DNA of 64,000 nucleotides, from NCBI GenBank assembly GCA_019637355.1, contig JAHBVT010000001.1, positions 2,635,192 through 2,699,191 of the forward strand. Direction: 5' to 3'. Position 1 is the stretch's first letter; the number at the start of each line of letters is the position of its first letter. The notes under the pieces are model-generated. The model did not search any database. It saw nothing but the letters and a program-made list of their open reading frames with translations, and was not told the origin of the DNA. Source of the stretch: Gemmatimonadaceae bacterium. GTDB lineage: Bacteria; Gemmatimonadota; Gemmatimonadetes; Gemmatimonadales; Gemmatimonadaceae. The translations under genes and the position numbers were made by a program. Positions 1-64,000 of the stretch are shown here, piece by piece.

Positions 1-540
1 GCCGTGCAGCGGCGCCCAGTCCGTGACTTCGCAGTCGAACACGAACTCCGCGCCGAAGCCCGCGGCCACACGCAGTTGGTCGGCGACGATGCGCTCGGGG
101 AACAGCACACCGGCGGCGGGATCCACCACGCCCACCATTCCCTCCGGCACCTGCAACTCCGGCCAGCGGCGGGCCATCTCCGCGCGGTCGAGCAGCTCGT
201 GCGCGAGGCCTGCGTCGCGCGCCGAGCGCAGCGTGCCATCGATGAAGTACTCGCGCTCGTGGCCGATGAACAATCCGCCGCAGGGGTCGAAGTAGCGCGT
301 GCCGGTCTCGGCGGCCAGCGCGCGCCACAGCTCCTGTGCCCGCGCTACCAGCGGCAGGTACTGCTGGCCTTCCCAGGCCGTCGCGCGCGTGACGCGCGAG
401 CCGCCGTGCGTGGAGCCCATCGCGTGGGGCGGATGCCAGCGGTCAATGCCGACGACTTCGGCACCCGCGCGAGCCAGGTGGAGTGCCGTCGCACTGCCGA
501 CGGCACCCAACCCGACCACGATGACGCTGGGGCGGCTCAT
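1..540 (-). CDS. FAD-dependent amine/sarcosine oxidase-like protein (3' part beyond window)
   Basis: The gene starts at ATG 538-540 on the minus strand, and 180 codons are visible before the window edge with no stop. The N-terminus is a Rossmann dinucleotide-binding loop (VVGLGAVGSATALHLARAG, residues 8-26). A second motif, GSTHGGSRVTRA, matches the flavin-contact region of monomeric sarcosine oxidase and N-methyltryptophan oxidase in the DAO superfamily. It probably oxidises a secondary or N-methyl amine with FAD in the cytoplasm. The substrate cannot be judged because the substrate-binding half and the usual covalent-flavin cysteine lie outside the window. It is separated by 13 bases from the next minus-strand gene. 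Family assignment is firm; exact activity is not. Confidence 0.8.
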   Translation of the reverse strand, partial: MSRPSVIVVGLGAVGSATALHLARAGAEVVGIDRWHPPHAMGSTHGGSRVTRATAWEGQQYLPLVARAQELWRALAAETGTRYFDPCGGLFIGHEREYFIDGTLRSARDAGLAHELLDRAEMARRWPELQVPEGMVGVVDPAAGVLFPERIVADQLRVAAGFGAEFVFDCEVTDWAPLHG

Positions 541-553
541 CCGCCCAAACTAG

Positions 554-1243
554 CTAGCGATACTGGAACTTGTAGGTGAAGCCCGCCTCGAGGACCGGAC
601 CCTGATACGTGCGTTCACCGCCGAAGTCCTGGAGGAAGCGCGTCCACTGGTAGCGACCGCCCAGGGTGAGCGCGAGCGAGTTGCTGAACCACCACTCCGC
701 GCCGACGCCGCCCTGCAGCGAGAAGCCGGGCACGATGCCGACGCCCGAGCCGCCGGCCGAGCCGCCGAGGATGCCGCCGCCGCTGGTCTCGCGGTCGTCG
801 ATGCCCAGCGTGAAGCCGGCGCCGCCGAGCAGCCAGGGCTCGAAGGTCGCACCCGCGTCAGTGGCCGGGAAGAAGCGGATGTTGGTCGTCTGCGCGACGA
901 CCCAGCTCTGCACTTCCTCGCCCGGCGTGCCGCCGAGTCCGCCAGTCGGGGGCGTGGTCTGCACGCGGCGCCAGACGCCGACGCCGTTCTCCATCGCGAG
1001 GCGAGCATCGAGGCCTTTGCGCAGGTACACGGTGATCATCGGCATCGTGGACGCCTCGACGCCATTCGGCGGCGTGATGCCGCGCAGGTCCCAGGGGCCG
1101 ACGAGCAGGCCGGCGGCGCGGCGCGCCATCCGGGCGCGGGCCTCGGCGGCCGTCTCGCCGCTGCGGGTGCTGTCCTGGGCGTCCAGCGAGGTCGTCAACA
1201 GTAGTCCGATGGCGCACAACGTCGCCGTGAACCGGATGTACAT
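554..1243 (-). CDS. Outer-membrane beta-barrel-like protein
   Basis: The protein is 229 aa. I chose ATG 1241-1243 because a GGAG ribosome-binding site lies 4 bases upstream and a signal peptide follows at once (MYIRFTATLCAIGLLLTTSLDAQ); the longer open frame upstream has neither. The mature part alternates short hydrophobic and aromatic stretches with Gly-rich turns. It ends in strands such as LALTLGGRYQW and GFTYKFQYR, typical of small eight-stranded porin-like or OmpW/opacity-type barrels. No enzyme motif is visible. It is likely an outer-membrane protein of unknown cargo. The barrel assignment is from pattern only. Confidence 0.65.
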   Translation of the reverse strand: MYIRFTATLCAIGLLLTTSLDAQDSTRSGETAAEARARMARRAAGLLVGPWDLRGITPPNGVEASTMPMITVYLRKGLDARLAMENGVGVWRRVQTTPPTGGLGGTPGEEVQSWVVAQTTNIRFFPATDAGATFEPWLLGGAGFTLGIDDRETSGGGILGGSAGGSGVGIVPGFSLQGGVGAEWWFSNSLALTLGGRYQWTRFLQDFGGERTYQGPVLEAGFTYKFQYR

Positions 1244-1385
1244 TTTTCTCCGTGCTCCTGATGGATGGGGGGATCCGGCAGCGCGAACGCCGCCGTCCTG
1301 CAATACCATTCGTGAATGCCCGTGTTCCAGCACGCGTCCGCGTCACCGCGGGCCCGTGATACGCCTCACTCCGATGACTTCGCCT

Positions 1386-3062
1386 ATGTCACGCCCAGTC
1401 ACATTCCTACGCCTTGCGGCACTGCTCGCGTTCGTCACCGCCTCGCTGGGGGCGCAAGCACGCCCGGCCGACATCGTCGTGCTCAACGGCCGCATCTATA
1501 CTGCGGACGCGGCGCGCCCGATTGTCGCGGCGATGGCCGTGCGCGACGGCCGCGTCGTGTTCACCGGCGACGCCGCCGGCGCACGCGCCCTTGTCGGCAA
1601 CGCCACGCGCGTGCTGGACCTCCAGGGCAAGACCGTCATCCCCGGAATGACCGACGCGCACGCGCACGTGCTCGGCCTCGGCCAGCGCCTGCAGTCGGTG
1701 GATCTGTTCGAGACGCGGTCCTTTGATGAAGTCGTCGCCCGCGTGGTGGAGCGCGCGAAGGAAACGCCCAAGGGTGAGTGGATCCTCGGCCGCGGCTGGG
1801 ACCAGAACGACTGGGGCAACACCTCCTGGCCCACGCACGAAGCGTTGTCGCGCGCCGTGCCCGACCATCCGGTGATGCTCACGCGCGTGGACGGACACGC
1901 CGGCATCGCCAACGCCGCGGCGATGCGCGCTGCCAGTCTCACGCGCAGCACCCGCAGCCCCGCCGGCGGAGAGATCATCAAGGACGCGCAGGGGAATCCC
2001 ACCGGCGTGCTCATCGACAACGCCCAGCGCCTGGTGTCGGCGGTGATTCCGCCGGCGACACGGGCGCAGGTGAAGGAGATGCTCGAGGACGCCATCGCCG
2101 AGATGCATCGCTGGGGCCTCACCGGCGTGCACGATGCCGGCGCCTCGGCGCAGACGCTCGAGCTCTACGAGGAGCTGGGCCGCGAGGGCAAGCTCAACAT
2201 CCGCCTGTACGCGATGATCTCGGACCACGCGCCGACAATCGAGGCCTGGTTCCGCCGCGGCCCGCTCGTCGGCGGCTACGACGGCACGCTCTGGGTGCGG
2301 TCGATCAAGCTGTACCAGGACGGCGCGTTGGGCTCGCGCGGCGCGGCGCTGCTGGAGCCCTACAGCGACGACCCGCAGAACACCGGCCTGCTTGTCTCGC
2401 CGGCGGCGCACATCCGCGAGGTGGCCGATCGCGCGTTGGTGGCCGGCTTCCAGGTGAACTCGCACGCCATCGGCGACCGCGGCAACCGGCTGGTGCTCGA
2501 CGCCTACGAAGGCGCGCTCAAGGCCCGTCCGACGGCCGACCATCGCTTCCGCGTCGAGCACGCGCAGATCCTGCATAGCGACGACATCCCGCGCTTCGCG
2601 CAGCTCGGCGTGATTCCCTCGATGCAGGCTTCGCACCAGACCAGCGATATGTATTGGGCCGGCACGCGGCTCGGCGAAGGGCGCCTCCGCGGCGCCTACG
2701 CGTGGCGTTCGCTGATCGCGTCGAACGTCATCATCCCCAACGGGTCGGACTTCCCGGTGGAGTACGTGAACCCGCTGCTCTCCTTCAAGGCCTCGGTGTC
2801 GCGGCAGGATGCCAACAACTGGCCCGCGGGCGGCTGGTATCCCGAGCAGCGGATGACGCGCGAGGAGGCCCTGCTCTCGATGTCGCTGTGGGCGGCCTAC
2901 GCCGGCTTCCAGGAATCCGAGCTGGGCTCGCTGACGCCGGGCAAGCGCGCCGACTTCGTGGTGCTCGACCAGGACATTATGCGCATCGCCGCCGAGGACC
3001 TCCTCGCCACCCAAGTGCTGTCCACCTGGGTGGGCGGCCGCAGCGTCTACGAGAGGAAGTGA
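1386..3062 (+). CDS. Secreted amidohydrolase, YtcJ-like (amidohydrolase_3 family)
   Basis: The protein is 558 aa. A signal peptide (MSRPVTFLRLAALLAFVTASLGAQA) precedes a metal-dependent hydrolase fold. Visible metal-site elements are TDAHAH (His92 and His94), the later His motifs NSHAIGDRGN and RVEHAQIL, and the Asp of NGSDFPVEY. Length and order match the YtcJ/LAF3-type amidohydrolase family, whose members hydrolyse amide or amidine bonds; the substrate is unknown. ATG 1374 is an in-frame alternative start. Neither start has a recognisable ribosome-binding site. It is first in a same-strand run with the next three genes, and secretion suggests peptide or amide scavenging. Confidence 0.88.
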   Translation: MSRPVTFLRLAALLAFVTASLGAQARPADIVVLNGRIYTADAARPIVAAMAVRDGRVVFTGDAAGARALVGNATRVLDLQGKTVIPGMTDAHAHVLGLGQRLQSVDLFETRSFDEVVARVVERAKETPKGEWILGRGWDQNDWGNTSWPTHEALSRAVPDHPVMLTRVDGHAGIANAAAMRAASLTRSTRSPAGGEIIKDAQGNPTGVLIDNAQRLVSAVIPPATRAQVKEMLEDAIAEMHRWGLTGVHDAGASAQTLELYEELGREGKLNIRLYAMISDHAPTIEAWFRRGPLVGGYDGTLWVRSIKLYQDGALGSRGAALLEPYSDDPQNTGLLVSPAAHIREVADRALVAGFQVNSHAIGDRGNRLVLDAYEGALKARPTADHRFRVEHAQILHSDDIPRFAQLGVIPSMQASHQTSDMYWAGTRLGEGRLRGAYAWRSLIASNVIIPNGSDFPVEYVNPLLSFKASVSRQDANNWPAGGWYPEQRMTREEALLSMSLWAAYAGFQESELGSLTPGKRADFVVLDQDIMRIAAEDLLATQVLSTWVGGRSVYERK

Positions 3063-3066
3063 TTCT

Positions 3067-3444
3067 ATGGCACGCAATCTCTTCCTGATCCGCACGGCGC
3101 TGATCCTCGGCGTCTTCGGCTTCGCGGCGTTCTCGTACTTCCGCGGGGCAGAGATGGTCGGCAACGTCGACGCCGCGGCGCTCGAGATGCTGCGCTATGT
3201 GTTCTGGGGCGCGGCGGCGCTGGCTGCGGTGGTCGCCGTGCTGATCCGCGGCAGGGTCGAGTCGGCGGCGACGGCACAGCAGAAGACGTCGTTGCTCATC
3301 GTCGGCTGGGCCTTCGGCGAGGGCGCGGCGCTGTTCGGCATCGTGCTCTATATGATTGGCGGCGCCGTCAGCTCCCTGGCACTCGGCCTGCTGCTGTTCA
3401 CGTTCACGCTGACGATCCTCCCCATTCCCAGGATCGAGCGCTGA
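3067..3444 (+). CDS. Small integral membrane protein, unknown function
   Basis: The protein is 125 aa with about four hydrophobic segments (near residues 6-24, 40-60, 73-95 and 97-118) and short charged loops. The only long polar loop holds residues 60-72. I recognise no family motif. Its stop TGA (3442-3444) overlaps the ATG of the following BtuF-like gene by one base (TGATG), so the two are probably translated together. It begins four bases after the amidohydrolase stop, so it sits in the same transcript. Confidence 0.7.
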   Translation: MARNLFLIRTALILGVFGFAAFSYFRGAEMVGNVDAAALEMLRYVFWGAAALAAVVAVLIRGRVESAATAQQKTSLLIVGWAFGEGAALFGIVLYMIGGAVSSLALGLLLFTFTLTILPIPRIER

Positions 3445-4364
3445 TGCGCGTCGTCTCGCTGCTGCCCAGCGCGACCGAGATCGTGGCCGCGCTGGGGGGC
3501 TTCGAGCAACTCGTCGGCGTCACGCACTGCTGCGATCATCCGGCGCCGGTAGCGACGTTGCCGCGGGTCACCCGCACGTCCGTCGATGCCGACGCCGCAC
3601 CAGGCGCGGTGGATGCACAGGTGCGCAGCATCACGGCCGAGGGCGCGCCGCTGTACACGTTGGACGAGGCGCGCATCCGCGCGCTGCGGCCGGATCTCAT
3701 CCTCACGCAGGCACTCTGCGAAGTCTGTGCGGTGATGGAAACCGACGTGCGGGCGCTGGCGGCGCGCCTCGAGCCCGTCCCGCAGGTGCTGACGCTCTCG
3801 GCCACCTCGCTGGACGGCGTGTTCGGCGACATCGCGGCGGTGGGCGCGGCACTCAGGCTCAGCGACGAGGCCAGCGAGTGGGAGGCCGGCGCGCGGATGC
3901 GGATGCGCCGCGTGCACGAGACGCTCAAGGCGGCCAAGGCGCCGCGTCCGCGCGTGGCGGTGATCGAGTGGGGCGACCCGCTCTACGCCGCGGGCCACTG
4001 GGTACCCGAGATGGTGGGGCGCGCCGGCGGCAGGGACGTGCTCGCCGTACCCGGCGAACACTCGGTGGTCACCACACTCGATGCGCTGCGCGCCGCCGAC
4101 CCGGAGATCCTGCTCATTGCGCCCTGCGGCTACGACCTCCCGCGCGCCGCCGACGAAGCGGAACGACTGCTGGCCTTGCCGGGTTGGGAGTGGGTGCAGG
4201 GCCGCAGCGTGTTCGCGCTCGATGCCAATGCCTTCGCCTCGCGCCCCGGGCCGCGGCTCGTGGATGGCATTGAGGTGATGGCGCGGCTGTTCAACCCCGA
4301 CCTATTCTCGCCGGTGGATCCCGCCTTCGCACGCGCGGTGCTGCCGGCGGTTCGCCCCAGCTGA
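3444..4364 (+). CDS. Cobalamin/siderophore-binding-type protein without signal peptide (BtuF-like)
   Basis: The protein is 306 aa. It opens directly with the periplasmic-binding fold used by BtuF and FepB-type proteins (MRVVSLLPSATEIVAALGG) and keeps family landmarks such as LRPDLILTQALCEVC and a C-terminal lobe with RVAVIEWGDPLYAAGHW. There is no signal peptide or lipobox, so as encoded it should be cytoplasmic. No permease or ATPase of a B12 or iron importer lies nearby. Cytoplasmic relatives annotated as 'cobalamin-binding protein' are common in bacteria; the ligand is unproven. It overlaps the previous gene by one base and is followed after 7 bases by the M42 peptidase. Confidence 0.8.
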   Translation: MRVVSLLPSATEIVAALGGFEQLVGVTHCCDHPAPVATLPRVTRTSVDADAAPGAVDAQVRSITAEGAPLYTLDEARIRALRPDLILTQALCEVCAVMETDVRALAARLEPVPQVLTLSATSLDGVFGDIAAVGAALRLSDEASEWEAGARMRMRRVHETLKAAKAPRPRVAVIEWGDPLYAAGHWVPEMVGRAGGRDVLAVPGEHSVVTTLDALRAADPEILLIAPCGYDLPRAADEAERLLALPGWEWVQGRSVFALDANAFASRPGPRLVDGIEVMARLFNPDLFSPVDPAFARAVLPAVRPS

Positions 4365-4371
4365 GGACCCG

Positions 4372-5442
4372 ATGCTCACGCCTGAATCCGTCTCCTTCCT
4401 CAAGCAACTGCTCGACACGCCTGGCCCCTCCGGCTACGAATCCGCCGCCGCCGCCGTGTGGCGCGCGCAGGCCACGTCCTTCGCCGACGATGTCCACGCC
4501 GACGTGCACGGCAACTCGATGGCGGTCGTCAACGCCAAGGGCGGCCCGACGATTATGCTCGCTGGCCACATCGACGAGATCGGCGTCATCGTCACGTACA
4601 TCGACGACGACGGCTTCGTGTACATCGCGCCGATCGGCGGCTGGGACCCGCAGGTGCTCGTGGCCCAGCGCATCCGATTCCAGGGCCGCGACGGCGAGGT
4701 GCTCGGCGCCATCGGCAAGAAGCCGATCCACCTGATGAAGCCTGACGAGCGCGAGAAGGCGACCAAGTTCACCGACCTCTGGGTAGACATCGGTGCGACG
4801 ACCAAGGCGCAGGCGGAGGCGGTGCTCTCCATCGGCGACGCGGGGGTGATCGACTCGCGCACGCTCGACTTCCCGAACGACCGCATCGTCTCGCGCGCGA
4901 TCGACGACCGCATCGGCGCCTTCGTGGTGCTCGAGGCGCTGCGGCGCTACGCCGCCGAGCCGGGCGATGCGCGGGTGGTGGCGGTGGCGACGACGCAGGA
5001 GGAGATCGCCTACCGCGGCGGCGGTGCGCTGGTGGGCGCGCAGCGGGTGGACCCGGCGATGGCGATCGTGGTGGACGTGACCTTCGCCACCGACCATCCC
5101 GGCGTCGAGAAGAAGGAACTCGGCCACTCGCCGCTGGGCAGCGGGCCCGTGCTTACGCGCGGCTCGGTGATCTCGCCGGTGGCGTTCCGCATCCTGCGCG
5201 ACACGGCCGAGAGTTCGCGGATCCCGTTCACGCTGCACGCCGCCGGTCGCGAGACCAGCACCGACGCCGATGCCATCCATCTCGCGCGCGAAGGCGTGGC
5301 GACGGCGCTGCTCAGCGTTCCCAACCGGTATATGCACTCGCCCAACGAGATGGTGTCGTTGGCGGACCTCGATCACGCGGCGGCGCTGATCGCGGCGGCC
5401 TGCCGCGCGGTGACGGCGCAGACGGACTTTACGGCGCGCTAA
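4372..5442 (+). CDS. M42 family glutamyl/deblocking aminopeptidase
   Basis: The protein is 356 aa, normal for the family. A GAGGA ribosome-binding site sits 5 bases before ATG 4372. The two-metal site is complete: LAGHIDEIG (His66, Asp68), IDDRIG (about Asp178/179), TTQEEI (Glu210 catalytic, Glu211 ligand), VVDVTF (Asp235) and the final His in RYMHSPNEM. M42 enzymes are large tetrahedral cytoplasmic aminopeptidases that finish peptide breakdown. Placement after a secreted amidohydrolase suggests use of imported peptides, which is inference. Confidence 0.93.
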   Translation: MLTPESVSFLKQLLDTPGPSGYESAAAAVWRAQATSFADDVHADVHGNSMAVVNAKGGPTIMLAGHIDEIGVIVTYIDDDGFVYIAPIGGWDPQVLVAQRIRFQGRDGEVLGAIGKKPIHLMKPDEREKATKFTDLWVDIGATTKAQAEAVLSIGDAGVIDSRTLDFPNDRIVSRAIDDRIGAFVVLEALRRYAAEPGDARVVAVATTQEEIAYRGGGALVGAQRVDPAMAIVVDVTFATDHPGVEKKELGHSPLGSGPVLTRGSVISPVAFRILRDTAESSRIPFTLHAAGRETSTDADAIHLAREGVATALLSVPNRYMHSPNEMVSLADLDHAAALIAAACRAVTAQTDFTAR

Positions 5443-5448
5443 GCCGCG

Positions 5449-7128
5449 CTACGACGCATCCACCGCGCGGACGGCCGTCGTGCCGCGCCGCGCGGCTTGC
5501 GCCACGAGCCGCATCGCCCCTTCGCGCACTTCGCGGTCGCGGTCGTCGCGCAACATCTGCACTGCCGCCATCGCCTGCGGCGTGCGCACCAGCGCCAGCG
5601 CCGCGCAGGCCTGCAGGCGGAAGCCCGCGCCGCGATGCTTCGGGTGCAGCACCTCACCGTTGGCGCAGCGGATGAGCGCCTGCACCGCGTCGGGCGTGCC
5701 CACCGTCCCGAGCGCCGCGATGGCGGCGTAGAGCACGTCGCGCTCCGGCTCGGTGTCGAGCAGCGGTGCCAGCAGCTTCACCGCCGGCGCGCCGCGCTTA
5801 CCGAGCGCCGCCACCGCGCGCAGCCGCACCACGCCTTCGTCGTCCAGCAACGACACCCCCAGCGCATCCAGCACCGCTACTGACGGAAAGTGATCGAGGG
5901 CTGCGACCACACTGCGCCGCACCTTCGCGTCGGGATGCCGCAACTGCTCCAGCACCAACTGCTCAGCGCGCGCGTCGCCGAGCGCCGCGAGCAAATCCAC
6001 GGCCTGACGCACGCGCAGGTCGTCGGTGCTGCGGACCATCTCGAACAGCGCATCGTGCGTGCGTCGCATCCTACGCAGCGACTCGAGGCAGATGGCCCGC
6101 GCCTCCGGCGTCGGTGCATTCACCCACTCGTCGATCATCGCCTCAGCACCGTCGGTTCCGTAGCGATACAGGATGGCCTGCAGATGCCGCGAGGTAGCCG
6201 CGTCAGATGCCAGGCGGCGGCGCATCCCGGCCACCTGCCGCAGCACGACTGGCGTGGCCAGCTTGCGCACCGCGTGCGCGAACTCGCGGCGGCGCTCGTC
6301 GGAGCCATCGCGCTCCAACTGCGTGAACTCAATCGCCACGAGACCGGCCATCGCCTGCAGCATCGTGTCGAAGTCGCCGGTGCGGAAGGCCATATCGGCG
6401 CGGTGCACCACGCGCTCGAGCGGTGCGCGCAGGTCGGCGATGGCCTCGGCGGCGGCGAGCGTGGCGAACAGCGACTTCAGCTCGGCGTCGCCGGTCTCGG
6501 GGATGGCCAGCGCCTCGGTGAGGCGCTCGGAGCGTGGGTCGTTGGCGGGCTCTGCGGAGACCGGTTCGGGTGCGGATGCACTCTCGTCGGCCGCAGCCAC
6601 GGCCTTCGCTGACGCTGCCTCCTTGACTGACGCCGATTCCTTCACCGACGGCGCTTCCTTCGCAGATGGCGCTTCCGTGATTGGCTCCGTCGCCTCACGC
6701 GCACGCAGCACGCGCGGCACGGCTTTGGCACCCACCGCCGCGGAGCGCGCCGCAAAGAATGCCGCCGGATCCGACTGATCCGGCACGGTGGCCAACAACT
6801 TCACCAGGTCGAACAGATCCGCGTCCGTCGCCGTCGACTGCAGCGTGAGCCGCTCCACACCGTACGCCGTGAAGCGCTGGGCCAGCAGGGCCGCTGCGGC
6901 CGCGTCGGCCTCGGCATCCGCGACGACCGGCGTTTCGCCGTCGGCGAGCGCGCCATCCGCGAGTACCGTTAGCTTGGCCGATGTCTTCTTGAGCGCCTTG
7001 GCCAACTTGCGCAGGCCCGGGCGCAGCTCGGGCGCGGACGCCGGCTCGGCGTGCGCGCGTGCGACCAGCCGTGCGAATCGCAGGGCGATCGGCGCTCCCT
7101 TGGTCGGGGTTGGCGCGGAGTCGGTCAT
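5449..7128 (-). CDS. HEAT-repeat protein with Ala/Ser/Lys/Glu linker
   Basis: The protein is 559 aa. Residues 1-140 form an alpha-helical N-domain. Residues 143-200 are a low-complexity linker built from near-repeats of five to six residues around the core (A/E)-S-V-K-E. Residues about 205-345 are helical, and from about 350 to the end there are tandem HEAT or PBS-lyase-like repeats (for example DDLRVRQAVDLLAALGD, VRLRAVAALGKRGAPA and LYAAIAALGTVGTPDA). There is no signal peptide, so it is cytoplasmic, most likely a protein-binding scaffold. It stands alone on the minus strand between plus-strand clusters and ends six bases from the convergent M42 gene. No partner can be named. Confidence 0.8.
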   Translation of the reverse strand: MTDSAPTPTKGAPIALRFARLVARAHAEPASAPELRPGLRKLAKALKKTSAKLTVLADGALADGETPVVADAEADAAAAALLAQRFTAYGVERLTLQSTATDADLFDLVKLLATVPDQSDPAAFFAARSAAVGAKAVPRVLRAREATEPITEAPSAKEAPSVKESASVKEAASAKAVAAADESASAPEPVSAEPANDPRSERLTEALAIPETGDAELKSLFATLAAAEAIADLRAPLERVVHRADMAFRTGDFDTMLQAMAGLVAIEFTQLERDGSDERRREFAHAVRKLATPVVLRQVAGMRRRLASDAATSRHLQAILYRYGTDGAEAMIDEWVNAPTPEARAICLESLRRMRRTHDALFEMVRSTDDLRVRQAVDLLAALGDARAEQLVLEQLRHPDAKVRRSVVAALDHFPSVAVLDALGVSLLDDEGVVRLRAVAALGKRGAPAVKLLAPLLDTEPERDVLYAAIAALGTVGTPDAVQALIRCANGEVLHPKHRGAGFRLQACAALALVRTPQAMAAVQMLRDDRDREVREGAMRLVAQAARRGTTAVRAVDAS

Positions 7129-7190
7129 CGGCGGCTGGTGCCTGGCATCGGTGCGTCATAACATACCCCCTCACCCCCGCCCCGACCACG

Positions 7191-8516
7191 ATGCGCCCGA
7201 CCCTTCTGCTCGCCGCCGCCCTTCTCGCCGCCGCGCCCCTCACCGCGCAGCACTACCCCACCGCCGGCAGCGGCACGGTCGCCATCCGTGCCGCGCGCAT
7301 CATCGACGGCACGGGGGCCGCGCCGATCCAGAACGGCATCGTGCTCGTGACCGACGACCGCATCGTCGCGGTGGGGCCAGCGAGCAGCGTGCGCGTCCCC
7401 GCCGGCGCACGGCGCCTCGACCTCGGCGACGTCACGCTGATGCCCGGCTTCATCGATATGCACGTGCACTTCGTCGGCCGCGAGATCGAGGACAAGAACG
7501 CGTTCAACGCCGCGCCGCGCGACTACCCGGGCTTCGCCGCCGCACTCGGCACCGAACACGCCCGCGTGACACTGATGGCCGGCTTCACCAGCGCGCGGAT
7601 GGTCGGGGCGGGCGGCTTCGAGGACGTCGGCCTGCGCTTCGCGATCGACGGCGGCTACGTGCCCGGCCCGCGCCTGCAGGTGGCCGGACACTCGCTGGGC
7701 ATCACCGGCGGGCACTGCGACGAGAACAACTACCGACCCGGCCTCTTTGACGGCACGCCGGAGACGGGCATCGCCGACGGCGTGGACGAAGTGCGTCGCG
7801 CCGTGCGCTACCAGGTGAAGTACGGCGCCGACGTGATCAAGACCTGCGCCACTGCCGGTGTGCTCTCCGGTGGCACGCAGGGCATCGGTGCGTCGCAGTA
7901 CTCGATGGACGAGCTGGAGGTGATGGTCGCCGAGGCGCGCACGCTGGGCCGCAAGGTGGCGGCGCACGCGCACGGCACCGAGGGCATCAAGCGCGCCGTT
8001 CTCGCTGGCGTAGCCAGCATCGAACACGGCTCCTTCCTCGACGAAGAAGGCGCGCGCCTGATGGCCGAGCGCGGGACCTATCTCGTGCCGACGCTGATGG
8101 CCGGTGAAGCCGTCGAGCGCGCCGCGGACGCCGGTGGCCTGCCGCCGTACGTCGCCGAGAAGGCCCGCGCCGCCGCAGCCGCGATGCGCAACGGCATCCG
8201 TCTCGCGCGCGCGGCCGGCGTGCCCGTCGCGCTGGGCACCGACGCCGGCGTCGGGCGCCACGGCCAGAACGGACACGAGTTCACGCTGATGGTGCAGTGG
8301 GGCGGCTACACGCCGATCGAAGCCATCGTCGCCGGCACTTCCAGCGCCGCCAAGCTGCTCGGCTGGGAAGACCGCGTCGGGACCATCCGGGCCGGCCTGC
8401 TCGCCGATCTCGTGGCCGTGCCCGGCAACCCGCTGAACGACGTCACGCTGCTCGAGCGCCCCAGCTTCGTGATGAAGGGCGGCGTCGTGTTCCGGGGCGA
8501 GGGAGCGGCGCGCTGA
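7191..8516 (+). CDS. Secreted metal-dependent amidohydrolase (prolidase/imidazolonepropionase-like)
   Basis: The protein is 441 aa and starts at ATG 7191 with a signal peptide (residues 1-20, ending PLTAQ). Metal-site motifs are IDMHVHF (His91, His93), the Lys of VIKTCATAG, KVAAHAHG, SIEHGSF and ALGTDAG. This set matches the Xaa-Pro dipeptidase-like branch of the amidohydrolase superfamily (Sgx9260/Cc2672 type), which cleaves dipeptides or N-acyl amino acids. There is no clear ribosome-binding site. The start is 62 bases from the divergent HEAT gene, so that gap should hold two promoters. The three downstream genes follow with overlaps or gaps of 0-3 bases. Confidence 0.9.
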   Translation: MRPTLLLAAALLAAAPLTAQHYPTAGSGTVAIRAARIIDGTGAAPIQNGIVLVTDDRIVAVGPASSVRVPAGARRLDLGDVTLMPGFIDMHVHFVGREIEDKNAFNAAPRDYPGFAAALGTEHARVTLMAGFTSARMVGAGGFEDVGLRFAIDGGYVPGPRLQVAGHSLGITGGHCDENNYRPGLFDGTPETGIADGVDEVRRAVRYQVKYGADVIKTCATAGVLSGGTQGIGASQYSMDELEVMVAEARTLGRKVAAHAHGTEGIKRAVLAGVASIEHGSFLDEEGARLMAERGTYLVPTLMAGEAVERAADAGGLPPYVAEKARAAAAAMRNGIRLARAAGVPVALGTDAGVGRHGQNGHEFTLMVQWGGYTPIEAIVAGTSSAAKLLGWEDRVGTIRAGLLADLVAVPGNPLNDVTLLERPSFVMKGGVVFRGEGAAR

Positions 8517-9415
8517 CGCTGCACTGCTGGTCGAGCGCGCACTATGTGATCGCCCTCCCCGCAGGGCATCGATTCCCGATCGCCAAGTACGCGCTGCTGC
8601 GCGACGCCGTGCTCGCCGAGGGCGTCGTGGCGCCGGCGGCGCTGCACGATCCCTCCCGCGCACCGCGGGAAGATGTAGAACGCGTGCACGACCCGGCGTA
8701 CATCGCGCGGCTGCTGCAGGGCACGATGCCGGCAGCTGAGCAGCGCACGCTGGGCTTCCCGTGGAGCGAGGGCCTGGTGGAGCGCTCCTTCCGGGCCGCC
8801 GGCGGCACGCTCGAAGCCGCCGAGCACGCGCTGCGTGCGGGCATCGCAATGAACCTCGCCGGCGGCACGCATCACGCCTTCCGCACGCACGGCGAGGGCT
8901 TCTGCGTGCTCAACGACGTGGCCGTGGCGGTGGCGGCCCTGCGCGCTCGTGGAGTGGCGCGCCGCATCGCCGTCGTGGACCTCGACGTGCACCAGGGCAA
9001 CGGCACGCACGCGCTCTTCGCCGGTGACGACGACTGCTTCACCTTCTCGATGCACGGGCGGCGCAACTACCCGTTCCGGAAGGTGGCCGGACGCCTCGAC
9101 GTTGAACTGGAGGACGGCACCGCCGACACCGAGTACCTCGAACGTCTTGCCGCCGCGCTGCCTGGCGTGCTCGCCGAAGCGCGGCCCGACCTCGTGTTCT
9201 ATCTGGCCGGAGCCGATCCCTTCGAGGGCGACACGCTCGGCCGGCTCAAGCTCAGCTTCGACGGTCTGATGCGCCGCGACGCGCTGGTGCTCGAGGCCTG
9301 CCGTGCCGTCGGGGTGCCGGTGGCGATCGCCATTGCCGGTGGCTACGCGGCCGATGTGCGCGACACGGTGCGCATCCACGTGAACACGGCCCGCGTGGCG
9401 CGTAGCTTCCTGTAA
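8513..9415 (+). CDS. Histone-deacetylase-family (AcuC/class IV-like) deacetylase, probable CTG start
   Basis: Family motifs are complete: GGTHHAF, GFCVLNDVAVA, DLDVHQGNGTHALF, SMHGRRNYPF, LAGADPFEGDTLG and the terminal GGYA. Bacterial members deacetylate acetylpolyamines, acetylated proteins or related amides using Zn. The conserved N-terminus (LHCWSSAHYVIALPAGHRFP) lies upstream of any ATG, GTG or TTG in frame. The best start is CTG 8513-8515, seven bases after GAGGGAG (8499-8505) and overlapping the preceding stop (CTGA). GTG 8546 would delete part of the conserved region. With the CTG start the protein is 300 aa. It sits between two peptide-related hydrolases. Confidence 0.88.
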   Translation: MTLHCWSSAHYVIALPAGHRFPIAKYALLRDAVLAEGVVAPAALHDPSRAPREDVERVHDPAYIARLLQGTMPAAEQRTLGFPWSEGLVERSFRAAGGTLEAAEHALRAGIAMNLAGGTHHAFRTHGEGFCVLNDVAVAVAALRARGVARRIAVVDLDVHQGNGTHALFAGDDDCFTFSMHGRRNYPFRKVAGRLDVELEDGTADTEYLERLAAALPGVLAEARPDLVFYLAGADPFEGDTLGRLKLSFDGLMRRDALVLEACRAVGVPVAIAIAGGYAADVRDTVRIHVNTARVARSFL

Positions 9416-9418
9416 CCG

Positions 9419-10312
9419 ATGCCACCGATCCCTCCGCCGCTCGAAGACGGCTACACCAGCAGCACGACGCTGCCGCTGTATTGGTGCCGCTATGCGCCGC
9501 CCGCGCCCGTCGGCCGCCTGATGCTGCTGCACGGCGGCCCCGGCGCGCACCACGACTACTTGCTGCCACAGATGCTCGAGCTCGCGCGCACGCACGACGT
9601 GTTGCTCTACGACCAGCGTGGCGGCGGACGCTCCAAGACCGACGACCGCACGCCCATTACCTGGCAGACGCACGTGGCCGACCTCGCCGCCGTGCTCGCC
9701 GAGCGTCACGAGGGTCCGCTGACGCTCGTCGGCTACTCCTGGGGCGCGATGCTGGCGATGCTCTATGCCATCGAGGCCGCCGCTGGACGGGTCACGCCCG
9801 CGCCAGCGCGGCTCGTGCTGATCAATCCCGCACCGCTGACCCGCGCCTGGCGGGGCGAGTTCGAAGCCGAGTTCTCGCGGCGGCAGCAGGGCGAGGCCGT
9901 CACCGCGATGCGCGCCGAGCTCGCCGCCAGCGGCCTGCGCGAACGCGACCCGGACGCCTACAAGCAGCGCGCCTTCGAGCTCTCGGTGGCCGGCTACTTC
10001 GCCGACCCCTCCCGCACGCACGACCTCACGCCCTTCCGGGTCACCGGACGGGTGCAGCAATCGGTCTGGGAGTCGCTGGGCGAGTTCGACCTCCTCCCCG
10101 CCCTGCGCACGGTCCGCCTGCCCGCCCTCGTGGTCCACGGACGGCAGGACCCGATCCCCCTTGACTCGGCACAAGCCTGCGCCGAGGCCTTGGGGGCCGA
10201 GGGGGTCTGGCTGGATGACTGCGGCCACGTGCCGTATGTTGAACAGCCAGCGCAGCTCTTTGCGGCGCTGGCGGAGTTCCTCGACCGCACCGAGCCCTCA
10301 CCGTCCCGCTGA
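9419..10312 (+). CDS. Proline iminopeptidase-like alpha/beta hydrolase
   Basis: The protein is 297 aa. Motifs in order: oxyanion-hole HGGPGAHHDY, DQRGGGRS, nucleophile elbow GYSWGAM, the Asp region HGRQDPIP and the catalytic His in CGHVPYVEQP. HGGPG and DQRG.G.S are characteristic of S33 proline iminopeptidases and related aminopeptidases. There is no signal peptide, so it is cytoplasmic. It starts three bases after the deacetylase stop, and its own stop directly abuts the next ATG (TGAATG), which indicates one operon. The substrate may be an N-terminal Pro peptide; other aminoacyl-amide hydrolases of this family cannot be excluded. Confidence 0.88.
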   Translation: MPPIPPPLEDGYTSSTTLPLYWCRYAPPAPVGRLMLLHGGPGAHHDYLLPQMLELARTHDVLLYDQRGGGRSKTDDRTPITWQTHVADLAAVLAERHEGPLTLVGYSWGAMLAMLYAIEAAAGRVTPAPARLVLINPAPLTRAWRGEFEAEFSRRQQGEAVTAMRAELAASGLRERDPDAYKQRAFELSVAGYFADPSRTHDLTPFRVTGRVQQSVWESLGEFDLLPALRTVRLPALVVHGRQDPIPLDSAQACAEALGAEGVWLDDCGHVPYVEQPAQLFAALAEFLDRTEPSPSR

Positions 10313-10768
10313 ATGGCGACGCAAGACGACATCATCCAGCCGTATGTGGCGACCATCGAGACCGAGGGCCGTCGCTACAACGTCTCCGTGCGCATCGTCT
10401 ACGATGGCATCGAGTATATGGGTCGCCTGTGGTTCGCCGACGAATCCTGGGACGACCTCGGCCTTCCCGACCGCGGCCCCCTACCCGGCCGCTCGCGCGA
10501 GGAAGTGATCTCGCTCGCCAAGCGGATGTCGCCGCAGGAGTTGGTCAAGCGCCACCGCCGCGCCCTCGCCGAGAAGCGCCGTTTCCTCGGCCTGCGCAAG
10601 CACACCGACGAGATCCTCGCCAAGATCCGCTACCTGAACCAGGTGGCGATCTCGATGCGCGCCGGCTTGCTCGACGTCGAAGGCGCGGCGCAGGAGATCG
10701 ACCTGACCGAGAAGCAGCTCCACACGCTGATCGACACGCTGTCGGAGCACGCAGGTAAGGAAGACTGA
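10313..10768 (+). CDS. Conserved-looking cytoplasmic protein of unknown function
   Basis: The protein is 151 aa. An N-terminal beta-rich part (residues 1-45, with RRYNVSVRIVYDGIEYMGRLWF) is followed by long charged helices (about 60-95 and 100-150) with heptad-like spacing that could form a coiled coil. It has no signal peptide and no catalytic motif I recognise. The start abuts the previous stop, so it is the last gene of the amidohydrolase operon. A short hairpin and CCGTC-type repeats follow it. Confidence 0.65.
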   Translation: MATQDDIIQPYVATIETEGRRYNVSVRIVYDGIEYMGRLWFADESWDDLGLPDRGPLPGRSREEVISLAKRMSPQELVKRHRRALAEKRRFLGLRKHTDEILAKIRYLNQVAISMRAGLLDVEGAAQEIDLTEKQLHTLIDTLSEHAGKED

Positions 10769-10895
10769 CGTCGGACGTCGAATGCGGGACGGAGGACGGA
10801 TGCTCAGCCTGCAGGAACCGAGCCAAGGCTGAGGAGTTGTTAGCTTGTAGCTTCCGTCATCCGTCATTCGTCCAAGCCGTCCAAGCCGTCCGAGA
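10769..10895 (+). repeat. Intergenic gap with weak hairpin and CCGTC-type short tandem units
   Basis: This 127-base gap holds three things. First come purine-rich GGACGGA units at 10787-10800. Then a 7-bp stem, CTCAGCC (10803-10809) with GGCTGAG (10827-10833), is followed by a modest T-rich stretch and could be a weak terminator. Last is an array of CCGTCAT/CCGTCCAAG units at about 10853-10892 that runs right up to the polX start codon. No gene is visible. Confidence 0.55.
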
Positions 10896-12626
10896 ATGGA
10901 CTCCAAAACCGCCTCCCACCTCCTCCACGAAATCGCCGCGCTGCTCGAGCTGCAGGGCGAGGACCCAGCCGTGCCGGCGCCCTTCGCCGATGCGGCGCGC
11001 TCGCTGGCGGCGGACGAGCCGCGCGCGCTCAAGGAGCTGCTGAAGCGCGATCGGCGTCGCTTCGCACCGGAGGTGCTGGAGGTCCTGGAGCAGTTGCGCG
11101 AGACCGGCGACGCCGAGTTGCTGGACCGCTTGCGCGAGAGTACGCCGGAAGGGCTCTTCGAGATGATGCGCGTGCCCGGGCTCGGCCCCTCGCGCATCCG
11201 GCGCATCCACGAAGGCCTCGGCATCGACACGCTGCAGGAGCTCGAGGACGCGGCGCGCGACGGGCGCCTCGCCAAGCTGCCGCGCTTCGGCGAGCGCACG
11301 GCCGAGCAGGTGCTGCGCGGCATCGCCTGGCTCAAGGAGAGCGGCGCCGAAGTGCTGCTGCCGCACGGCCGCGCCGAGGCCGAGCGCATCCTCGCGGCAG
11401 TGCGGCGCCAGCCGGGCGTGGTGCGGGCCGAGATCGCCGGCGCGGTGCGCCGCCACTGCGAGACGGTGCGCGACCTGGACATCGTCGCCGCCTGCGCGCG
11501 CGAGCCCGAGGCGGTGGCGGCGGCCTTCGCCCGGATGCCCGGCGTGCGCGACTCGGTCGGTAGCGGCACGCGGCACGTGGCCCTGCGCTTCGAGGACGGC
11601 GTGCGGCTGCAACTGCACTGCGTGCCGGCGGCAGAGTTCGCCGTGGCCTGGTTTCGCGCCACCGGATCGGCGGCGCACGTGCAGGAAGTCGTCGCGCGGG
11701 CCGCGCTGCGCGGCCTCACGCTCGGCGAGCACGAGCTGCGCGGTGCCGACGGGCGCGTGATCGAGCTGGCCGACGAGCCGGCGCTCTACGCCGCCATCGG
11801 CCTTCCCTGGTTGCCGCCAGAACTGCGCGAAGGGCTTGGCGAGGCCGCGGAAGCCGAGGGCGAAGGCTTCGGCGGTCTCATCACGCTCGCCGACATCCGC
11901 GGCGTGCTGCACTGCCACTCGCAGTACAGCGACGGCGGCGCGACGATCGCCGAGCTCGCGGCGGCCGCGCGCAGCTATGGCTGGAGCTACCTCGGCGTCA
12001 GCGACCATTCGCAGAGCGCGTTCTACGCCGGCGGCCTCGACGCGGAGTCGCTGGCGCGGCAGCACGATGAGATCGACGCCATCAACGCGTCCTTCCCCGA
12101 CTTCCGCGTGCTCAAGGGCGTGGAGGCCGACATCCTGCCCTGCGGGCGCATCGATTATCCCACCGAGGTGCTCGACCGCTTCGACTACGTGATCGCTTCG
12201 GTGCACTCGCGCTTCGGGATGAACGAGACGCAGATGACCGAGCGCGTGCTCAAGGCGCTCGACGATCCGCACATCAGCGTGCTCGGGCATCCGACGGGCC
12301 GCTTGTTGCTCACCCGCGAGCCCTATGCGATCGATATGGACGCCGTGCTCGAGAAGGCCGGACGCCTCGGCGTGGCGGTGGAGCTGAACGCCGATCCGCA
12401 CCGCCTCGACCTCGACTGGCGCCTCGCCAAGTTGGCGCGCAAGTACGGCGCGAAGATCGAGATCGGCCCTGACGCGCATTCTGTGGACGGCCTCGAGAAT
12501 ATGGCGCTGGGCATCGGGATGGCCCGCAAGGCCTGGCTGCGCCCGGACGACGTGATCAACACGCGCAGCGCCGAGACCTTCGTGGAGTTCGCGACGCGCC
12601 GCCGCCGCGCCGCCGCGTCGGCGTGA
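10896..12626 (+). CDS. polX: DNA polymerase/3'-5' exonuclease PolX
   Basis: The protein is 576 aa, the usual length for bacterial PolX. Residues about 1-90 correspond to the helix-hairpin-helix and fingers N-domain. The nucleotidyltransferase core shows AEIAGAVRRHCETVRDLDIV with the catalytic DxD. The C-terminal PHP nuclease domain has HCHSQYSDG, GVSDHS, KGVEADIL, GHPTGR and GPDAHS, giving a full set of metal ligands. The enzyme fills short gaps during base-excision repair. The palm motif is slightly unusual: AGAVRRHCET replaces the common GSxRRxKET. The gene overlaps nth by four bases, so gap filling and lesion removal are co-translated. Confidence 0.95.
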   Translation: MDSKTASHLLHEIAALLELQGEDPAVPAPFADAARSLAADEPRALKELLKRDRRRFAPEVLEVLEQLRETGDAELLDRLRESTPEGLFEMMRVPGLGPSRIRRIHEGLGIDTLQELEDAARDGRLAKLPRFGERTAEQVLRGIAWLKESGAEVLLPHGRAEAERILAAVRRQPGVVRAEIAGAVRRHCETVRDLDIVAACAREPEAVAAAFARMPGVRDSVGSGTRHVALRFEDGVRLQLHCVPAAEFAVAWFRATGSAAHVQEVVARAALRGLTLGEHELRGADGRVIELADEPALYAAIGLPWLPPELREGLGEAAEAEGEGFGGLITLADIRGVLHCHSQYSDGGATIAELAAAARSYGWSYLGVSDHSQSAFYAGGLDAESLARQHDEIDAINASFPDFRVLKGVEADILPCGRIDYPTEVLDRFDYVIASVHSRFGMNETQMTERVLKALDDPHISVLGHPTGRLLLTREPYAIDMDAVLEKAGRLGVAVELNADPHRLDLDWRLAKLARKYGAKIEIGPDAHSVDGLENMALGIGMARKAWLRPDDVINTRSAETFVEFATRRRRAAASA

Positions 12627-13282
12627 GACGAGCGCGAAAGCGCGGCGCGGCGCTCAAGGCCCACGCCGCCGAGGTCCATCGCAGGCTGCTCGCGCTCTAC
12701 CCCGACGCGCACTGCGAGCTCGACTATCGCAATCCCTACGAGCTGGCCGTCGCGACCATCCTCTCGGCGCAGTGCACGGACAAGCGCGTGAACCTCGTGA
12801 CGCCCGAGCTGTTCCGCCGCTGGCCCGACGCCGAGGCGCTCAGCGAGGCGCCGCGCGAGGAGATCGAACAGGTCATTCAGAGCACCGGCTTCTTCCGCAA
12901 CAAGGCCAAGTCGCTCTCGGGTTTCGCCAAGGGCGTGGTGCGCGAGCACGGCGGCACGGTGCCCGCCGAGATGGAACCGCTCATCGCGCTGCCGGGTATC
13001 GGGCGCAAGACCGCGAACGTGGTGCTCGGGAATGCCTTCGGCATCAACGAAGGCGTCGTCGTGGACACCCACGTGCAGCGGATCGCCGGGCGACTCGGTC
13101 TCACCAAGGAGACCGACCCCGTGATGGTGGAGCGGGCGCTGATGCCGCTCTTCCCCCGCGAGGGCTGGACGATGCTCTCGCACCTGATGATCTGGCACGG
13201 CCGCCGTACCTGCGACGCACGCAAGCCCAAGTGCGGCGCCTGTACACTGGCCGATATCTGCCCCTCCGCCGAGATTGTGTGA
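12623..13282 (+). CDS. nth: Endonuclease III
   Basis: The protein is 219 aa. The GTG start (12623-12625) overlaps the polX stop as GTGA. The helix-hairpin-helix LPGIGRKTANVVL supplies the catalytic Lys, and VVVDTHVQR supplies the catalytic Asp. The C-terminal CX6CX2CX5C cluster (C-DARKPK-C-GA-C-TLADI-C) binds 4Fe-4S. It removes oxidised pyrimidines and nicks AP sites. There is no separate ribosome-binding site, so translation probably depends on polX. Its stop overlaps the ATG of the next gene by one base. Confidence 0.96.
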   Translation: MRRARKRGAALKAHAAEVHRRLLALYPDAHCELDYRNPYELAVATILSAQCTDKRVNLVTPELFRRWPDAEALSEAPREEIEQVIQSTGFFRNKAKSLSGFAKGVVREHGGTVPAEMEPLIALPGIGRKTANVVLGNAFGINEGVVVDTHVQRIAGRLGLTKETDPVMVERALMPLFPREGWTMLSHLMIWHGRRTCDARKPKCGACTLADICPSAEIV

Positions 13283-13737
13283 TGCCCCGCCATACCGTGT
13301 TGACCGCGACGCTGCTCGCGGCCGCCGCCACGCTTGCGGCCTGCGCCAGCCAGCCGCGCAGCCGCAACGCGCAGCTCCTCGCCGCGCCCGCCGATTCCTG
13401 CGAACTCGCCCGCGAGGACGCCGCGCTCAATCCGCGGCTCGACGTGCAGAAGGTGCCGACGCCGGTGGAGATGAACCCGCCGCCCATCCGCCGCCCCGTG
13501 CCCGCCAGCGCGCTGCGCCGCGACGGCTCGTCGAGCCTCAAGGTCGAGGTGCTCGTGGACACGCTCGGCAAGGCCGATATGAGCACCTTCACCGTCATCG
13601 AGTCCACCAGCGCCTGGCTCACCACCGGCGTCCGCAACGCCCTCGCCCGCTGGACCTTCGAGCCGGCCGAGCTCAACGGCTGCAAGGTGCCGCGGTACTA
13701 TCAGTTCGTGGCGACGTCGCCGCCGAGGCGGCGGTAG
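13282..13737 (+). CDS. Lipoprotein with TonB-like C-terminal domain
   Basis: The protein is 151 aa and starts in the TGATG overlap with nth. The lipobox is at residues 18-21 (LAAC) after a short hydrophobic signal. From about residue 78 it has the energy-transducer TonB C-terminal fold pattern (SLKVEVLVDTLGKADMSTFTVIEST, then NALARWTFEPAELNGC). It lacks the transmembrane anchor and Pro-rich rod of true TonB, so it is more likely a periplasmic TonB-C-like protein than a transducer. Two further cysteines could form a disulfide. Confidence 0.78.
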   Translation: MPRHTVLTATLLAAAATLAACASQPRSRNAQLLAAPADSCELAREDAALNPRLDVQKVPTPVEMNPPPIRRPVPASALRRDGSSSLKVEVLVDTLGKADMSTFTVIESTSAWLTTGVRNALARWTFEPAELNGCKVPRYYQFVATSPPRRR

Positions 13738-13835
13738 GCAGACGGGGGACTTGAGACGGGAGACTTGAGGGGGACTTCGTGCTAGATTTCGGGAGCTCGT
13801 CCTCACGTCTCATGTCTCACGTCTCACGTCTCGCT
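13738..13835 (+). repeat. Complementary 7-bp-period repeat blocks, candidate -10 between them
   Basis: The block at 13741-13777 carries GACTTGAGAC/GGGAGACTTGAG units. The block at 13802-13832 carries four (A)CGTCTC(A) units. GAGACTTGAG is complementary to CTCAAGTCTC-type units, so the two blocks can pair partly as a loose hairpin. Between them lies GCTAGATT (TAGATT at 13783-13788), a possible -10 for the cyclophilin gene. One of the only two CATG sites in the window (13811) lies inside the second block. Confidence 0.5.
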
Positions 13836-14294
13836 ATGAAGACCGCTACCTTCGAAACCAACAAGGGCACCATCACCGCCGAGCTGCACGAGAAGGACGC
13901 GCCCGGCACGGTCGCCAATTTCGAGAAGCTTGCCAACGAAGGCTTCTACGACAACATCCGCTTTCACCGCGTGATCCCTGAGTTCGTGGTGCAGGGCGGC
14001 TGCCCGAACGCCAAGATCGGCGGCACGCCCAAGGGCCCGCCGGGCACCGGCGGTCCGGGCTACAAGATCAAGTGCGAGACCGCGGGCAATCCGCAGACAC
14101 ACAAGGTCGGTGCCCTCTCGATGGCGCACGCCGGCAAGGATACCGGCGGCTCGCAATTCTTTATGGTGCTCAGCGAGGCCAACACGCGACACCTGAATGG
14201 CGTGCACACGGTGTTCGGCCAGATTACCGCCGGGCTGGACGTGATGAACCAGCTCACCGACCGCGACCATATGGTGACCGTTCGGGTCGCCTGA
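13836..14294 (+). CDS. Peptidyl-prolyl cis-trans isomerase, cyclophilin type
   Basis: The protein is 152 aa without a signal peptide, so it is cytoplasmic. Active-site motifs are [20 protein letters not shown] and [10 protein letters not shown]. The His in HTVFG stands where eukaryotic cyclophilins have Trp, as in many bacterial PpiB-like enzymes. It catalyses proline isomerisation during folding. The start follows a GTCTCAC repeat block with no ribosome-binding site; the upstream TAGATT would give a leader of about 40 bases. Confidence 0.94.
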
Positions 14295-14320
14295 GCCTCC
14301 ACTCTCTCCCGGACCCCCCA

Positions 14321-14488
14321 ATGACTGCCGGAACTCCAATGACGGGCCGCGACACCAAGGCCCACCTCACGGGCTTCTTCGTCGGCCTCGTCGGCATCGC
14401 CATCGTCGTGCTGTCGCTCGTGTACCTCACGAACAAGAAGTTCGAAGGGCACGGCGAGCAGGCCGCAGCGACCTCGACGCAGCACTAA
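14321..14488 (+). CDS. Tiny single-pass membrane protein next to a metal ATPase
   Basis: The protein is 55 aa, with one transmembrane helix (about residues 17-38, FFVGLVGIAIVVLSLVYL) flanked by Lys/Thr and a His-containing tail (FEGHGEQAAATSTQH). ATG 14321 or ATG 14339 could start it. It sits 26 bases after the cyclophilin and its stop is 5 bases before the P-type ATPase GTG, so it is likely co-transcribed with the ATPase. I do not recognise a family. It could be a small accessory subunit. Confidence 0.55.
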   Translation: MTAGTPMTGRDTKAHLTGFFVGLVGIAIVVLSLVYLTNKKFEGHGEQAAATSTQH

Positions 14489-14493
14489 GTGCC

Positions 14494-16395
14494 GTGACGG
14501 GCAGCCAGCCCGCACTCCAGCGCCCCGATCCCGCCACGCGGGTCGGGGCGCTGCCGTTTCCGCTGAGCGCGGCCCGCGCGCCTGCACTCGCGCTGCTCGC
14601 CCTGATCGTGGGCGGGGCGCTGTACCTCGCGGTGGAGCCGACGCTTGCATTCTGGCTGCACTACGCGGCGCTCGTCATCCTCGGCGCGCCGGTCGCCTGG
14701 CGCACGCTGCGCGGGATGCTGCGCGGCCACTTCGCCGCCGACGTCGTCGCGATGCTGGCCATCGTCACCGCCATCGCGCTGTTCCAGCCGGTGGCCGGCC
14801 TCGTGATCGTGCTGATGCAGACCGGCGGCGAGTTGCTCGAGCGCTACGCCGAGGGCCGCGCCTCGGCGGCCGTGCGCGAGTTGGAGGCGGCCGCGCCGCG
14901 CATCGCGCACCGCGTCCCTGGCGAGGACAGCTCCCGCACCGAGGACGTCGCGGCCGAAGAAGTGCAGGTCGGCGACCGCATCCTCGTGCGGCCCGGCGAG
15001 ATGCTGCCCTGCGACGCCGTCGTGCTCGAGGGCAACAGCTCGCTCGACACGTCACGGCTGACCGGTGAACCGCTGCCGCAGCGCGTGCAGATCGGCGCCG
15101 CCGTACAGTCGGGCGTGGTGAACCTCGAGGGTCCGCTGCTGCTGCGCGTCACCGCGCCGGCGCGCGAATCGCTGTACGCGCGCATCGTCGAGCTGGTGCG
15201 CACGGCGCAGGCCGAGAAGTCGCCCATCCAGCGCCTCGCCGACCGCTGGGCGGTGTGGTTCACGCCGCTCACGATCGTCGTCTGCGTCATCGCCTGGCTG
15301 CTCTCCGGCGACGCCACGCGCGTGCTCGCCGTGCTGGTCGTCGCGACCCCCTGCCCGCTCATCCTCGCCACGCCGGTGGCGGTGATCGGCGGCATCAACC
15401 GCGCGGCGCGGCGGCAGATCGTCGTGCGCAACGGCTCGGCGTTGGAGCTGCTCGCCCGCGTGGACACCGCCGTGTTCGACAAGACCGGCACGCTGACCAT
15501 CGGGCGGCCGGCGGTCTCCGACGTGCTCGTGCCGCCCGGAGGCGATGCCGGCGAGCTGCTGCGGCTCGCGGCGGCGATCGAGGTCGGCAGCGGACATCTG
15601 CTCGCGCGCTCCACCGTCGAGGCGGCGCATCAGCGCGGCCTCAGCATCCCGACGGCGCGCAACGTGGTCGAGACGCCGGGCCAAGGCGTGCAGGGCGAGG
15701 TCGAGGGCCGTCGGGTGACGATCGGCTCACACGCGCTGGTGCGTGCGCAGCACCCAGAAGCCGCCGCCGCGCTCGACACGCTCCACGCGGGCGCGAGCGG
15801 ACTGCGCGCCTACGTGGCCGCCGACGACCGTGCGCTGGGAACCGTCGCCTACGCCGACCGCGTCCGCGACGACCTCGCACCGATGTTCGCGCGCCTGCGC
15901 GCGCTCGGCGTCGCACGCAGTGTGCTGCTCTCCGGTGACCACACCGCCAACGTCGCGCCCATCGCCGCACAGGTGGGCATCACCGAGGCCCGCGGCGACC
16001 TCCTGCCGCAGGACAAAGTCGAGGCCGTGCGCGCACTCGAGGCGGCTGGCCATCGCGTCGTGATGGTCGGCGATGGCACCAACGACGCGCCGGCGCTCTC
16101 GGCGGCCACGGTGGGCGTGGCGCTGGCCGCGCACGGTGGCGGCATCTCGGCCGAGGCGGCGGGCGTGGTGCTGCTCGCCGACGACGTCACGCGCGTGGCC
16201 GACGCCGTGGCCATCGGGCAGCGCACCGTACGCATCGCGCGGCAGAGCATCGCGGCGGGCCTGGCGCTCTCCGGCGCGGCGATGGTCGTCGCGGCGCTGG
16301 GTTACATCCCGCCGACGGTCGGCGCCCTGCTGCAGGAGGCGATCGACGTCGCCGTGATCGTCAACGCGCTTCGCGCGGCGGGCGAGGCGGCGTGA
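14494..16395 (+). CDS. Heavy-metal P1B-type ATPase with TPC metal-site motif
   Basis: The protein is 633 aa from a GTG start. It has no N-terminal metal-binding domain. Actuator loop SLDTSRLTGEPLP, transmembrane metal motif ATPCPLILATP (about residues 284-294), phosphorylation site DKTGTLTIG and hinge MVGDGTNDAPAL are all present. TPC replaces the CPC of copper and zinc pumps. The nucleotide-domain HP dipeptide reads GSGHLLA, as in other TPC-type members. It exports or sequesters a transition metal; specificity is not predictable. The last 35 bases overlap the 3' end of ccoS on the other strand. Confidence 0.88.
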   Translation: MTGSQPALQRPDPATRVGALPFPLSAARAPALALLALIVGGALYLAVEPTLAFWLHYAALVILGAPVAWRTLRGMLRGHFAADVVAMLAIVTAIALFQPVAGLVIVLMQTGGELLERYAEGRASAAVRELEAAAPRIAHRVPGEDSSRTEDVAAEEVQVGDRILVRPGEMLPCDAVVLEGNSSLDTSRLTGEPLPQRVQIGAAVQSGVVNLEGPLLLRVTAPARESLYARIVELVRTAQAEKSPIQRLADRWAVWFTPLTIVVCVIAWLLSGDATRVLAVLVVATPCPLILATPVAVIGGINRAARRQIVVRNGSALELLARVDTAVFDKTGTLTIGRPAVSDVLVPPGGDAGELLRLAAAIEVGSGHLLARSTVEAAHQRGLSIPTARNVVETPGQGVQGEVEGRRVTIGSHALVRAQHPEAAAALDTLHAGASGLRAYVAADDRALGTVAYADRVRDDLAPMFARLRALGVARSVLLSGDHTANVAPIAAQVGITEARGDLLPQDKVEAVRALEAAGHRVVMVGDGTNDAPALSAATVGVALAAHGGGISAEAAGVVLLADDVTRVADAVAIGQRTVRIARQSIAAGLALSGAAMVVAALGYIPPTVGALLQEAIDVAVIVNALRAAGEAA

Positions 16396-16537
16396 CCGCG
16401 TCGTCGTCGTGCACCGCCCGCATCGCCGGCGTGGTGAGGTCGTCAAACTGCCCCGAGCGCGAACTCCACACGTAGGCGCCGACGAAGATCGCCACCAGCA
16501 GGATCGCCAAGGGCACCAGCAGGAACAGCACGCTCAT
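16361..16537 (-). CDS. ccoS: cbb3 oxidase maturation protein CcoS
   Basis: The protein is 58 aa. ATG 16535-16537 overlaps the ccoI stop (ATGA). A single N-terminal transmembrane helix is followed by the CcoS signature WSSRSGQFDDLTTPA and an acidic/Pro tail. CcoS is required for cofactor insertion into the cbb3 catalytic subunit. It is the last gene of the operon and ends inside the convergent P1B ATPase gene. Confidence 0.9.
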   Translation of the reverse strand: MSVLFLLVPLAILLVAIFVGAYVWSSRSGQFDDLTTPAMRAVHDDDAVTPPRPPREAR

Positions 16538-19017
16538 CGGGCCTCCCGGGGGAACGTCCGCGCCCGCCACGTCGCCAGGATCACCGTCACGGAGCCCAGC
16601 GGCATCAGCACGGCCGCAAACAGCGGGTCGATGATACCCATCATCGCCATCACCACCGCAATCGCATTATAGCCCAAGGCCACGGCCATATTGCGGTGGA
16701 TCACCGACGTCGTGCGCCGCGCACCGTCGAAGAGCTCCGGCAGCGAGTCGATGCCGCCGCGGCCCAGATACACGTCGGCCGCCGCCATCGAGGCCTCGGC
16801 CCCGCCGCGCACCGCGATGCCCACCGTCGCCGCCGCGATCGCCGCCGCGTCGTTCACGCCGTCACCGACCATCACCACCGTGCCCGCCTCGCGCGCCGCC
16901 GCGATGGCCTCGCGCTTGCGCTCCGGCGTCGCGCCGCCTTCCGCCTGCGATGCGGGAATGCCCAGCTCCGCCGCCACCGACTGCACCACCGCTGGCGCGT
17001 CGCCGCTGAGCAGGCGCAGCTGCCAACCGCTGCGCTGCAGGCCTTCGACCATCGCGCGCGCCGTGCCGCGCAGCGGATCGCCAAAGCCCGCGCGTGCCAC
17101 GAGCACGCCGTCCACTGCGATGTCCACGGGTGTCAGTTGCGGCGGGAGTTCGCGAAGCCCCGCGCCTACAGACATCTGCGCGGCGCACCGCTCCCCTGCA
17201 CCGCTGAGCTTAGCCGCCGCGCTGAGCTCAGCCGCCACCCAGTTCGGCCGGCCAACGAGCACCTCGCGGCCGCCCACCACGCCGCGCAACCCGCCGCCGA
17301 GCGTTTCGCTCACGTCAATCGCCTCGGGCGCAGCGACGTCGCTCCACGCCTCAGCGAATGCCGCCGCCACCGGATGCCGCGAGTGCCGCTCCAGCGCCAG
17401 CACCAGCGCACGCACGTCTGCGGGGCCGTCATAGGCCTCAAGCCGCATCCGTCCTTCGGTGAGCGTACCCGTCTTGTCCAGGAACACCGTGCCGCGTCCG
17501 GTGAGCGTCTCCAGCGCGTGCGCGCCCTTGATGAGCATCCCGCGCGCGGCCGCGCGCCCCACCGACACGGTGAACGCCAGCGGCGTCGCAATCGCCAGTG
17601 CGCAGGGGCAGGTCACCACGAGCAGCGCGATGGCATTGTCGATGGCAAAGTACACGTCGCGCTGCCACCAGAGGCCCGCCGTCACCGCCGCGAGCGTCAG
17701 GATCACGGCGATGAAGTATCCGGCGATGCGGTCGGCCAGCAGCACCACCGGCGGCCGCTCGCGCGCGCCTTCCTCGACGTCGCGCAGCAGGCGTCCCAGG
17801 CGGCTGCTGATGCCGGCTTGCTCCACCTGCACGCGCAGCGGCGCCGACAGGTTCACCGTGCCGGCGAACACTTGGTCGCCCGCAGTCACCGTGACCGGCC
17901 GCGATTCGCCCGTAAGCAGCGCGAGGTCCAACGCGCTGCTGCCCCGCAGCACGCGGCCGTCGGCGGCCAGCGTATCGCCGGCGCGCACGTCGAGCAGCAT
18001 TCCCGGCAGCACCGCCTCCGACGGGACTTCGCGCACGCTGTCGCCATCCACGATGCGCGCGGTGGCCGGCGCCAGCGCGCCGAGCAGGGCCGCCGAGTCC
18101 GCGGCGCCGCGCTGGGCGCGGTGCTGCAGGTAGCGCCCGAGCAAGAGCAGGAAGATCAGCGTGCCGACGGCATCGAAGTAGATCGGCCCGGAGTCGCGCC
18201 AGGTGTTGATTGCGCCCTGCACGTAGCCCACCGCCAACGCCAGCGCGATCGGCACGTCCATATGCAGGCGGCGGTTGGACAGCGCCTGCCACGCACTCGT
18301 GAAGAACACGCGACCCGGCCACAGCAGGCCCGGCGTCACCAGCACGAAGCTCAGCCAGCGGAAGTAGCGCTCGAACTCGCGCTCCATCCCGCTGAACACG
18401 CCGCTGTACAGCGCCAGCGCGATCGTCATCACGTTGCCGGCGATCGCCCCCGCGACGCCGATGCGCGTGAGCATCGCGCGTTCCTCGGCGCGGCGCGCTT
18501 CGTCGGCGCGCAGGCCGCGGAAGGCGTGCGGCGGGTAGCCGAGCCGGTCCAGCGCCTGCGCGAGCGCGCTCAGCGTCACGGCGCGCGGGTCCCAAGCCAA
18601 GCGCGCCACGCCACGCGTCACGTCGAGCTCGGCGCGCACCGCGCCGGGCACGATCATCGGCACCCGCTCCACCAGCCACACGCAGGACGCGCAGTGCACG
18701 CCTTCGAGGTACACCGTCACCTCGGCGAGGCCATCGGCGCCCTGCCGCACGTGCGCCGCCTGGAAGGCCTCGTGGTCGAATTCGGCATAGCTGCGGCCGC
18801 TCGGCGACACACGCGAAGGGCGGCGTTCTGGCAGCGCGTAGAACCCACCCAGCCCGCTCTGGCGAATGATGCTCGATGCCGTCTCGCAGCCGGCGCAGCA
18901 GTACGTCGCGCCGTCCACCGTGCGCGCGTCGCCGGTGGACGCCTCGAGCCCGCAGTGGGCGCAACGCAGCGCGGCCGGCGCCTCGAGCGTGAGCTCAGTC
19001 GTGAGCGTCGTGCCCAT
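16534..19017 (-). CDS. ccoI: Copper-translocating P-type ATPase CcoI
   Basis: The protein is 827 aa. The N-terminus has a CxxC...CCxxC zinc-ribbon-like element (Cys19, Cys22, Cys40, Cys41, Cys44). An HMA-type domain follows with EGVHCASCVWLVE. The core has VTCPCALAIATP, DKTGTLTEG, HSRHPVAAAF and MVGDGVNDAAAIAAATVG. This matches CcoI/FixI, the pump that supplies copper for the cbb3 binuclear centre. The start lies 23 bases inside the preceding gene and the stop overlaps ccoS by four, so the cluster is tightly coupled. Confidence 0.94.
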   Translation of the reverse strand: MGTTLTTELTLEAPAALRCAHCGLEASTGDARTVDGATYCCAGCETASSIIRQSGLGGFYALPERRPSRVSPSGRSYAEFDHEAFQAAHVRQGADGLAEVTVYLEGVHCASCVWLVERVPMIVPGAVRAELDVTRGVARLAWDPRAVTLSALAQALDRLGYPPHAFRGLRADEARRAEERAMLTRIGVAGAIAGNVMTIALALYSGVFSGMEREFERYFRWLSFVLVTPGLLWPGRVFFTSAWQALSNRRLHMDVPIALALAVGYVQGAINTWRDSGPIYFDAVGTLIFLLLLGRYLQHRAQRGAADSAALLGALAPATARIVDGDSVREVPSEAVLPGMLLDVRAGDTLAADGRVLRGSSALDLALLTGESRPVTVTAGDQVFAGTVNLSAPLRVQVEQAGISSRLGRLLRDVEEGARERPPVVLLADRIAGYFIAVILTLAAVTAGLWWQRDVYFAIDNAIALLVVTCPCALAIATPLAFTVSVGRAAARGMLIKGAHALETLTGRGTVFLDKTGTLTEGRMRLEAYDGPADVRALVLALERHSRHPVAAAFAEAWSDVAAPEAIDVSETLGGGLRGVVGGREVLVGRPNWVAAELSAAAKLSGAGERCAAQMSVGAGLRELPPQLTPVDIAVDGVLVARAGFGDPLRGTARAMVEGLQRSGWQLRLLSGDAPAVVQSVAAELGIPASQAEGGATPERKREAIAAAREAGTVVMVGDGVNDAAAIAAATVGIAVRGGAEASMAAADVYLGRGGIDSLPELFDGARRTTSVIHRNMAVALGYNAIAVVMAMMGIIDPLFAAVLMPLGSVTVILATWRARTFPREAR

Positions 19018-19732
19018 CGTGCTCGGCGCTGGCGGCGGGTTCGGCCGCGTGGGAATGCGAAGGCGTCACCGTCAGCCGTCCGGCCACGGTCAGCACGCCA
19101 AGGATCACGAGCACGCTGGCCGTCACCACCGGCAGGCGCGTGCGGAAGCGGCCGAGCAGGCGCTGCGCACCGAGTCCGACGGCCGCCATCAGCGGCAGCG
19201 TCCCCAGCCAGAACGCCGCCATCACCGTCGCGCCGCCCAGCGCGGAGCCCGCCGCCGCCGACGTCGCGACGAAGGCATAGAGCCAGCCACAGGGCAGCGC
19301 GGCGGACAGCGCGCCGATTGCCAGCGCGCGCAGGGCCGGCGGCCGCTCCTGCACCGCGCGCACCGCCTTGGCGACGCGCGTGGCCAAGGCGGGCGGCACA
19401 TCAAGCAGCGGGATGCGCAGTCCCAGCGCCGCGGCGAGCGACGCCAATCCCCAGAGAATAAGCAAGATGCCCGCGACCACCGCCGCCGGTCTCGCCCATC
19501 CCGCCACCGCACCGGCGCGATTGAGCCCCGCACCGGCCGCTCCGGCCAGCGCGCCCAGCAGCGCGTACGAGAGCAGACGGCCGCCGTTGTACGCCGCCGT
19601 CGAGCGCAGCGCACGTCGCCCGCCGGAGGCATCGCCACCGGAGGCGAGGCAAGCGAAGCTCCCGCACATCCCGGCGCAGTGTGCGCTGCCGAGCAGTCCG
19701 GCGACGAACACGGAGCTGGCCAGCGCGATCAC
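18995..19732 (-). CDS. TauE/SafE-type membrane protein of the cbb3 cluster, His-rich tail
   Basis: The protein is 245 aa. The GTG start (19730-19732) overlaps the ccoH stop as GTGA. It has six or more transmembrane helices. The family motif GSAHCAGMCGSFACL near the N-terminus and ALPCGWLYAFV in the middle match COG2836-type proteins found beside cco genes and implicated in copper delivery. The last about 20 residues are His/Asp-rich (HSHAAEP...HDGHDAHD) and probably bind metal. The coding sequence of that tail also contains the start codon of ccoI. Confidence 0.88.
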   Translation of the reverse strand: MIALASSVFVAGLLGSAHCAGMCGSFACLASGGDASGGRRALRSTAAYNGGRLLSYALLGALAGAAGAGLNRAGAVAGWARPAAVVAGILLILWGLASLAAALGLRIPLLDVPPALATRVAKAVRAVQERPPALRALAIGALSAALPCGWLYAFVATSAAAGSALGGATVMAAFWLGTLPLMAAVGLGAQRLLGRFRTRLPVVTASVLVILGVLTVAGRLTVTPSHSHAAEPAASAEHDGHDAHD

Positions 19733-20202
19733 GGCGCCTCGGTGTGCTGCGTGTCCTCGAAGCGCTCGCTGCCGCGCCGCGCGGTGATGCGCACTTCCCA
19801 CAAGCCGCCGCGCGCCGCCACCGCCGGCGCCGAGTACGCGCCGGCACCAAGCGCCGCGAGTTGTACCTGCAGCGGCGTCGAGGCTTCGCGGTTGTGGATC
19901 AGCGTCACGTGCACGTCGGCATCGGCGATCGGCACGCCGTCGCGGTCCGCGAGCGTCACGCGCAGTTCACGCCCGGCCTCAGCCGACGCGCCGAGCGATG
20001 CCTCTGCCGACCAGCCCAGCGCCGCACTCGCCGCGCGCCGCGCCATCGTGCGGTCCCACTCCACCGCCTTGCGGTAGTAGTCCGGCTCCACCACGGTGCC
20101 GTTGGGATCGCGCGACGACGCGAAGAGCATCACCACGTTCACGCCCACCGTGAATGCCAAGGCGAGGGTCACCAACACGGGCCATTGCCATCCGCGCTTC
20201 AT
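19729..20202 (-). CDS. ccoH: FixH/CcoH family protein
   Basis: The protein is 157 aa. ATG 20200-20202 overlaps the ccoG stop by four bases. One N-terminal transmembrane helix (WPVLVTLALAFTVGVNVVMLF) precedes a periplasmic Ig-like domain containing VEPDYYRKAVEWDRTMA, a recognisable FixH element. FixH/CcoH stabilises the cbb3 complex. It has the expected size and position, between ccoG and the TauE-like gene. Confidence 0.88.
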   Translation of the reverse strand: MKRGWQWPVLVTLALAFTVGVNVVMLFASSRDPNGTVVEPDYYRKAVEWDRTMARRAASAALGWSAEASLGASAEAGRELRVTLADRDGVPIADADVHVTLIHNREASTPLQVQLAALGAGAYSAPAVAARGGLWEVRITARRGSERFEDTQHTEAP

Positions 20203-21602
20203 CGTTGCTCCGGGGGTTGGGTGCCCCACACGGGGCCGGGAAGGCGCCACGAGAACTCGCGCGAGTACTTGCCGCCGTCGTCGATGCGGAAGCGCACGCG
20301 ACGCTCGCCGCTCACGAAGCGCTCCGCGCCCTGCATCACGAACACCGAGGTGGTCACCGTCTCGCCGGCGTTCACGCGCAGCGGGTTCTCGGGTGCGATG
20401 AGCGTCGCGCCGGGTTCGTCGAGGTATGCGATGTGGTACTGCTGCGTCGCGCGCGTGCGGTTGGCCACCTTGATGCGCACCTGGTTGACCACGCGGCCGT
20501 CGGCCTCGCGTGTGAACGGCGCCCCGATCGGCCCGAGCAACGTCACGTCGGCCGCAGACTTGGTGGCCAGCGCCAGCAGGAAGGCCCCGAAGAACGCGAC
20601 GAAGGCGAGCGGGTACAGCACCGTGCGCGCCCGCAGGATCTTGGGCGGACGTCCCGCCAGCGCGTCCTGCGAGCTGTAGCGAATGAGCCCCGCGGGCTTG
20701 CCGACCTTCTCCATAATCGCGTCGCAGGCGTCGGCGCACTGCGTGCAGTGGATGCACTCCATCTGCAGCCCGTCGCGGATGTCGATGCCGGTGGGGCAGG
20801 TGTTCACGCAGGCGTTGCAGGCGACGCAGTCGCCGAGCCCGGGACGCGCCCCCGTGCCGTGGCCGCGCGGCTCGCCGCGCGCGGCATCGTAGGCCACAAT
20901 CACCGATTGTTTGTCCAGCAGCGCCGACTGCCAGCGCCCGTACGGACAGGCCACGAGGCAGGTCTGCTCGCGGAACCAGGTGAAGTCGAGGAACACGCCC
21001 AGCGACACCACCGCCATCACGAGGAATGGCGTCGGGTGCTGCACCGGCGACTGCGTCACCCAGCGCAGCAGCGACTCCGTGCCCACGAAGTAGGCCAGGA
21101 ACGTGTTCCCCAGCAGCACCGCCAGGACGCCATAGACAGCGTACTTGAGCAATCGGCGCGGCGTGAAGTGCCTGCGGTCCTTGTCCAGCGCGCGCGACTG
21201 CGCGTAGCCGCCCTCGATCACCCGCTCGATCGGCCGGAACAGGAACTCCATCCACACCGTCTGCGGACAGGCCCAGCCGCACCACACGCGGCCGAACAGG
21301 GCCGTGAGCAGGAAGATCAGCACCAGCACGCTGACGAACAGCAGCATCAGCAGCAGCGTGTCCGTCGGCAGGAACGTCGTGCCGAAGAACGTGAACTCGC
21401 GCCGCGGCAGGTCGAGCAGCATCCACGGCTTGTCGTTCCAGCGCAGGTGCGGGAACGCCAGGTAGAACACCATCAAGGCATACGCCACCACCTGCCGCCG
21501 GATCAGCCACTTGCCCGCAGAGGGCTTGGGGCGGATCCAGCGGCGCGAGCCGTCCTCGTTGAGCGTCGCGAGTACGCGCCCGCGTGCTGCGGGTGCGCTC
21601 AC
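20199..21602 (-). CDS. ccoG: cbb3 oxidase accessory ferredoxin-like protein CcoG
   Basis: The protein is 467 aa. GTG 21600-21602 overlaps the ccoP stop. The order is a membrane part with WCGWACPQTVW, TCLVACPYGRWQ, then two 4Fe-4S clusters (CVACNACVNTCPTGIDIRDG and CIHCTQCADACDAIM), and a C-terminal Ig-like FixG_C domain. CcoG (FixG/RdxA) is a Cu(II)-reducing assembly factor. All cysteine motifs are intact. Confidence 0.94.
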   Translation of the reverse strand: MSAPAARGRVLATLNEDGSRRWIRPKPSAGKWLIRRQVVAYALMVFYLAFPHLRWNDKPWMLLDLPRREFTFFGTTFLPTDTLLLMLLFVSVLVLIFLLTALFGRVWCGWACPQTVWMEFLFRPIERVIEGGYAQSRALDKDRRHFTPRRLLKYAVYGVLAVLLGNTFLAYFVGTESLLRWVTQSPVQHPTPFLVMAVVSLGVFLDFTWFREQTCLVACPYGRWQSALLDKQSVIVAYDAARGEPRGHGTGARPGLGDCVACNACVNTCPTGIDIRDGLQMECIHCTQCADACDAIMEKVGKPAGLIRYSSQDALAGRPPKILRARTVLYPLAFVAFFGAFLLALATKSAADVTLLGPIGAPFTREADGRVVNQVRIKVANRTRATQQYHIAYLDEPGATLIAPENPLRVNAGETVTTSVFVMQGAERFVSGERRVRFRIDDGGKYSREFSWRLPGPVWGTQPPEQR

Positions 21603-22162
21603 GAGCCTCCCGTGGGCCCTTCAGGAGCCTTGGGGTTGGGTGGGTTCGTGCCCTGCAGCGACAGCACGTAGGCCGTCACGTTGTTGAGCTGCTCCGGGCG
21701 CAGGATGCGCTCCCAGGGCGGCATCCCCTTGGCCAGTACCCCCACCGCGATGGTGTGGTGCACCTGCGTCGGCGACCCGCCGTGGATCCACGCATCGTCG
21801 GTGAGGTTGGGGCCGATGAGACCACCACCGTCGGCGCGGTGGCAGGCCGCGCAGTTGGCATCGTACACCGCCTTGCCGTCGGCCAGCGCGGCGCGGTTCG
21901 TCACCAACTGCCGCAACTCGTCGTCGGTGGGGCCGGCCGCCACCTGCTGCGGCTGTGCCGCCGCGGCCTTCGCCACGCTGGCCTCATACTCGGCGATCAT
22001 CCCCGGCCCCTCGCCGAACGGCGACGGCAGGAAGTAGTACGCCACGCTGAACACGATCGTCGCCCAGAACACCCACACCCACCAGCGGGGCATCGGGTTG
22101 TCGTACTCCTGGATCCCGTCGTACGAGTGATCGAGGAGCTTGTCGTCGGATTGGTCAGCCAT
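21599..22162 (-). CDS. ccoP: cbb3 oxidase subunit III CcoP, short single-haem form
   Basis: The protein is 187 aa. The N-terminal FixP/CcoP transmembrane part (EYDNPMPRWWVWVFWATIVFS, about residues 19-39) is followed by one cytochrome c domain with CAACH and a GMPPWE methionine region. Classical CcoP is about 300 aa with two CxxCH sites; only one is present here. Electron entry to the oxidase therefore has one haem fewer. The start overlaps ccoQ by eight bases and the stop overlaps ccoG by four. Confidence 0.92.
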   Translation of the reverse strand: MADQSDDKLLDHSYDGIQEYDNPMPRWWVWVFWATIVFSVAYYFLPSPFGEGPGMIAEYEASVAKAAAAQPQQVAAGPTDDELRQLVTNRAALADGKAVYDANCAACHRADGGGLIGPNLTDDAWIHGGSPTQVHHTIAVGVLAKGMPPWERILRPEQLNNVTAYVLSLQGTNPPNPKAPEGPTGGS

Positions 22163-22352
22163 TGCTGCTCCCGGTCCCCGGGGACCGTGTGTCGTCGTCG
22201 AGGGGCAACTGGGCCGCCGCGCGCATCCGCTCGGCGCTGCCCGGTGCGAGGATCATCGCCACCACCATCACGAAAGCCGCCACGAACAGCAGCAGCGCGA
22301 CGATGGCGTACATCGAGAGCCCGGAGGCGCTCATCACGTCGGTGAGCTTCAC
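22155..22352 (-). CDS. ccoQ: CcoQ-like small subunit
   Basis: The protein is 65 aa with one transmembrane helix (YAIVALLLFVAAFVMVVAMIL, about residues 15-35) and a polar C-terminus. It lies between the fused ccoNO and ccoP, exactly where ccoQ is expected. Its GTG start overlaps the ccoNO stop (GTGA) and its stop lies inside the ccoP start region. CcoQ proteins are poorly conserved and stabilise the complex; the call rests on size, topology and place. Confidence 0.8.
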   Translation of the reverse strand: MKLTDVMSASGLSMYAIVALLLFVAAFVMVVAMILAPGSAERMRAAAQLPLDDDTRSPGTGSSNG

Positions 22353-24553
22353 GGCGTCGCTCCCGGGGCCGAGCCCCCCGCCGCACTCGCGGTACCCGTG
22401 GGTGTCTGGATGTCGCGGCCCAGGCGCTGCAGATAGGCCACCAGCGCGATGACCTCCTTATCGGCCAAGCCGCTCGGGCCGCCGCTGGCTTCGATGCCGG
22501 CCGCCATCTGCTCGGCCTGCGCCCGCGCCATCGCCGGGGCGTTGCGGACCGCCTCGCCATACGGCACGCCCAGCATCACCATCGCGTCCACGCGACGCTG
22601 GATGCCGTCGAAGTCCAACTCGCGCCGCTCGAGATGCGCGTACACGGGCATAATCGAGTTGGCCACCAAGCTCTTGGGCTCGGCGAAGTGCCGGATGTGC
22701 CACAGGTCCGGATACTTTCCGCCGATGCGCGCGAGGTCCGGTCCGATGCGACGCGAGCCCCACAGGAACGGATGGTCGTACACGAACTCGCCCGGCTTCG
22801 AGTACTCGCCGAAGCGTTCCGTCTCGTAGCGCAACGGGCGCACCATCTGCGAATGGCAGTTAAAGCAGCCTTCCTTGATGTAGAGGTCGCGTCCGGCGAG
22901 CTCAAGCGGCGTGTATGGCTTCACGCTGGCGATGGTCGGTACGTTGCTCTTGATCAGGAAGGTCGGGATGATCTCCGCCAGCGAGGCCACCACCACCGCG
23001 AGCACGGTCATCACCGTGAAGAGCAGCGGCAGCCCCTCCCAGCGGCGGTGCCAGCCCATTCCGGTGAAGCGGGCGAACGCGCCTTCGCCCGCCGGAGCGG
23101 CGTGCGGCACATAGGGCTTGGCCAGCGCCGGTGCCGACACCTCGGGCACCTCGTAGGCAGCCGGCCGCGCCTGCCACGTCTTGTAGATGTTGTACAGGAA
23201 GATCAGCGAGCCCGCGATGTACAGCGTGCCACCAGCCACGCGCACCCAGTACATCGGCATCAGCTGCATCACCGTCTCGACGAAGTCGGGGTACGCCAGG
23301 CGGCCCGTCTCGTCGAAGGCGCGCCACATCAGCCCCTGCGTGATGCCGGCCGAGTAGATGCTGGCCACGTAGAGCAGGATGCCGAAGGTCGCGATCCAGA
23401 AGTGCAGCTCAGCCAGCTTCTTGGAATACAGCGGCGTCTGGAACAGCCGCGGCGCCAGCCAGTAGACCATACCGAAGGTCAGCAGGCCGTTCCATCCGAG
23501 TGCACCGGTGTGCACGTGCGCGATGATCCAGTCGGTGTAGTGCGCCAGTGCGTTGACGCTCTTCACCGAGAGCATCGGGCCTTCGAAGGTGCTCATCCCG
23601 TAGGCCGTGATCGCCACGACGAAGAACTTGAGCACCGGCTCTTCCGTCACCTTGTGCCAGGCGCCGCGCAGCGTCAGCAGGCCGTTCACCATCCCGCCCC
23701 AGCTCGGCATCCACAGCATCACCGAGAACAGCATTCCCAGCGTGCTCGCCCAGTCCGGCAGCGCAGTGTAGTGCAGGTGGTGCGGGCCCGCCCAGATGTA
23801 CAGGAACACCAGCGACCAGAAGTGCAGGATCGACAGCTTGTACGAGAACACCGGTCGCTCGGCGGCCTTCGGCATGAAGTAGTACATCAGGCCGAGGAAG
23901 GGCGTCGTCAGGAAGAACGCGACGGCGTTGTGCCCGTACCACCACTGCATAAAGGCGTCCTGCACGCCGGCGTAGAGCGAGTAGCTCTTCAGCCAGCCGG
24001 CCGGGACGCTCAGATTGTTGAAGATGTGCAGGATCGCGACCGTCACGATGGACGCGATGTAGAACCAGATCGCCACGTAGATGTGGCGCTCGCGGCGCCG
24101 CGCGATGGTGCCGAAGAAGTTGATCGCGAAGGCCACCCACACCACGGCGATGGCCAGATCGATCGGCCACTCCAGCTCCGCGTACTCCTTGGCCTGCGTG
24201 AAGCCAAGCGGCAGCGTCAGCGCCGCGGCGACGATGATCGCCTGCCAGCCCCAGAAATGGAACTTGCTCAAGCCGTCGGAGAACATCCGCGTCTTGAGCA
24301 GTCGCTGGGTGGAGTAGTAGGCGCCGGTGAAGATCGCGTTGCCCGCGAACGCGAAGATCACCGCGTTGGTATGCAGCGGGCGCAGTCGCCCGAAGGACAG
24401 CCAGGAGATGTCGAAGTTGAACCAGGGGTTCGCCAGCTGCAGCGCGATCAGCAGGCCGACGGTGAAACCGACGATGCCCCAGATGATGGTCGCCCACAGG
24501 AACTTGCGGACGATGTCGTCATCGTAGGAGAAGGTCTCGAGGTGCGTACTCAT
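22349..24553 (-). CDS. ccoN: Fused cbb3 oxidase subunits I and II (CcoN-CcoO)
   Basis: The protein is 734 aa. Residues about 1-470 are the CcoN haem-copper oxidase core with metal-ligand regions RPLHTNAVIFAF, GHNAVAFF, GPHHLHYT and HVHTGALGWN. After a Pro/Ala linker (about 475-500) comes a CcoO-type membrane-anchored monohaem cytochrome c with FNCHSQMVRP near residue 563. The two are separate genes in most proteobacteria. I chose ATG 24551-24553 for its GGAG site 7 bases upstream. It is first in the operon and reduces O2 in high-affinity respiration. Confidence 0.95.
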   Translation of the reverse strand: MSTHLETFSYDDDIVRKFLWATIIWGIVGFTVGLLIALQLANPWFNFDISWLSFGRLRPLHTNAVIFAFAGNAIFTGAYYSTQRLLKTRMFSDGLSKFHFWGWQAIIVAAALTLPLGFTQAKEYAELEWPIDLAIAVVWVAFAINFFGTIARRRERHIYVAIWFYIASIVTVAILHIFNNLSVPAGWLKSYSLYAGVQDAFMQWWYGHNAVAFFLTTPFLGLMYYFMPKAAERPVFSYKLSILHFWSLVFLYIWAGPHHLHYTALPDWASTLGMLFSVMLWMPSWGGMVNGLLTLRGAWHKVTEEPVLKFFVVAITAYGMSTFEGPMLSVKSVNALAHYTDWIIAHVHTGALGWNGLLTFGMVYWLAPRLFQTPLYSKKLAELHFWIATFGILLYVASIYSAGITQGLMWRAFDETGRLAYPDFVETVMQLMPMYWVRVAGGTLYIAGSLIFLYNIYKTWQARPAAYEVPEVSAPALAKPYVPHAAPAGEGAFARFTGMGWHRRWEGLPLLFTVMTVLAVVVASLAEIIPTFLIKSNVPTIASVKPYTPLELAGRDLYIKEGCFNCHSQMVRPLRYETERFGEYSKPGEFVYDHPFLWGSRRIGPDLARIGGKYPDLWHIRHFAEPKSLVANSIMPVYAHLERRELDFDGIQRRVDAMVMLGVPYGEAVRNAPAMARAQAEQMAAGIEASGGPSGLADKEVIALVAYLQRLGRDIQTPTGTASAAGGSAPGATP

Positions 24554-24755
24554 CAGGAGGCTCCACGGGGGTGGGAAGTCGGGCAAACCAACGTCCTATT
24601 TTGGCGCGTCCTGACCGAACCTGCAGTCAGCAGTTCGCGGAGGCTAGGTCAGGACTTTCCTGACCGTTTCTCCCGCACCCCTCGCTTCCGCGGGCCGATG
24701 CGTGCAACGTTCAGACACTCCTCTGGTCCCCCCCCCACCCCGGAAGGAACACGTT
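24554..24755. promoter_or_regulatory. Divergent control region of cbb3 operon with 19-bp palindrome
   Basis: This 202-base gap separates the cbb3 operon (-) from the gene at 24756 (+). It holds a perfect inverted repeat, GGTCAGGA-CTT-TCCTGACC, at 24647-24665. A third copy of the half-site TCCTGACC lies at 24609-24616, about 42 bases (four helical turns) from the matching arm. It does not match the FNR/FixK consensus (TTGAT-N4-ATCAA) that controls many cco operons. The site probably binds a dimeric repressor or activator. No reliable -35/-10 pair could be assigned. Confidence 0.6.
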
Positions 24756-25295
24756 ATGCGTCTCACTCACGTCGCCTTGGCGGCGACCGCTCTCGCGCTT
24801 GCGCTCCCCGCGAGCGCCGACGCCCAGCGCGCGAACACCACGAGCGGCAACCGCGGCCAGCCCAACACCACCGTCCCGCCATTCAACGTGCCCACGGCCA
24901 ATCGCGTGAAGTCGATGGGCAACGTGGCCGCCGAGCTGATTGACAACCGGCGCCGCCTCGGCCTCGACGAGACCGCCCTCGCCGCGCTACGCGAACTCGC
25001 CGACGAGATCGACAAGCGCAACGAGCCCGCGCTGGCCACCTTCGATTCTGCGCGGACGGTGGCTCGTGCGAACAACAACACCAACCAGTCCGGCACGCTC
25101 GAAGGCCGGGCCACCACGGCCATTATGAACGAGACGGCCCGCGGCATCGCGGGCCTGCGCGAGGCCGACGCCGAGCGGGCCCTGGCGTTGATTCCCGAGG
25201 ACAAGCACGCCGCCGCGAAGACCATCCTCCAGAACCAACAGCGCGACTTCGACCGGGCGTTTGCACCGCGGACTAGGGCCGGCGGCCGCCCCTAG
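24756..25295 (+). CDS. Secreted helical protein of unknown function
   Basis: The protein is 179 aa. GGAAGGA lies upstream of ATG 24756. A signal peptide (MRLTHVALAATALALALPASADAQ) is followed by an Asn/Thr-rich stretch and then long amphipathic helices. These resemble the general build of Spy/CpxP-like periplasmic proteins, but without a clear LTxxQ motif. It shares its upstream region with the cbb3 operon. A perfect 16-bp hairpin follows it. Confidence 0.7.
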   Translation: MRLTHVALAATALALALPASADAQRANTTSGNRGQPNTTVPPFNVPTANRVKSMGNVAAELIDNRRRLGLDETALAALRELADEIDKRNEPALATFDSARTVARANNNTNQSGTLEGRATTAIMNETARGIAGLREADAERALALIPEDKHAAAKTILQNQQRDFDRAFAPRTRAGGRP

Positions 25296-25336
25296 TCGCG
25301 CACGACCGGACGGCGGTTGATATTGAAAGCGTCGTA

Positions 25337-25371
25337 GGGACGGGCCGGTCGCCACGCGACCGGCCCGTCCC
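25337..25371 (+). terminator. Perfect 16-bp GC-rich hairpin
   Basis: GGGACGGGCCGGTCGC (25337-25352) pairs without mismatch with GCGACCGGCCCGTCCC (25356-25371) over a 3-base loop. No T-run follows, only a mixed C/T tract. It ends the unit of the secreted helical protein and precedes the HD-domain gene, so it is probably a factor-dependent terminator or RNA-stabilising hairpin. Confidence 0.65.
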
Positions 25372-25398
25372 CGTTCCTCCCTCGCGCCAATCCAGAGA

Positions 25399-26019
25399 AT
25401 GTCCGACTCCGCCCTGCCCGCCCGCGCCGACGCCCTCGCCCTGATGGAGGCCTGGACCGCCAGCGACTCCCTCCGCAAGCATATGCTCGCCGTCGAGGGC
25501 GCAATGCTCGCCTACGCCCGCCACTTCGGCGAAGACGAGCAGGCCTGGGGCCTCACCGGACTGCTCCACGATTTCGATTACGAGCGTTACCCGAACGAGG
25601 CCCACGCCGCCGACGCCGAGCACCCCAGCGAGGGCGTACGCCACCTGCGCAGCCTCGGCTACCCGGAACCCATCCTCCAGGCCATCCTCGGCCACGCACG
25701 CTACACCGGCGTCGCGCGGGAGACGCGGATGGCCAAGGCTCTCTTCGCCGTCGACGAGCTCTGCGGGCTCATCACCGCCGCCGCGCTGGTGCGGCCGTCG
25801 CGAAGCGTGCTCGATCTCGAGGCCTCGTCGGTCAAGAAGCGGATGAAGGACAAGGCCTTCGCCCGTGGCGTCAGCCGTGCGGACGTCACCGAGGGCGCCG
25901 CCGAGCTCGGCGTGCCGCTGGAGGAGCACATCGCGTTTGTGATCCAGGCCCTGCGCGACCGTGCCGCCCTGCTCGGGCTCGAGGGCACGGCGGCCCAGGG
26001 CGGCGGCGCTGGCGTGTAA
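25399..26019 (+). CDS. HD-domain metal-dependent phosphohydrolase
   Basis: The protein is 206 aa and cytoplasmic. The HD signature GLTGLLHDFDYERYP is near residue 50, with further conserved His in SDSLRKHMLAVE and ILGHARYTGV, consistent with a single HD domain of the type found in small nucleotidases. The substrate is unknown. It stands alone between a hairpin and the sigma-factor gene. Confidence 0.85.
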   Translation: MSDSALPARADALALMEAWTASDSLRKHMLAVEGAMLAYARHFGEDEQAWGLTGLLHDFDYERYPNEAHAADAEHPSEGVRHLRSLGYPEPILQAILGHARYTGVARETRMAKALFAVDELCGLITAAALVRPSRSVLDLEASSVKKRMKDKAFARGVSRADVTEGAAELGVPLEEHIAFVIQALRDRAALLGLEGTAAQGGGAGV

Positions 26020-26075
26020 CGCTTGACCCCCCTTGCCTGTCCAACGCCTCAGACCCCAGCCGCGTACAGGAGGGC

Positions 26076-26099
26076 GTGAACACTGAGCGTATCCAATGA
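26076..26099 (+). other. Possible 7-codon leader peptide before the sigma factor
   Basis: AGGAGGG (26068-26074) is the best ribosome-binding site of this gap, but it lies about 22 bases before the sigma-factor ATG. It sits just 1-2 bases from a GTG (26076) that opens a 7-codon frame (MNTERIQ). The TGA of that frame overlaps the sigma-factor ATG as ATGA. The close spacing makes initiation there uncertain. Confidence 0.3.
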
Positions 26100-26686
26100 C
26101 CAGCATCGCCCTCCCCTGGGGAGCGGCGCCGAGCCGCCGGACCGTGACTGAACGGCCGGCGGACGAGAAGGGCCTTGTGCTCGCCGCCCAGCGCGGCGAG
26201 CAGGCGGCGTTCTCGGAACTCGTGCATCGCCACCAGCGCCGGGCGTATGCCGTCGCCCGCGCCATCGTGATCAACCACGAGGACGCGGAGGATGCGGTGC
26301 AGGAGGCCTTCCTGCACGCCTACCGGGCGATCGATCGCTTTCTCCCGGACCAGGCCTTCGGGGCGTGGCTGCACCGCATCGTCGCCAACGCGGCACTCGA
26401 TGTCACGCGGCGGCGCAAGGTCCGTGATGCTGATGAACTGCCCGAGACGGTCGCGTCGCCGTTCCGGGATCCCGCCGAGAAGGGGGAACTCCGCCAGCGC
26501 CTGCTCTCGGCGCTGGAGACGCTTCCCGAACGGCAGCGGGCCGTCATCCTGCTGCACGACGTGGAAGGCTACAAGCACGCGGAGATCGGCAAGATGCTCG
26601 ACATCCCGGAAGGGACGGCGCGCTCCGACCTCCATTACGCACGATCCCAACTGCGCCAAGTCCTTGGCGCCCTGAGGCAAGTATGA
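26096..26686 (+). CDS. ECF-type RNA polymerase sigma factor
   Basis: The protein is 196 aa. Region 2 covers about residues 28-95 (AFSELVHRHQRRAYAVARAIV, EDAEDAVQEAFLHAYRAI). Region 4 covers about 135-190 (LETLPERQRAVILLHDVEGYKHAEIGKML). ATG 26096 is used here; GTG 26144 (VTERPADEKG) would remove a non-conserved head. It overlaps the next gene by four bases. It leads a run of envelope and efflux genes that it may control. Confidence 0.93.
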   Translation: MTSIALPWGAAPSRRTVTERPADEKGLVLAAQRGEQAAFSELVHRHQRRAYAVARAIVINHEDAEDAVQEAFLHAYRAIDRFLPDQAFGAWLHRIVANAALDVTRRRKVRDADELPETVASPFRDPAEKGELRQRLLSALETLPERQRAVILLHDVEGYKHAEIGKMLDIPEGTARSDLHYARSQLRQVLGALRQV

Positions 26687-27057
26687 CTGAATTCAACAGT
26701 GGACCCCAGCTCGTCCGTGACGACGAGCTCACGCGCGAACTGCGTGCCATCGTGGCGCCGCCGTCCGACGCCGCGTACTGGGACGGGTTCGAGCAGCGCA
26801 TCCTCGCGCGCATCGAGCGCGGCCGCAGCGAAGGCGCCTGGTGGGTGCTCTCCGAGCGCGCGTACCAGGTGGGCCTGATGGCCGCCGGAATGGTGCTCAT
26901 CGTGGCGGCGTCGGTGTTCCTGCGCGAGCGGGCCCTCGAGCGCCGGATGGCCTACGAATCGCTGATCGTCGCCCCGGCCGAGGTGCAGCAGACCTTCGCC
27001 CGGCGCGGACTGGTGCCTGACCGACAGGCAACCCTGCGCGCCGTTACGGACCACTAA
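26683..27057 (+). CDS. Probable anti-sigma membrane protein
   Basis: The protein is 124 aa, with its ATG overlapping the sigma-factor stop. The cytoplasmic N-part spans about 70 residues with acidic helices, then one transmembrane helix (VGLMAAGMVLIVAASVFL, about 63-80), then about 40 periplasmic residues. It lacks the HxxxCxxC zinc motif of ZAS-type anti-sigmas. The role is inferred from position and topology, not sequence similarity. Confidence 0.68.
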   Translation: MTEFNSGPQLVRDDELTRELRAIVAPPSDAAYWDGFEQRILARIERGRSEGAWWVLSERAYQVGLMAAGMVLIVAASVFLRERALERRMAYESLIVAPAEVQQTFARRGLVPDRQATLRAVTDH

Positions 27058-27072
27058 CGAACGGCGGGAACG

Positions 27073-27450
27073 ATGCGTCGAACCAATGGCTACGCCGTGG
27101 CGTTCTTCATCGCGGCCCTCGGGGCTGGGGCCGCGATCGGGATCGTGACGGACCGGACGCTGCAGCGCGAGCGCCTGGAACGGCAATGGAACGACCCCCG
27201 GGCGATGCGGACGCGCTTGGCCGATGACCTCGGGATGGATGCGACGCAGCGCGCGCAGCTCGATAGCATCCTCGACGAACGGAACCGCCAGTACGACAGC
27301 GTGATGGCCCCCGTGCGGCCGCAGTTGGACTCGCTCGGGACGCTCGCACGCCAACGGATTCGGCAGCTGCTCACTCCCGGGCAGCAGGCCACATATGACC
27401 AGATTCTCCGCGAACGCGAAGACGCGCGGAGACAGGAGAGGCGGCAATGA
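27073..27450 (+). CDS. CpxP/CnrX-like periplasmic sensor protein
   Basis: The protein is 125 aa. An N-terminal membrane anchor (residues 6-24) is followed by a helical domain typical of periplasmic heavy-metal-resistance/Spy-like proteins: LGMDATQRAQLDSILDER, then RQRIRQLLTPGQQATYDQIL with an LTxxQ-like LTPGQQ. Such proteins sense or buffer metal or misfolded envelope proteins and feed ECF sigma/anti-sigma pairs. Its stop overlaps the TolC-family ATG by four bases. Confidence 0.78.
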   Translation: MRRTNGYAVAFFIAALGAGAAIGIVTDRTLQRERLERQWNDPRAMRTRLADDLGMDATQRAQLDSILDERNRQYDSVMAPVRPQLDSLGTLARQRIRQLLTPGQQATYDQILREREDARRQERRQ

Positions 27451-28748
27451 AGGTGGTAGCGACCTTGCTGGCAGCGTTCACCATCCTGCCGGCGACCTTG
27501 GCCGCGCAGGATGCGCGGCCGATTTCGCTTGATGAGGCCGTGCGGCTCGCGCGGCGCAACGCGCCCGCCGCCGTGCAGGCGCGCAACGCCATCCGCACCA
27601 ACGCGGCGCAGGTGCGCTCGCGCTACGCGGCCTTCCTCCCGAACTTCTCCTTCGGCGCCGGCGTCTCGCGCCAGGAAGGCTCGCGCTTCGTGCCCGACTT
27701 CAATACGGTGGTCTCCACCGACCAGCCCTGGCGCGGCTCGCATCGCTTCAATTCCAACCTCGAGCTCTTCGACGGCGGCCGCCGCTACTTCGAGCTGCAG
27801 TCGGCCCGCGCCAACGTCGACGCCGCCGAGGCCACCGAGGTCTCGCAGTCATTCAACGTCGCCCTCCAGGTGAAGCAGCAGTACTACGGCGTACTCGCCG
27901 CCCGTGAGCAGCGTGCCGCCGCCCAGAAGCAGCTCGAGCAGGCCGAGCAGCAGCTGCGCGCCTCCACCGCCCGCGTGCAGGCCGGCGCCGCCACGCGCTC
28001 CGACTCCCTGCGCACCAGCATCCAGGTCGGCAACGCCCGCCTCGCCATCCTGCAGGCCGAGAACAACCTCGCCACCGCCAACGCCGCGCTCTCGCGCCTC
28101 GTCGGCACGACCTACATCGTGACCGCCACGCCGTCCGACACGGCGGAGACGGGCACCATCCGCGACAGCGACCTCGAGCTCTTCGCGGCCGCCGAGCAGG
28201 GCCCGGCCGTCCGCCAGGCCCAGGCGCAGTACGCCGCCGCCCGCCAGTCCTCGCGCGCCGCCAAGACGCCCTACCTCCCCACGCTCTCGATGGGAATGGG
28301 CTGGAGCTACGCCGCCGCCGATTCGGGCTTCCGCTTCACCGGCGACAGCCGCAACCGCAACGTCCAGACCTCGCTGAACATCAGCTTCCCGATCTTCAAC
28401 AACCTCAACCGCGAGCAGCAGGTCGTCGCCGCCGCGGTCGCCGAGGACAACGCCGAAGTGCAGCTTCGCGACGCGCGCCTCAATGCGCGCCAGTTGATGG
28501 TGCAGCAGCTCGGTGCCTTCCGCACCGCCGAGGCCCGCGTCGAGATCCAGCTCGCCAGCGTCGCCGCCGGCGAGGAAGACCTCCGCGTGCAGCAGGAGCG
28601 CTACTCGCTCGGCGCCTCCACGCTGCTCGACGTCCTCAACTCGCAGACCACGCTCGACCAGGCGCGCCGCGACCTCATCCAGGCGCGCCTCGATGCGCGC
28701 ACGGCCAAGGCGCAGATCGAGGCCCTCATCGGCCGCGACCTGCAGTAG
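27447..28748 (+). CDS. TolC-family outer-membrane efflux protein
   Basis: The protein is 433 aa. A signal peptide (about residues 1-22, ending LAAQ) precedes two TolC repeats, each with long coiled-coil helices (for example EQRAAAQKQLEQAEQQLRAS and VQQERYSLGASTLLDVLNSQ). The YSLGASTLLDVL motif is the usual end of the second repeat. It forms the outer-membrane channel for the adaptor and permease encoded next. Confidence 0.93.
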   Translation: MKVVATLLAAFTILPATLAAQDARPISLDEAVRLARRNAPAAVQARNAIRTNAAQVRSRYAAFLPNFSFGAGVSRQEGSRFVPDFNTVVSTDQPWRGSHRFNSNLELFDGGRRYFELQSARANVDAAEATEVSQSFNVALQVKQQYYGVLAAREQRAAAQKQLEQAEQQLRASTARVQAGAATRSDSLRTSIQVGNARLAILQAENNLATANAALSRLVGTTYIVTATPSDTAETGTIRDSDLELFAAAEQGPAVRQAQAQYAAARQSSRAAKTPYLPTLSMGMGWSYAAADSGFRFTGDSRNRNVQTSLNISFPIFNNLNREQQVVAAAVAEDNAEVQLRDARLNARQLMVQQLGAFRTAEARVEIQLASVAAGEEDLRVQQERYSLGASTLLDVLNSQTTLDQARRDLIQARLDARTAKAQIEALIGRDLQ

Positions 28749-28752
28749 AACG

Positions 28753-28779
28753 GCGGGGCGGCTCGGTGAGCCGTCCCGC
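28753..28779 (+). terminator. Hairpin between tolC-like and adaptor genes
   Basis: GCGGGGCGGCTC (28753-28764) pairs with GAGCCGTCCCGC (28768-28779) across GGT, a 12-bp stem with one G-U pair. No T-run follows. Within an operon it may reduce read-through or protect the upstream message. CCGTCAT repeat units follow immediately (28784-28805). Confidence 0.5.
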
Positions 28780-28783
28780 AGCA

Positions 28784-28805
28784 TCCGTCATCCGTCATCC
28801 GTCCC
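28784..28805 (+). repeat. Short CCGTCAT array
   Basis: Three near-identical 7-base units (CCGTCAT, CCGTCAT, CCGTCCC) lie 15 bases before the GTG of the MacA-like gene. They belong to the same family as the arrays near 10853, 13802, 33971 and 42209. Confidence 0.5.
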
Positions 28806-28819
28806 TTCCAGAGGTTCCT

Positions 28820-30565
28820 GTGTCTCCCCGCCGCCTCACCCTCGCCGCTCTCGCCGCTCTCGGCCTCGTCGCCGCCTGCGGCAAGAAGGCCGCCGCCCCG
28901 CTTCGCATCTCCACCGCCGCCGTGGAGCGCCGCACGATCGTCGTGCAGGCCGAAGCCACCGGCATCATCGAACCGATCAACGTCGTCGAGGTGAAGTCCC
29001 GCGCCTCCGGCCAGATCGTCGAGATGCCCGTCGAGACGGGCAACCTCGTCCGCCCGGGCGCGCTGATCGTCCAGCTCGACACGCGGGACGTGCAGAACCA
29101 GTTCGACCAGGCCAAGGCCGACCTCCAGTCGTCCGAGGCCTCCCTCGCCGTGGCCGAGCAGAACAAGCGGCGCTCCGACGAGCTCTTCCGTTCGCAGATC
29201 ATCACGGCGCAGGAGAACGAGCAGGCCGGCCTCACGTACCAGAACGCGCTGGCGAACATCGTCCGCGCCCGCACCAACCTCGACCTCGCGCAGCAGCGCC
29301 TCGAGGATGCCCGCGTCGTCGCGCCCGTGACCGGCACCATCATCGAGAAGCCCGTAGCGCTGGGCCAGGTCATTCAGTCCGGCACGCAGGCCGTCGGTGG
29401 CGGCACGACCATCGTGAAGATGGCCGACCTCACCAAGGTCCGGGCCCGCGCGCTGGTCAATGAAACCGACATCGGCCGCGTGATGGCCGGCCAGGAAGCC
29501 ACCGTCATCGTCGACGCCTTCCCCGACCGCCCCTTCCGCGGCGTGGTCGAGAAGATCGAACCCCAGGCCGTCGTCCAGCAGAACGTGACGATGTTCCCCG
29601 TGCTCGTCTCGCTCGAGAACCGCGAAGGCCTGCTCCTGCCCGGGATGAACGGTGAGGTGAGCATCATCTCCGATCGCCGCGAGAACGTCGTCGCGGTGCC
29701 GAATGAAGCCATCCGCTCCGTCCGCGAGGCTACGCAGGCTGCGGCCATCCTCGGCATCAGCCCCGACACCATCCAGGCCCAGTTGCGCAACGCGATGGGC
29801 GGGATGGGTGGTGGCGGTATGGCCGGCGGAATGCCCAATGGAATGCAGGGCGGCGCGCGTCCGGCCGGCCCCAACGCCGGTGCCGCACGCCCCGGCTTCG
29901 CCGACTTCTCGCAGCAGGGACGTCAGGGCGGCCAGGGAATGCAACTCCCGACCGTGACCGACGCCCAGTGCAAGGCCGTGACCGATGCCCGCACCGCCAA
30001 GCCGGCAGTGGCGGCGCGCATCGACTCGCTGCAGGGCCAGATGCGCGACCCCAACGCCGACCGGATGGCGCTGATGGGCTCCATCCGCACGGCCTACGGC
30101 GAACTCGGCGTGGACCAGCAGGTGGCCCGTGCCTGCGTCGTGCGGACGCAGAACCAGGGTGGCCAGCCTGGCGCCGGCCCGGCGCCGTCCGGCGGCAATG
30201 CCGCGCCGGCCGCCGCTGGCACGCCCACGCCCGCTCGCTCGGGCCCGCGTGCGCTCGCGGCGCCGGGTGCCCAGCAGGGCGCCAACGGCGCTCGCAATGC
30301 CGGCCGCGCGGGCTCGCGCACCGGGCTCGTCTTCGTCAAGCGCGGCGAGAACAGCTGGGAAGCCCGCGTCGTCCGCCTCGGCGTCGCCGACTACGACTTC
30401 ACTGAAGTGCTCTCCGGCCTCGAGGAAGGCGACCAGGTCGCCCTGCTCAGCGCCGCCGCGTTGCAGATGCAGCGCCAGGAGAACCAGGACCGGATGCGCG
30501 CGATGACCGGCGGCTCCTCGCCGCTGGGCGGCGGCGCCGGCGGCGCCCGTCCGCCGGGTCGTTGA
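28820..30565 (+). CDS. MacA-like periplasmic adaptor lipoprotein with large insertion
   Basis: The protein is 581 aa, against about 350-400 for ordinary adaptors. GTG 28820 has GAGG upstream and is followed by a lipoprotein signal (LVAAC, residues 15-19). Lipoyl and hairpin parts (VKSRASGQIVEMPVETGNLV, ARVVAPVTGTI) and the beta-barrel follow to about residue 320. A Gly/Met-rich stretch (about 325-365) then leads to a helical insert with two cysteines (about 382 and 437). A Gly/Pro/Ala linker (about 445-510) precedes the membrane-proximal end from about 515. It should bridge TolC and an inner-membrane exporter. Confidence 0.87.
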   Translation: MSPRRLTLAALAALGLVAACGKKAAAPLRISTAAVERRTIVVQAEATGIIEPINVVEVKSRASGQIVEMPVETGNLVRPGALIVQLDTRDVQNQFDQAKADLQSSEASLAVAEQNKRRSDELFRSQIITAQENEQAGLTYQNALANIVRARTNLDLAQQRLEDARVVAPVTGTIIEKPVALGQVIQSGTQAVGGGTTIVKMADLTKVRARALVNETDIGRVMAGQEATVIVDAFPDRPFRGVVEKIEPQAVVQQNVTMFPVLVSLENREGLLLPGMNGEVSIISDRRENVVAVPNEAIRSVREATQAAAILGISPDTIQAQLRNAMGGMGGGGMAGGMPNGMQGGARPAGPNAGAARPGFADFSQQGRQGGQGMQLPTVTDAQCKAVTDARTAKPAVAARIDSLQGQMRDPNADRMALMGSIRTAYGELGVDQQVARACVVRTQNQGGQPGAGPAPSGGNAAPAAAGTPTPARSGPRALAAPGAQQGANGARNAGRAGSRTGLVFVKRGENSWEARVVRLGVADYDFTEVLSGLEEGDQVALLSAAALQMQRQENQDRMRAMTGGSSPLGGGAGGARPPGR

Positions 30566-30568
30566 TCT

Positions 30569-31789
30569 ATGCTCTTCGGCGAAACCATTCGCGTCGCCCT
30601 CGGGGCGCTCCGGGCCAATAAGCTGCGCTCGCTGCTCACGATGCTCGGCATCGTGATCGGCGTGTCCGCGGTCATCGCCGTGGTCGCCCTCGGCCGCGGC
30701 GCCCAGAGCGCCGTCAACGAGCGCATCGCCTCGCTCGGCACGACGCTGCTCACCGTCTCGCCGGGCCAGGCCCGCTCCGGCGGCGTGATGTCCTTCGACG
30801 TGCGCACGCGCCTCACGCTCGAGGACGCCCAGGCGCTCCGCGATCGCGGCACCGTGCTCGCGGCGGTGCAGCCCGAGATGGCGTCCAATCTGCAGGTGCA
30901 GTTCGTCAACAAGAACGCCGGCACCTCGGTGGTCGGTACCTCGGCCAACTATCCCGAAGTCCGCAAGTACGAGTTGGAGTCAGGACGCTTCTTCACCGAG
31001 GGCGAAGACGCCAGCCGCCAGCGCGTGGCCGTCGTCGGGCCCTCGGTGTGGCAGAACCTCGGCCTGCAGAGCGCCGACGGCATCGTCGGCGAAAACATCC
31101 GCATCCGCGGCATCCAGTTCCTCGTCGTCGGCGCCTACAAGTCCAAGGGGCAGGCCTCGCCGTTCAACAACCCCGACGACCAGATCCTCATCCCCATCCA
31201 GACGGCCCGCTTCCGCGTGATGGGCAGCAACCGCCTGCGCTCCATCTCCGTCCTCGCGCCCAGCGAGGCGCTGATCCCGGAGACGATGGCCGACATCCAG
31301 CGCATCCTGCGCCGCGAGCACAAGCTGCGGCCCGAGCGCCCGGACGACTTCCAGATCCGCAACCAGGCCGACTTCCTCAACACCCTCGGCGAGACCACGC
31401 AGGTGTTCTCGATGCTGCTGGCCGGCATCGCCGCCGTGTCGCTGCTCGTCGGCGGCATCGGCATTATGAACATTATGCTGGTGTCGGTCACCGAGCGCAC
31501 GCGCGAGATCGGCATCCGGAAGGCCTTGGGCGCGACGCGCATCAACATCCTCTTCCAGTTCCTGATCGAGGCCATCGTGCTCTGCCTCGTCGGCGGCGCG
31601 CTGGGCATCGCGGTGGGAGCCGGCGGAGCCTATGCCTTCACCAAGTTCCTCGGCTGGAACACCGAAGTCGGCACATCGTCGGTGATGCTCGCCTTCGGCT
31701 TCTCGGCCTTCGTCGGGCTCGTGTTCGGCGTGTACCCGGCCCGTCGCGCGGCGGTGATGGATCCGATCGTCGCGCTGCGCTACGAGTAG
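30569..31789 (+). CDS. MacB-like FtsX-family ABC permease
   Basis: The protein is 406 aa. TM1 (LLTMLGIVIGVSAVIAVVAL) precedes a large periplasmic MacB_PCD domain (about residues 45-255). Three C-terminal helices follow in the FtsX fold (LLVGGIGIMNIMLVSVTERTREIGIRKALG, then the EAIVLCLVGG region). The MacB ATPase domain is absent and no ATPase gene is adjacent, so a partner from elsewhere is needed. It starts three bases after the adaptor gene. A strong terminator follows. Confidence 0.9.
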   Translation: MLFGETIRVALGALRANKLRSLLTMLGIVIGVSAVIAVVALGRGAQSAVNERIASLGTTLLTVSPGQARSGGVMSFDVRTRLTLEDAQALRDRGTVLAAVQPEMASNLQVQFVNKNAGTSVVGTSANYPEVRKYELESGRFFTEGEDASRQRVAVVGPSVWQNLGLQSADGIVGENIRIRGIQFLVVGAYKSKGQASPFNNPDDQILIPIQTARFRVMGSNRLRSISVLAPSEALIPETMADIQRILRREHKLRPERPDDFQIRNQADFLNTLGETTQVFSMLLAGIAAVSLLVGGIGIMNIMLVSVTERTREIGIRKALGATRINILFQFLIEAIVLCLVGGALGIAVGAGGAYAFTKFLGWNTEVGTSSVMLAFGFSAFVGLVFGVYPARRAAVMDPIVALRYE

Positions 31790-31818
31790 CGATTCGCCTT
31801 TCCTATATAACTGCACGG

Positions 31819-31855
31819 CGAAGCGGGCGATGTGCAGAGCGCATCGCCCGCTTCG
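31819..31855 (+). terminator. Rho-independent-type terminator of the efflux operon
   Basis: A perfect 14-bp stem, CGAAGCGGGCGATG (31819-31832) with CATCGCCCGCTTCG (31842-31855), has a 9-base loop and is followed by TTT. It lies 30 bases after the permease stop and separates it from kup. The open frame read through this hairpin into kup is not a plausible N-terminus. Confidence 0.8.
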
Positions 31856-31984
31856 TTTGCATCGCGTGGGGCACGCCATACATTCCCTGACGCGGCGCGG
31901 GCAGCCCACGTCGCGGAGCGCGCCGACTCTCGGCGCGCCCAGCCCGCTGCACTCCCCCGGGGCGCCGGACCGGCCCCTCCCCAT

Positions 31985-33967
31985 ATGCCGGACCAAGACT
32001 CTCAGGCAGCGCCCGAACCGAAGCCGTCGGTGCGGATGACCGCCGAGTACAAGCCACCCGAACGACACCACGTTGAGGCCAACCCTACGGGGAAGCGTCT
32101 CGCGATCCTGTCCCTCGGCGCCCTCGGCGTCGTGTACGGCGATATCGGGACCAGCCCGCTCTACGCGCTGCGGGAGTGCTTCAGTCCCGAATACGGACTC
32201 CTGCCGACGCCGGAGAACGTCTACGGCATCCTCTCGCTGATTGTCTGGGCCCTGCTGTTGGTGGTGACGGTCAAATACATCGTCTTCATCCTGAGGGCCG
32301 ACAATCGCGGCGAGGGCGGCATCCTCGCGATGCTCGCCCTGCTGCTCCAGCAGGAGCCAAGCAACCGCAAGCGCCGCTTCTTCGTCATCGCGCTCGGCCT
32401 GATGGGCGCCGCGCTACTCTACGGCGACGGAATGATCACGCCGGCCATTTCCGTGGTCTCGGCGATGGAGGGCCTCACGGTCGTCTCGCCACGCTTCCAG
32501 CCCGCGGTCGTCCCGCTGGCCATCGTGATCCTAGTCGCCCTGTTTCTCGGCCAGCGCTTCGGGACCGCCAAGGTGGGGGCGCTCTTCGGTCCGATCACCT
32601 TCGTCTGGTTCGCCACGCTCGCCACCCTCGGTACCGTCGAGGTCGTCAAGCATCCGGGCATCCTCGCCGCGCTCAACCCTTGGCACGCGGTGCGCTTCTT
32701 CCTGGCCAATGGCACCGCGGGCTTCCTGGTGCTCGGCGCCGTCGTGCTCGTCGTGACCGGCGCCGAAGCGCTCTACGCCGATATGGGCCACTTCGGCAAG
32801 CGGCCGATCCGCCTCGCGTGGTTCGTGATGACCTTGCCGGCGCTGCTGCTCAACTACTTCGGCCAGGGCGCCTTGATCCTCCGTGACGCCGCGGCCGTCG
32901 AGAATCCATTCTTCCTGCTGGCGCCGCGCGTGATGCTGTATCCGCTGATCGCGCTGGCGACGATTGCCACCATCATCGCCTCGCAAGCGATGATCTCGGG
33001 CGCCTTCTCGCTCTCGCAGCAGTGCATCCAGCTCGGCTACTCGCCGCGGATGACGATCACGCACACCTCGGCGCGCGAGTTCGGGCAGATCTACATCCCT
33101 GAGATCAACAACGCGCTGATGGTCGGTTGCCTCGTGATGGTGCTCGGCTTCAGGTCCTCGGCGTCGCTGGCCGCCGCCTATGGCATCGCCGTCACGGGCA
33201 CCTTCGTGTTGGCAACTACGCTGTACTTCATCATCGCGCTGCGCCGCTGGAATTGGGCACCGTGGAAGGCCTGGCTGTTCTTCGGCTTCTTTATGAGCAT
33301 CGACTTGGCGCTGTTCGGCGCCAGCGCACTCAAGTTCGTGCACGGCGGCTGGGTCCCGATCGTCATCGCCATCGGAATCTTCACGTTGATGACCACCTGG
33401 AAGCGCGGGCGGGCCATCCTCACCGAGCGGATGCAGGACATCTCGTTTCCGATGGAGACTTTCCTCGCCGACATCGGCGAGAACCCGCGCACGCGCGTGC
33501 CGGGCACGGCCGTCTTTATGACCTCCGAGGTCCAGGGCGTGCCGGTGGTGCTGCTCCACCACCTCAAGCACAACAAGGTGCTGCACGAGACCGTCATCCT
33601 GATGTCCATCCGCACCGCCGACGTGCCGGAGACGGATCGCCACGACCGCGTGAGCATCGAGGCGCTGGGCCACGGCTTCTTCCGCGTCATCGGGACCTAT
33701 GGGTTTATGGAAGGCCCCGACGTGAAGGAGATCCTGCAGCGCTGCCGCGACGCCGGCATCGCCGCGCGCCCGCTGGACACCAGCTACTTCCTCGGCCGCG
33801 AGGAGCTCATCGCGCGCAGCGGCCCGTGGCGCAAGGGCGGGCTGTCGATGAACATCTTCCGCAAGAAGCTCTATGCGGTGATGGCACGGAACGCCCGCAG
33901 CGCAACGCACTACTTCCAGCTCCCGCCGAATCGCGTGGTGGAACTGGGGACGCAGATTGAGTTCTAG
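31985..33967 (+). CDS. kup: Kup-type potassium uptake protein
   Basis: The protein is 660 aa. About 25 polar residues precede the first helix. The signature LGALGVVYGDIGTSPLYAL opens the 12-helix membrane part (about residues 40-480), with LLYGDGMITPAISVVSAMEG following. A C-terminal cytoplasmic domain (about 480-660) is typical. Kup imports K+ driven by protons. ATG 31985 was chosen over far-upstream in-frame ATGs that fall in the terminator. The remaining 129 bases of the gap (31856-31984) hold no other gene. Confidence 0.95.
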   Translation: MPDQDSQAAPEPKPSVRMTAEYKPPERHHVEANPTGKRLAILSLGALGVVYGDIGTSPLYALRECFSPEYGLLPTPENVYGILSLIVWALLLVVTVKYIVFILRADNRGEGGILAMLALLLQQEPSNRKRRFFVIALGLMGAALLYGDGMITPAISVVSAMEGLTVVSPRFQPAVVPLAIVILVALFLGQRFGTAKVGALFGPITFVWFATLATLGTVEVVKHPGILAALNPWHAVRFFLANGTAGFLVLGAVVLVVTGAEALYADMGHFGKRPIRLAWFVMTLPALLLNYFGQGALILRDAAAVENPFFLLAPRVMLYPLIALATIATIIASQAMISGAFSLSQQCIQLGYSPRMTITHTSAREFGQIYIPEINNALMVGCLVMVLGFRSSASLAAAYGIAVTGTFVLATTLYFIIALRRWNWAPWKAWLFFGFFMSIDLALFGASALKFVHGGWVPIVIAIGIFTLMTTWKRGRAILTERMQDISFPMETFLADIGENPRTRVPGTAVFMTSEVQGVPVVLLHHLKHNKVLHETVILMSIRTADVPETDRHDRVSIEALGHGFFRVIGTYGFMEGPDVKEILQRCRDAGIAARPLDTSYFLGREELIARSGPWRKGGLSMNIFRKKLYAVMARNARSATHYFQLPPNRVVELGTQIEF

Positions 33968-33970
33968 ATA

Positions 33971-33986
33971 AGACGGAAGACGGAAG
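33971..33986 (+). repeat. GACGGAA repeat pair after kup
   Basis: Two GACGGAA units, the reverse complement of TTCCGTC, follow the kup stop by a few bases. A small 5-bp stem (GCACG...CGTGC) comes next in the 48-base convergent gap. This is the shortest member of the 7-bp repeat family in the window. Confidence 0.4.
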
Positions 33987-34015
33987 CTGCACGGGGCTCG
34001 TGCCGCGCCTAGGCG

Positions 34016-34882
34016 TCAGCGCTGGTAGCGGAAGGCCAGCGGCGTCTCCCCGTGTGCAAAGGGGTGTGTGAGCGAGAGCGGCTGGTCGGGCGCCGCGAGG
34101 GTCCCGCTCATCGTGTGGTTCTGCAGCCACCACGATTCGGTCGACAGCGTGCCGCCGACTTGAACGAACCCGCCGAAGTCGCCGTGATACCACTCGAAGC
34201 GCTTCTCCGTCGGAGCGCCGTCGACTGGACCCTCCCACTCAGAGAACCACACCCGATGTGTGTACCCGCCAGTCGGGTACAGCGCGAAGGTCGCTGAGTC
34301 CACAATGAAGCTCCGCAAGACGGGGCCCGTTTCCCCTTCGTAGAGGTGGCTCGCCACGACCTGCGGCAGCGGTTGCTCGCCAATCGCATCCGCTCGCCAT
34401 TCGCCGTAAATGGTCTCACTTGGGCGCTGCACCGAGAACTCCGCGATGGTGATGCCGCCGACACCGTGGAATCGAATCCAGAACGTCGGCGCCTCCGTCG
34501 CGGGGTCGCGGACCCATCCGCGGGACAGGCCGCCGTCGGATTCGAAGACATAGGCCGTATCGCTCCACGCCACGTGCCCGTACTCCTGTTGGGTCATCGT
34601 CATATGTGGCTGGCCGGCCCGGTACACCCTCAGCCAGGAGTGCATCTGCCAGCCCCCCTCGGCAGTGATCTGCACGTGGATGGAATCGGCAAACACCTGC
34701 TCGAGGGTCCCCTCCACATACCGATGCCCGACCAAGGCGGGCATTGATTGCCCGTCGGACTCGACGGCGTGGATCAGCCCGGCCTGGGGCGGAACCGGAC
34801 GGTCGGGAGGCTGGAGCGTCGACTCAGCGCAACCTAAGGCAGCGAGGACGGGGACGAGCAGAGCGGAGCGGAAACGCAACAT
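34016..34882 (-). CDS. Lipoprotein of unknown function
   Basis: The protein is 288 aa. The lipobox is at residues 14-18 (LAALGC) after a short signal. The mature part is beta-rich with many Trp/Tyr and Gly, with no Cys after the lipobox and no recognisable catalytic motif. Several blocks (QMHSWLRVYRAG, THRVWFSEWEGP, FEWYHGDFGGF) look like beta-sandwich strands. Codon use is somewhat less GC-biased than its neighbours. It is monocistronic between kup and the divergent M14 gene. Confidence 0.68.
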   Translation of the reverse strand: MLRFRSALLVPVLAALGCAESTLQPPDRPVPPQAGLIHAVESDGQSMPALVGHRYVEGTLEQVFADSIHVQITAEGGWQMHSWLRVYRAGQPHMTMTQQEYGHVAWSDTAYVFESDGGLSRGWVRDPATEAPTFWIRFHGVGGITIAEFSVQRPSETIYGEWRADAIGEQPLPQVVASHLYEGETGPVLRSFIVDSATFALYPTGGYTHRVWFSEWEGPVDGAPTEKRFEWYHGDFGGFVQVGGTLSTESWWLQNHTMSGTLAAPDQPLSLTHPFAHGETPLAFRYQR

Positions 34883-35047
34883 CGCGAGCGTGGTATGAGA
34901 ATGGCGAGGGATAGTCGATTCTACGGCCAGGCCCCTGACGCGGTTTCTCGACGCCCGCGAGATTCGCTCGAGCGCCCCTCACCCACACGACGCGCATCGC
35001 CTATCTTCCGCGCAGGCATCACTCTCGGACCCCGACACTCCACGCCG

Positions 35048-37783
35048 ATGCGTCTCCTCTTCGCCGCCCTGCTCCTCCTCGCCGCGCCGCTCTCCGCCCA
35101 GCACCCCTGGGACAACCCGCTGCGCGACGACGCCAAGTTCTCCTTCTACGACCGCGGGCCGTATCGCGAAAGCATCCCGCGGCCCGAGAGCATCCTCGGC
35201 TACAACGTCGGCAGCTGGCACACGCAGTACCACCTGCAGGAGCGGGTGCTGCTCGCCATCGCCGAGTTGGCCAAGGACCGGGTGCGCGTCGAGGAGATCG
35301 GCGTGAGCAACGAGCGCCGCACGATGCGCCTGTACATCGTGAGCGCGCCGGAGAACATCGCACGGCTCGATCAGATCCGCGCCGACCTCGACCGCATCGC
35401 CGACCCGCGTGGCGCCACGCAGGCTCAGATCGACGCTGTCATCGCCCGGACGCCGGCCGTGGTGTGGTTCTCGGGCTCGGTGCACGGCGACGAAGTCCCG
35501 GGCTTCGAGGCTTCGATGCAGTTGCTGTATCACTTCGCCGCGTCCAACGAACCGGCAACGCTCGAGCACCTGCGCAACGCCATCGTCATCATCAACCCCA
35601 GCTCCAATCCCGACGGCCACGAGCGCTTTGCGGTGTGGAGCAACTCGGTGGCGGTGGGCAGCCCGGAAGGCAGCAGCATCGAACAGCAGCGCGGCCAGCC
35701 CTGGGCCACGCGCGGGCGCTTCAATCACTACCGGTTCGATATGAACCGCGACCTGATGGCGATGACGCAGCGCGAGGTGCAGGCCATCGTCGGCGGGATG
35801 CTGCGCTGGCATCCGATGGTCACCGCCGACCTGCACGGCTACACCTCGACGTACTATATGGCCCCGGCGGCGCGGCCCATCAACACCAACATCTCCGGGT
35901 GGCCATACAAGTGGAGCGAGGCCATCGGCCGCGGCAACGCCGAGGCCTTCGATCGCTACGGCTGGCTGTACTTCGTCCGCGACGCTTTCGACCTCTACTA
36001 TCCCGGCTACTACGACTCCTGGCCCTCGCTGACCGGCGCGATGGGCACCACCTACGAGACCGACGGCGGCCCGGCGCTGCTGCAGTACCGCCGCGACGGC
36101 ACGCTGCTCTCGCTGCGCGACGGCATCAGCAAGCACTACGTCGCCAGCATCGCCACGCTCGAGACCTCGGCGGCGCGGGCGCGCGAGATGGTCCGCGACT
36201 ACGCCAGCTTCCGCCAGCGCGCCGTCACCGACGGCCGCAACGGCACGATGAAGCGCGTGGTCTTCGTGCCCGGCAGCGATCCGGCACGGGCCGCCGAGCT
36301 CGCCGCGGCGCTGCTGCGCGCCGGCGTCGAGGTCTCGCGCACGACCGCGCCCTTCACCAGCGCGCGCGCCGCCAGCTATACCGACGACGGCACGCGCTCG
36401 CGCAGCTTCCCCGCCGGCGCCTACGTCGTGGACCTCGCGCAGCCGCAGGGCCGCGTCGCCAAGGCCGTGCTCGAAGCCGACCCGGAACTCGATCCCGTGT
36501 TCGCCAAGGCGCAGGTCGATCGCTTCCAGCGCAACCAGCAGCGTTCGCGCGACGGCAATGACGGCGAGGGCTACGAGTTCTACGACATCTCCGCCTGGGC
36601 GCTGCCGGTAGCCTTCGGCGTCGAGGCGTACTGGACGGAAGACGCGCCGGCCGTGAACGGCACGCCGCTCTCGCTCGCCAACGGCACCACGCTCAACGGC
36701 GAAGTGCTGCCGCACGCAATCGCCAGCGGCATCGTCGAGGGCCGCGACGCACGCTCGGCGTTCCTGTGGCGCAACGATCGCAACGGCGCCGCCAAGCTCG
36801 CCGCGCAGCTGATGCAGCAGGGCCATCGCGTGGCCATCGCCTCCGAGCCCCTGCAGACCGGCGCCACCACCTGGCCGCGCGGCACCTGGATCGCGCGCGT
36901 CTCGCGCAACGAACCCACGCTCGCGGCGCGCCTCGATTCGCTCGCGCGACTCGCCGGCGTCGAGGTCCGCGGCGTCAACACCGCCTTCCCCGACGAAGCC
37001 CAGTACGGCACCGGCTCCTCGGTCGTGGTGGATCTCAAGACGCCGCGCATCGCCATCGTGTCTGAAGGCACCAGCCACACGAGCTACGGCGCCGTGTGGT
37101 GGTCCTTCGAGCAGCGCTACGGCATCCGCTTCACGCCCATCAGCGTGGACGCCTTGCGCGGCGACCTCTCGGCGTACAACGCCATCCTCGTGCCCAGCGG
37201 CAACCTCGGTAGCCTGGGCAACGGCGCCAACCTCAAGCGCTGGGTCGAGGGCGGCGGCGCGCTGGTGACCTTCGGCGCGGCCACCGCGTGGGCCACGCGC
37301 GAGGACGCCGGGCTCAGCTCCGTGCGTCGCATCCAGTGCGACGACAAGAAGATCGAGCCGGGCCGCGCGGCGCAGGCGCCGCTCGACTCGGTGCGCACCA
37401 CCGCGAGCCCCAACGCCTGCCCTGAACGGCTGGCCGACCTGCCGGGCTCGCACTTCGACGTCGTCCTCGACCTCACCAACTGGGTCACGCTCGGGATGGA
37501 GCGGCAGCGCCTGCCCGTGCTCGTCGGCGGCAGCAGCGTCTACTCCATCTCCAAGGACGGCGGCAACGTGGCCGTCTTCCCCACCAGCGGCACGCTGCGC
37601 CGCGGTGGGTTCACCTTCCCCGAGAATTCCGAGCGTCTCCTGCGCGGCAGCGCCTTCGTCGTGCAGGAGCGCGTGGGTCGCGGCAACGTCGTGATGTTCA
37701 CCAACGACCCGATGTTCCGCGGCTGGTGGAGGGCGCTGGACCGGATGGTGCTCAACGCCCTCCTGCTCGGCAGCTCGTTCTAG
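35048..37783 (+). CDS. Secreted M14-family zinc carboxypeptidase, large form
   Basis: The protein is 911 aa. A signal peptide (residues 1-18) precedes an M14 catalytic domain (about 50-400) with the HxxE zinc pair in GSVHGDEVPGFEA (His146, Glu149), NPSSNPDGHERF, and a third His in VTADLHGYTS. The C-terminal half (about 460-911) contains a class I glutamine-amidotransferase/ThuA-like Rossmann region (PRIAIVSEG, YNAILVPSGNLG, WVEGGGALVTFGAA). The gap before it (34883-35047) holds a TATCTT box at about 35002 and no gene. Its stop shares CTAG with the convergent PDZ gene. Confidence 0.88.
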   Translation: MRLLFAALLLLAAPLSAQHPWDNPLRDDAKFSFYDRGPYRESIPRPESILGYNVGSWHTQYHLQERVLLAIAELAKDRVRVEEIGVSNERRTMRLYIVSAPENIARLDQIRADLDRIADPRGATQAQIDAVIARTPAVVWFSGSVHGDEVPGFEASMQLLYHFAASNEPATLEHLRNAIVIINPSSNPDGHERFAVWSNSVAVGSPEGSSIEQQRGQPWATRGRFNHYRFDMNRDLMAMTQREVQAIVGGMLRWHPMVTADLHGYTSTYYMAPAARPINTNISGWPYKWSEAIGRGNAEAFDRYGWLYFVRDAFDLYYPGYYDSWPSLTGAMGTTYETDGGPALLQYRRDGTLLSLRDGISKHYVASIATLETSAARAREMVRDYASFRQRAVTDGRNGTMKRVVFVPGSDPARAAELAAALLRAGVEVSRTTAPFTSARAASYTDDGTRSRSFPAGAYVVDLAQPQGRVAKAVLEADPELDPVFAKAQVDRFQRNQQRSRDGNDGEGYEFYDISAWALPVAFGVEAYWTEDAPAVNGTPLSLANGTTLNGEVLPHAIASGIVEGRDARSAFLWRNDRNGAAKLAAQLMQQGHRVAIASEPLQTGATTWPRGTWIARVSRNEPTLAARLDSLARLAGVEVRGVNTAFPDEAQYGTGSSVVVDLKTPRIAIVSEGTSHTSYGAVWWSFEQRYGIRFTPISVDALRGDLSAYNAILVPSGNLGSLGNGANLKRWVEGGGALVTFGAATAWATREDAGLSSVRRIQCDDKKIEPGRAAQAPLDSVRTTASPNACPERLADLPGSHFDVVLDLTNWVTLGMERQRLPVLVGGSSVYSISKDGGNVAVFPTSGTLRRGGFTFPENSERLLRGSAFVVQERVGRGNVVMFTNDPMFRGWWRALDRMVLNALLLGSSF

Positions 37784-38739
37784 ATCTGTATCACGCCGCG
37801 CACGAGGGGGCGTGGAGCCCTCGGCGCGGCGGGCGGCACCGGGGGCACGGCCGGGGTTGGTGCCATTGACGGCGTAAGCATCCGGACGCTGGGCACCTCG
37901 AAGCTCCAGGCCCCGAAGAAGCTGCTCGGCAGGTCGCTGGCCTTCACCGGCGTCACACGCACGGTGCGCGAGCGGCCGGCGGTGACCACCGTCAGTTCCA
38001 CTGACTGGCCGGCATCCACCTTGGCGAGCTCGTTGCGCAGGCGCTCCGTCTTGGCCGACGTGACCTGCGGATCGCGAACGTCCTCGCGCGCGGTGCGCAG
38101 GCTCACGCCGTTGATGGCGGCAATCCGGTCGCCCTCGATGATGCCCGCCTTCGCGGCCGGCCCTTCCTCGTTCACCGAGGTCACGAACACGCCGAGCGTG
38201 TCGCGCAGGCTGCCCGTGGACGAGGTGCTGATGCCCAGCACCGGGCGGTCGGCATTGGCGCCGCGCGAGAGCGTGCGGGTCAGTCGCCCGGCCATCGTCT
38301 CCGGCGCGACGGTCGGCACGCGGACGTCGCGGGCGCGGCCATCGCTGAGCACGCGGAGCGTCACGGTGTCGCCAGCGCTCACTTTGGCCATCTCGCGCTG
38401 CAGGCGCCGGCTGAGCACGCCGTCGTAGTCGCGTTCGCCGGCATCGGAGCGGTCGGCCCGCAGCGAGACGCCGTTGATGCTCTGCAGGCGGTCGCCCGAC
38501 TTGAGCCCGGCCCGGGCTGCCGGCATATCGTCATTCACCGCATCGACGCGCAGGCCAAGCGTGTCGCCGCGTTCGCTGCGATCCGCCAGGGTGATGCCGA
38601 GCATCGCGCGATTCAGCATCGAGCGTACGACCTCGACGCGGCCGGGTTCGCCGGAGTACACGCGCACTTCCTGCGCGCTGGCGCTGGCAAGGGGAATCGC
38701 GGCCGTCAGGACGGCCGCACGGAATAGGAGTCTGGTCAT
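37780..38739 (-). CDS. Secreted double-PDZ protein
   Basis: The protein is 319 aa. A signal peptide ends near residue 22 (ASAQ). PDZ1 covers about 45-145 (AARAGLKSGDRLQSINGVSL) and PDZ2 about 165-265 (AAKAGIIEGDRIAAINGVSL). The two are near duplicates, including their DTVTLRV/SVELTV ends. The C-terminus is Pro/Ala-rich. There is no protease domain, so it is a periplasmic adaptor rather than an HtrA enzyme. TAG stops of this gene and the M14 gene overlap in CTAG (37780-37783). Confidence 0.88.
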   Translation of the reverse strand: MTRLLFRAAVLTAAIPLASASAQEVRVYSGEPGRVEVVRSMLNRAMLGITLADRSERGDTLGLRVDAVNDDMPAARAGLKSGDRLQSINGVSLRADRSDAGERDYDGVLSRRLQREMAKVSAGDTVTLRVLSDGRARDVRVPTVAPETMAGRLTRTLSRGANADRPVLGISTSSTGSLRDTLGVFVTSVNEEGPAAKAGIIEGDRIAAINGVSLRTAREDVRDPQVTSAKTERLRNELAKVDAGQSVELTVVTAGRSRTVRVTPVKASDLPSSFFGAWSFEVPSVRMLTPSMAPTPAVPPVPPAAPRAPRPLVRGVIQI

Positions 38740-38863
38740 CTGGAGTTGCCTCGGGTGCTGGGGTGCACCCCTTCCGTCACCTCCGTCTCAGCGGAGGGTT
38801 GCCTCCGAGCGTAGAATCCCTTGTCCCGGCGCCTGCCGGCTCCCTCCCCTCGACCCGCTCCCA
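38740..38863. promoter_or_regulatory. Divergent promoter gap between PDZ and VPS10-like genes
   Basis: This 124-base gap must serve both directions. On the plus strand TAGAAT at 38812-38817 is the best -10, giving a leader of about 40 bases to ATG 38864, but no -35 at 17 bases is convincing. A Cys-codon-free GC-rich tract fills the rest. I see no operator-like palindrome. Confidence 0.35.
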
Positions 38864-41800
38864 ATGCGCGCGTTCTCGAGCTTCGTCCTCCTCGCGACCC
38901 TCCCCCTGGCCCTCGGCGCCCAGCAGCGCCCCGCCCGTCCGGCGGCGGCTGGTGCCACGCCGGCCGCGGATTCCGCCGCCGGCGCGGTCCCGACCTCGGC
39001 GCTCAACGCCTTCCGCTTCCGCGCCATCGGGCCGGCCACCTATTCAGGCCGCATCGGCGACATCGCCGTGCACCCGAACAAGAAGACCTGGTACGTGGGC
39101 GTCGCCTCGGGCGGCGTGTGGAAGACCGACAACGCCGGCACGACTTGGTCGTCCACCTTTGACTCGCAGCAGGACGTCTATTCCGTCGCCACCGTGGTGC
39201 TCGACCCCCGCGACCCGAACGTCGTCTGGGTCGGCACCGGCGAGAACAACGCCCAGCGCTCGGTCAGCTACGGCAACGGCATCTATAAGTCGGAGGACGG
39301 CGGGCGTAGCTGGCGGCATATGGGCCTCCGCGACTCGGAGCACATCGGCAAGATCGTCTTCGACCCGCGCGATTCCAAGGTGATGTATGTGGCGGCGCAG
39401 GGCCCGCTGTGGAGCGAAGGCGGCGACCGCGGACTCTACAAGTCCACCGACGGCGGCGAGACCTGGACCAAGATCCTCTCCGGCACACGCTGGGCCGGCG
39501 TCACGGACGTAGACCTCGATCCGCGCAATCCCGACATCATCCTCGCCGCCACCTGGCAGCGCCACCGCCACTTCTTCGGCTATCTGGCCGGCGGCCCCGA
39601 GAGCGGCCTGCACCGCTCCACCGACGGCGGAAAGACCTGGCGCCAGCTCAGCGGCGTGCCGTCGGGCGAAGGCCGCATCGGGCTCGCCCGCGCGCCGTCC
39701 AACCCGAATGTCATCTATGCCATCGCCGAGGCCGCGCAGAACCGCGGCGGCACCTTCCGCTCTGACGACGGCGGTGCGAGCTGGCGCCGCCAAGGCTCGT
39801 ACTCGACCATCGGGCTCTACTATCAGGAGATCATCGTCGACCCGGTGAACCCGGACCGCGTCTACGCGATGGACGTGTACACGATGGTCTCCAACGACGC
39901 GGGCCGCAGCTTCGCGCGACTCGGCGAAGCCGGCAAGCACGTGGACAACCACGCGCTCTGGGCCGACCCAGACGATCCGGACCACCTGCTCATCGGCTCC
40001 GACGGTGGCCTCTACGAGAGCTTCGACGGCGGGCAGACCTATCACTTCTTCGCCAACCTGCCGCTGGCGCAGTTCTACAAGATCGATATCAGCCGCGAGT
40101 CGCCATTCTACCTCGTCTGCGGCGGCACGCAGGACAACTACTCCTTCTGCGGCCCCGCGCGCACCAACAACGACAACGGCATCCGCAACGCCGATTGGTT
40201 CGTGACCAATGGCGGTGACGGCTTCCAGAGCCGCATCGACCCCGTCGAGCCGCACATCATCTACGCCGAGTCGCAGAACGGCGGGCTCGTGCGCTTCGAC
40301 CGCCGCAGCGGCGAGTCGGTGCGCATCGTGCCGGAGCCGGCGCCGGGCGAGCCCGCCTCGCGCTGGAACTGGGACTCGCCGGTGATCATCTCCCCGCACA
40401 ACCGTGCGCGCCTGTACTTCGGCTCGCAGCGCCTCTGGCGCTCCAACGATCGCGGCGACTCGTGGACGGCCGTCTCGCCCGACCTCACGCGCAACCTCTC
40501 GCGCCCCGAGCTCAAGATGCAGGGCCGCCAGTGGAGCGTGGATGCGGTCTCCCGCAACACCTCGACGGCCTTCTACGGCAATCTCTCGGCGCTCGCCGAG
40601 TCGCCGCGCGTCGAAGGCCTGCTGTACGTGGGCACTGACGATGGCCTCATCCAGGTCAGTGAGAACGGTGGCGGCAGCTGGCGTCGCGTGGACCGCCTCC
40701 CCAACGTCCCCGACACTAGCTACGTCTCCTACCTCGCGCCCTCGGCGCACGACGACAACACCGTCTACGCCTCGGTGATGAACTACCAGCGCGGCGACTA
40801 CAAGCCCTACGTGCTGCGCTCCACCGACCGCGGTCGCAGCTGGACGTCCATCAGCGGCAACCTGCCGGCTCGCGGGTCGGTACACGTCATCAAGGAAGAC
40901 CCCAAGAAGAAGGGCCTGCTCTTCGCCGGCACCGAGTACGGCCTGTACGTGTCGTTCGACGACGGCGCGCGCTGGCAGGTGCTGCGCAACGGGATCCCGC
41001 CCATCTCCATCCGCGATATCGCCATCCACCCGGAGATGGACGACCTCGTCGTCGCGACCTTCGGGCGCGGCATCTTCGTCCTCGACGACTATTCGGCGAT
41101 CCGCGCCCTCGCACCCGAGCTGCCACGCGCCGAGGCGACGCTGTTCCCGACACGTCCGGCGCTGCTCTACACGCTCGACTCGCCGCTGGGCGGCAGCGGC
41201 GTGAGCTTCCAAGGTGCTTCGCACTATTTCGCGAGTAACCCGACGGTGGGCGCGACCTTCACGTATCACCTGCGGGCCGCGTATCGCTCGGCGCGCCAGC
41301 AGCGCGAGACGCGCGAGCAGGGCCTCAACCGCTCCGGCACCGACGTGCCCTTCCCGGGCTTCGACGCGCTCAAGGCCGAGCAGGAGGAAGAGGCGCCGGC
41401 AGTGGAAGTGGAGATCACCGACGCAAGCGGCGCCGTGGTCGCGCGCTTCAACGGCGGCAACAGCACCGGCACCAACCGCGTGACCTGGAATCTCCGCTGG
41501 CCGGGAATGGCGCCCGTGGGCGGCCAGCAGGGCGGATTCGGTGGAGGTGGCGGCGGCGGTGGAGGCAGCGGCGCGGGTGCGGGCGGCGGCGGTGCGCAGG
41601 GTGGCAACGGTCCGTTCGTTGTGCCGGGCACGTACCGCGTGCAGCTCTACAAGCGCGTGGCCGGCGTGCGCAGCGCCATCACGCAGCCGCAGGCCTTCGA
41701 AGTGCAGCTGCTGCCGAACGCAGCACTGACCGTGGCGGATCGTCAGCGCGCCTTTGACTTCCACCGCCGAGCACAGGAGTTGCAGCGCGTGGTCCTCGGC

Positions 41801-42193
41801 ACGAACGCGCTGATGGCCGAGACCAGCACGCGGCTGGATGCCCTGCAGCAGGCCGTGCAGCGCATCACGCGCCCGACCACGCTCGATGCCGACGTGCGCG
41901 CCGCAATCGCCAAGCTCCGCGCGATTCGCGAACAGCTCAGCGGCGACAACACTCCCGGCCGCTACTCCGAGCCGACGCCGGTCTCATTGCTGGCCCGGAT
42001 GAACCGCGCCGCGAGTTTCGGCGGCACACTCGCGGCGCCCACCGGCACCCAGCAGCAACAGTTGGAGATCGTGGCCCGCGAGTTCCCCGCCATCAAGGCG
42101 GCGCTCGACGCATTCATCCAGACCGACCTCGCGCGACTCGAGCGCGAAGCCGAGTCACAAGGCGCGCCCTGGACCCCGGGCCGCCGTATGTAA
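38864..42193 (+). CDS. Secreted VPS10/sortilin-like beta-propeller protein
   Basis: The protein is 1109 aa. A signal peptide (residues 1-19) precedes a long array of BNR/Asp-box repeats, each with the S/T-x-D-x-G-x-T-W core (KTDNAGTTWSS, KSEDGGRSWRH, KSTDGGETWTK, RSTDGGKTWRQ, RSDDGGASWRR, RSTDRGRSWTS), typical of VPS10 and sialidase-like propellers. A Gly-rich hinge lies at about 886-916, then an Ig-like strand region and a helical end. Bacterial members are annotated as 'glycosyl hydrolase' without demonstrated activity. It is extracytoplasmic; carbohydrate or peptide binding is the cautious reading. Confidence 0.88.
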   Translation: MRAFSSFVLLATLPLALGAQQRPARPAAAGATPAADSAAGAVPTSALNAFRFRAIGPATYSGRIGDIAVHPNKKTWYVGVASGGVWKTDNAGTTWSSTFDSQQDVYSVATVVLDPRDPNVVWVGTGENNAQRSVSYGNGIYKSEDGGRSWRHMGLRDSEHIGKIVFDPRDSKVMYVAAQGPLWSEGGDRGLYKSTDGGETWTKILSGTRWAGVTDVDLDPRNPDIILAATWQRHRHFFGYLAGGPESGLHRSTDGGKTWRQLSGVPSGEGRIGLARAPSNPNVIYAIAEAAQNRGGTFRSDDGGASWRRQGSYSTIGLYYQEIIVDPVNPDRVYAMDVYTMVSNDAGRSFARLGEAGKHVDNHALWADPDDPDHLLIGSDGGLYESFDGGQTYHFFANLPLAQFYKIDISRESPFYLVCGGTQDNYSFCGPARTNNDNGIRNADWFVTNGGDGFQSRIDPVEPHIIYAESQNGGLVRFDRRSGESVRIVPEPAPGEPASRWNWDSPVIISPHNRARLYFGSQRLWRSNDRGDSWTAVSPDLTRNLSRPELKMQGRQWSVDAVSRNTSTAFYGNLSALAESPRVEGLLYVGTDDGLIQVSENGGGSWRRVDRLPNVPDTSYVSYLAPSAHDDNTVYASVMNYQRGDYKPYVLRSTDRGRSWTSISGNLPARGSVHVIKEDPKKKGLLFAGTEYGLYVSFDDGARWQVLRNGIPPISIRDIAIHPEMDDLVVATFGRGIFVLDDYSAIRALAPELPRAEATLFPTRPALLYTLDSPLGGSGVSFQGASHYFASNPTVGATFTYHLRAAYRSARQQRETREQGLNRSGTDVPFPGFDALKAEQEEEAPAVEVEITDASGAVVARFNGGNSTGTNRVTWNLRWPGMAPVGGQQGGFGGGGGGGGGSGAGAGGGGAQGGNGPFVVPGTYRVQLYKRVAGVRSAITQPQAFEVQLLPNAALTVADRQRAFDFHRRAQELQRVVLGTNALMAETSTRLDALQQAVQRITRPTTLDADVRAAIAKLRAIREQLSGDNTPGRYSEPTPVSLLARMNRAASFGGTLAAPTGTQQQQLEIVAREFPAIKAALDAFIQTDLARLEREAESQGAPWTPGRRM

Positions 42194-42208
42194 TGCGGAC
42201 TCGCACAC

Positions 42209-42260
42209 CTTCCGTCTTCCGTCTCAAGTCTCAAGTCTCACGTCTCAAGTCTCACGTCTC
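42209..42260 (+). repeat. Seven-base tandem array (NNGTCTC) between convergent genes
   Basis: Successive 7-base units read CCGTCTT, CCGTCTC, AAGTCTC, AAGTCTC, ACGTCTC, AAGTCTC, ACGTCTC. The array fills the gap after the VPS10-like gene and extends into the last codons of the convergent YdeI-like gene, supplying its GAG-ACG-TGA end. It matches the blocks at 13741-13832. Confidence 0.6.
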
Positions 42261-42848
42261 ATATTTCCAATTCCTCCGCTTCCCTTCAGCTAGCCACTCT
42301 ACCGTCGTCGCCAGTCGCTTCGCCCTCGTCGCCGGCTGCTTGGCCTCGGTGATCCACTCGATGTAGTCCCGCTTCGCCGAAGGCGGCAGTGATTTGAAGA
42401 ACGCTGCCGCCTTCGCCGCGGACTTGAGCGCCGCGCTCAGGTCCGCTGGTATGCGCAATGGCGGCTTCGCGTGCTTGCGCGGGCGCTTGGGTGCCGTCCC
42501 CGATTCATTCAGCTCCATCGCCTTCTTGATCAGCGCGCGCAGCTCGCGCTTGCCGGGCAGCTGCTTCACCGACGTGATGCAGCCGAAGTCCCACATCGCC
42601 TCCTTCGCCTGGCGCGTGGACCCCGTAACGAGGCTGCCCTTCCAGAAACCGAACGCCACGTGCGCCTTGAATGAGGCCATTCCGGCGAGCAGTCCGTGGT
42701 AGGCGAAGTGCGGCATTCCCCACTTGATCGTCTCTTCCACCTCGGGGCAGGCAGCGTGCAGCTCGGCGCGCAGGTGCCGCAGGATGGGTTTCGCGAACGG
42801 CTGGGCCTTCGCGATGTAGGCGTCGATTCGCGCGTCTTTCGTGGGCAT
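42252..42848 (-). CDS. YdeI/DUF1801 family protein
   Basis: The protein is 198 aa and cytoplasmic. The N-terminal DUF1801 fold (CPEVEETIKWGMPHFAYHG, residues about 34-52) is followed by the YdeI/OmpD-associated C-terminal helical part (SLPPSAKRDYIEWITEAKQPATRAKR). The family is widespread with no firm biochemical role; the frataxin-like DUF1801 fold may bind iron or small molecules. ATG 42846-42848 was chosen by homology of MPTKDARIDAYIAKA. Its stop codon lies inside a tandem-repeat array. Confidence 0.85.
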   Translation of the reverse strand: MPTKDARIDAYIAKAQPFAKPILRHLRAELHAACPEVEETIKWGMPHFAYHGLLAGMASFKAHVAFGFWKGSLVTGSTRQAKEAMWDFGCITSVKQLPGKRELRALIKKAMELNESGTAPKRPRKHAKPPLRIPADLSAALKSAAKAAAFFKSLPPSAKRDYIEWITEAKQPATRAKRLATTVEWLAEGKRRNWKYET

Positions 42849-42900
42849 CGGGAGAGTGCCTTTGGCGGTGAGGGGGCGGCTGCACCAGTTTATCACCCGT

Positions 42901-43695
42901 ATGGAACCTGCCGCCAACCACGAAACCCTGCTCCTCTGGCACCGCCTGCTCGGCTATCCGGTGGTGTTCGTCGTCGCGCCGTTGGCGCTCGCCACCTTCG
43001 CGGGGCGCGGCAAGCATCGTTGGGCCGGCATTGGCTATGCCGTCGGGATGCTCCTGCTCTACCTCTCGGGCTCCATCCTGACCTTCACGCAGTACGCCTA
43101 CGGCAGCTGGGAGTTCGGGCGCAACGTCGTCTTCAACCTGATGGGCCTGCTCTTCGTGCTACACGGGGTGCGGGCCATCTGGCTGTGGCGACACCCAAAT
43201 GCGCCGCGCCCCACGGCGCTCGACCGCAGCCTGCGCCACGCCTTCACCATCACGCTGGCGGTGATGCTTGCGCTGGCGGTCTTCAAGAACACACCGCTGC
43301 GCGTGTTCACGGTGCTGGGGCTGCTGCTCTGGTGGCAGGACCGCGCTGACTGGCGCGCCGGCTTCGATCGCGCCGCACTTTATGCACGGCACGCGCGCTA
43401 CATCCTCGCCAGCTATTTCTACGCGCTCACCGTGGCGTCACTCGTGCACCTGCGCGACGAGCTCGGTGCCAATGCGCGTTGGCTCTGGCCGGCGGCGCTC
43501 GGCGTGCTCGCCATCTGGATCGCCAACGGAGCGGCCACGCCCGGGCACCCGTGGCGGCGGCGCATCCAACCTTGGGCCGTTGCCGGCGTGCTCGCGATCG
43601 CCACGGCCTTCGGCGCCTACGCCCTGCACGAAGTGCGCCGCGATGGCCTCGCTACACTCCCCAGTCCCCCGCCGGAAGCAGTCCGACGTCCCTGA
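42901..43695 (+). CDS. Polytopic membrane protein, unknown function
   Basis: The protein is 264 aa with about seven to eight transmembrane helices, starting with LLLWHRLLGYPVVFVVAPLALA. Conserved-looking His and Arg residues lie at helix ends (HRLLGYP, GVRAIWLWRHP). This resembles DUF2306-type membrane proteins, but I would not assign it. ATG 42901 is 52 bases from the divergent YdeI-like gene. The last 44 bases overlap the convergent nucleotidyltransferase-like gene. Confidence 0.7.
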   Translation: MEPAANHETLLLWHRLLGYPVVFVVAPLALATFAGRGKHRWAGIGYAVGMLLLYLSGSILTFTQYAYGSWEFGRNVVFNLMGLLFVLHGVRAIWLWRHPNAPRPTALDRSLRHAFTITLAVMLALAVFKNTPLRVFTVLGLLLWWQDRADWRAGFDRAALYARHARYILASYFYALTVASLVHLRDELGANARWLWPAALGVLAIWIANGAATPGHPWRRRIQPWAVAGVLAIATAFGAYALHEVRRDGLATLPSPPPEAVRRP

Positions 43696-44290
43696 TGCGG
43701 GCGAAGTCGATCAAGTCTTTGGGATCGCGACGCGGGCCCTTGAGCTGCGCCACGTAGCTCAGGTGCAAGCAGGGAATGGCGTGCCCGCCGCTGGAGCGCG
43801 CGACGTGGCCCACGATCGGCGCCTGCATCGCGATGTGATGACGTCCGTCGCAGGTGTGCAGCACGCTACCGAAGATGCGGAACGGCAACGCGTCCACGCA
43901 GCGAAGGCGACGCGCCTGCTGCACGTCATCGCGGCGAAACTTCAGCTTGCGCCGCCGCATCCGCGCCGGAAGGCTGTGCTCGTTGAGGCGCAGGTGCCAG
44001 GCCCCGCGCAGCGCCCCGAACAGCGACATCGTGTAGTGCTGCCACAGGCTGTAGCCGGCCCGGGCGAAGGCTGCCTCGATCGCCGGGAACGCGGCATCGT
44101 CGAACAAGAGGTCGACGTCATCGTGCTGGCGATGGAAGGTCCCGAGCGTGAACGGGATCGCCAATCCGCCCCCGAGCACCCAGGGCAGGCCGTCGAGGAT
44201 CTCCGCCAGCTCATCGATGCATCCGGGGTCGCAGGCGGTCGCGGCTCGCTCACCGCGCCTCCGCCAGTGCCACTCGAGCCGCGCTGCCAT
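43652..44290 (-). CDS. Nucleotidyltransferase-fold protein
   Basis: The protein is 212 aa. LGGGLAIPFTLGTFHRQHDDVDLLFDD (residues about 39-65) has the Gly motif and D-x-D of the Pol-beta superfamily, like aminoglycoside nucleotidyltransferase and lincosamide-type ANT proteins. A C-terminal DPKDLIDFARI matches the same superfamily. It could modify a small molecule or be a toxin-like NTase; substrate unknown. It has a 12-base gap to the UPF0182 gene upstream on the same strand. Confidence 0.72.
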   Translation of the reverse strand: MAARLEWHWRRRGERAATACDPGCIDELAEILDGLPWVLGGGLAIPFTLGTFHRQHDDVDLLFDDAAFPAIEAAFARAGYSLWQHYTMSLFGALRGAWHLRLNEHSLPARMRRRKLKFRRDDVQQARRLRCVDALPFRIFGSVLHTCDGRHHIAMQAPIVGHVARSSGGHAIPCLHLSYVAQLKGPRRDPKDLIDFARIRDVGLLPAGDWGV

Positions 44291-44302
44291 CCGCCTCCCG
44301 CG

Positions 44303-47083
44303 CTAGGGTGTGCCGCGAGCCTCCTGCAGGCGCCGGAGCACGTCGCCGAGTCGCTGCATCTCGGCGCCGTACGTCGCCCAGTCGTCCGCCCGCTGGGCGG
44401 CCCGCGCCCTATCGTAGTGCTCACGGGCCTGCCGCACCAGCGCCTCGAGCTCCGCGTTCCGTGCGCCGGGCTGGGCGCCCGTGGGAGCGCCTGCCCCAGC
44501 GGGCCCCGCCGTCGTCGTTGCCGGACGTGGCCGCGCTCCTGCGCTCGCCCCCGATCCGAACAGCAGTCGCAGACCCTCCTCGAGCGTCTCCTCCATCACC
44601 ACGCGGCCCTCGTGCGCCACGATCACGCGCTTGAGCTCGGGGATCTTGCCGCCCTGCGCGCGCAGGTACAGCGGCTGCACGTACAGCAGCGAGGCCTCGA
44701 TCGGGATCACCAGCAATTCGCCGCGGATCACCTCTGAGCCACCCTGGTCCCACAGCGAGACTTGGCGCGACACTTCGGTGTCTTGATTGATGCGATTCGC
44801 GATCTGCGTCGGTCCGAACACCAGGCTCTGCCGCGGGAAGCGATACGCGATCAGCTTGCCGTAGTGCTCGCCGTCGTTCCGCGCCACCATCCACGCGGCC
44901 AAGTTGTCCTTCTGCCGCGGCGTGAACGGCCGCATCATCAGGTACTCGGCCTCCTGCTCGCCCGGCAGGCGCATCACGATGTGCCGCGCGTAGCCGCTGC
45001 GCACCGCACCGCGCTGCGCCGCCGGGATCTGCCACTGGTCTTCCCGGTGGTAGAACGTCTCCGGGTCCGTCATATGGAAGGTGGCATATAGGCCCGTCTG
45101 CGCGCGGAACAGGTCCTCCGGATAGCGCATATGCTTGCGCAGGTCCGCCGGCATTTCGTCGAGCGGACGCAGCAGCCCCGGATAGATGCGGCTCAGCGTG
45201 TTGATCATCGGGTCGCTGGGATCCACCAACCAGGCCCGCACATCGCCGTCGTAGGCGTCGATCGCCACCTTCACGCTGTTGCGCAGGTAGTTCGAGCCGT
45301 CGCTGATGCGGGCCGAGTAGGGATAGCGGTCGGTTGAGGTATACGCGTCGAGCATCCACACGAGGCGCCCGTCGTCCGTCACCACGACATAGGGATCGGC
45401 GTCGAAGGTCAGGAACGGCAGCGCCAGCTCCGCACGCGCCCGCACCTGCTGGTTAAACAAGATCTTCGTGCTGTCGGTCAGGTCGCCCGAGAGCAGGATG
45501 TTCACCGACCCGAAGCGGATTGCGAAGGCCAGGCGCCGCCAGTACGCATTGAGCGGCACGCCGGCGCGGCCCTGGTACGTGGAGTACACCGCCTGCTCGC
45601 CCTCGGCCGAGGGGAAGTCGAACTCACGCTGCCGCGACGGCGCCATCACCCACGAGCGCGACAGCTCGCCGAAGTACACCTGCGGCCGCGAGATCGTGAT
45701 GCCGCGGCTCGTCGTCGGCGGCAGGTCCTGCACCCAGAGCACAGGCAGGCCCTGCTCGGTGAACTCGTTCGACGGGCCGAGCGTCAGCCCCATCCCGTGC
45801 GTGAACGTCAGGTGCTCGTTGACGAAGGTCCGCGTCGGCAGCGCCGCTGGATCCAGCTCGCGCACCGACAGCAGCACGTGCCGCATCTGGCCATCCACCG
45901 TGTAGCGGTCGTCGTCCACCCCCACGAAGTCATAGTAGGTGCGGATGGACTGGATCTGCCCGAAGGTCTGCAGCAGCGGCTCGCGGTCCCAGAGCCGCAC
46001 GTTGTCGATCGTCGCGCGGTTGGCGGCGATGTCGCGCGCCGAGAGCTCCTGCGCACCGGCCAGCTCGCGCCGCTCCACGTCGTCGAGGCTCCACGCGCGC
46101 CGCGTGGCCGCGATGTGGTGCGTGATTTGCGCCGACTCGCGCGCCAGCTCGTTCGGCTGCACGACGATGCGCTGCACGATGCTCGGGACGATGCCGTTCA
46201 CCAGCGCCGTCAGCAGCACGTTGCCGACCACGACGATGGCCGCCACGCGCGCGAGGATGCCGCGGCGCGCCGCCCACAGCATCGCCGCAGCCGCCACCAG
46301 CAGCAGCGCGCCGAGGATCTGCAGCCCGGGCGCGCGCACGTGCAGGTCGGTCCAGCTCGCGCCCTGCAGCGGGCCGTGCGATCCGAACAGCAGCGAGGGC
46401 ACGCCCACGAGCCAGGTGCGGATGCCCGCGAGCACCAACCACAGCGCCGCGAGTACCGCCAGGTGCCACTCCGCCGCGCGGTCCACGCGCAGCCGCCCCA
46501 GGCGGAACCCGATGTCGCCGCGCACCACGTAGATCGGCACCGCCACCAACACCAGCGCCACGAAGCTCAATCCCGAGAGCCAGTCCAGCGCCACTTGCAT
46601 CGCCGGCAGCGTGAACACGTAGTACGCGATGTCGCGGTTGAAGATCGGATCCACGTCGCCGAATGGCGTGCGGTACCAGAACTGGATCAGCGTCCGCCAG
46701 CGCGAGGCCAGTCCCGTACCCAGCATCAGGGAGAAGAACAGCGCGCCCGGCAGCGCCGCCAGCTGCGCCACCCGCACGAGGAACTTGGCGCGCATCTGCA
46801 CGCCGCCCTCGGCCAGCACGATGAAGCTCTCGGCCGAACGCTCCAACCCGCGCAGCGCGAAGCGCGCCGTGCCGTAGAGCCCGAGGAAACCCAGCACGAA
46901 CGCCGTCGCGCCGAGGAAGAGCTGCGCCGTGATCTTCAGCGTGAACACGCGCTCGAAGCCGATCTCGCGGAACCACAGCCAGTCGGTGAGCGCCGTCGCC
47001 AGCGCGGGAATCGCCAGCGCCACCACGATGAGCGCGATGGCGACGAGCGACCCGCGCCGCTGGAATGCAGAGGGAGTGGTCAT
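44303..47083 (-). CDS. UPF0182 family large membrane protein
   Basis: The protein is 926 aa. Seven N-terminal transmembrane helices (about residues 13-300) are followed by a large extracytoplasmic domain with UPF0182 landmarks (DPIFNRDIAYYVFTLP, NEHLTFTHGMGL, YFGELS, RYPEDLFRAQ, MMRPFTP and the C-terminal acidic coiled helix). There is a long Ala/Gly/Pro linker before the end. The family is widespread in actinobacteria and other phyla and has no assigned reaction. Its ATG overlaps the DinB-gene stop by four bases. Confidence 0.93.
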   Translation of the reverse strand: MTTPSAFQRRGSLVAIALIVVALAIPALATALTDWLWFREIGFERVFTLKITAQLFLGATAFVLGFLGLYGTARFALRGLERSAESFIVLAEGGVQMRAKFLVRVAQLAALPGALFFSLMLGTGLASRWRTLIQFWYRTPFGDVDPIFNRDIAYYVFTLPAMQVALDWLSGLSFVALVLVAVPIYVVRGDIGFRLGRLRVDRAAEWHLAVLAALWLVLAGIRTWLVGVPSLLFGSHGPLQGASWTDLHVRAPGLQILGALLLVAAAAMLWAARRGILARVAAIVVVGNVLLTALVNGIVPSIVQRIVVQPNELARESAQITHHIAATRRAWSLDDVERRELAGAQELSARDIAANRATIDNVRLWDREPLLQTFGQIQSIRTYYDFVGVDDDRYTVDGQMRHVLLSVRELDPAALPTRTFVNEHLTFTHGMGLTLGPSNEFTEQGLPVLWVQDLPPTTSRGITISRPQVYFGELSRSWVMAPSRQREFDFPSAEGEQAVYSTYQGRAGVPLNAYWRRLAFAIRFGSVNILLSGDLTDSTKILFNQQVRARAELALPFLTFDADPYVVVTDDGRLVWMLDAYTSTDRYPYSARISDGSNYLRNSVKVAIDAYDGDVRAWLVDPSDPMINTLSRIYPGLLRPLDEMPADLRKHMRYPEDLFRAQTGLYATFHMTDPETFYHREDQWQIPAAQRGAVRSGYARHIVMRLPGEQEAEYLMMRPFTPRQKDNLAAWMVARNDGEHYGKLIAYRFPRQSLVFGPTQIANRINQDTEVSRQVSLWDQGGSEVIRGELLVIPIEASLLYVQPLYLRAQGGKIPELKRVIVAHEGRVVMEETLEEGLRLLFGSGASAGARPRPATTTAGPAGAGAPTGAQPGARNAELEALVRQAREHYDRARAAQRADDWATYGAEMQRLGDVLRRLQEARGTP

Positions 47084-47601
47084 CTCGAGGGGGGAGTGGG
47101 GGAAGCGGCCAGCGCCTGCCGCGCGATGCGCTTCAGCAGCGCCACCTGGCCGGTGTGATAGACATCGTGTTCGGCGAGCGATCGGATCATCGCCCGCTGC
47201 GTGATCGCCGAGCCCGGCGGGTCGCCCGGCCGGTCCTTCACGCGGGCGGCACGCGCCGCCTCATCCATCGCCGTGACCTGCGCCAGCATCGCCGCGTGCG
47301 CCGCGTCCAACGAGCGCAACAGCGTGTGCCACGCTGCGTCGTCCGCCTTCGCGGGCATCGGAGGCCAATCGCCGTTCACCGGCTCCGATGGCACGCCGCC
47401 CTGCGCACGCGCCAGCACTTCTTCGGTCCAGCTCCGCATATGCAGCACGATCTCCCAGATCGTGTGCACGCCGTCGCCGGCACGGTACGCCGCCTCGGCG
47501 GGCGTCAGGTCGGCAAGGACGTCGCTGCGAGACGGGCCGTGCCAGGGGGAGCCATCGTGCGCGCGCCGCAGCGCGTCGCCAAGTCGGTCGCGGGGGGCCA
47601 T
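47080..47601 (-). CDS. DinB-family putative metalloenzyme
   Basis: The protein is 173 aa. It is a four-helix DinB/YfiT-like bundle with metal-ligand His in VLHMRSW and AEHDVYHTGQ. Family members include thiol transferases that use mycothiol or bacillithiol; the thiol partner here is unknown. ATG 47599-47601 is followed by MAPRDRL. It overlaps the UPF0182 start, so the two are co-translated. It is divergent from the hydrolase at 47699. Confidence 0.85.
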   Translation of the reverse strand: MAPRDRLGDALRRAHDGSPWHGPSRSDVLADLTPAEAAYRAGDGVHTIWEIVLHMRSWTEEVLARAQGGVPSEPVNGDWPPMPAKADDAAWHTLLRSLDAAHAAMLAQVTAMDEAARAARVKDRPGDPPGSAITQRAMIRSLAEHDVYHTGQVALLKRIARQALAASPTPPSR

Positions 47602-47698
47602 ATGCGTAATATGGCCACTGGACACGACACGCGTGAGAGAAGAAAACCGATTTCGCATCGCGCCGTAGGGAGCGGCATCCCTAACCGATGGATCTCGT

Positions 47699-48586
47699 AT
47701 GCTCCGAACGTTCACGCTCGCAACGGGGCTCGCGCTGCTCGCGCCGGCCGCCGTCCACGCCCAAGCAGCCTTCACGGCAGAAGTCTCGGGTCGCGGCACA
47801 CCCGTGCTCTTCATCCCCGGACTCACGAACAACGGCGAGGTCTGGCGCAGCACCGCCGCCGAGTTCGCCCGTGACCACGAGGTGCACGTGCTCTCGCTGG
47901 CCGGCTTCGCCGGCGCGCCGCCCGTCGCGACCGATCCTGGCTGGCTGGAGCGCCAACGCGACGCCATCGTCGCGTACATCCGCGAACGCCGTCTCGACCG
48001 CCCGGTGCTGGTCGGCCACTCACTCGGCGGTGTGCTGGCGCTGTGGATCGCCGTCGAGCATCCCGAGCTTCCGTCCGCCGTCGTCAACATCGACGGACTC
48101 CCGTTCATCGGCGCGACGATGAATCCCGACGCCACCGCTGAATCGATGCGGCCGATGGCCGAGCAGATGCGCACGATGATGTCCAGCCCGAACGCCAAGG
48201 AGAACTACCTGCGGATGCAGGGCGCGCAGTTGCGGATGATGGTGCACGACAGCGCCGCGCAGGCGATGCTGGCCCGCCACGGCCGCGACAGCGATATGGC
48301 GACGATGGCGGTGGCGATGTACGATATGTGGCGCCTCGACCTCCGGGCCGACCTCGCCCGCGTCCGCGTCCCCGTGCTCAACCTGCACGCCTGGATCGCC
48401 TATGAGTCGATGGGCCAGACCCGCGCCGCCGTCGAGCGCCTGATGACCGGCCAGTACGCCACGCTCGCGGATGCGACGCTGCGCATCCACGACCAGGCGT
48501 ATCACTTCATTATGCTCGACGAACCCGAGTGGACGCAGCGCGAGATGCGGGACTTCCTCGCGCGCGTCGCCGCGATGCGGCGCTAG
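47699..48586 (+). CDS. Secreted alpha/beta-hydrolase
   Basis: The protein is 295 aa. A signal peptide (MLRTFTLATGLALLAPAAVHAQ) is followed by the core: PVLFIPGLTNNGEVW, nucleophile GHSLGGVLAL, a helical cap rich in Met (MRPMAEQMRTMM), and a catalytic His near the end (HDQAYHFIM). It is probably a periplasmic esterase or lactonase-like enzyme. The 97-base gap upstream is shared with the DinB gene and holds AT-rich TATGCGTAATATGG, which may be promoter DNA. Confidence 0.85.
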   Translation: MLRTFTLATGLALLAPAAVHAQAAFTAEVSGRGTPVLFIPGLTNNGEVWRSTAAEFARDHEVHVLSLAGFAGAPPVATDPGWLERQRDAIVAYIRERRLDRPVLVGHSLGGVLALWIAVEHPELPSAVVNIDGLPFIGATMNPDATAESMRPMAEQMRTMMSSPNAKENYLRMQGAQLRMMVHDSAAQAMLARHGRDSDMATMAVAMYDMWRLDLRADLARVRVPVLNLHAWIAYESMGQTRAAVERLMTGQYATLADATLRIHDQAYHFIMLDEPEWTQREMRDFLARVAAMRR

Positions 48587-48607
48587 CCCGCGGCCGGGCC
48601 GGCGACG

Positions 48608-48886
48608 TCAGGCTTCCGTCGCCGGCTTCGGCGTGCGCTTGCGGCTGCCGAAGTGCGCCCCGCGCTCGCGCGGCTGCGCCAGCTGGAACAGGCGGTTCGT
48701 GTAGAACGCGACGATGCGCTCCTGCACCGACGTGCGCGTGTCGTTCGACGCCGCACGGAACGGCGCGTAGCGCTGCGGGTCGCCGCTCACCGTGAACCAC
48801 CACCACGACTCGTCCGCGCCGCGCTGCGCTTCCACGGTGCACGCGTACTGCCGATCGTCCGCCACGAACTCAAACCCCTTGATCAT
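48608..48886 (-). CDS. Small basic protein of unknown function, coupled to helicase
   Basis: The protein is 92 aa, with its ATG overlapping the helicase stop (ATGA). The N-half is beta-rich with FVADDRQYACTVEAQRG and an aromatic cluster WWWFTVSGDPQRYAPF. The tail is Arg/Lys-rich (RERGAHFGSRKRTPKP). The basic tail and coupling to a DEAD-box helicase suggest nucleic-acid binding; this is inference. Confidence 0.7.
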   Translation of the reverse strand: MIKGFEFVADDRQYACTVEAQRGADESWWWFTVSGDPQRYAPFRAASNDTRTSVQERIVAFYTNRLFQLAQPRERGAHFGSRKRTPKPATEA

Positions 48887-50619
48887 TCCCCTGCTCCTTC
48901 GGCGCGATCGCGCCGTACGAGAATTCGCTTGCCCTTGATCGTCGCCTTCGCCATTGCCGCGAGGATGTCGCTCGCCGCGTCCTGCGGCACGTCCACCAGC
49001 GAGTGACGGTCGAAGACGGTGATCGTGCCGATGCGCGTCGCCGCAATGCCCGCCTCGTTGGCGATCGCACCCACGAGATCGCCGGGACGCACCTTCAGCT
49101 TGCGACCGGCACCCACGTACAGCCGCGTCATCGCCGCGGCGCCCTTCGTCGAGCCCTTGCCCGCTCCCCTCCCCGCTCCCTTCGCCGCGCGCTCGGTCTT
49201 GCGCTCCGCGCGCATCGCGGCGCGTTCGCGCGCCGGATGCCGCTCACGCTGCGCGGCGCTGGGAATCTCCTGCTCTTCCGCCTCCGGCTCGCCCTGCCCG
49301 CGCGCCAGCAGCTTGGACGCCGCCGCCGCGATATCGAGCGCGTCGAACTCCGCCGCCAGCGGCGTCACCATCGCCCGCCACGCCTCGAGACCACCCTCCA
49401 GCAGCGCCTCACGCAGCGCCGCCTGCGCCTGCTCGGCGCGCTTCACCTTCAGGTCCGCCACCGTCGGCAGCGGCGCTAGTTCGATTGGACGCCCCGTCGC
49501 GCGCTCGAAGTTCCGCAGCATCCGCTGCTCGCGCGGCTCGACCAGCGTAATCGCCGTGCCTGTGCGGCCGGCGCGGCCCGTCCGCCCGATGCGGTGCACG
49601 TACGCTTCGGTCGCTGAGGGCACGTCGTAGTTGACCACGTGCGAGACGTGCTGCACGTCCAGCCCGCGTGCCGCCACGTCCGTCGCCACGAGCAGTTCCG
49701 CACCCTTCGAGCGGAAGCGCTTCATCACGCGGTCACGCTGGTCCTGCGAGAGCCCGCCGTGCAGCGCCTCGGCGCCGTAGCCCTGCGCCTTCAGCGTCTC
49801 CGAGACTTCGTCCACTTCGGTGCGCGTGCGGCAGAACACGATCGCGCTGGTTGGCTGCTCCACGTCAAGGATGCGTCCCAGCGCCGCCGTCTTGTATGCG
49901 CGCGTCACCAAGTAGGCCACCTGCTTCACCTTCGCGACCGCACCGGCCTTCACCTTCTCGCGCTCGATGGTGATCGTCTCGGGGTCGCGCAAATGCGTCC
50001 GTGCGATCGCCGCGATGCGCGGCGCCAGCGTCGCCGAGAACAAGGCGACCTGCTTCTCCGCCGGCGTCTCGGCCAGGATCGCCTCGAGGTCCTCGGCGAA
50101 GCCCATATCGAGCATCTCGTCAGCCTCGTCCAGCACCACCGTACGCAGGTTCGCGAGGAACACCGTGCGGCGGCGGATGTGGTCGAGTGCGCGGCCCGGC
50201 GTCGCGATCACCACGTCCACTCCACGCTTGAGCGCGCGGATCTGGCCGTCCATCGGCGTACCACCGTAGATCGGCACCGCCACCGCCCCGCTGGCGTGTC
50301 CGTAGCGGTAGATCGCCTCGGCCACCTGCATCGCGAGTTCGCGCGTGGGCACCAGCACCAGCGCGCTGGTCCGCTCGCGCGGCGGCGCGTCCGTGCGGAT
50401 GTGCGATACCAGCGGCAGCGCGAACGCGGCCGTCTTGCCCGTACCCGTCGCCGCTTGCGCCAGCACGTCCCGGCCCGCCAGCAACGCCGGAATCGCCGCG
50501 CGCTGGATCGGCGTCGGCTCTTCGTAGCCCAAGGCCGCGAGCGCGGCCAATGTCGTGTCTGGAAGACCTAGGGCGCTGAATCCCTCGGACGAGGGAGCAG
50601 AAGGCGCGCGCGTAGGCAT
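48883..50619 (-). CDS. deaD: DEAD-box RNA helicase with C-terminal RNA-binding domain
   Basis: The protein is 578 aa. The Q motif GYEEPTPIQ, AQAATGTGKT, PTRELAMQ, TPGRALD, VLDEADEMLDMGFAEDLE, SAT and HRIGRTGRAG are all intact. A basic linker (about 460-500) precedes a DbpA-type RNA-binding domain (TRLYVGAGRKLKVRPGDLVGAIANEAG), as in DeaD/CsdA. It remodels RNA in ribosome assembly or cold adaptation. The start is odd: GGAGG directly abuts ATG 50617-50619, too close for normal use, so either the message is leaderless or initiation is weak. Confidence 0.93.
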   Translation of the reverse strand: MPTRAPSAPSSEGFSALGLPDTTLAALAALGYEEPTPIQRAAIPALLAGRDVLAQAATGTGKTAAFALPLVSHIRTDAPPRERTSALVLVPTRELAMQVAEAIYRYGHASGAVAVPIYGGTPMDGQIRALKRGVDVVIATPGRALDHIRRRTVFLANLRTVVLDEADEMLDMGFAEDLEAILAETPAEKQVALFSATLAPRIAAIARTHLRDPETITIEREKVKAGAVAKVKQVAYLVTRAYKTAALGRILDVEQPTSAIVFCRTRTEVDEVSETLKAQGYGAEALHGGLSQDQRDRVMKRFRSKGAELLVATDVAARGLDVQHVSHVVNYDVPSATEAYVHRIGRTGRAGRTGTAITLVEPREQRMLRNFERATGRPIELAPLPTVADLKVKRAEQAQAALREALLEGGLEAWRAMVTPLAAEFDALDIAAAASKLLARGQGEPEAEEQEIPSAAQRERHPARERAAMRAERKTERAAKGAGRGAGKGSTKGAAAMTRLYVGAGRKLKVRPGDLVGAIANEAGIAATRIGTITVFDRHSLVDVPQDAASDILAAMAKATIKGKRILVRRDRAEGAGE

Positions 50620-50643
50620 CCTCCAAGATACACTACTTGCACG

Positions 50644-51231
50644 ATGAATTCCGTTGTTCGCGCCACGACGCGCACCCTCAAGCTCCAAGCCACCACGCTC
50701 GGCGGCTCAATTGCGGCCATTTGGGCCGGCTTCACGGCCCAGGTCGTGACCAACAATGCCGTGCTCGCCTGGGGCATCCATCCCCGCAGCAAGCAGGGAC
50801 TCTGGGGAATTCTCTTCGCCCCTTTCCTGCACGGGAGTACCGAGCACCTGCTTGCCAACACCGTGCCGCTGCTCGTGCTCGGCTGGCTGGTGATGCTGCG
50901 CGACGCCAAGCACTTCATCCCCGTCACACTGCTCTCGATGCTCGGCGCCGGACTGTTCGCGTGGACCTTCGGCGCGCCGGGCAGCGTGCACATCGGCGCC
51001 AGCGGCGTCGTGTTCGGCTACCTCGGTTTCCTGATGCTCGCCGGTTGGTATGCGCGATCACTCGGCGCCATCGCGCTCAGCGTGCTCGTGACGGTGCTCT
51101 GGGGTGGCGTGGTGGTCGGAGTGCTCCCCGGCCAGCCGGGCATCAGTTGGCAGGCGCACCTGGGCGGTTTTCTCGGAGGGATCCTCGCGGCGCGGACGCT
51201 CGCTCGATCCACCAGGCCCAGGGTACGATGA
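50644..51231 (+). CDS. Rhomboid-family intramembrane serine protease
   Basis: The protein is 195 aa with six helices. HGSTEHLLANT (residues 63-73) matches loop/TM2 of rhomboids, GASGVVFG holds the catalytic Ser120, and QAHLGGFLGG holds His172. It cleaves transmembrane substrates in the inner membrane. It starts 24 bases from the divergent helicase. Its last 89 bases overlap the convergent gene at 51143. Confidence 0.93.
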   Translation: MNSVVRATTRTLKLQATTLGGSIAAIWAGFTAQVVTNNAVLAWGIHPRSKQGLWGILFAPFLHGSTEHLLANTVPLLVLGWLVMLRDAKHFIPVTLLSMLGAGLFAWTFGAPGSVHIGASGVVFGYLGFLMLAGWYARSLGAIALSVLVTVLWGGVVVGVLPGQPGISWQAHLGGFLGGILAARTLARSTRPRVR

Positions 51232-51832
51232 TCCACCCCATCAGCGCACCGACCGCGACATCCTGAGCTGTCGGCGGCGGCGGAGCGAAGGCACCGCCCG
51301 CCCAGATCACCGTGCTCACCAGTACGAAGCTGACGATCGCCGCCCAGCCGCCGACGCCGCGCGGCCGGCACGCCGAGTACCACATCGCGATGCCGACAAT
51401 CCACATCGCGCCTTCGATCGCGAAGGTGCCGCCGATGGAATTCCACAAGCCGAGGCCGAGCAACGGCCCGCCGTGCGGCCACAGCGGCAAGTCCGGACGA
51501 TGCGTCACGAAGTCCAGCACCCAATGGCTGAGCACCAGGGCGCCAATCAACGCGGCGCCGTTGCGTGCCACGCCGCGCCAACGTGCCAGCCCGGCGAGCA
51601 CCGCCGCCCAGGCAAAGCCCATCAACAGGCTGTGCGTCCACGGATAGTGCACGAAGGCCAGCGGCGTGAAGGCCGTGTTGCCCGGTTCCACTTCCACGCG
51701 CTCGAGTCCGAGCAGCAGCAGGATCGGCCAGATCAGGTCCACGAACGAGACGGCGACGATGAACCAGCCGACGTGCACTTCCGGCTTGGCCTTCTTGGCG
51801 GCGAAGGCAACGGCGAGGTGACCGACGAACAC
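51143..51832 (-). CDS. YdjM/DUF457-like membrane-bound hydrolase-type protein
   Basis: The protein is 229 aa from GTG 51830-51832, with GGAG nine bases before it. It has five to six transmembrane helices. His/Asp residues in FVGHLAVAFAAKK, HYPWTHSLLMG, LSHWVLDFVTHRPDLPLW and FVDLIWP match the family of 'membrane-bound metal-dependent hydrolases' (YdjM-like). Its C-terminal 30 residues are read antisense to the rhomboid C-terminus. No substrate is known. Confidence 0.82.
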   Translation of the reverse strand: MFVGHLAVAFAAKKAKPEVHVGWFIVAVSFVDLIWPILLLLGLERVEVEPGNTAFTPLAFVHYPWTHSLLMGFAWAAVLAGLARWRGVARNGAALIGALVLSHWVLDFVTHRPDLPLWPHGGPLLGLGLWNSIGGTFAIEGAMWIVGIAMWYSACRPRGVGGWAAIVSFVLVSTVIWAGGAFAPPPPTAQDVAVGALMGWIIVPWAWWIERASAPRGSLRENRPGAPAN

Positions 51833-51880
51833 GTGAAGAACTCCGGCTTGGGGGGATGCCCAAACCTAGGTTGTCCTCCG

Positions 51881-54307
51881 CTACTCCGCCCGCATCGCCA
51901 CCGCCGGGTCCGCCCGCGTCGCCCGCTGCGCCGGGATGAAGCAGGCCAGCGCCCCGGCTACACCGAGCGTCAACGCCACCGCGCTGAATACGATCGGATC
52001 CAGCGGCTGCACGTCGTAGAGGATGACCGTCAGCAACCGCGAGATGCCCGCCGCCAGCGCCAGCCCGAGCGCCATCCCGAGACCCAGCTGCCACGCGCCG
52101 CTGGAGAACACCAGCCGGATGACGCGGCCCGGCGACGAGCCCAGCGCCATCCGGATGCCCATCTCGCGCGTGCGCCGGCTCACGGCAAAGCTCATCACCG
52201 CGTACAGCCCGATGCTCGCGAGGAACAGCGCCACGAGCCCGAAGATCGCGAACATCGTGCCGAACACGCGGACGAACCACAACTGACGCGCGGCGGCCTC
52301 CCGCAAGGTCATCGGCCAATAGATGGGAATGTCGGGGTTTAGCGAGGCGACGGCCTCGCGTACACCCGGCGCCAACGACATCGGGTCGCCGGCGGTGCGC
52401 GCCGCGATGTACGCGAACTGCGGCCTTGCCTGCGCGAGTGGGCGCAGCAGCAGCGCCGGCCGCGGGTCCTCGGGGTCGCCGGCCATCACGTCGCCGAACA
52501 CGCCGACGATGGTCAGATATGGGTTCTGGTTCTCCGGCTGGATACCGCCGAGCTTCACGCGCTTGCCCAGCGCATCGCCATCGGGGAAGTGCTCGCGCAC
52601 GAAGCGCTCGTTCACGATCGCCACCGGCAGCGCGCCATCACGATCGGTATCGTCAATGCTCCGCCCCTGGCTCAACGGAATCTCCAGCGTCTTCAGGAAG
52701 TCCGACGACACCGAGCCGAGCCGCGTGCGCCCCACTTCGCTGCCTTCGTTGTACGTGCGGCCCTCGATCATCACGCCGTCCTGCCCGAAGCCCTGCTCCG
52801 CGCTCGGCAGCCCCGACGCCAACGCCGTCGCCTGCACGCCCGGGATCGCTGCCACACGCTCCGGTAACTGCTCCCAGAACGTCCGCTGCATCACCGTATC
52901 GGTGTACGACGACGGGAAGCCCACGCGCGACGTGAACACGCTTTCCATCGCGAAACCCGTATCGCGCGAGTTGGCCTTCACCACGCTCTTGATCATCAAG
53001 CCGGCCGCCACGAGCAGCCCGCAGGACAGCGAGATCTCGAACACCACCAGTGCCTTGCTGAGCTTGCCGATCTTCATCCCCGACGCGCCGCGCGACTCGT
53101 CCTTGAGGATCTCGGCGATGTCGCCCCGCGATGCCTGAAACGCGGGAATCAGGCCGGACATCAGCGCCGCGAGTAACGAGACGCCGATGGAGAACGCGAG
53201 GACGGGACCGTAGAGGTCGAAGGACAGGAAGAACGGCGGATTCGTATCCACGATCGCCCGCGTGAAAGCATCCAGGCCCACCTTCGCGACGATAATGCCG
53301 AGCACCGTGCCCAGGAGCGAGAGCACGAACGCTTCGGCCAGGAAGATCCGCACGATCTGTCCGCGCGAAGCGCCAAGCGCCGAACGCACGCCGACTTCCT
53401 TGGACCGGTGCGCCGCGCGGTCGAGCAAAAGGTTAGCCACGTTGGCACAGGCAATCAGCAGCACGAAGAACACCGCGCCAAGCATCGTGTACAGCAGGCC
53501 GGAGGCCTCATTGCCGATGAAAGCGCGCGTGAACTCCATCGCATAGGCCGAGAAGTCACGATTGGACTCCGGATAGTCCGCCGCCAGCCGTCCGTAGATG
53601 GTGGCCAGCTCGGCCGATGCAGCGTCGATGGACACCCCGGGCGCCAGCTTGCCGATGACGTTGACGTAGGGACCGTTGCCCCGCGCTGTCGCCAGCGGGT
53701 CGGTCTGCAACGGCAGCCACAGCTCGCCGTCATTCGGGAAGCGGAATCCTTCCGGCATCACGCCGATGATCTCGTAGGGCTCGCTGTTGACGCGCATCGT
53801 CTGACCGATCACCGATGGTGACCTGCCGAAGCGGTCGCGCCACATTGCATAGCCGAGGATCGCCACCCTGGGGCCACCCGGCGCGTCCTCGCCGGGCCGG
53901 AAGGTCCGCCCAATCGACGGCTGGATACCGGCCATCTCCAGCGCCCCGACCGTGATCCAAGTACCTGAGTAGCGTTCAGCGCGATCTTCGCCGGACACGT
54001 TCATCGTGCCGCTGGTGTAGGCCCCGAACTGCGTGAACGAGCGCTGCGCCTGGACCACGTCGGAGAAGTCGTGGATGGGTAGCGACTGCCGCGTGATGTT
54101 GTTGCGCGGGTTCGTCCTCCACACCGTGACGATCCGATCCCCGTCCTCGAAGGGCAGGCCCCGCATCAGCGCCCCGTAGACGATGCTGAACATCATCGTC
54201 GTGAGGCCGATGCCGAACATCAGCGCAATCGAAGCAACGATCGTGAGACCGGGGCTCTTGCGCAGGGTGCGCAATCCGAGGCTGATGTCGCGAATCCAAG
54301 AGGCCAT
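51881..54307 (-). CDS. ADOP-like duplicated FtsX/MacB ABC permease
   Basis: The protein is 808 aa, two MacB_PCD-FtsX units in tandem. TM1 SPGLTIVASIALMFGIGLTTMMFSIVYG is followed by a periplasmic domain, FtsX1 (LLIACANVANLLLDRAAHRSKEVGVRSALGASR), TM5 ALVVFEISLSCGLL, a second periplasmic domain and FtsX2 (YAVMSFAVSRRTREMGIRMALGSSPGRV). This build is frequent in Acidobacteria and Gemmatimonadota. No ATPase is adjacent. The 48 bases at 51833-51880 show only a 10-bp palindrome (AACCTAGGTT, 51863-51872). The substrate is unknown. Confidence 0.92.
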   Translation of the reverse strand: MASWIRDISLGLRTLRKSPGLTIVASIALMFGIGLTTMMFSIVYGALMRGLPFEDGDRIVTVWRTNPRNNITRQSLPIHDFSDVVQAQRSFTQFGAYTSGTMNVSGEDRAERYSGTWITVGALEMAGIQPSIGRTFRPGEDAPGGPRVAILGYAMWRDRFGRSPSVIGQTMRVNSEPYEIIGVMPEGFRFPNDGELWLPLQTDPLATARGNGPYVNVIGKLAPGVSIDAASAELATIYGRLAADYPESNRDFSAYAMEFTRAFIGNEASGLLYTMLGAVFFVLLIACANVANLLLDRAAHRSKEVGVRSALGASRGQIVRIFLAEAFVLSLLGTVLGIIVAKVGLDAFTRAIVDTNPPFFLSFDLYGPVLAFSIGVSLLAALMSGLIPAFQASRGDIAEILKDESRGASGMKIGKLSKALVVFEISLSCGLLVAAGLMIKSVVKANSRDTGFAMESVFTSRVGFPSSYTDTVMQRTFWEQLPERVAAIPGVQATALASGLPSAEQGFGQDGVMIEGRTYNEGSEVGRTRLGSVSSDFLKTLEIPLSQGRSIDDTDRDGALPVAIVNERFVREHFPDGDALGKRVKLGGIQPENQNPYLTIVGVFGDVMAGDPEDPRPALLLRPLAQARPQFAYIAARTAGDPMSLAPGVREAVASLNPDIPIYWPMTLREAAARQLWFVRVFGTMFAIFGLVALFLASIGLYAVMSFAVSRRTREMGIRMALGSSPGRVIRLVFSSGAWQLGLGMALGLALAAGISRLLTVILYDVQPLDPIVFSAVALTLGVAGALACFIPAQRATRADPAVAMRAE

Positions 54308-54434
54308 TGGGACGGGGTTGGGGCACCCGGGCCTACGGCAGGGGGTCGCGCACGGGTTTCAGGTCCTCGTGATTCGGGCCCAACGCCATCCCCCCGGCGG
54401 GCGTACACTTACTGTCCCTCACACCATTCCCACG
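54308..54434. promoter_or_regulatory. Divergent gap between permease and M14 pair
   Basis: This 127-base gap carries the promoters of the ADOP-like permease (-) and the M14 pair (+). It is GC-rich with no clear -35/-10 pair and no palindrome that I can support. Confidence 0.3.
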
Positions 54435-56135
54435 ATGCCACTCATCCGCTCGCTTGGCGTGCTCGCGTTGCTCGCGATGTTCGCCCTCCCGTCCGGCGCC
54501 CAAGGGCGTCCCACCGACGGGTACCACAGCGCCGCCCGGCTCGGCGCCGTCCTCGACTCCATCGCGCGCAGCAAGCCGAGCCTCGTGAAGGTCTCGGTGC
54601 TCGCCACCTCGCCCGGCCGACGCCCGGTGCATCTCGTGCGCCTCGGCGGCGCCGAAGAGAAGCCCGCGTTGCTCGTGCTCGCCGGCGCCTACGGCCCGCA
54701 GATCAGCTCCTCCGAGGTCGCCCTGCGCATCGTGCGCGACCTCGCGCGGCGCCACGGCAGCGACCAGGCCGTCACGCAGCTCCTCGCCAGCAACACCGTG
54801 TACGTCATCCCGCGGATGAACCCCGATGCCAGCGAGGCCTTCTTCGGCGCGCTGCGCTGGGAGCGCAAGGGCAACGAGTCGCCATTCGACGACGACCGCG
54901 ATATGGCCGACGACGAAGACGGCCCCGATGACCTCAACGGCGACGGCCTCATCACGATGATGCGCGTGAAGGCCGCTGACGGCGAATGGATTCCCGACGC
55001 CGTCGATCCGGCGCTGATGCGTCGCGCCGACCGCACCAAGGGCGAACGCGGCATCTACCGCATCCTCGTCGAAGGCCGTGACAACGACAACGACGGCGAG
55101 TACAACGAGGACGCGGCGGGCGGCACCGACATCTCGCGCAACTTCGCCAACAACTATCGCTTCTTCTCCGAGAACGCCGGCCTGCACCCGTTCTCGGCCG
55201 AGGAGTCGCGGGCGGTGGCCGAGTTCGTGAGCACGCACGACCACATCGCTGCCGTGTACGTGCTCGGGATGCAGGACAACCTGCTGAAGCCCTGGGAAGG
55301 CCGTCGCGTCCCGGGCATCGGCGGGGCGCCGCAGGGCACCTCGGCCGGCGGACCGCTCACGGCCTCGCTGCCCGAGGACAACGGCTGGTTCAATGAAGTG
55401 TCGCGCCGCTTCAAGGCGACCACGGGCTGGAGCGAAGGCCCGGCCAGCGCCGCCGATCAGGGCGATCCGCTGTCCTGGGCCTACTTCCATATGGGACGCT
55501 TCGCCTTCGGCTCGCGCGTGTGGTGGCCGGGCAAGGCGCCGGCAGATACCGCCGCTGGCCGTCGCGCCCCGTCCCCCGACCCGCTGGCGACCGAACGCAA
55601 CGACTACCGCTGGGTGAAAGCCAACCGACCCAACGGATTCGTGGAATGGACGCCCGTGTCGGGCTTCACGATTGATGGCGAGGCCGTGGAGGTCGGCGGC
55701 TTCGCGCCCTTCGCGCTGCTCAATCCGCTCGGCAGCGAACTCGACAGCCTCTCCGCCAAGCACACGGCTTTCGTCGTGGAGCTCACCGGACTGCTCCCCA
55801 AGGTCACCGCGCCGCGCGTGACCGTCACCGAAGTCGGCCCGCGCGTCTATCGCATCCAGGCCATCGTGCAGAACGACGGCTACCTGCCGAGCAACGCCGC
55901 CATCGGCGTGCGCTCGCGCCTGCCGCACCGCGTGCGCGTGGAGATGCGCCTCGGTCGCGACCAGCAGATGAGCGGCGGCCGCCCGATGAACTTCATCGGC
56001 GCGCTGCCGGGCAGTGGCGGCACCCAGACCTTCGAGTGGGTCATCGTCGGTGCACCAAACTCCACCGTGACCCTGACCGTGGGCTCGCCCCACGCCGGGC
56101 TCACCACCCAGACCATCACCCTCCGCGCGAGGTAA
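54435..56135 (+). CDS. M14-family pseudopeptidase (zinc ligands lost)
   Basis: The protein is 566 aa. A signal peptide (residues 1-22) precedes an M14-like fold aligned to the gene immediately downstream. Where M14 enzymes have HxxE, this protein reads AGAYGPQISS (Tyr86, Gln89), and the third His position falls in VYVLGMQDN. All three zinc ligands are therefore missing, while the substrate-contact Arg-Asn (SRN, 234-236) is kept. It carries Asp-rich loops (DDLNGDGLIT, 165-174; DNDNDGEYNED, 216-226) that look like calcium sites. It is probably a binding partner of the active neighbour. Confidence 0.82.
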   Translation: MPLIRSLGVLALLAMFALPSGAQGRPTDGYHSAARLGAVLDSIARSKPSLVKVSVLATSPGRRPVHLVRLGGAEEKPALLVLAGAYGPQISSSEVALRIVRDLARRHGSDQAVTQLLASNTVYVIPRMNPDASEAFFGALRWERKGNESPFDDDRDMADDEDGPDDLNGDGLITMMRVKAADGEWIPDAVDPALMRRADRTKGERGIYRILVEGRDNDNDGEYNEDAAGGTDISRNFANNYRFFSENAGLHPFSAEESRAVAEFVSTHDHIAAVYVLGMQDNLLKPWEGRRVPGIGGAPQGTSAGGPLTASLPEDNGWFNEVSRRFKATTGWSEGPASAADQGDPLSWAYFHMGRFAFGSRVWWPGKAPADTAAGRRAPSPDPLATERNDYRWVKANRPNGFVEWTPVSGFTIDGEAVEVGGFAPFALLNPLGSELDSLSAKHTAFVVELTGLLPKVTAPRVTVTEVGPRVYRIQAIVQNDGYLPSNAAIGVRSRLPHRVRVEMRLGRDQQMSGGRPMNFIGALPGSGGTQTFEWVIVGAPNSTVTLTVGSPHAGLTTQTITLRAR

Positions 56136-56142
56136 GCGACCG

Positions 56143-57981
56143 ATGCCATTCGTTCGCCGTGTTTCGACCGCACCGCGCGTCGGTGCCTATCTGATGGCGG
56201 CGTTGCTCGCCGTCGCCCCGCTGGCCCTCGAAGCCCAGCGCATCCGTACCGCGCCGCCGCCGGTGCGGGCCACGCAGCCTCCGGTGGCCGGCGCGCTCGC
56301 CGCGCTTGGCTCGCCGCCGAACCCCAAGGTGGCCGTGAGCTGGGATCGCTTCTACGACCACGCCGGCCTGATGGAGATCGGCCGCCGGCTCGCGGCCGCG
56401 CACCCCGGCTTCATCAAAATGGGCAGCATCGGCCAGAGCACGCAGGGCCGCGATATGTTCCTGCTCACCGTCACCAACTTCTCCGTCGGCGACGCCGACA
56501 AGAAGCCGGCGATGTGGATCGACGGCAACATCCACGCCAACGAGATCCAGGGCGCCGAGTTCTCGCTGTACACGGCTTGGTACCTGGCCGAGATGGCCGA
56601 TCGCGTGCCGGCCGTGGACTCGCTGCTGCGCAACTACACGCTGTACATCGTGCCCAGCATCAATCCCGACGGGCGCGACCACTACATCCACGAAGCCAAC
56701 AACGCGAGCTCGCCGCGCACGGGCCTCGCCCCGCGCGACACCGACCACGACGGCAAGGTGGACGAGGACGGCCTCGACGACCTCAACGGCGACGGCCACA
56801 TCACGCAGATGCGCCGCCGCAATCCCAACGGCCGCTGGCGCGTGAGCCCGGAAGATCCTCGCCTGCTGGTTCCGATCCTGCCCGGCGAGCAGGGCGAGTA
56901 CGACCTGCTCGGCGCCGAAGGCTACGACAACGACGGCGACGGCTTCGTGAACGAGGACGGCCCCGGCGTCTACGACCCGAACCGCAACTGGCCCTGGCGC
57001 TGGGCGCCGCAGTACGTGCAGGGCGGCGCGGACCGTTATCCCGGTTCGCTGGTCGAGACGCGCAACATTATGGATTTCGTCATCAAGCACCCCAACATCG
57101 CGGGCGCGCAGAGCTACCACAACAGCGGCGGAATGCTGCTGCGCGGCCCCGGCGTGCCGCAGGACGAGTACCGCCCGCAGGACGTACAGGTCTTCGACCA
57201 GCTCGGCCGCGTCGGCGAGGAGATCCTGCCCGGCTACCGCTATATGATCGTCTGGAAGGACCTCTACACCGTGTGGGGCGGCGAGCTCGACTGGTTCTAT
57301 GGCGCGCGCGGCATCCTCACGTTCTCCAACGAGCTGTGGACGCCGTTCCTGTACTTCTATCGCCAGGCCGGCGGCGGGGGCGGCGGCTTCGGCGGCGGCA
57401 ACCCGCAGAACCGCCAGTTCCAGACCACCGAGTCGCGCTTCAATCGCCTGCTGCTGATGGGCGAGGCCTTCGTCGAGTGGACCGAGGTGGACCACCCGCA
57501 GTTCGGGAAGGTCGAGGTCGGCGGCTACAAGAAGAACTTCGGCCGCGTCGAGCCTGGCTTTATGCTCCAGAGCGACGGGCATCGCAATATGATGTTCACG
57601 CTCTACCAGACCTCGCAGATGCCGCTGGTCGAGGTGGACTCCGTGACCACGCGCGCACTGGGCAACGGCCTCACCGAGGTGACGGCCGTGGTGGTGAATC
57701 GCCGCCTCGCGCCGACGCACACGCAGCAGGATCTTGAGAACCGCATCTCGCGTCCGAATGTCATCAGCATCAGCGGCGGCCGCGTGATCTCGGGCTTCAC
57801 CATCGACGATCCGCTGCAGGGCCACTCGACGGAGCAGAAGGTGAATCCGGCGAGCATCCGCGTGGCGAACATTCCCGGCAACGGGATCGTGCGCGTGAAG
57901 TGGATCGTCCAGGGTACCGGGCCGTTCACCGTGACCGCGGATTCGCAGAAGGGCGGGAGTTCGACGCGGCGGTCGCGGTAG
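56143..57981 (+). CDS. Secreted M14-family zinc carboxypeptidase with EF-hand-like loops
   Basis: The protein is 612 aa. A signal region ends near residue 31. The zinc pair HANE (His131, Glu134), the third ligand His326 in AQSYHNSGGM, the DPNRNW substrate site (Arg281) and the probable catalytic Glu397 (FSNELW) are all present. Asp-rich insertions at 200-220 (DHDGKVDEDG, DDLNGDGHIT) and 261-272 (YDNDGDGFVNED) resemble dockerin/EF-hand calcium loops. A Gly run (GGGGGGFGGG) lies near 407-416 and a C-terminal Ig-like domain at about 510-600. It is 7 bases after the pseudopeptidase gene. Confidence 0.9.
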   Translation: MPFVRRVSTAPRVGAYLMAALLAVAPLALEAQRIRTAPPPVRATQPPVAGALAALGSPPNPKVAVSWDRFYDHAGLMEIGRRLAAAHPGFIKMGSIGQSTQGRDMFLLTVTNFSVGDADKKPAMWIDGNIHANEIQGAEFSLYTAWYLAEMADRVPAVDSLLRNYTLYIVPSINPDGRDHYIHEANNASSPRTGLAPRDTDHDGKVDEDGLDDLNGDGHITQMRRRNPNGRWRVSPEDPRLLVPILPGEQGEYDLLGAEGYDNDGDGFVNEDGPGVYDPNRNWPWRWAPQYVQGGADRYPGSLVETRNIMDFVIKHPNIAGAQSYHNSGGMLLRGPGVPQDEYRPQDVQVFDQLGRVGEEILPGYRYMIVWKDLYTVWGGELDWFYGARGILTFSNELWTPFLYFYRQAGGGGGGFGGGNPQNRQFQTTESRFNRLLLMGEAFVEWTEVDHPQFGKVEVGGYKKNFGRVEPGFMLQSDGHRNMMFTLYQTSQMPLVEVDSVTTRALGNGLTEVTAVVVNRRLAPTHTQQDLENRISRPNVISISGGRVISGFTIDDPLQGHSTEQKVNPASIRVANIPGNGIVRVKWIVQGTGPFTVTADSQKGGSSTRRSR

Positions 57982-58014
57982 GACGGCGTCCGCTGTTCAC
58001 GAATGCGTCACACT

Positions 58015-58042
58015 CGAGGGGTCCCGGAAACGGGGCCCCTCG
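58015..58042 (+). terminator. Hairpin after the M14 pair
   Basis: CGAGGGGTCCC (58015-58025) pairs with GGGGCCCCTCG (58032-58042) over GGAAAC, an 11-bp stem with one G-U. No T-run follows. TATAGG at 58050-58055 is a possible -10 of the next gene. Its expected start point is at or near ATG 58061, which would make that message leaderless. Confidence 0.6.
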
Positions 58043-58060
58043 TGCATCGTATAGGCATCT

Positions 58061-58807
58061 ATGACGGCACTCCTCCGAATTGAGTCGGTCGAGAAGACCT
58101 ACGCGACCGTGCGCGCTGTCGCCGGCATCTCGCTCGATGTGCACGCTGGCGAGGCCGTCGCGCTGCTCGGCCCCAACGGCGCGGGCAAGACCACGCTACT
58201 CCGGATGCTCGTGGGCATCACCCGCCCCGACCGTGGGCGCATCCTGTGGGACGGCGCCGAGCGGGTGACACTTCCGGCATCCGAGATGGGCTATCTGCCC
58301 GAGGATCGCGGGCTGTATCAGGATATGCCGATTCTGCGCACACTGGCCTACTTTGCGCGGCTGCGCGGTGTGCCGGCGGTTGACGCAACACGCCGAGCTG
58401 CGGAGTGGCTCGCGCGATTCGAGCTTGCTGACCGAGCCGGCGAGAAGCTCAGCGCCCTCTCCAAGGGCAACCAACAGAAGGTGCAGTTCGCCGCCGCCGT
58501 ACTACACGCGCCGCGCTTCGTCATCCTCGACGAACCGTTCAGCGGGCTCGACCCGCTCAACCAGGAACTGTTCCTCACATTGGTGCGCGAGCTGCGCGAA
58601 CGCGGCACGACCATCCTCTTCAGCGCACACCAGATGTCGCTCGTCGAACGGATGGCCGACCGGGTCTTCGTGATGCACCGCGGGCGCGAGCTGTTGCACG
58701 CACCCACCGCTGAGCTCGTGGGCGGCGGGTCCCTGCACGACCTCTATGTGCAGAAGGTGCGTGAGGCCAACGCCGAGGCCGGCATTGCCGGCACGGAGGC
58801 CGCGTGA
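58061..58807 (+). CDS. ABC transporter ATP-binding protein (NatA-like)
   Basis: The protein is 248 aa. Walker A GPNGAGKTT, signature LSKGNQQKVQ, Walker B VILDEPFSGLD and the switch His in LFSAHQM are intact. The LSKGNQQK signature form is typical of NatA/ABC-2-type exporters. It overlaps the permease gene by four bases (GTGA). It powers export by the next gene's product. Confidence 0.93.
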   Translation: MTALLRIESVEKTYATVRAVAGISLDVHAGEAVALLGPNGAGKTTLLRMLVGITRPDRGRILWDGAERVTLPASEMGYLPEDRGLYQDMPILRTLAYFARLRGVPAVDATRRAAEWLARFELADRAGEKLSALSKGNQQKVQFAAAVLHAPRFVILDEPFSGLDPLNQELFLTLVRELRERGTTILFSAHQMSLVERMADRVFVMHRGRELLHAPTAELVGGGSLHDLYVQKVREANAEAGIAGTEAA

Positions 58808-60003
58808 CGCGCTGGCAGCAGACGCTGGAGGTGGCGCACTGGGAGTTCACGCGCTTCGTGAAGTGGAAGCAGCAACTCATTGGCCTCGCCGTGGTGCTCG
58901 CAATCGGCATCGGCAGTGGCTTCGTGGGACGGATGGCCGCGCAGGCCAAGCGCAAGCCGGTGCCGGTGGCCGCCGTCGGAGCCGAACGGCTGGAGTTCGC
59001 GTTGCCGGATGCGGCGCCCGTGGCCTGGGACTCCACGGAAGCCTGGACGGAGCACTCGGCCCGCGCGGCCGTCGAGAACGGACGCCTCAAGGGTCTGCTC
59101 CTCGTGCGCGAGGCGCGTGACGTCGAGCTCGTGCTGCGCGATCGCGCGGCGTGGACCGATGCCCTCGCGCGGCGCCTCGTCGAGACGCGGCAGGCCACGC
59201 TGCTCGCGCGGCTCGCGGCGACGACGCCGGACGGCGCCGCCCTCGTCTCGCCGCTCGACGTCCGGACGCAGTATACCGCTGCCGACGACGGAAGCGACGA
59301 CGATGCGACGCGGGTCGCCGCCTTCGTCATCCTCTTCATCGGCGCCACGCTCATCCTCGGCGGCTTCGGCACGATGTTCGCCGGCATCACCGGCGAGAAG
59401 CAGCAGCGGGTGACCGAGCAGCTCGTCGCCATCGTGCCGCCGCAGGTGTGGATGGATGGTAAGATCATCGGGCTGGCTGCGGCGGCCGTCGTCGGCACCG
59501 CACTCACGGCGTCGGCCGTCTTCGCCGTCTTCCGCCTGCTGCCGTTCTTGTTCGGACGCCCGCAGTTCTCCCTGCCACCGATCGCCTCGGCCTGGGGCAC
59601 GCTCGCGCTCGTGTTGGTCATCACGCTGCTGGGCGTCGCGATGTGGTTCGCGTTTATGGCGGCCATCGCGGCGAGCATCGACGATCCCAACAGCTCCACG
59701 CGTACCTTGCTGCTGTTCGCCCCGATGGCACCGCTCGGCGTCGCGCTGGCGCTGACGGAGCGTGCCGACACCGGCATTGCGCAGGCACTGTCCCTCTTCC
59801 CGCTGACGGCCACCGCGGTCCTGCCGACGCGACTGGTGCTCACGACGGTGCCGTGGTGGGAGGTCGCAGCGTCACTCGCGTTCTTGCTCGGCGCCGTGTG
59901 GCTGTTCCGGCGCGCGGCAGGCAAGATCTTCGGCTTGGCGATCCTGACCTACGGCAAGGAGCCCTCGCTGCGCGAGATGCTGCGCTGGATACGGCAGGCG
60001 TAG
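58804..60003 (+). CDS. ABC-2-type permease (NatB-like)
   Basis: The protein is 399 aa from GTG 58804. TM1 (QLIGLAVVLAIGIGSGFVG) precedes a soluble extracytoplasmic domain (about residues 50-165) and five to six C-terminal helices, with FAGITGEKQQRVTEQLVAIVPPQVWMDGKIIG, the NatB/ABC-2 landmark. Together with the ATPase it forms an exporter of Na+, peptides or other small substrates; specificity is not evident. Confidence 0.9.
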   Translation: MTRWQQTLEVAHWEFTRFVKWKQQLIGLAVVLAIGIGSGFVGRMAAQAKRKPVPVAAVGAERLEFALPDAAPVAWDSTEAWTEHSARAAVENGRLKGLLLVREARDVELVLRDRAAWTDALARRLVETRQATLLARLAATTPDGAALVSPLDVRTQYTAADDGSDDDATRVAAFVILFIGATLILGGFGTMFAGITGEKQQRVTEQLVAIVPPQVWMDGKIIGLAAAAVVGTALTASAVFAVFRLLPFLFGRPQFSLPPIASAWGTLALVLVITLLGVAMWFAFMAAIAASIDDPNSSTRTLLLFAPMAPLGVALALTERADTGIAQALSLFPLTATAVLPTRLVLTTVPWWEVAASLAFLLGAVWLFRRAAGKIFGLAILTYGKEPSLREMLRWIRQA

Positions 60004-60006
60004 CGC

Positions 60007-60429
60007 TCAACGCTCCCCGACAATCTTGACGATCACCCGCTTGCGCCGCTGCCCGTCCCACTCGCCGTAGAACACGCGCTGCCAGGGCCCGAGGTCCAGC
60101 GCGCCGGCGGTCACCGGCACGATCACCTCGTGCCCGATGGTCAGCGAGCGCAGGTGCGCCGCCGCGTTGTCCTCGCCGGTCTCGTTGTGCCGGTACCGGT
60201 CCGGATCCCACGGCGCCACGCTGTGCTCCAACCAGTGCAGGATGTCGTGCCACAGCCCGGACTCGTGGTCGTTCACGAAGACCGAGGCCGTGATGTGCAT
60301 CGCCGACACCAGCGCGAAGCCCTCGCGGATGCCGCTCGCCTGCAGCTGCTCGGCCACGGTGTCGGTGATGTCGATGAGCTCCTGACGACGCTTGGTCTCG
60401 AACCACAGGTAGTGCGTGTGTGCCGGCAT
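60007..60429 (-). CDS. yjbQ: YjbQ family (UPF0047) protein
   Basis: The protein is 140 aa. Conserved blocks are [32 protein letters not shown] and [19 protein letters not shown] with the invariant His and Glu of the family. Members have weak thiamine-phosphate-synthase-like activity; the true role is unsettled. It ends three bases from the convergent ABC permease. The divergent gap to the ArsR gene is 79 bases. Confidence 0.93.
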
Positions 60430-60471
60430 TCGCGGTCCCGGAGGAGGGTTCGGTTCGAATATGCGGGGGGC

Positions 60472-60515
60472 TTGCGCGATCTGCCGGGGCCTGATAACCT
60501 ACAACCATATGGTTG
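60472..60515 (+). promoter_or_regulatory. Probable leaderless promoter and start-codon operator of arsR-type gene
   Basis: TTGCGC (60472-60477), a 17-base spacer and TAACCT (60495-60500) form a plausible sigma-70 promoter whose start point would fall at about 60506-60509, on the ATG itself. A perfect 14-bp palindrome, CAACCATATGGTTG (60502-60515), is centred on that ATG. Binding there would block both transcription start and translation, as expected for ArsR autorepression. Confidence 0.6.
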
Positions 60516-60862
60516 CACGTTCTCCCCTCCCCGCGGCGGATCTGGACCGGCTGTTCCGCGCCCTCGCCGACGGCACGCGCCGCGACATCGTCGCGCGGGT
60601 TCTCGCCGGCGAGGAGGCGTCCGTGTCCGCACTCGCGGCGCGCTACGATATGTCCTTCGCGGCCGTGCAGAAGCACGTGGCCGTGCTGGAGGAGGCTGGA
60701 CTCGTGACCAAACGTCCCCACGGCCGCGAGCGCCTCGTGCGCGGCAACCCGGAGCGCATCGCGCGGGCGCGCGAGCTGCTCCTGCAACTCGAGCAGCTCT
60801 GGCTGTCGCGCTTCAGCCAGCTCGATGCCATCCTCGCCGAACCCCGTCCCCCCAAGGAGTAG
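60509..60862 (+). CDS. ArsR-family transcriptional regulator
   Basis: The protein is 117 aa. The winged helix-turn-helix includes LFRALADGTRRDIVARVL and the recognition part YDMSFAAVQKHVAVLEEAGLV. There is no metal-binding CxC in the helix, as in regulators paired with SRPBCC proteins. It starts at ATG 60509 inside a palindrome and has no ribosome-binding site. It is 5 bases upstream of the SRPBCC gene, whose expression it likely controls. Confidence 0.92.
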   Translation: MVARSPLPAADLDRLFRALADGTRRDIVARVLAGEEASVSALAARYDMSFAAVQKHVAVLEEAGLVTKRPHGRERLVRGNPERIARARELLLQLEQLWLSRFSQLDAILAEPRPPKE

Positions 60863-60867
60863 CAGCA

Positions 60868-61845
60868 ATGCCCGTCACCAGCATCGCCTCGAACGCCGCC
60901 GACCTCACGATGACCATCGAGGCCGAGTATCCCTGCTCGGTCGAGCGCCTCTGGGAGGCGTACTCGGACCCTCGCCAGCTCGAGCGCTTCTGGGGCCCCG
61001 AGCAGTGGCCGGCCACGTTCACGCGCCACGATATGCGCGTGGGCGGCGAGTCGCACTACTATATGACGGGCCCTGACGGTCAGCGCTCGAGCGGCTGGTT
61101 CCGCTTCCTCACCGTCGAGCCCGGCAAGCGCTTCGAGGTCGAGGACGGCTTCTCCAACCCCGACGGTAGCCGCAACGATGCGATGCCCTCGATGCGAATG
61201 GTCTTCACCTTCACCGCCACGAAGCAGGGTTCACGCTTCAAGAGCGTGACGTACTTCCCCAGCCTCGAGGCGATGGAAGAGCTCGTGAAGATGGGAATGG
61301 TGGAAGGCACGAAGTCGGCGATGAGCCAGATCGACGCCGTGCTCGCGGACCTCAAGACCTTCGCCGCCTCGCGGCCCACCGAGGCCCAGATCCTCAACGA
61401 CACGCAGATCCGCGTCAGCCGCGTGATCCGCGGCTCGGTCCAGGACGTTTGGCGTGCGCACCACGAGCCCGCCCTGATGCAGCGCTGGCTGCTCGGCCCC
61501 GATGGCTGGACGATGCCGGTCTGCGAGATCGCGACCAAGGTCGGCCAGCGCTACCGCTTCGAGTGGGAAGCCGAGGACAAGTCGCAGCGCTTCGGCTTCG
61601 TCGGCGAGCTCCTCGAGTCCGCACCGCCCTACCGCGCCGTCACCACCGAGCAGATGATCGGGATGGACGGCGAGCCGTCGAAGAACGAGATGACCCTCAC
61701 CGCCGTCCCCGCCGGCACCCTGCTCAGCATCGTCATCACCTATCCCAACAAGGAGGTGCGCGACATCGTGCTCGGCACCGGAATGACGGTCGGGATGGAG
61801 ACGAGTTACGCGCGGTTGGAGAGGGAGATCCTCGTCGCGGCCTGA
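60868..61845 (+). CDS. Tandem SRPBCC/AHSA1-domain protein
   Basis: The protein is 325 aa. AAGGAG lies 8 bases before ATG 60868. Two START-like AHSA1 domains, at about 12-150 (YPCSVERLWEAYSDPRQLERFWGP) and 175-320 (IRGSVQDVWRAHHEPALMQRWLLGP), are each typical of SRPBCC proteins encoded beside ArsR regulators. They bind hydrophobic ligands; the ligand is unknown. Fusion of two copies in one chain is less common than single-domain forms. Confidence 0.92.
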   Translation: MPVTSIASNAADLTMTIEAEYPCSVERLWEAYSDPRQLERFWGPEQWPATFTRHDMRVGGESHYYMTGPDGQRSSGWFRFLTVEPGKRFEVEDGFSNPDGSRNDAMPSMRMVFTFTATKQGSRFKSVTYFPSLEAMEELVKMGMVEGTKSAMSQIDAVLADLKTFAASRPTEAQILNDTQIRVSRVIRGSVQDVWRAHHEPALMQRWLLGPDGWTMPVCEIATKVGQRYRFEWEAEDKSQRFGFVGELLESAPPYRAVTTEQMIGMDGEPSKNEMTLTAVPAGTLLSIVITYPNKEVRDIVLGTGMTVGMETSYARLEREILVAA

Positions 61846-61851
61846 ACGGCA

Positions 61852-61985
61852 TTCACCACAGAGGGCACAGAGTCCACAGAGAACCACCACTACACGTGCT
61901 TTGGGGGCTCGTACCGAAGCATCGGTTCGAGCCCCCAGAAAAGGCAGTTGTAGTTCTCTGTGCCCTCTGTGCCCTCTGTGGTGAA
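61852..61985. repeat. Nested 134-bp inverted repeat between convergent genes
   Basis: Outer arms are perfect over 21 bp: 61852-61872 (TTCACCACAGAGGGCACAGAG) against 61965-61985. A second 10-bp pair, CACAGAGAAC (61875-61884) with GTTCTCTGTG (61953-61962), lies inside. The centre is a 16-bp stem with one mismatch: TGGGGGCTCGTACCGA (61902-61917) with TCGGTTCGAGCCCCCA (61922-61937), loop AGCA. The right side also repeats CCTCTGTG three times in tandem. It can terminate both converging transcripts and looks like a dispersed element. Confidence 0.75.
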
Positions 61986-61995
61986 CCGCAGTCCC

Positions 61996-64000
61996 TCACA
62001 GGACCACGTTCAGCAACCGCCCCGGCACCAGAATCACCTTCCTCGGCTCCCCGGTGATGAACTTCCCGATCACCGGATCCGCCTTGGCCGCCGCCAGCGC
62101 GGCCTCCTGTGTCACGTCCTTCGGGACCAGCACCTTGCCGCGCGTCTTGCCGCCCACCTGCACGACGAGTTCGATCTCGTCGCTCACCAGCAGCGCCGGA
62201 TCGTAGGCCGGCCAGCGCGAGTCGAACACGCTCGTCTGGTGCCCCAAGATCGCCCACAGTTCCTCGGCCACGTGCGGCGCGAACGGCGCCACGAGCTGCA
62301 CCACCGGCTCCACCTCGGCGCGGGCGGCCGTGCGCTCGTTCTTCCGCACCGTGTTCATATACTCCATCATCGCGGCGATGGCGGTGTTGTAGCTCAGCGC
62401 CGGCACGTCCTCGCCCACCTTCTTGATCGTCGCGTGCAGCTTGCGCTGCACCTCGGCGTCGGGCGCCGCCGCGTCGTCACGGTCGCGCACCGCGATCCAC
62501 AGGCGGTCCAGGAAGCGCTTCACGCCGCTGATGCCGCCGTCGCGGAAATCGCCGCCCTCCTCGAAGGGGCCGAGGAACATCAGGTAGGTGCGGAACGCAT
62601 CCGCGCCCCACTGCTCGATGTACTCGTCCGGGTTCACCACGTTGCCGCGCGACTTCGACATCTTCGCGCCCTCGCGGATGATCAACCCGTGCGCGCGGAA
62701 CTTCGTGAACGGCTCCTCGAAGTCGAGCAGCCCCGCGTCGTGCAGCACCATCGTGATGAAGCGCGAGTACAGCAGGTGCAGCACGGCGTGCTCGTTGCCG
62801 CCGATGTACGTCGTCACCGGCAGCCACTTCTTCGTCGTGGCGGCGTCGAAGGCCACGTCGTCGCGGCCCACGCTGGGGTAACGGAGGAAGTACCAGGCCG
62901 AGTCGAGGAAGGTGTCGCTGACATCGGTCTCGCGCCGCGCCTGCTTGCCGCAGGTCGGGCACGGCACGTGATACCACTCCTCGTGGCGCGCCAGCGGCGA
63001 GATGCCCGAGTCGTCCGGCTTGAAGTCGGGGATGTCAGGCAGCAGCACCGGCAGCTGCGACTCCGGCACCGGCACGGTGCCGCAGGCGTCGCAGTAGATA
63101 ATCGGGATCGGCGGACCCCAGTAGCGCTGCCGCGAGATGCACCAGTCGTGCAGACGGTAGTTCGTCACCGCCTCGCCGGCACGGCGCTCCGCCAGCCACG
63201 CGGTGACCTTGGCCTTGCCCTCGTCCACACCGAGCCCGTCGAACTGCTCGGAGTTCACGAGCACGCCGTCGCCGACGTAGGCCGCATCGCCGAGCGGCGT
63301 CTTGGCATCGTCGCCCGGGCCGGCCACCACGCGCAGGATCGGCAGCTCGAACTTCGTCGCAAACTCGAAGTCGCGTTCATCGTGGCCCGGCACCGCCATA
63401 ATCGCGCCGGTTCCGTACTCCATCAGCACGTAGTCGGCGATCCAGATCGGGATCATCTCGCCGGTGGCCGGGTTCACCGCGTACGAGCCGGTGAACTCGC
63501 CCGTCTTCTCCTTGCTGGTCTTGCGGCTCACGAGGTCCTGCTTGGCGGCACGCGCGCGATACTCGCGCACCACGCCCTCCTGCATCGGCGTCGTGAGCTC
63601 CTCCACCAGCGGATGCTCCGGCGCCAGCACCAAGTACGTCGCGCCGAAGATCGTGTCCGGGCGCGTGGTGAAGACCTCGATGCTCGTGCGGTCGGTGCGC
63701 AGCTCCGTAGTCACCGCCACGGCCGAGCTGCCGGCGTCGGCCAGCGGGTCGAGCACCGGGAAGCGCAGGCGCGCGCCGTCGGAGCGGCCGATCCAGTTCC
63801 GCTGCGCCTGCTTGGTCGTCGCCGACCAGTCCATCGTGTCGAGATTGGCCAGCAGGCGCGGCGCGTACTTGGAGATGTTGAAGAACCACTGCTCCAGGAA
63901 GCGCTGCTCGACCATCGTGCCGCAGCGCTCGCAGGCGCCGTTCACGACCTGCTCGTTGGCGAGCACCGTCTTGCACGACGGGCACCAGTTCACCGCCGCC
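61996..64000 (-). CDS. leuS: Leucyl-tRNA synthetase (N-terminal part beyond window)
   Basis: About 668 codons are visible and the start and HIGH motif lie outside. A zinc-ribbon-like element (CPSCKTVL, CERCGTMVEQ) precedes the CP1 editing domain, which has the Thr-rich TTRPDTIFGATYLVLAPEHPL and the editing Asp in VPGHDERDFEFA. Then come LHDWCISRQRYWG, the KMSKS loop (GAKMSKSRGN), the anticodon-binding helices and the C-terminal LVVQVGGKTRGK domain. It charges tRNA-Leu. It is convergent with the SRPBCC gene across the inverted repeat. Confidence 0.96.
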   Translation of the reverse strand, partial: AAVNWCPSCKTVLANEQVVNGACERCGTMVEQRFLEQWFFNISKYAPRLLANLDTMDWSATTKQAQRNWIGRSDGARLRFPVLDPLADAGSSAVAVTTELRTDRTSIEVFTTRPDTIFGATYLVLAPEHPLVEELTTPMQEGVVREYRARAAKQDLVSRKTSKEKTGEFTGSYAVNPATGEMIPIWIADYVLMEYGTGAIMAVPGHDERDFEFATKFELPILRVVAGPGDDAKTPLGDAAYVGDGVLVNSEQFDGLGVDEGKAKVTAWLAERRAGEAVTNYRLHDWCISRQRYWGPPIPIIYCDACGTVPVPESQLPVLLPDIPDFKPDDSGISPLARHEEWYHVPCPTCGKQARRETDVSDTFLDSAWYFLRYPSVGRDDVAFDAATTKKWLPVTTYIGGNEHAVLHLLYSRFITMVLHDAGLLDFEEPFTKFRAHGLIIREGAKMSKSRGNVVNPDEYIEQWGADAFRTYLMFLGPFEEGGDFRDGGISGVKRFLDRLWIAVRDRDDAAAPDAEVQRKLHATIKKVGEDVPALSYNTAIAAMMEYMNTVRKNERTAARAEVEPVVQLVAPFAPHVAEELWAILGHQTSVFDSRWPAYDPALLVSDEIELVVQVGGKTRGKVLVPKDVTQEAALAAAKADPVIGKFITGEPRKVILVPGRLLNVVL

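Follow-up and report, generated by a model that had tools for sequence, protein, structure and literature searches.

Two adjoining genes on the forward strand of the window (the whole stretch of 64,000 nucleotides of Gemmatimonadaceae DNA that was analysed) encode homologous proteins of the M14 peptidase family. The upstream gene (54435..56135, +) encodes P0001, an M14 pseudo-carboxypeptidase of 566 aa, and the downstream gene (56143..57981, +) encodes P0002, an active-type M14 carboxypeptidase of 612 aa. The spacer between the P0001 stop codon and the P0002 ATG is 7 bp (56136..56142, +), the same as the family median. A signal-peptide-like stretch is present at the N-terminus of each protein. 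The Pfam profile PF00246 (cut-off 21.6 bits) scores 127.1 bits with P0002 and 78.8 bits with P0001; the latter is the weaker M14 match of the pair and is still well over the cut-off, and PF00246 is the sole domain that Pfam profiles detect in P0001. The original prediction held that the two proteins align through the M14 domain, which is borne out by an alignment over almost the full length (BLASTP E value of 2e-36 with 26% identity; profile-profile E value of 3.7e-98 across 513 columns). P0001 is also predicted to retain the M14 fold. The AlphaFold model of P0001 (mean pLDDT 91.2, pTM 0.91) has carboxypeptidase T as its best PDB match (E value of 1.5e-16), the model of P0002 (mean pLDDT 84.7, pTM 0.86) matches the same enzyme (E value of 4e-19), and both models match carboxypeptidases T and A.

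The host genome is 3.15 Mb, of Gemmatimonadaceae type, and contains eight M14 loci; another M14 match within the window lies at about 35249-35854 (+), inside a 981-codon frame. A MacB/FtsX-type permease gene (51881-54307, -) is transcribed divergently from P0001, and the genes 3' of P0002 (58061-60003, +) encode an ABC ATPase and an ABC-2 type permease. The family neighbour survey showed that neither the permease gene nor the ABC genes are kept beside the pair at other loci. Antisense open reading frames of 586 and 569 aa run over the two genes (54333-56093, - and 56116-57825, -) and look like GC-rich shadow frames.

Catalytic and substrate-binding positions

P0002 has the sequence expected of an active M14 enzyme, with the zinc motif HxxE and the third His (H131, E134 and H326), the catalytic Glu (E397) and the R127-, N144- and R145-type residues (R192, N280 and R281), each of which is found in 55/55 members of the active group. 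The residues of P0001 that align on H131, E134, H326 and E397 are Y86, Q89, G278 and R361. YGPQ (residues 86-89; 54690..54701, +) replaces the HxxE zinc motif, and GMQDN (residues 278-282; 55266..55280, +) places G278 at the third zinc-His position, followed by the dead-group signature [D/N]281-N282. The four P0002 residues had all been assigned correctly in advance, as had Tyr86, Gln89 and the missing third His of P0001. The loss of the catalytic Glu, where the alignment puts R361 (55515..55517, +), goes beyond the earlier claim and makes the observation stronger than it was then stated. The pocket columns are without a conserved His, and from the sequence no alternative complete zinc site appears to exist in P0001.

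The Arg-Asn substrate site was predicted to be kept in P0001. This is true of the Arg145-type residue (R235) but not of the Asn144-type residue, which is now Ser (S234), such that S234-R235-N236 of P0001 stands against N280-R281-N282 of P0002. The equivalent of R192 is either R144 or K145, as the alignment has a two-residue gap at this point. Retained substrate contacts are not a property of the family, because the Asn of P0001 is replaced by Ser and the Arg145-type residue is found in only 73/125 of the dead copies described below (120/120 partners have it), the remainder having K, I, Q, L or A, among other residues.

Conservation of the pair in three phyla

Relatives were sought with a profile of the upstream protein in 395 genomes each of Gemmatimonadota and Bacteroidota (the latter sampled as the phylum to which a Prolixibacteraceae genome belongs) and in 247 genomes of a further phylum, which includes 'Bacterium isolate GSL_GB14_3'. 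The regions of the matches were retrieved and the catalytic columns were scored from alignments. A scan of genome contigs with a single protein returned three loci only; the profile proved much more sensitive and identified 125 relatives of P0001 (referred to here as dead copies) over the three phyla. None of the 125 has the full catalytic set HEHE, which is present in 117/117 fully readable adjacent partners, and the loss of these residues is therefore not due to chance. The remaining three of 120 partners are incomplete reading frames in which one or two of the catalytic positions are gapped.

The most frequent residues at the four positions in the dead group are E, H, G and P; thus, the zinc motif is often inverted from HxxE to ExxH, with Glu at the first ligand position in 76/125 dead copies and His at the second in 83/125. 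The third-His position is Gly or Ser in 121/125, and 119/125 dead copies have P, D, R or Q where the active group has the catalytic Glu. P0001 and its close relatives do not have ExxH; they read YQGR at the four positions. A pattern match to GSSHALE suggested a surviving HxxE in three genomes (G124, G130 and G081), but the alignment puts Glu and Gln at the ligand columns and this candidate was rejected. Dead copies in the clades of L040:5992-8013 and L041:5983-7971 have an additional insert, some 60 residues long (SLDEVEKMSGDEFVALGEEKI...), that is absent from P0001. The other M14 paralogues recovered in the search have HEHE except for two with DEHE (L112:4919-6763, - and L132:4307-6439, +). 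These form a group marked by GGIDADE in which Asp replaces the first zinc His while the remaining three residues of HEHE are intact, and the group branches beside the active partners.

Pairing is conserved in the related genomes together with ligand loss: at 120 of the 125 loci, in three phyla, the dead and the active gene directly adjoin in that order on the same strand. The distance from the stop codon of the dead copy to the ATG of the nearest partner is at most 30 bp in 95% of measurable pairs. The survey yielded 113 pairs in which both proteins are full-length. The five dead copies that are not adjacent to a partner were considered as candidates for a dead copy that exists alone, and were rejected. 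Four are at contig ends (G372, G319, G902 and G1054), and the fifth is in a Bacteroidota genome (G610) that has the dead and active genes on different contigs. The pair is therefore retained together in G610 even when not adjacent.

The converse search gave a similar picture. When the same 395 Gemmatimonadota genomes were searched with a profile (A3) built from the active partner, 48 had the active gene, and the dead copy is present in 48/48, including two genomes (G241 and G296) where a contig end truncates it. In two further Gemmatimonadota genomes the dead copy lies at the end of a contig and no partner was found. The active partner occurs in 37 Bacteroidota genomes and the dead copy in 36 of these (34 from the dead-copy profile search plus G534 and G744); in the 37th, G553, the contig begins at the partner. 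In G534 the dead copy is split in two frames and is followed by two active-type copies (L274), and in G744 the dead copy is cut by the contig end and is likewise followed by two active-type copies (L275). Thus, the four genomes that might have had an active partner without a dead copy (G241, G296, G534 and G744) were rejected as such. In the middle copy of G744 (L275:499-2229), Leu takes the place of the third zinc His. A possible third member of the operon was also rejected, as the flanking reading-frame clusters represent antisense shadows or local synteny, and their comparison across the family revealed no conserved neighbour besides the pair.

Selection on the dead copy and its possible role

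The dead and active groups each form one clade (SH-aLRT 100) in a tree of 81 proteins and 526 columns, although this is a quick tree with some long dead-group branches in which the relative placement of the groups is not certain. Trees of the dead and active proteins from 92 pairs have a distance correlation of 0.90 (the permuted maximum is 0.11) and have 61/89 splits in common, including clades that mix phyla. Joint transfer of the pair is therefore suggested. These sequence comparisons are consistent with a pair that moves together between lineages, with species history in common also contributing to the agreement of the trees. In ten close comparisons (Nei-Gojobori; some dS values are high) dN/dS ranged from 0.04 to 0.41 in the dead copy and from 0.01 to 0.26 in the active copy, and mean pairwise identity is 35% in the dead group versus 47% in the active group. 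The dead copy is under purifying selection, yet it evolves faster than the active copy.

The columns that have been kept and those that have been relaxed differ in kind. The same residue is conserved in both groups at 45 columns, which include fold glycines and an acidic insert at about residues 152-226 of P0001 (DDDRDMADDEDGPDDLNGDG ... RDNDNDGEYNED; 54888..55112, +). The conserved acidic residues of P0001 (D152, D154, D156, E161, D162, D166, D216, D218, D220, E225 and D226) are at positions conserved in both groups, and their D-x-D-x-D pattern resembles that of Ca-binding loops. An additional 39 columns are conserved in at least 95% of the active group and relaxed in the dead group, including the zinc, catalytic and carboxylate-binding positions. 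Selection is therefore not preserving peptide binding via the ancestral pocket; the pattern of columns indicates that the scaffold is preserved, and a scaffold, subunit or regulatory role fits P0001 better. The original prediction of a peptide-binding or regulatory partner is supported with respect to the partner role, which is favored by near-perfect co-occurrence and operon-like spacing, but not with respect to peptide binding via the ancestral pocket.

The faster evolution of the dead group would be expected if P0001 were a decaying duplicate with no function. However, the dead copies form a single clade that has retained an open frame in three phyla, dN/dS is below 0.42 in all close comparisons, and 45 columns are still identical to those of the active group. 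Since the pair recurs side by side at about 120 loci in three phyla, the dead copy has been kept and is not a decaying duplicate; decay is excluded at the level of the family and is very improbable for P0001 itself. The frequent ExxH raises the question of whether the wider dead family has acquired a new metal site (ExxH plus an Asp or Asn near the third position) that supports another metal or activity and was lost from the YxxQ lineage of the window. The prevalence of His at the second ligand position and of Glu at the first, and the common combination of E86-H89 with D/N281, are in keeping with this proposal. It is nonetheless improbable, given that Gly or Ser has replaced the third His and P, D, R or Q the catalytic Glu almost throughout, and that the Glu and His are not universal. 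Judged from sequence, an alternative metal site is possible for the ExxH members and not for P0001.

The main rival to the subunit model is that P0001 independently binds a ligand (a peptide, a peptidoglycan stem or other molecule) through a remodelled pocket and acts in the pathway of P0002 without forming a complex. Several residues conserved in the dead group alone lie near the old pocket, namely N147 (95%; Gly in partners), P425, [D/N]281 (55/55) and N282 (85%), the latter two being GG in partners. The Arg145-type residue that remains in 73/125 dead copies and the precedent of domain III of carboxypeptidase D (CPD-III), a dead M14 domain that binds a viral envelope protein (PMC11266112), also agree with ligand binding. 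On the other hand, the residues at and around position 86 vary (E, K, S, Y, F, D, H and A), the Arg145-type column is relaxed, most columns conserved only in the active group have drifted, and the near-perfect dependence on the active partner exceeds what a shared pathway would need. An independent ligand binder is thus rather unlikely.

The dead copy is probably a non-catalytic partner of the enzyme. More specifically, P0001 is somewhat likely to be dedicated to the zinc carboxypeptidase P0002 as its non-catalytic subunit, and would form a hetero-complex with it. The two proteins would be produced from one short operon and both exported, P0002 would carry out zinc-dependent removal of C-terminal residues, and P0001, with its carboxypeptidase fold and acidic, probably Ca-stabilised insert, would be a scaffold for P0002, binding it and assisting its folding, its stability or its recognition of substrates. 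Several considerations count against a subunit. Agreement of the trees is also expected from a common species history, and the co-occurrence of adjacent genes is explained in part by their being inherited or transferred jointly. Proteins of the same pathway that make no contact can be united in a conserved operon, and the dead copy evolves faster, with dN/dS up to 0.41.

Comparison with other pseudopeptidases and two-chain peptidases

M14 pseudopeptidases listed in a 2024 review of metallopeptidase pseudoenzymes are the vertebrate proteins AEBP1, CPXM1, CPXM2 and CPD-III and the yeast protein Ecm14; their mode of action is mostly unknown, and no bacterial example is included (PMC11266112). Searches of a collection of mainly open-access papers found none either. 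Like P0001, the eukaryotic proteins (AEBP1/ACLP, CPXM1, CPXM2, CPD-III and Ecm14) have the M14 fold and have lost zinc and/or catalytic residues; P0001 has lost all four catalytic positions. The eukaryotic proteins possess a discoidin domain, a pro-domain or tandem carboxypeptidase units, none of which is present in P0001. CPD-III adjoins M14 domains that are active, and its supposed role is to assist these or to present substrates (PMC11266112), but it shares a chain with its active partners whereas the partner of P0001 is encoded by a separate bacterial gene and P0001 has an acidic insert. Automatic annotation with PF00246 labels the dead copies zinc carboxypeptidases despite the loss of every catalytic residue, and such labels should be treated with caution.

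The best solved fold for both P0001 and P0002 is carboxypeptidase T of Thermoactinomyces vulgaris, a bacterial M14 zinc enzyme. It is a single active enzyme whose solved chain of about 323 residues is without the acidic insert or the C-terminal region of P0001 and P0002, and it is not known to have a dead partner.

Homologous two-chain pairs are found among the bacterial and mitochondrial M16B peptidases, including MPP alpha/beta, SPH2681/SPH2682, TTHA1264/TTHA1265 and AlbF/AlbE. The alpha subunit of MPP is without a zinc motif and is still essential, and TTHA1264 and TTHA1265 are encoded by neighbouring genes (PMC12731061). M16B is another peptidase family with another fold (the HXXEH clam shell), while P0001 and P0002 both belong to M14. 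Furthermore, the M16B hetero-complex has been shown by crystallography, whereas a complex of P0001 and P0002 is suggested by co-occurrence, gene order and spacing. The dead/active pairs of M16B (for example MPP and SPH2681/SPH2682) provide the best working analogy. A dead copy that is co-inherited with its live partner in bacteria offers a simple system in which to ask if a peptidase that has lost its activity can function as a subunit of its live relative. There is about an even chance that the pair represents a widespread, undescribed two-chain bacterial M14 carboxypeptidase, whose catalytic chain has an obligate dead homologue as its second chain, the two being kept and transferred together in three or more phyla, which would make the dead copies the first bacterial M14 pseudopeptidase family and the pair an independent M14 counterpart of the M16B heterodimers.
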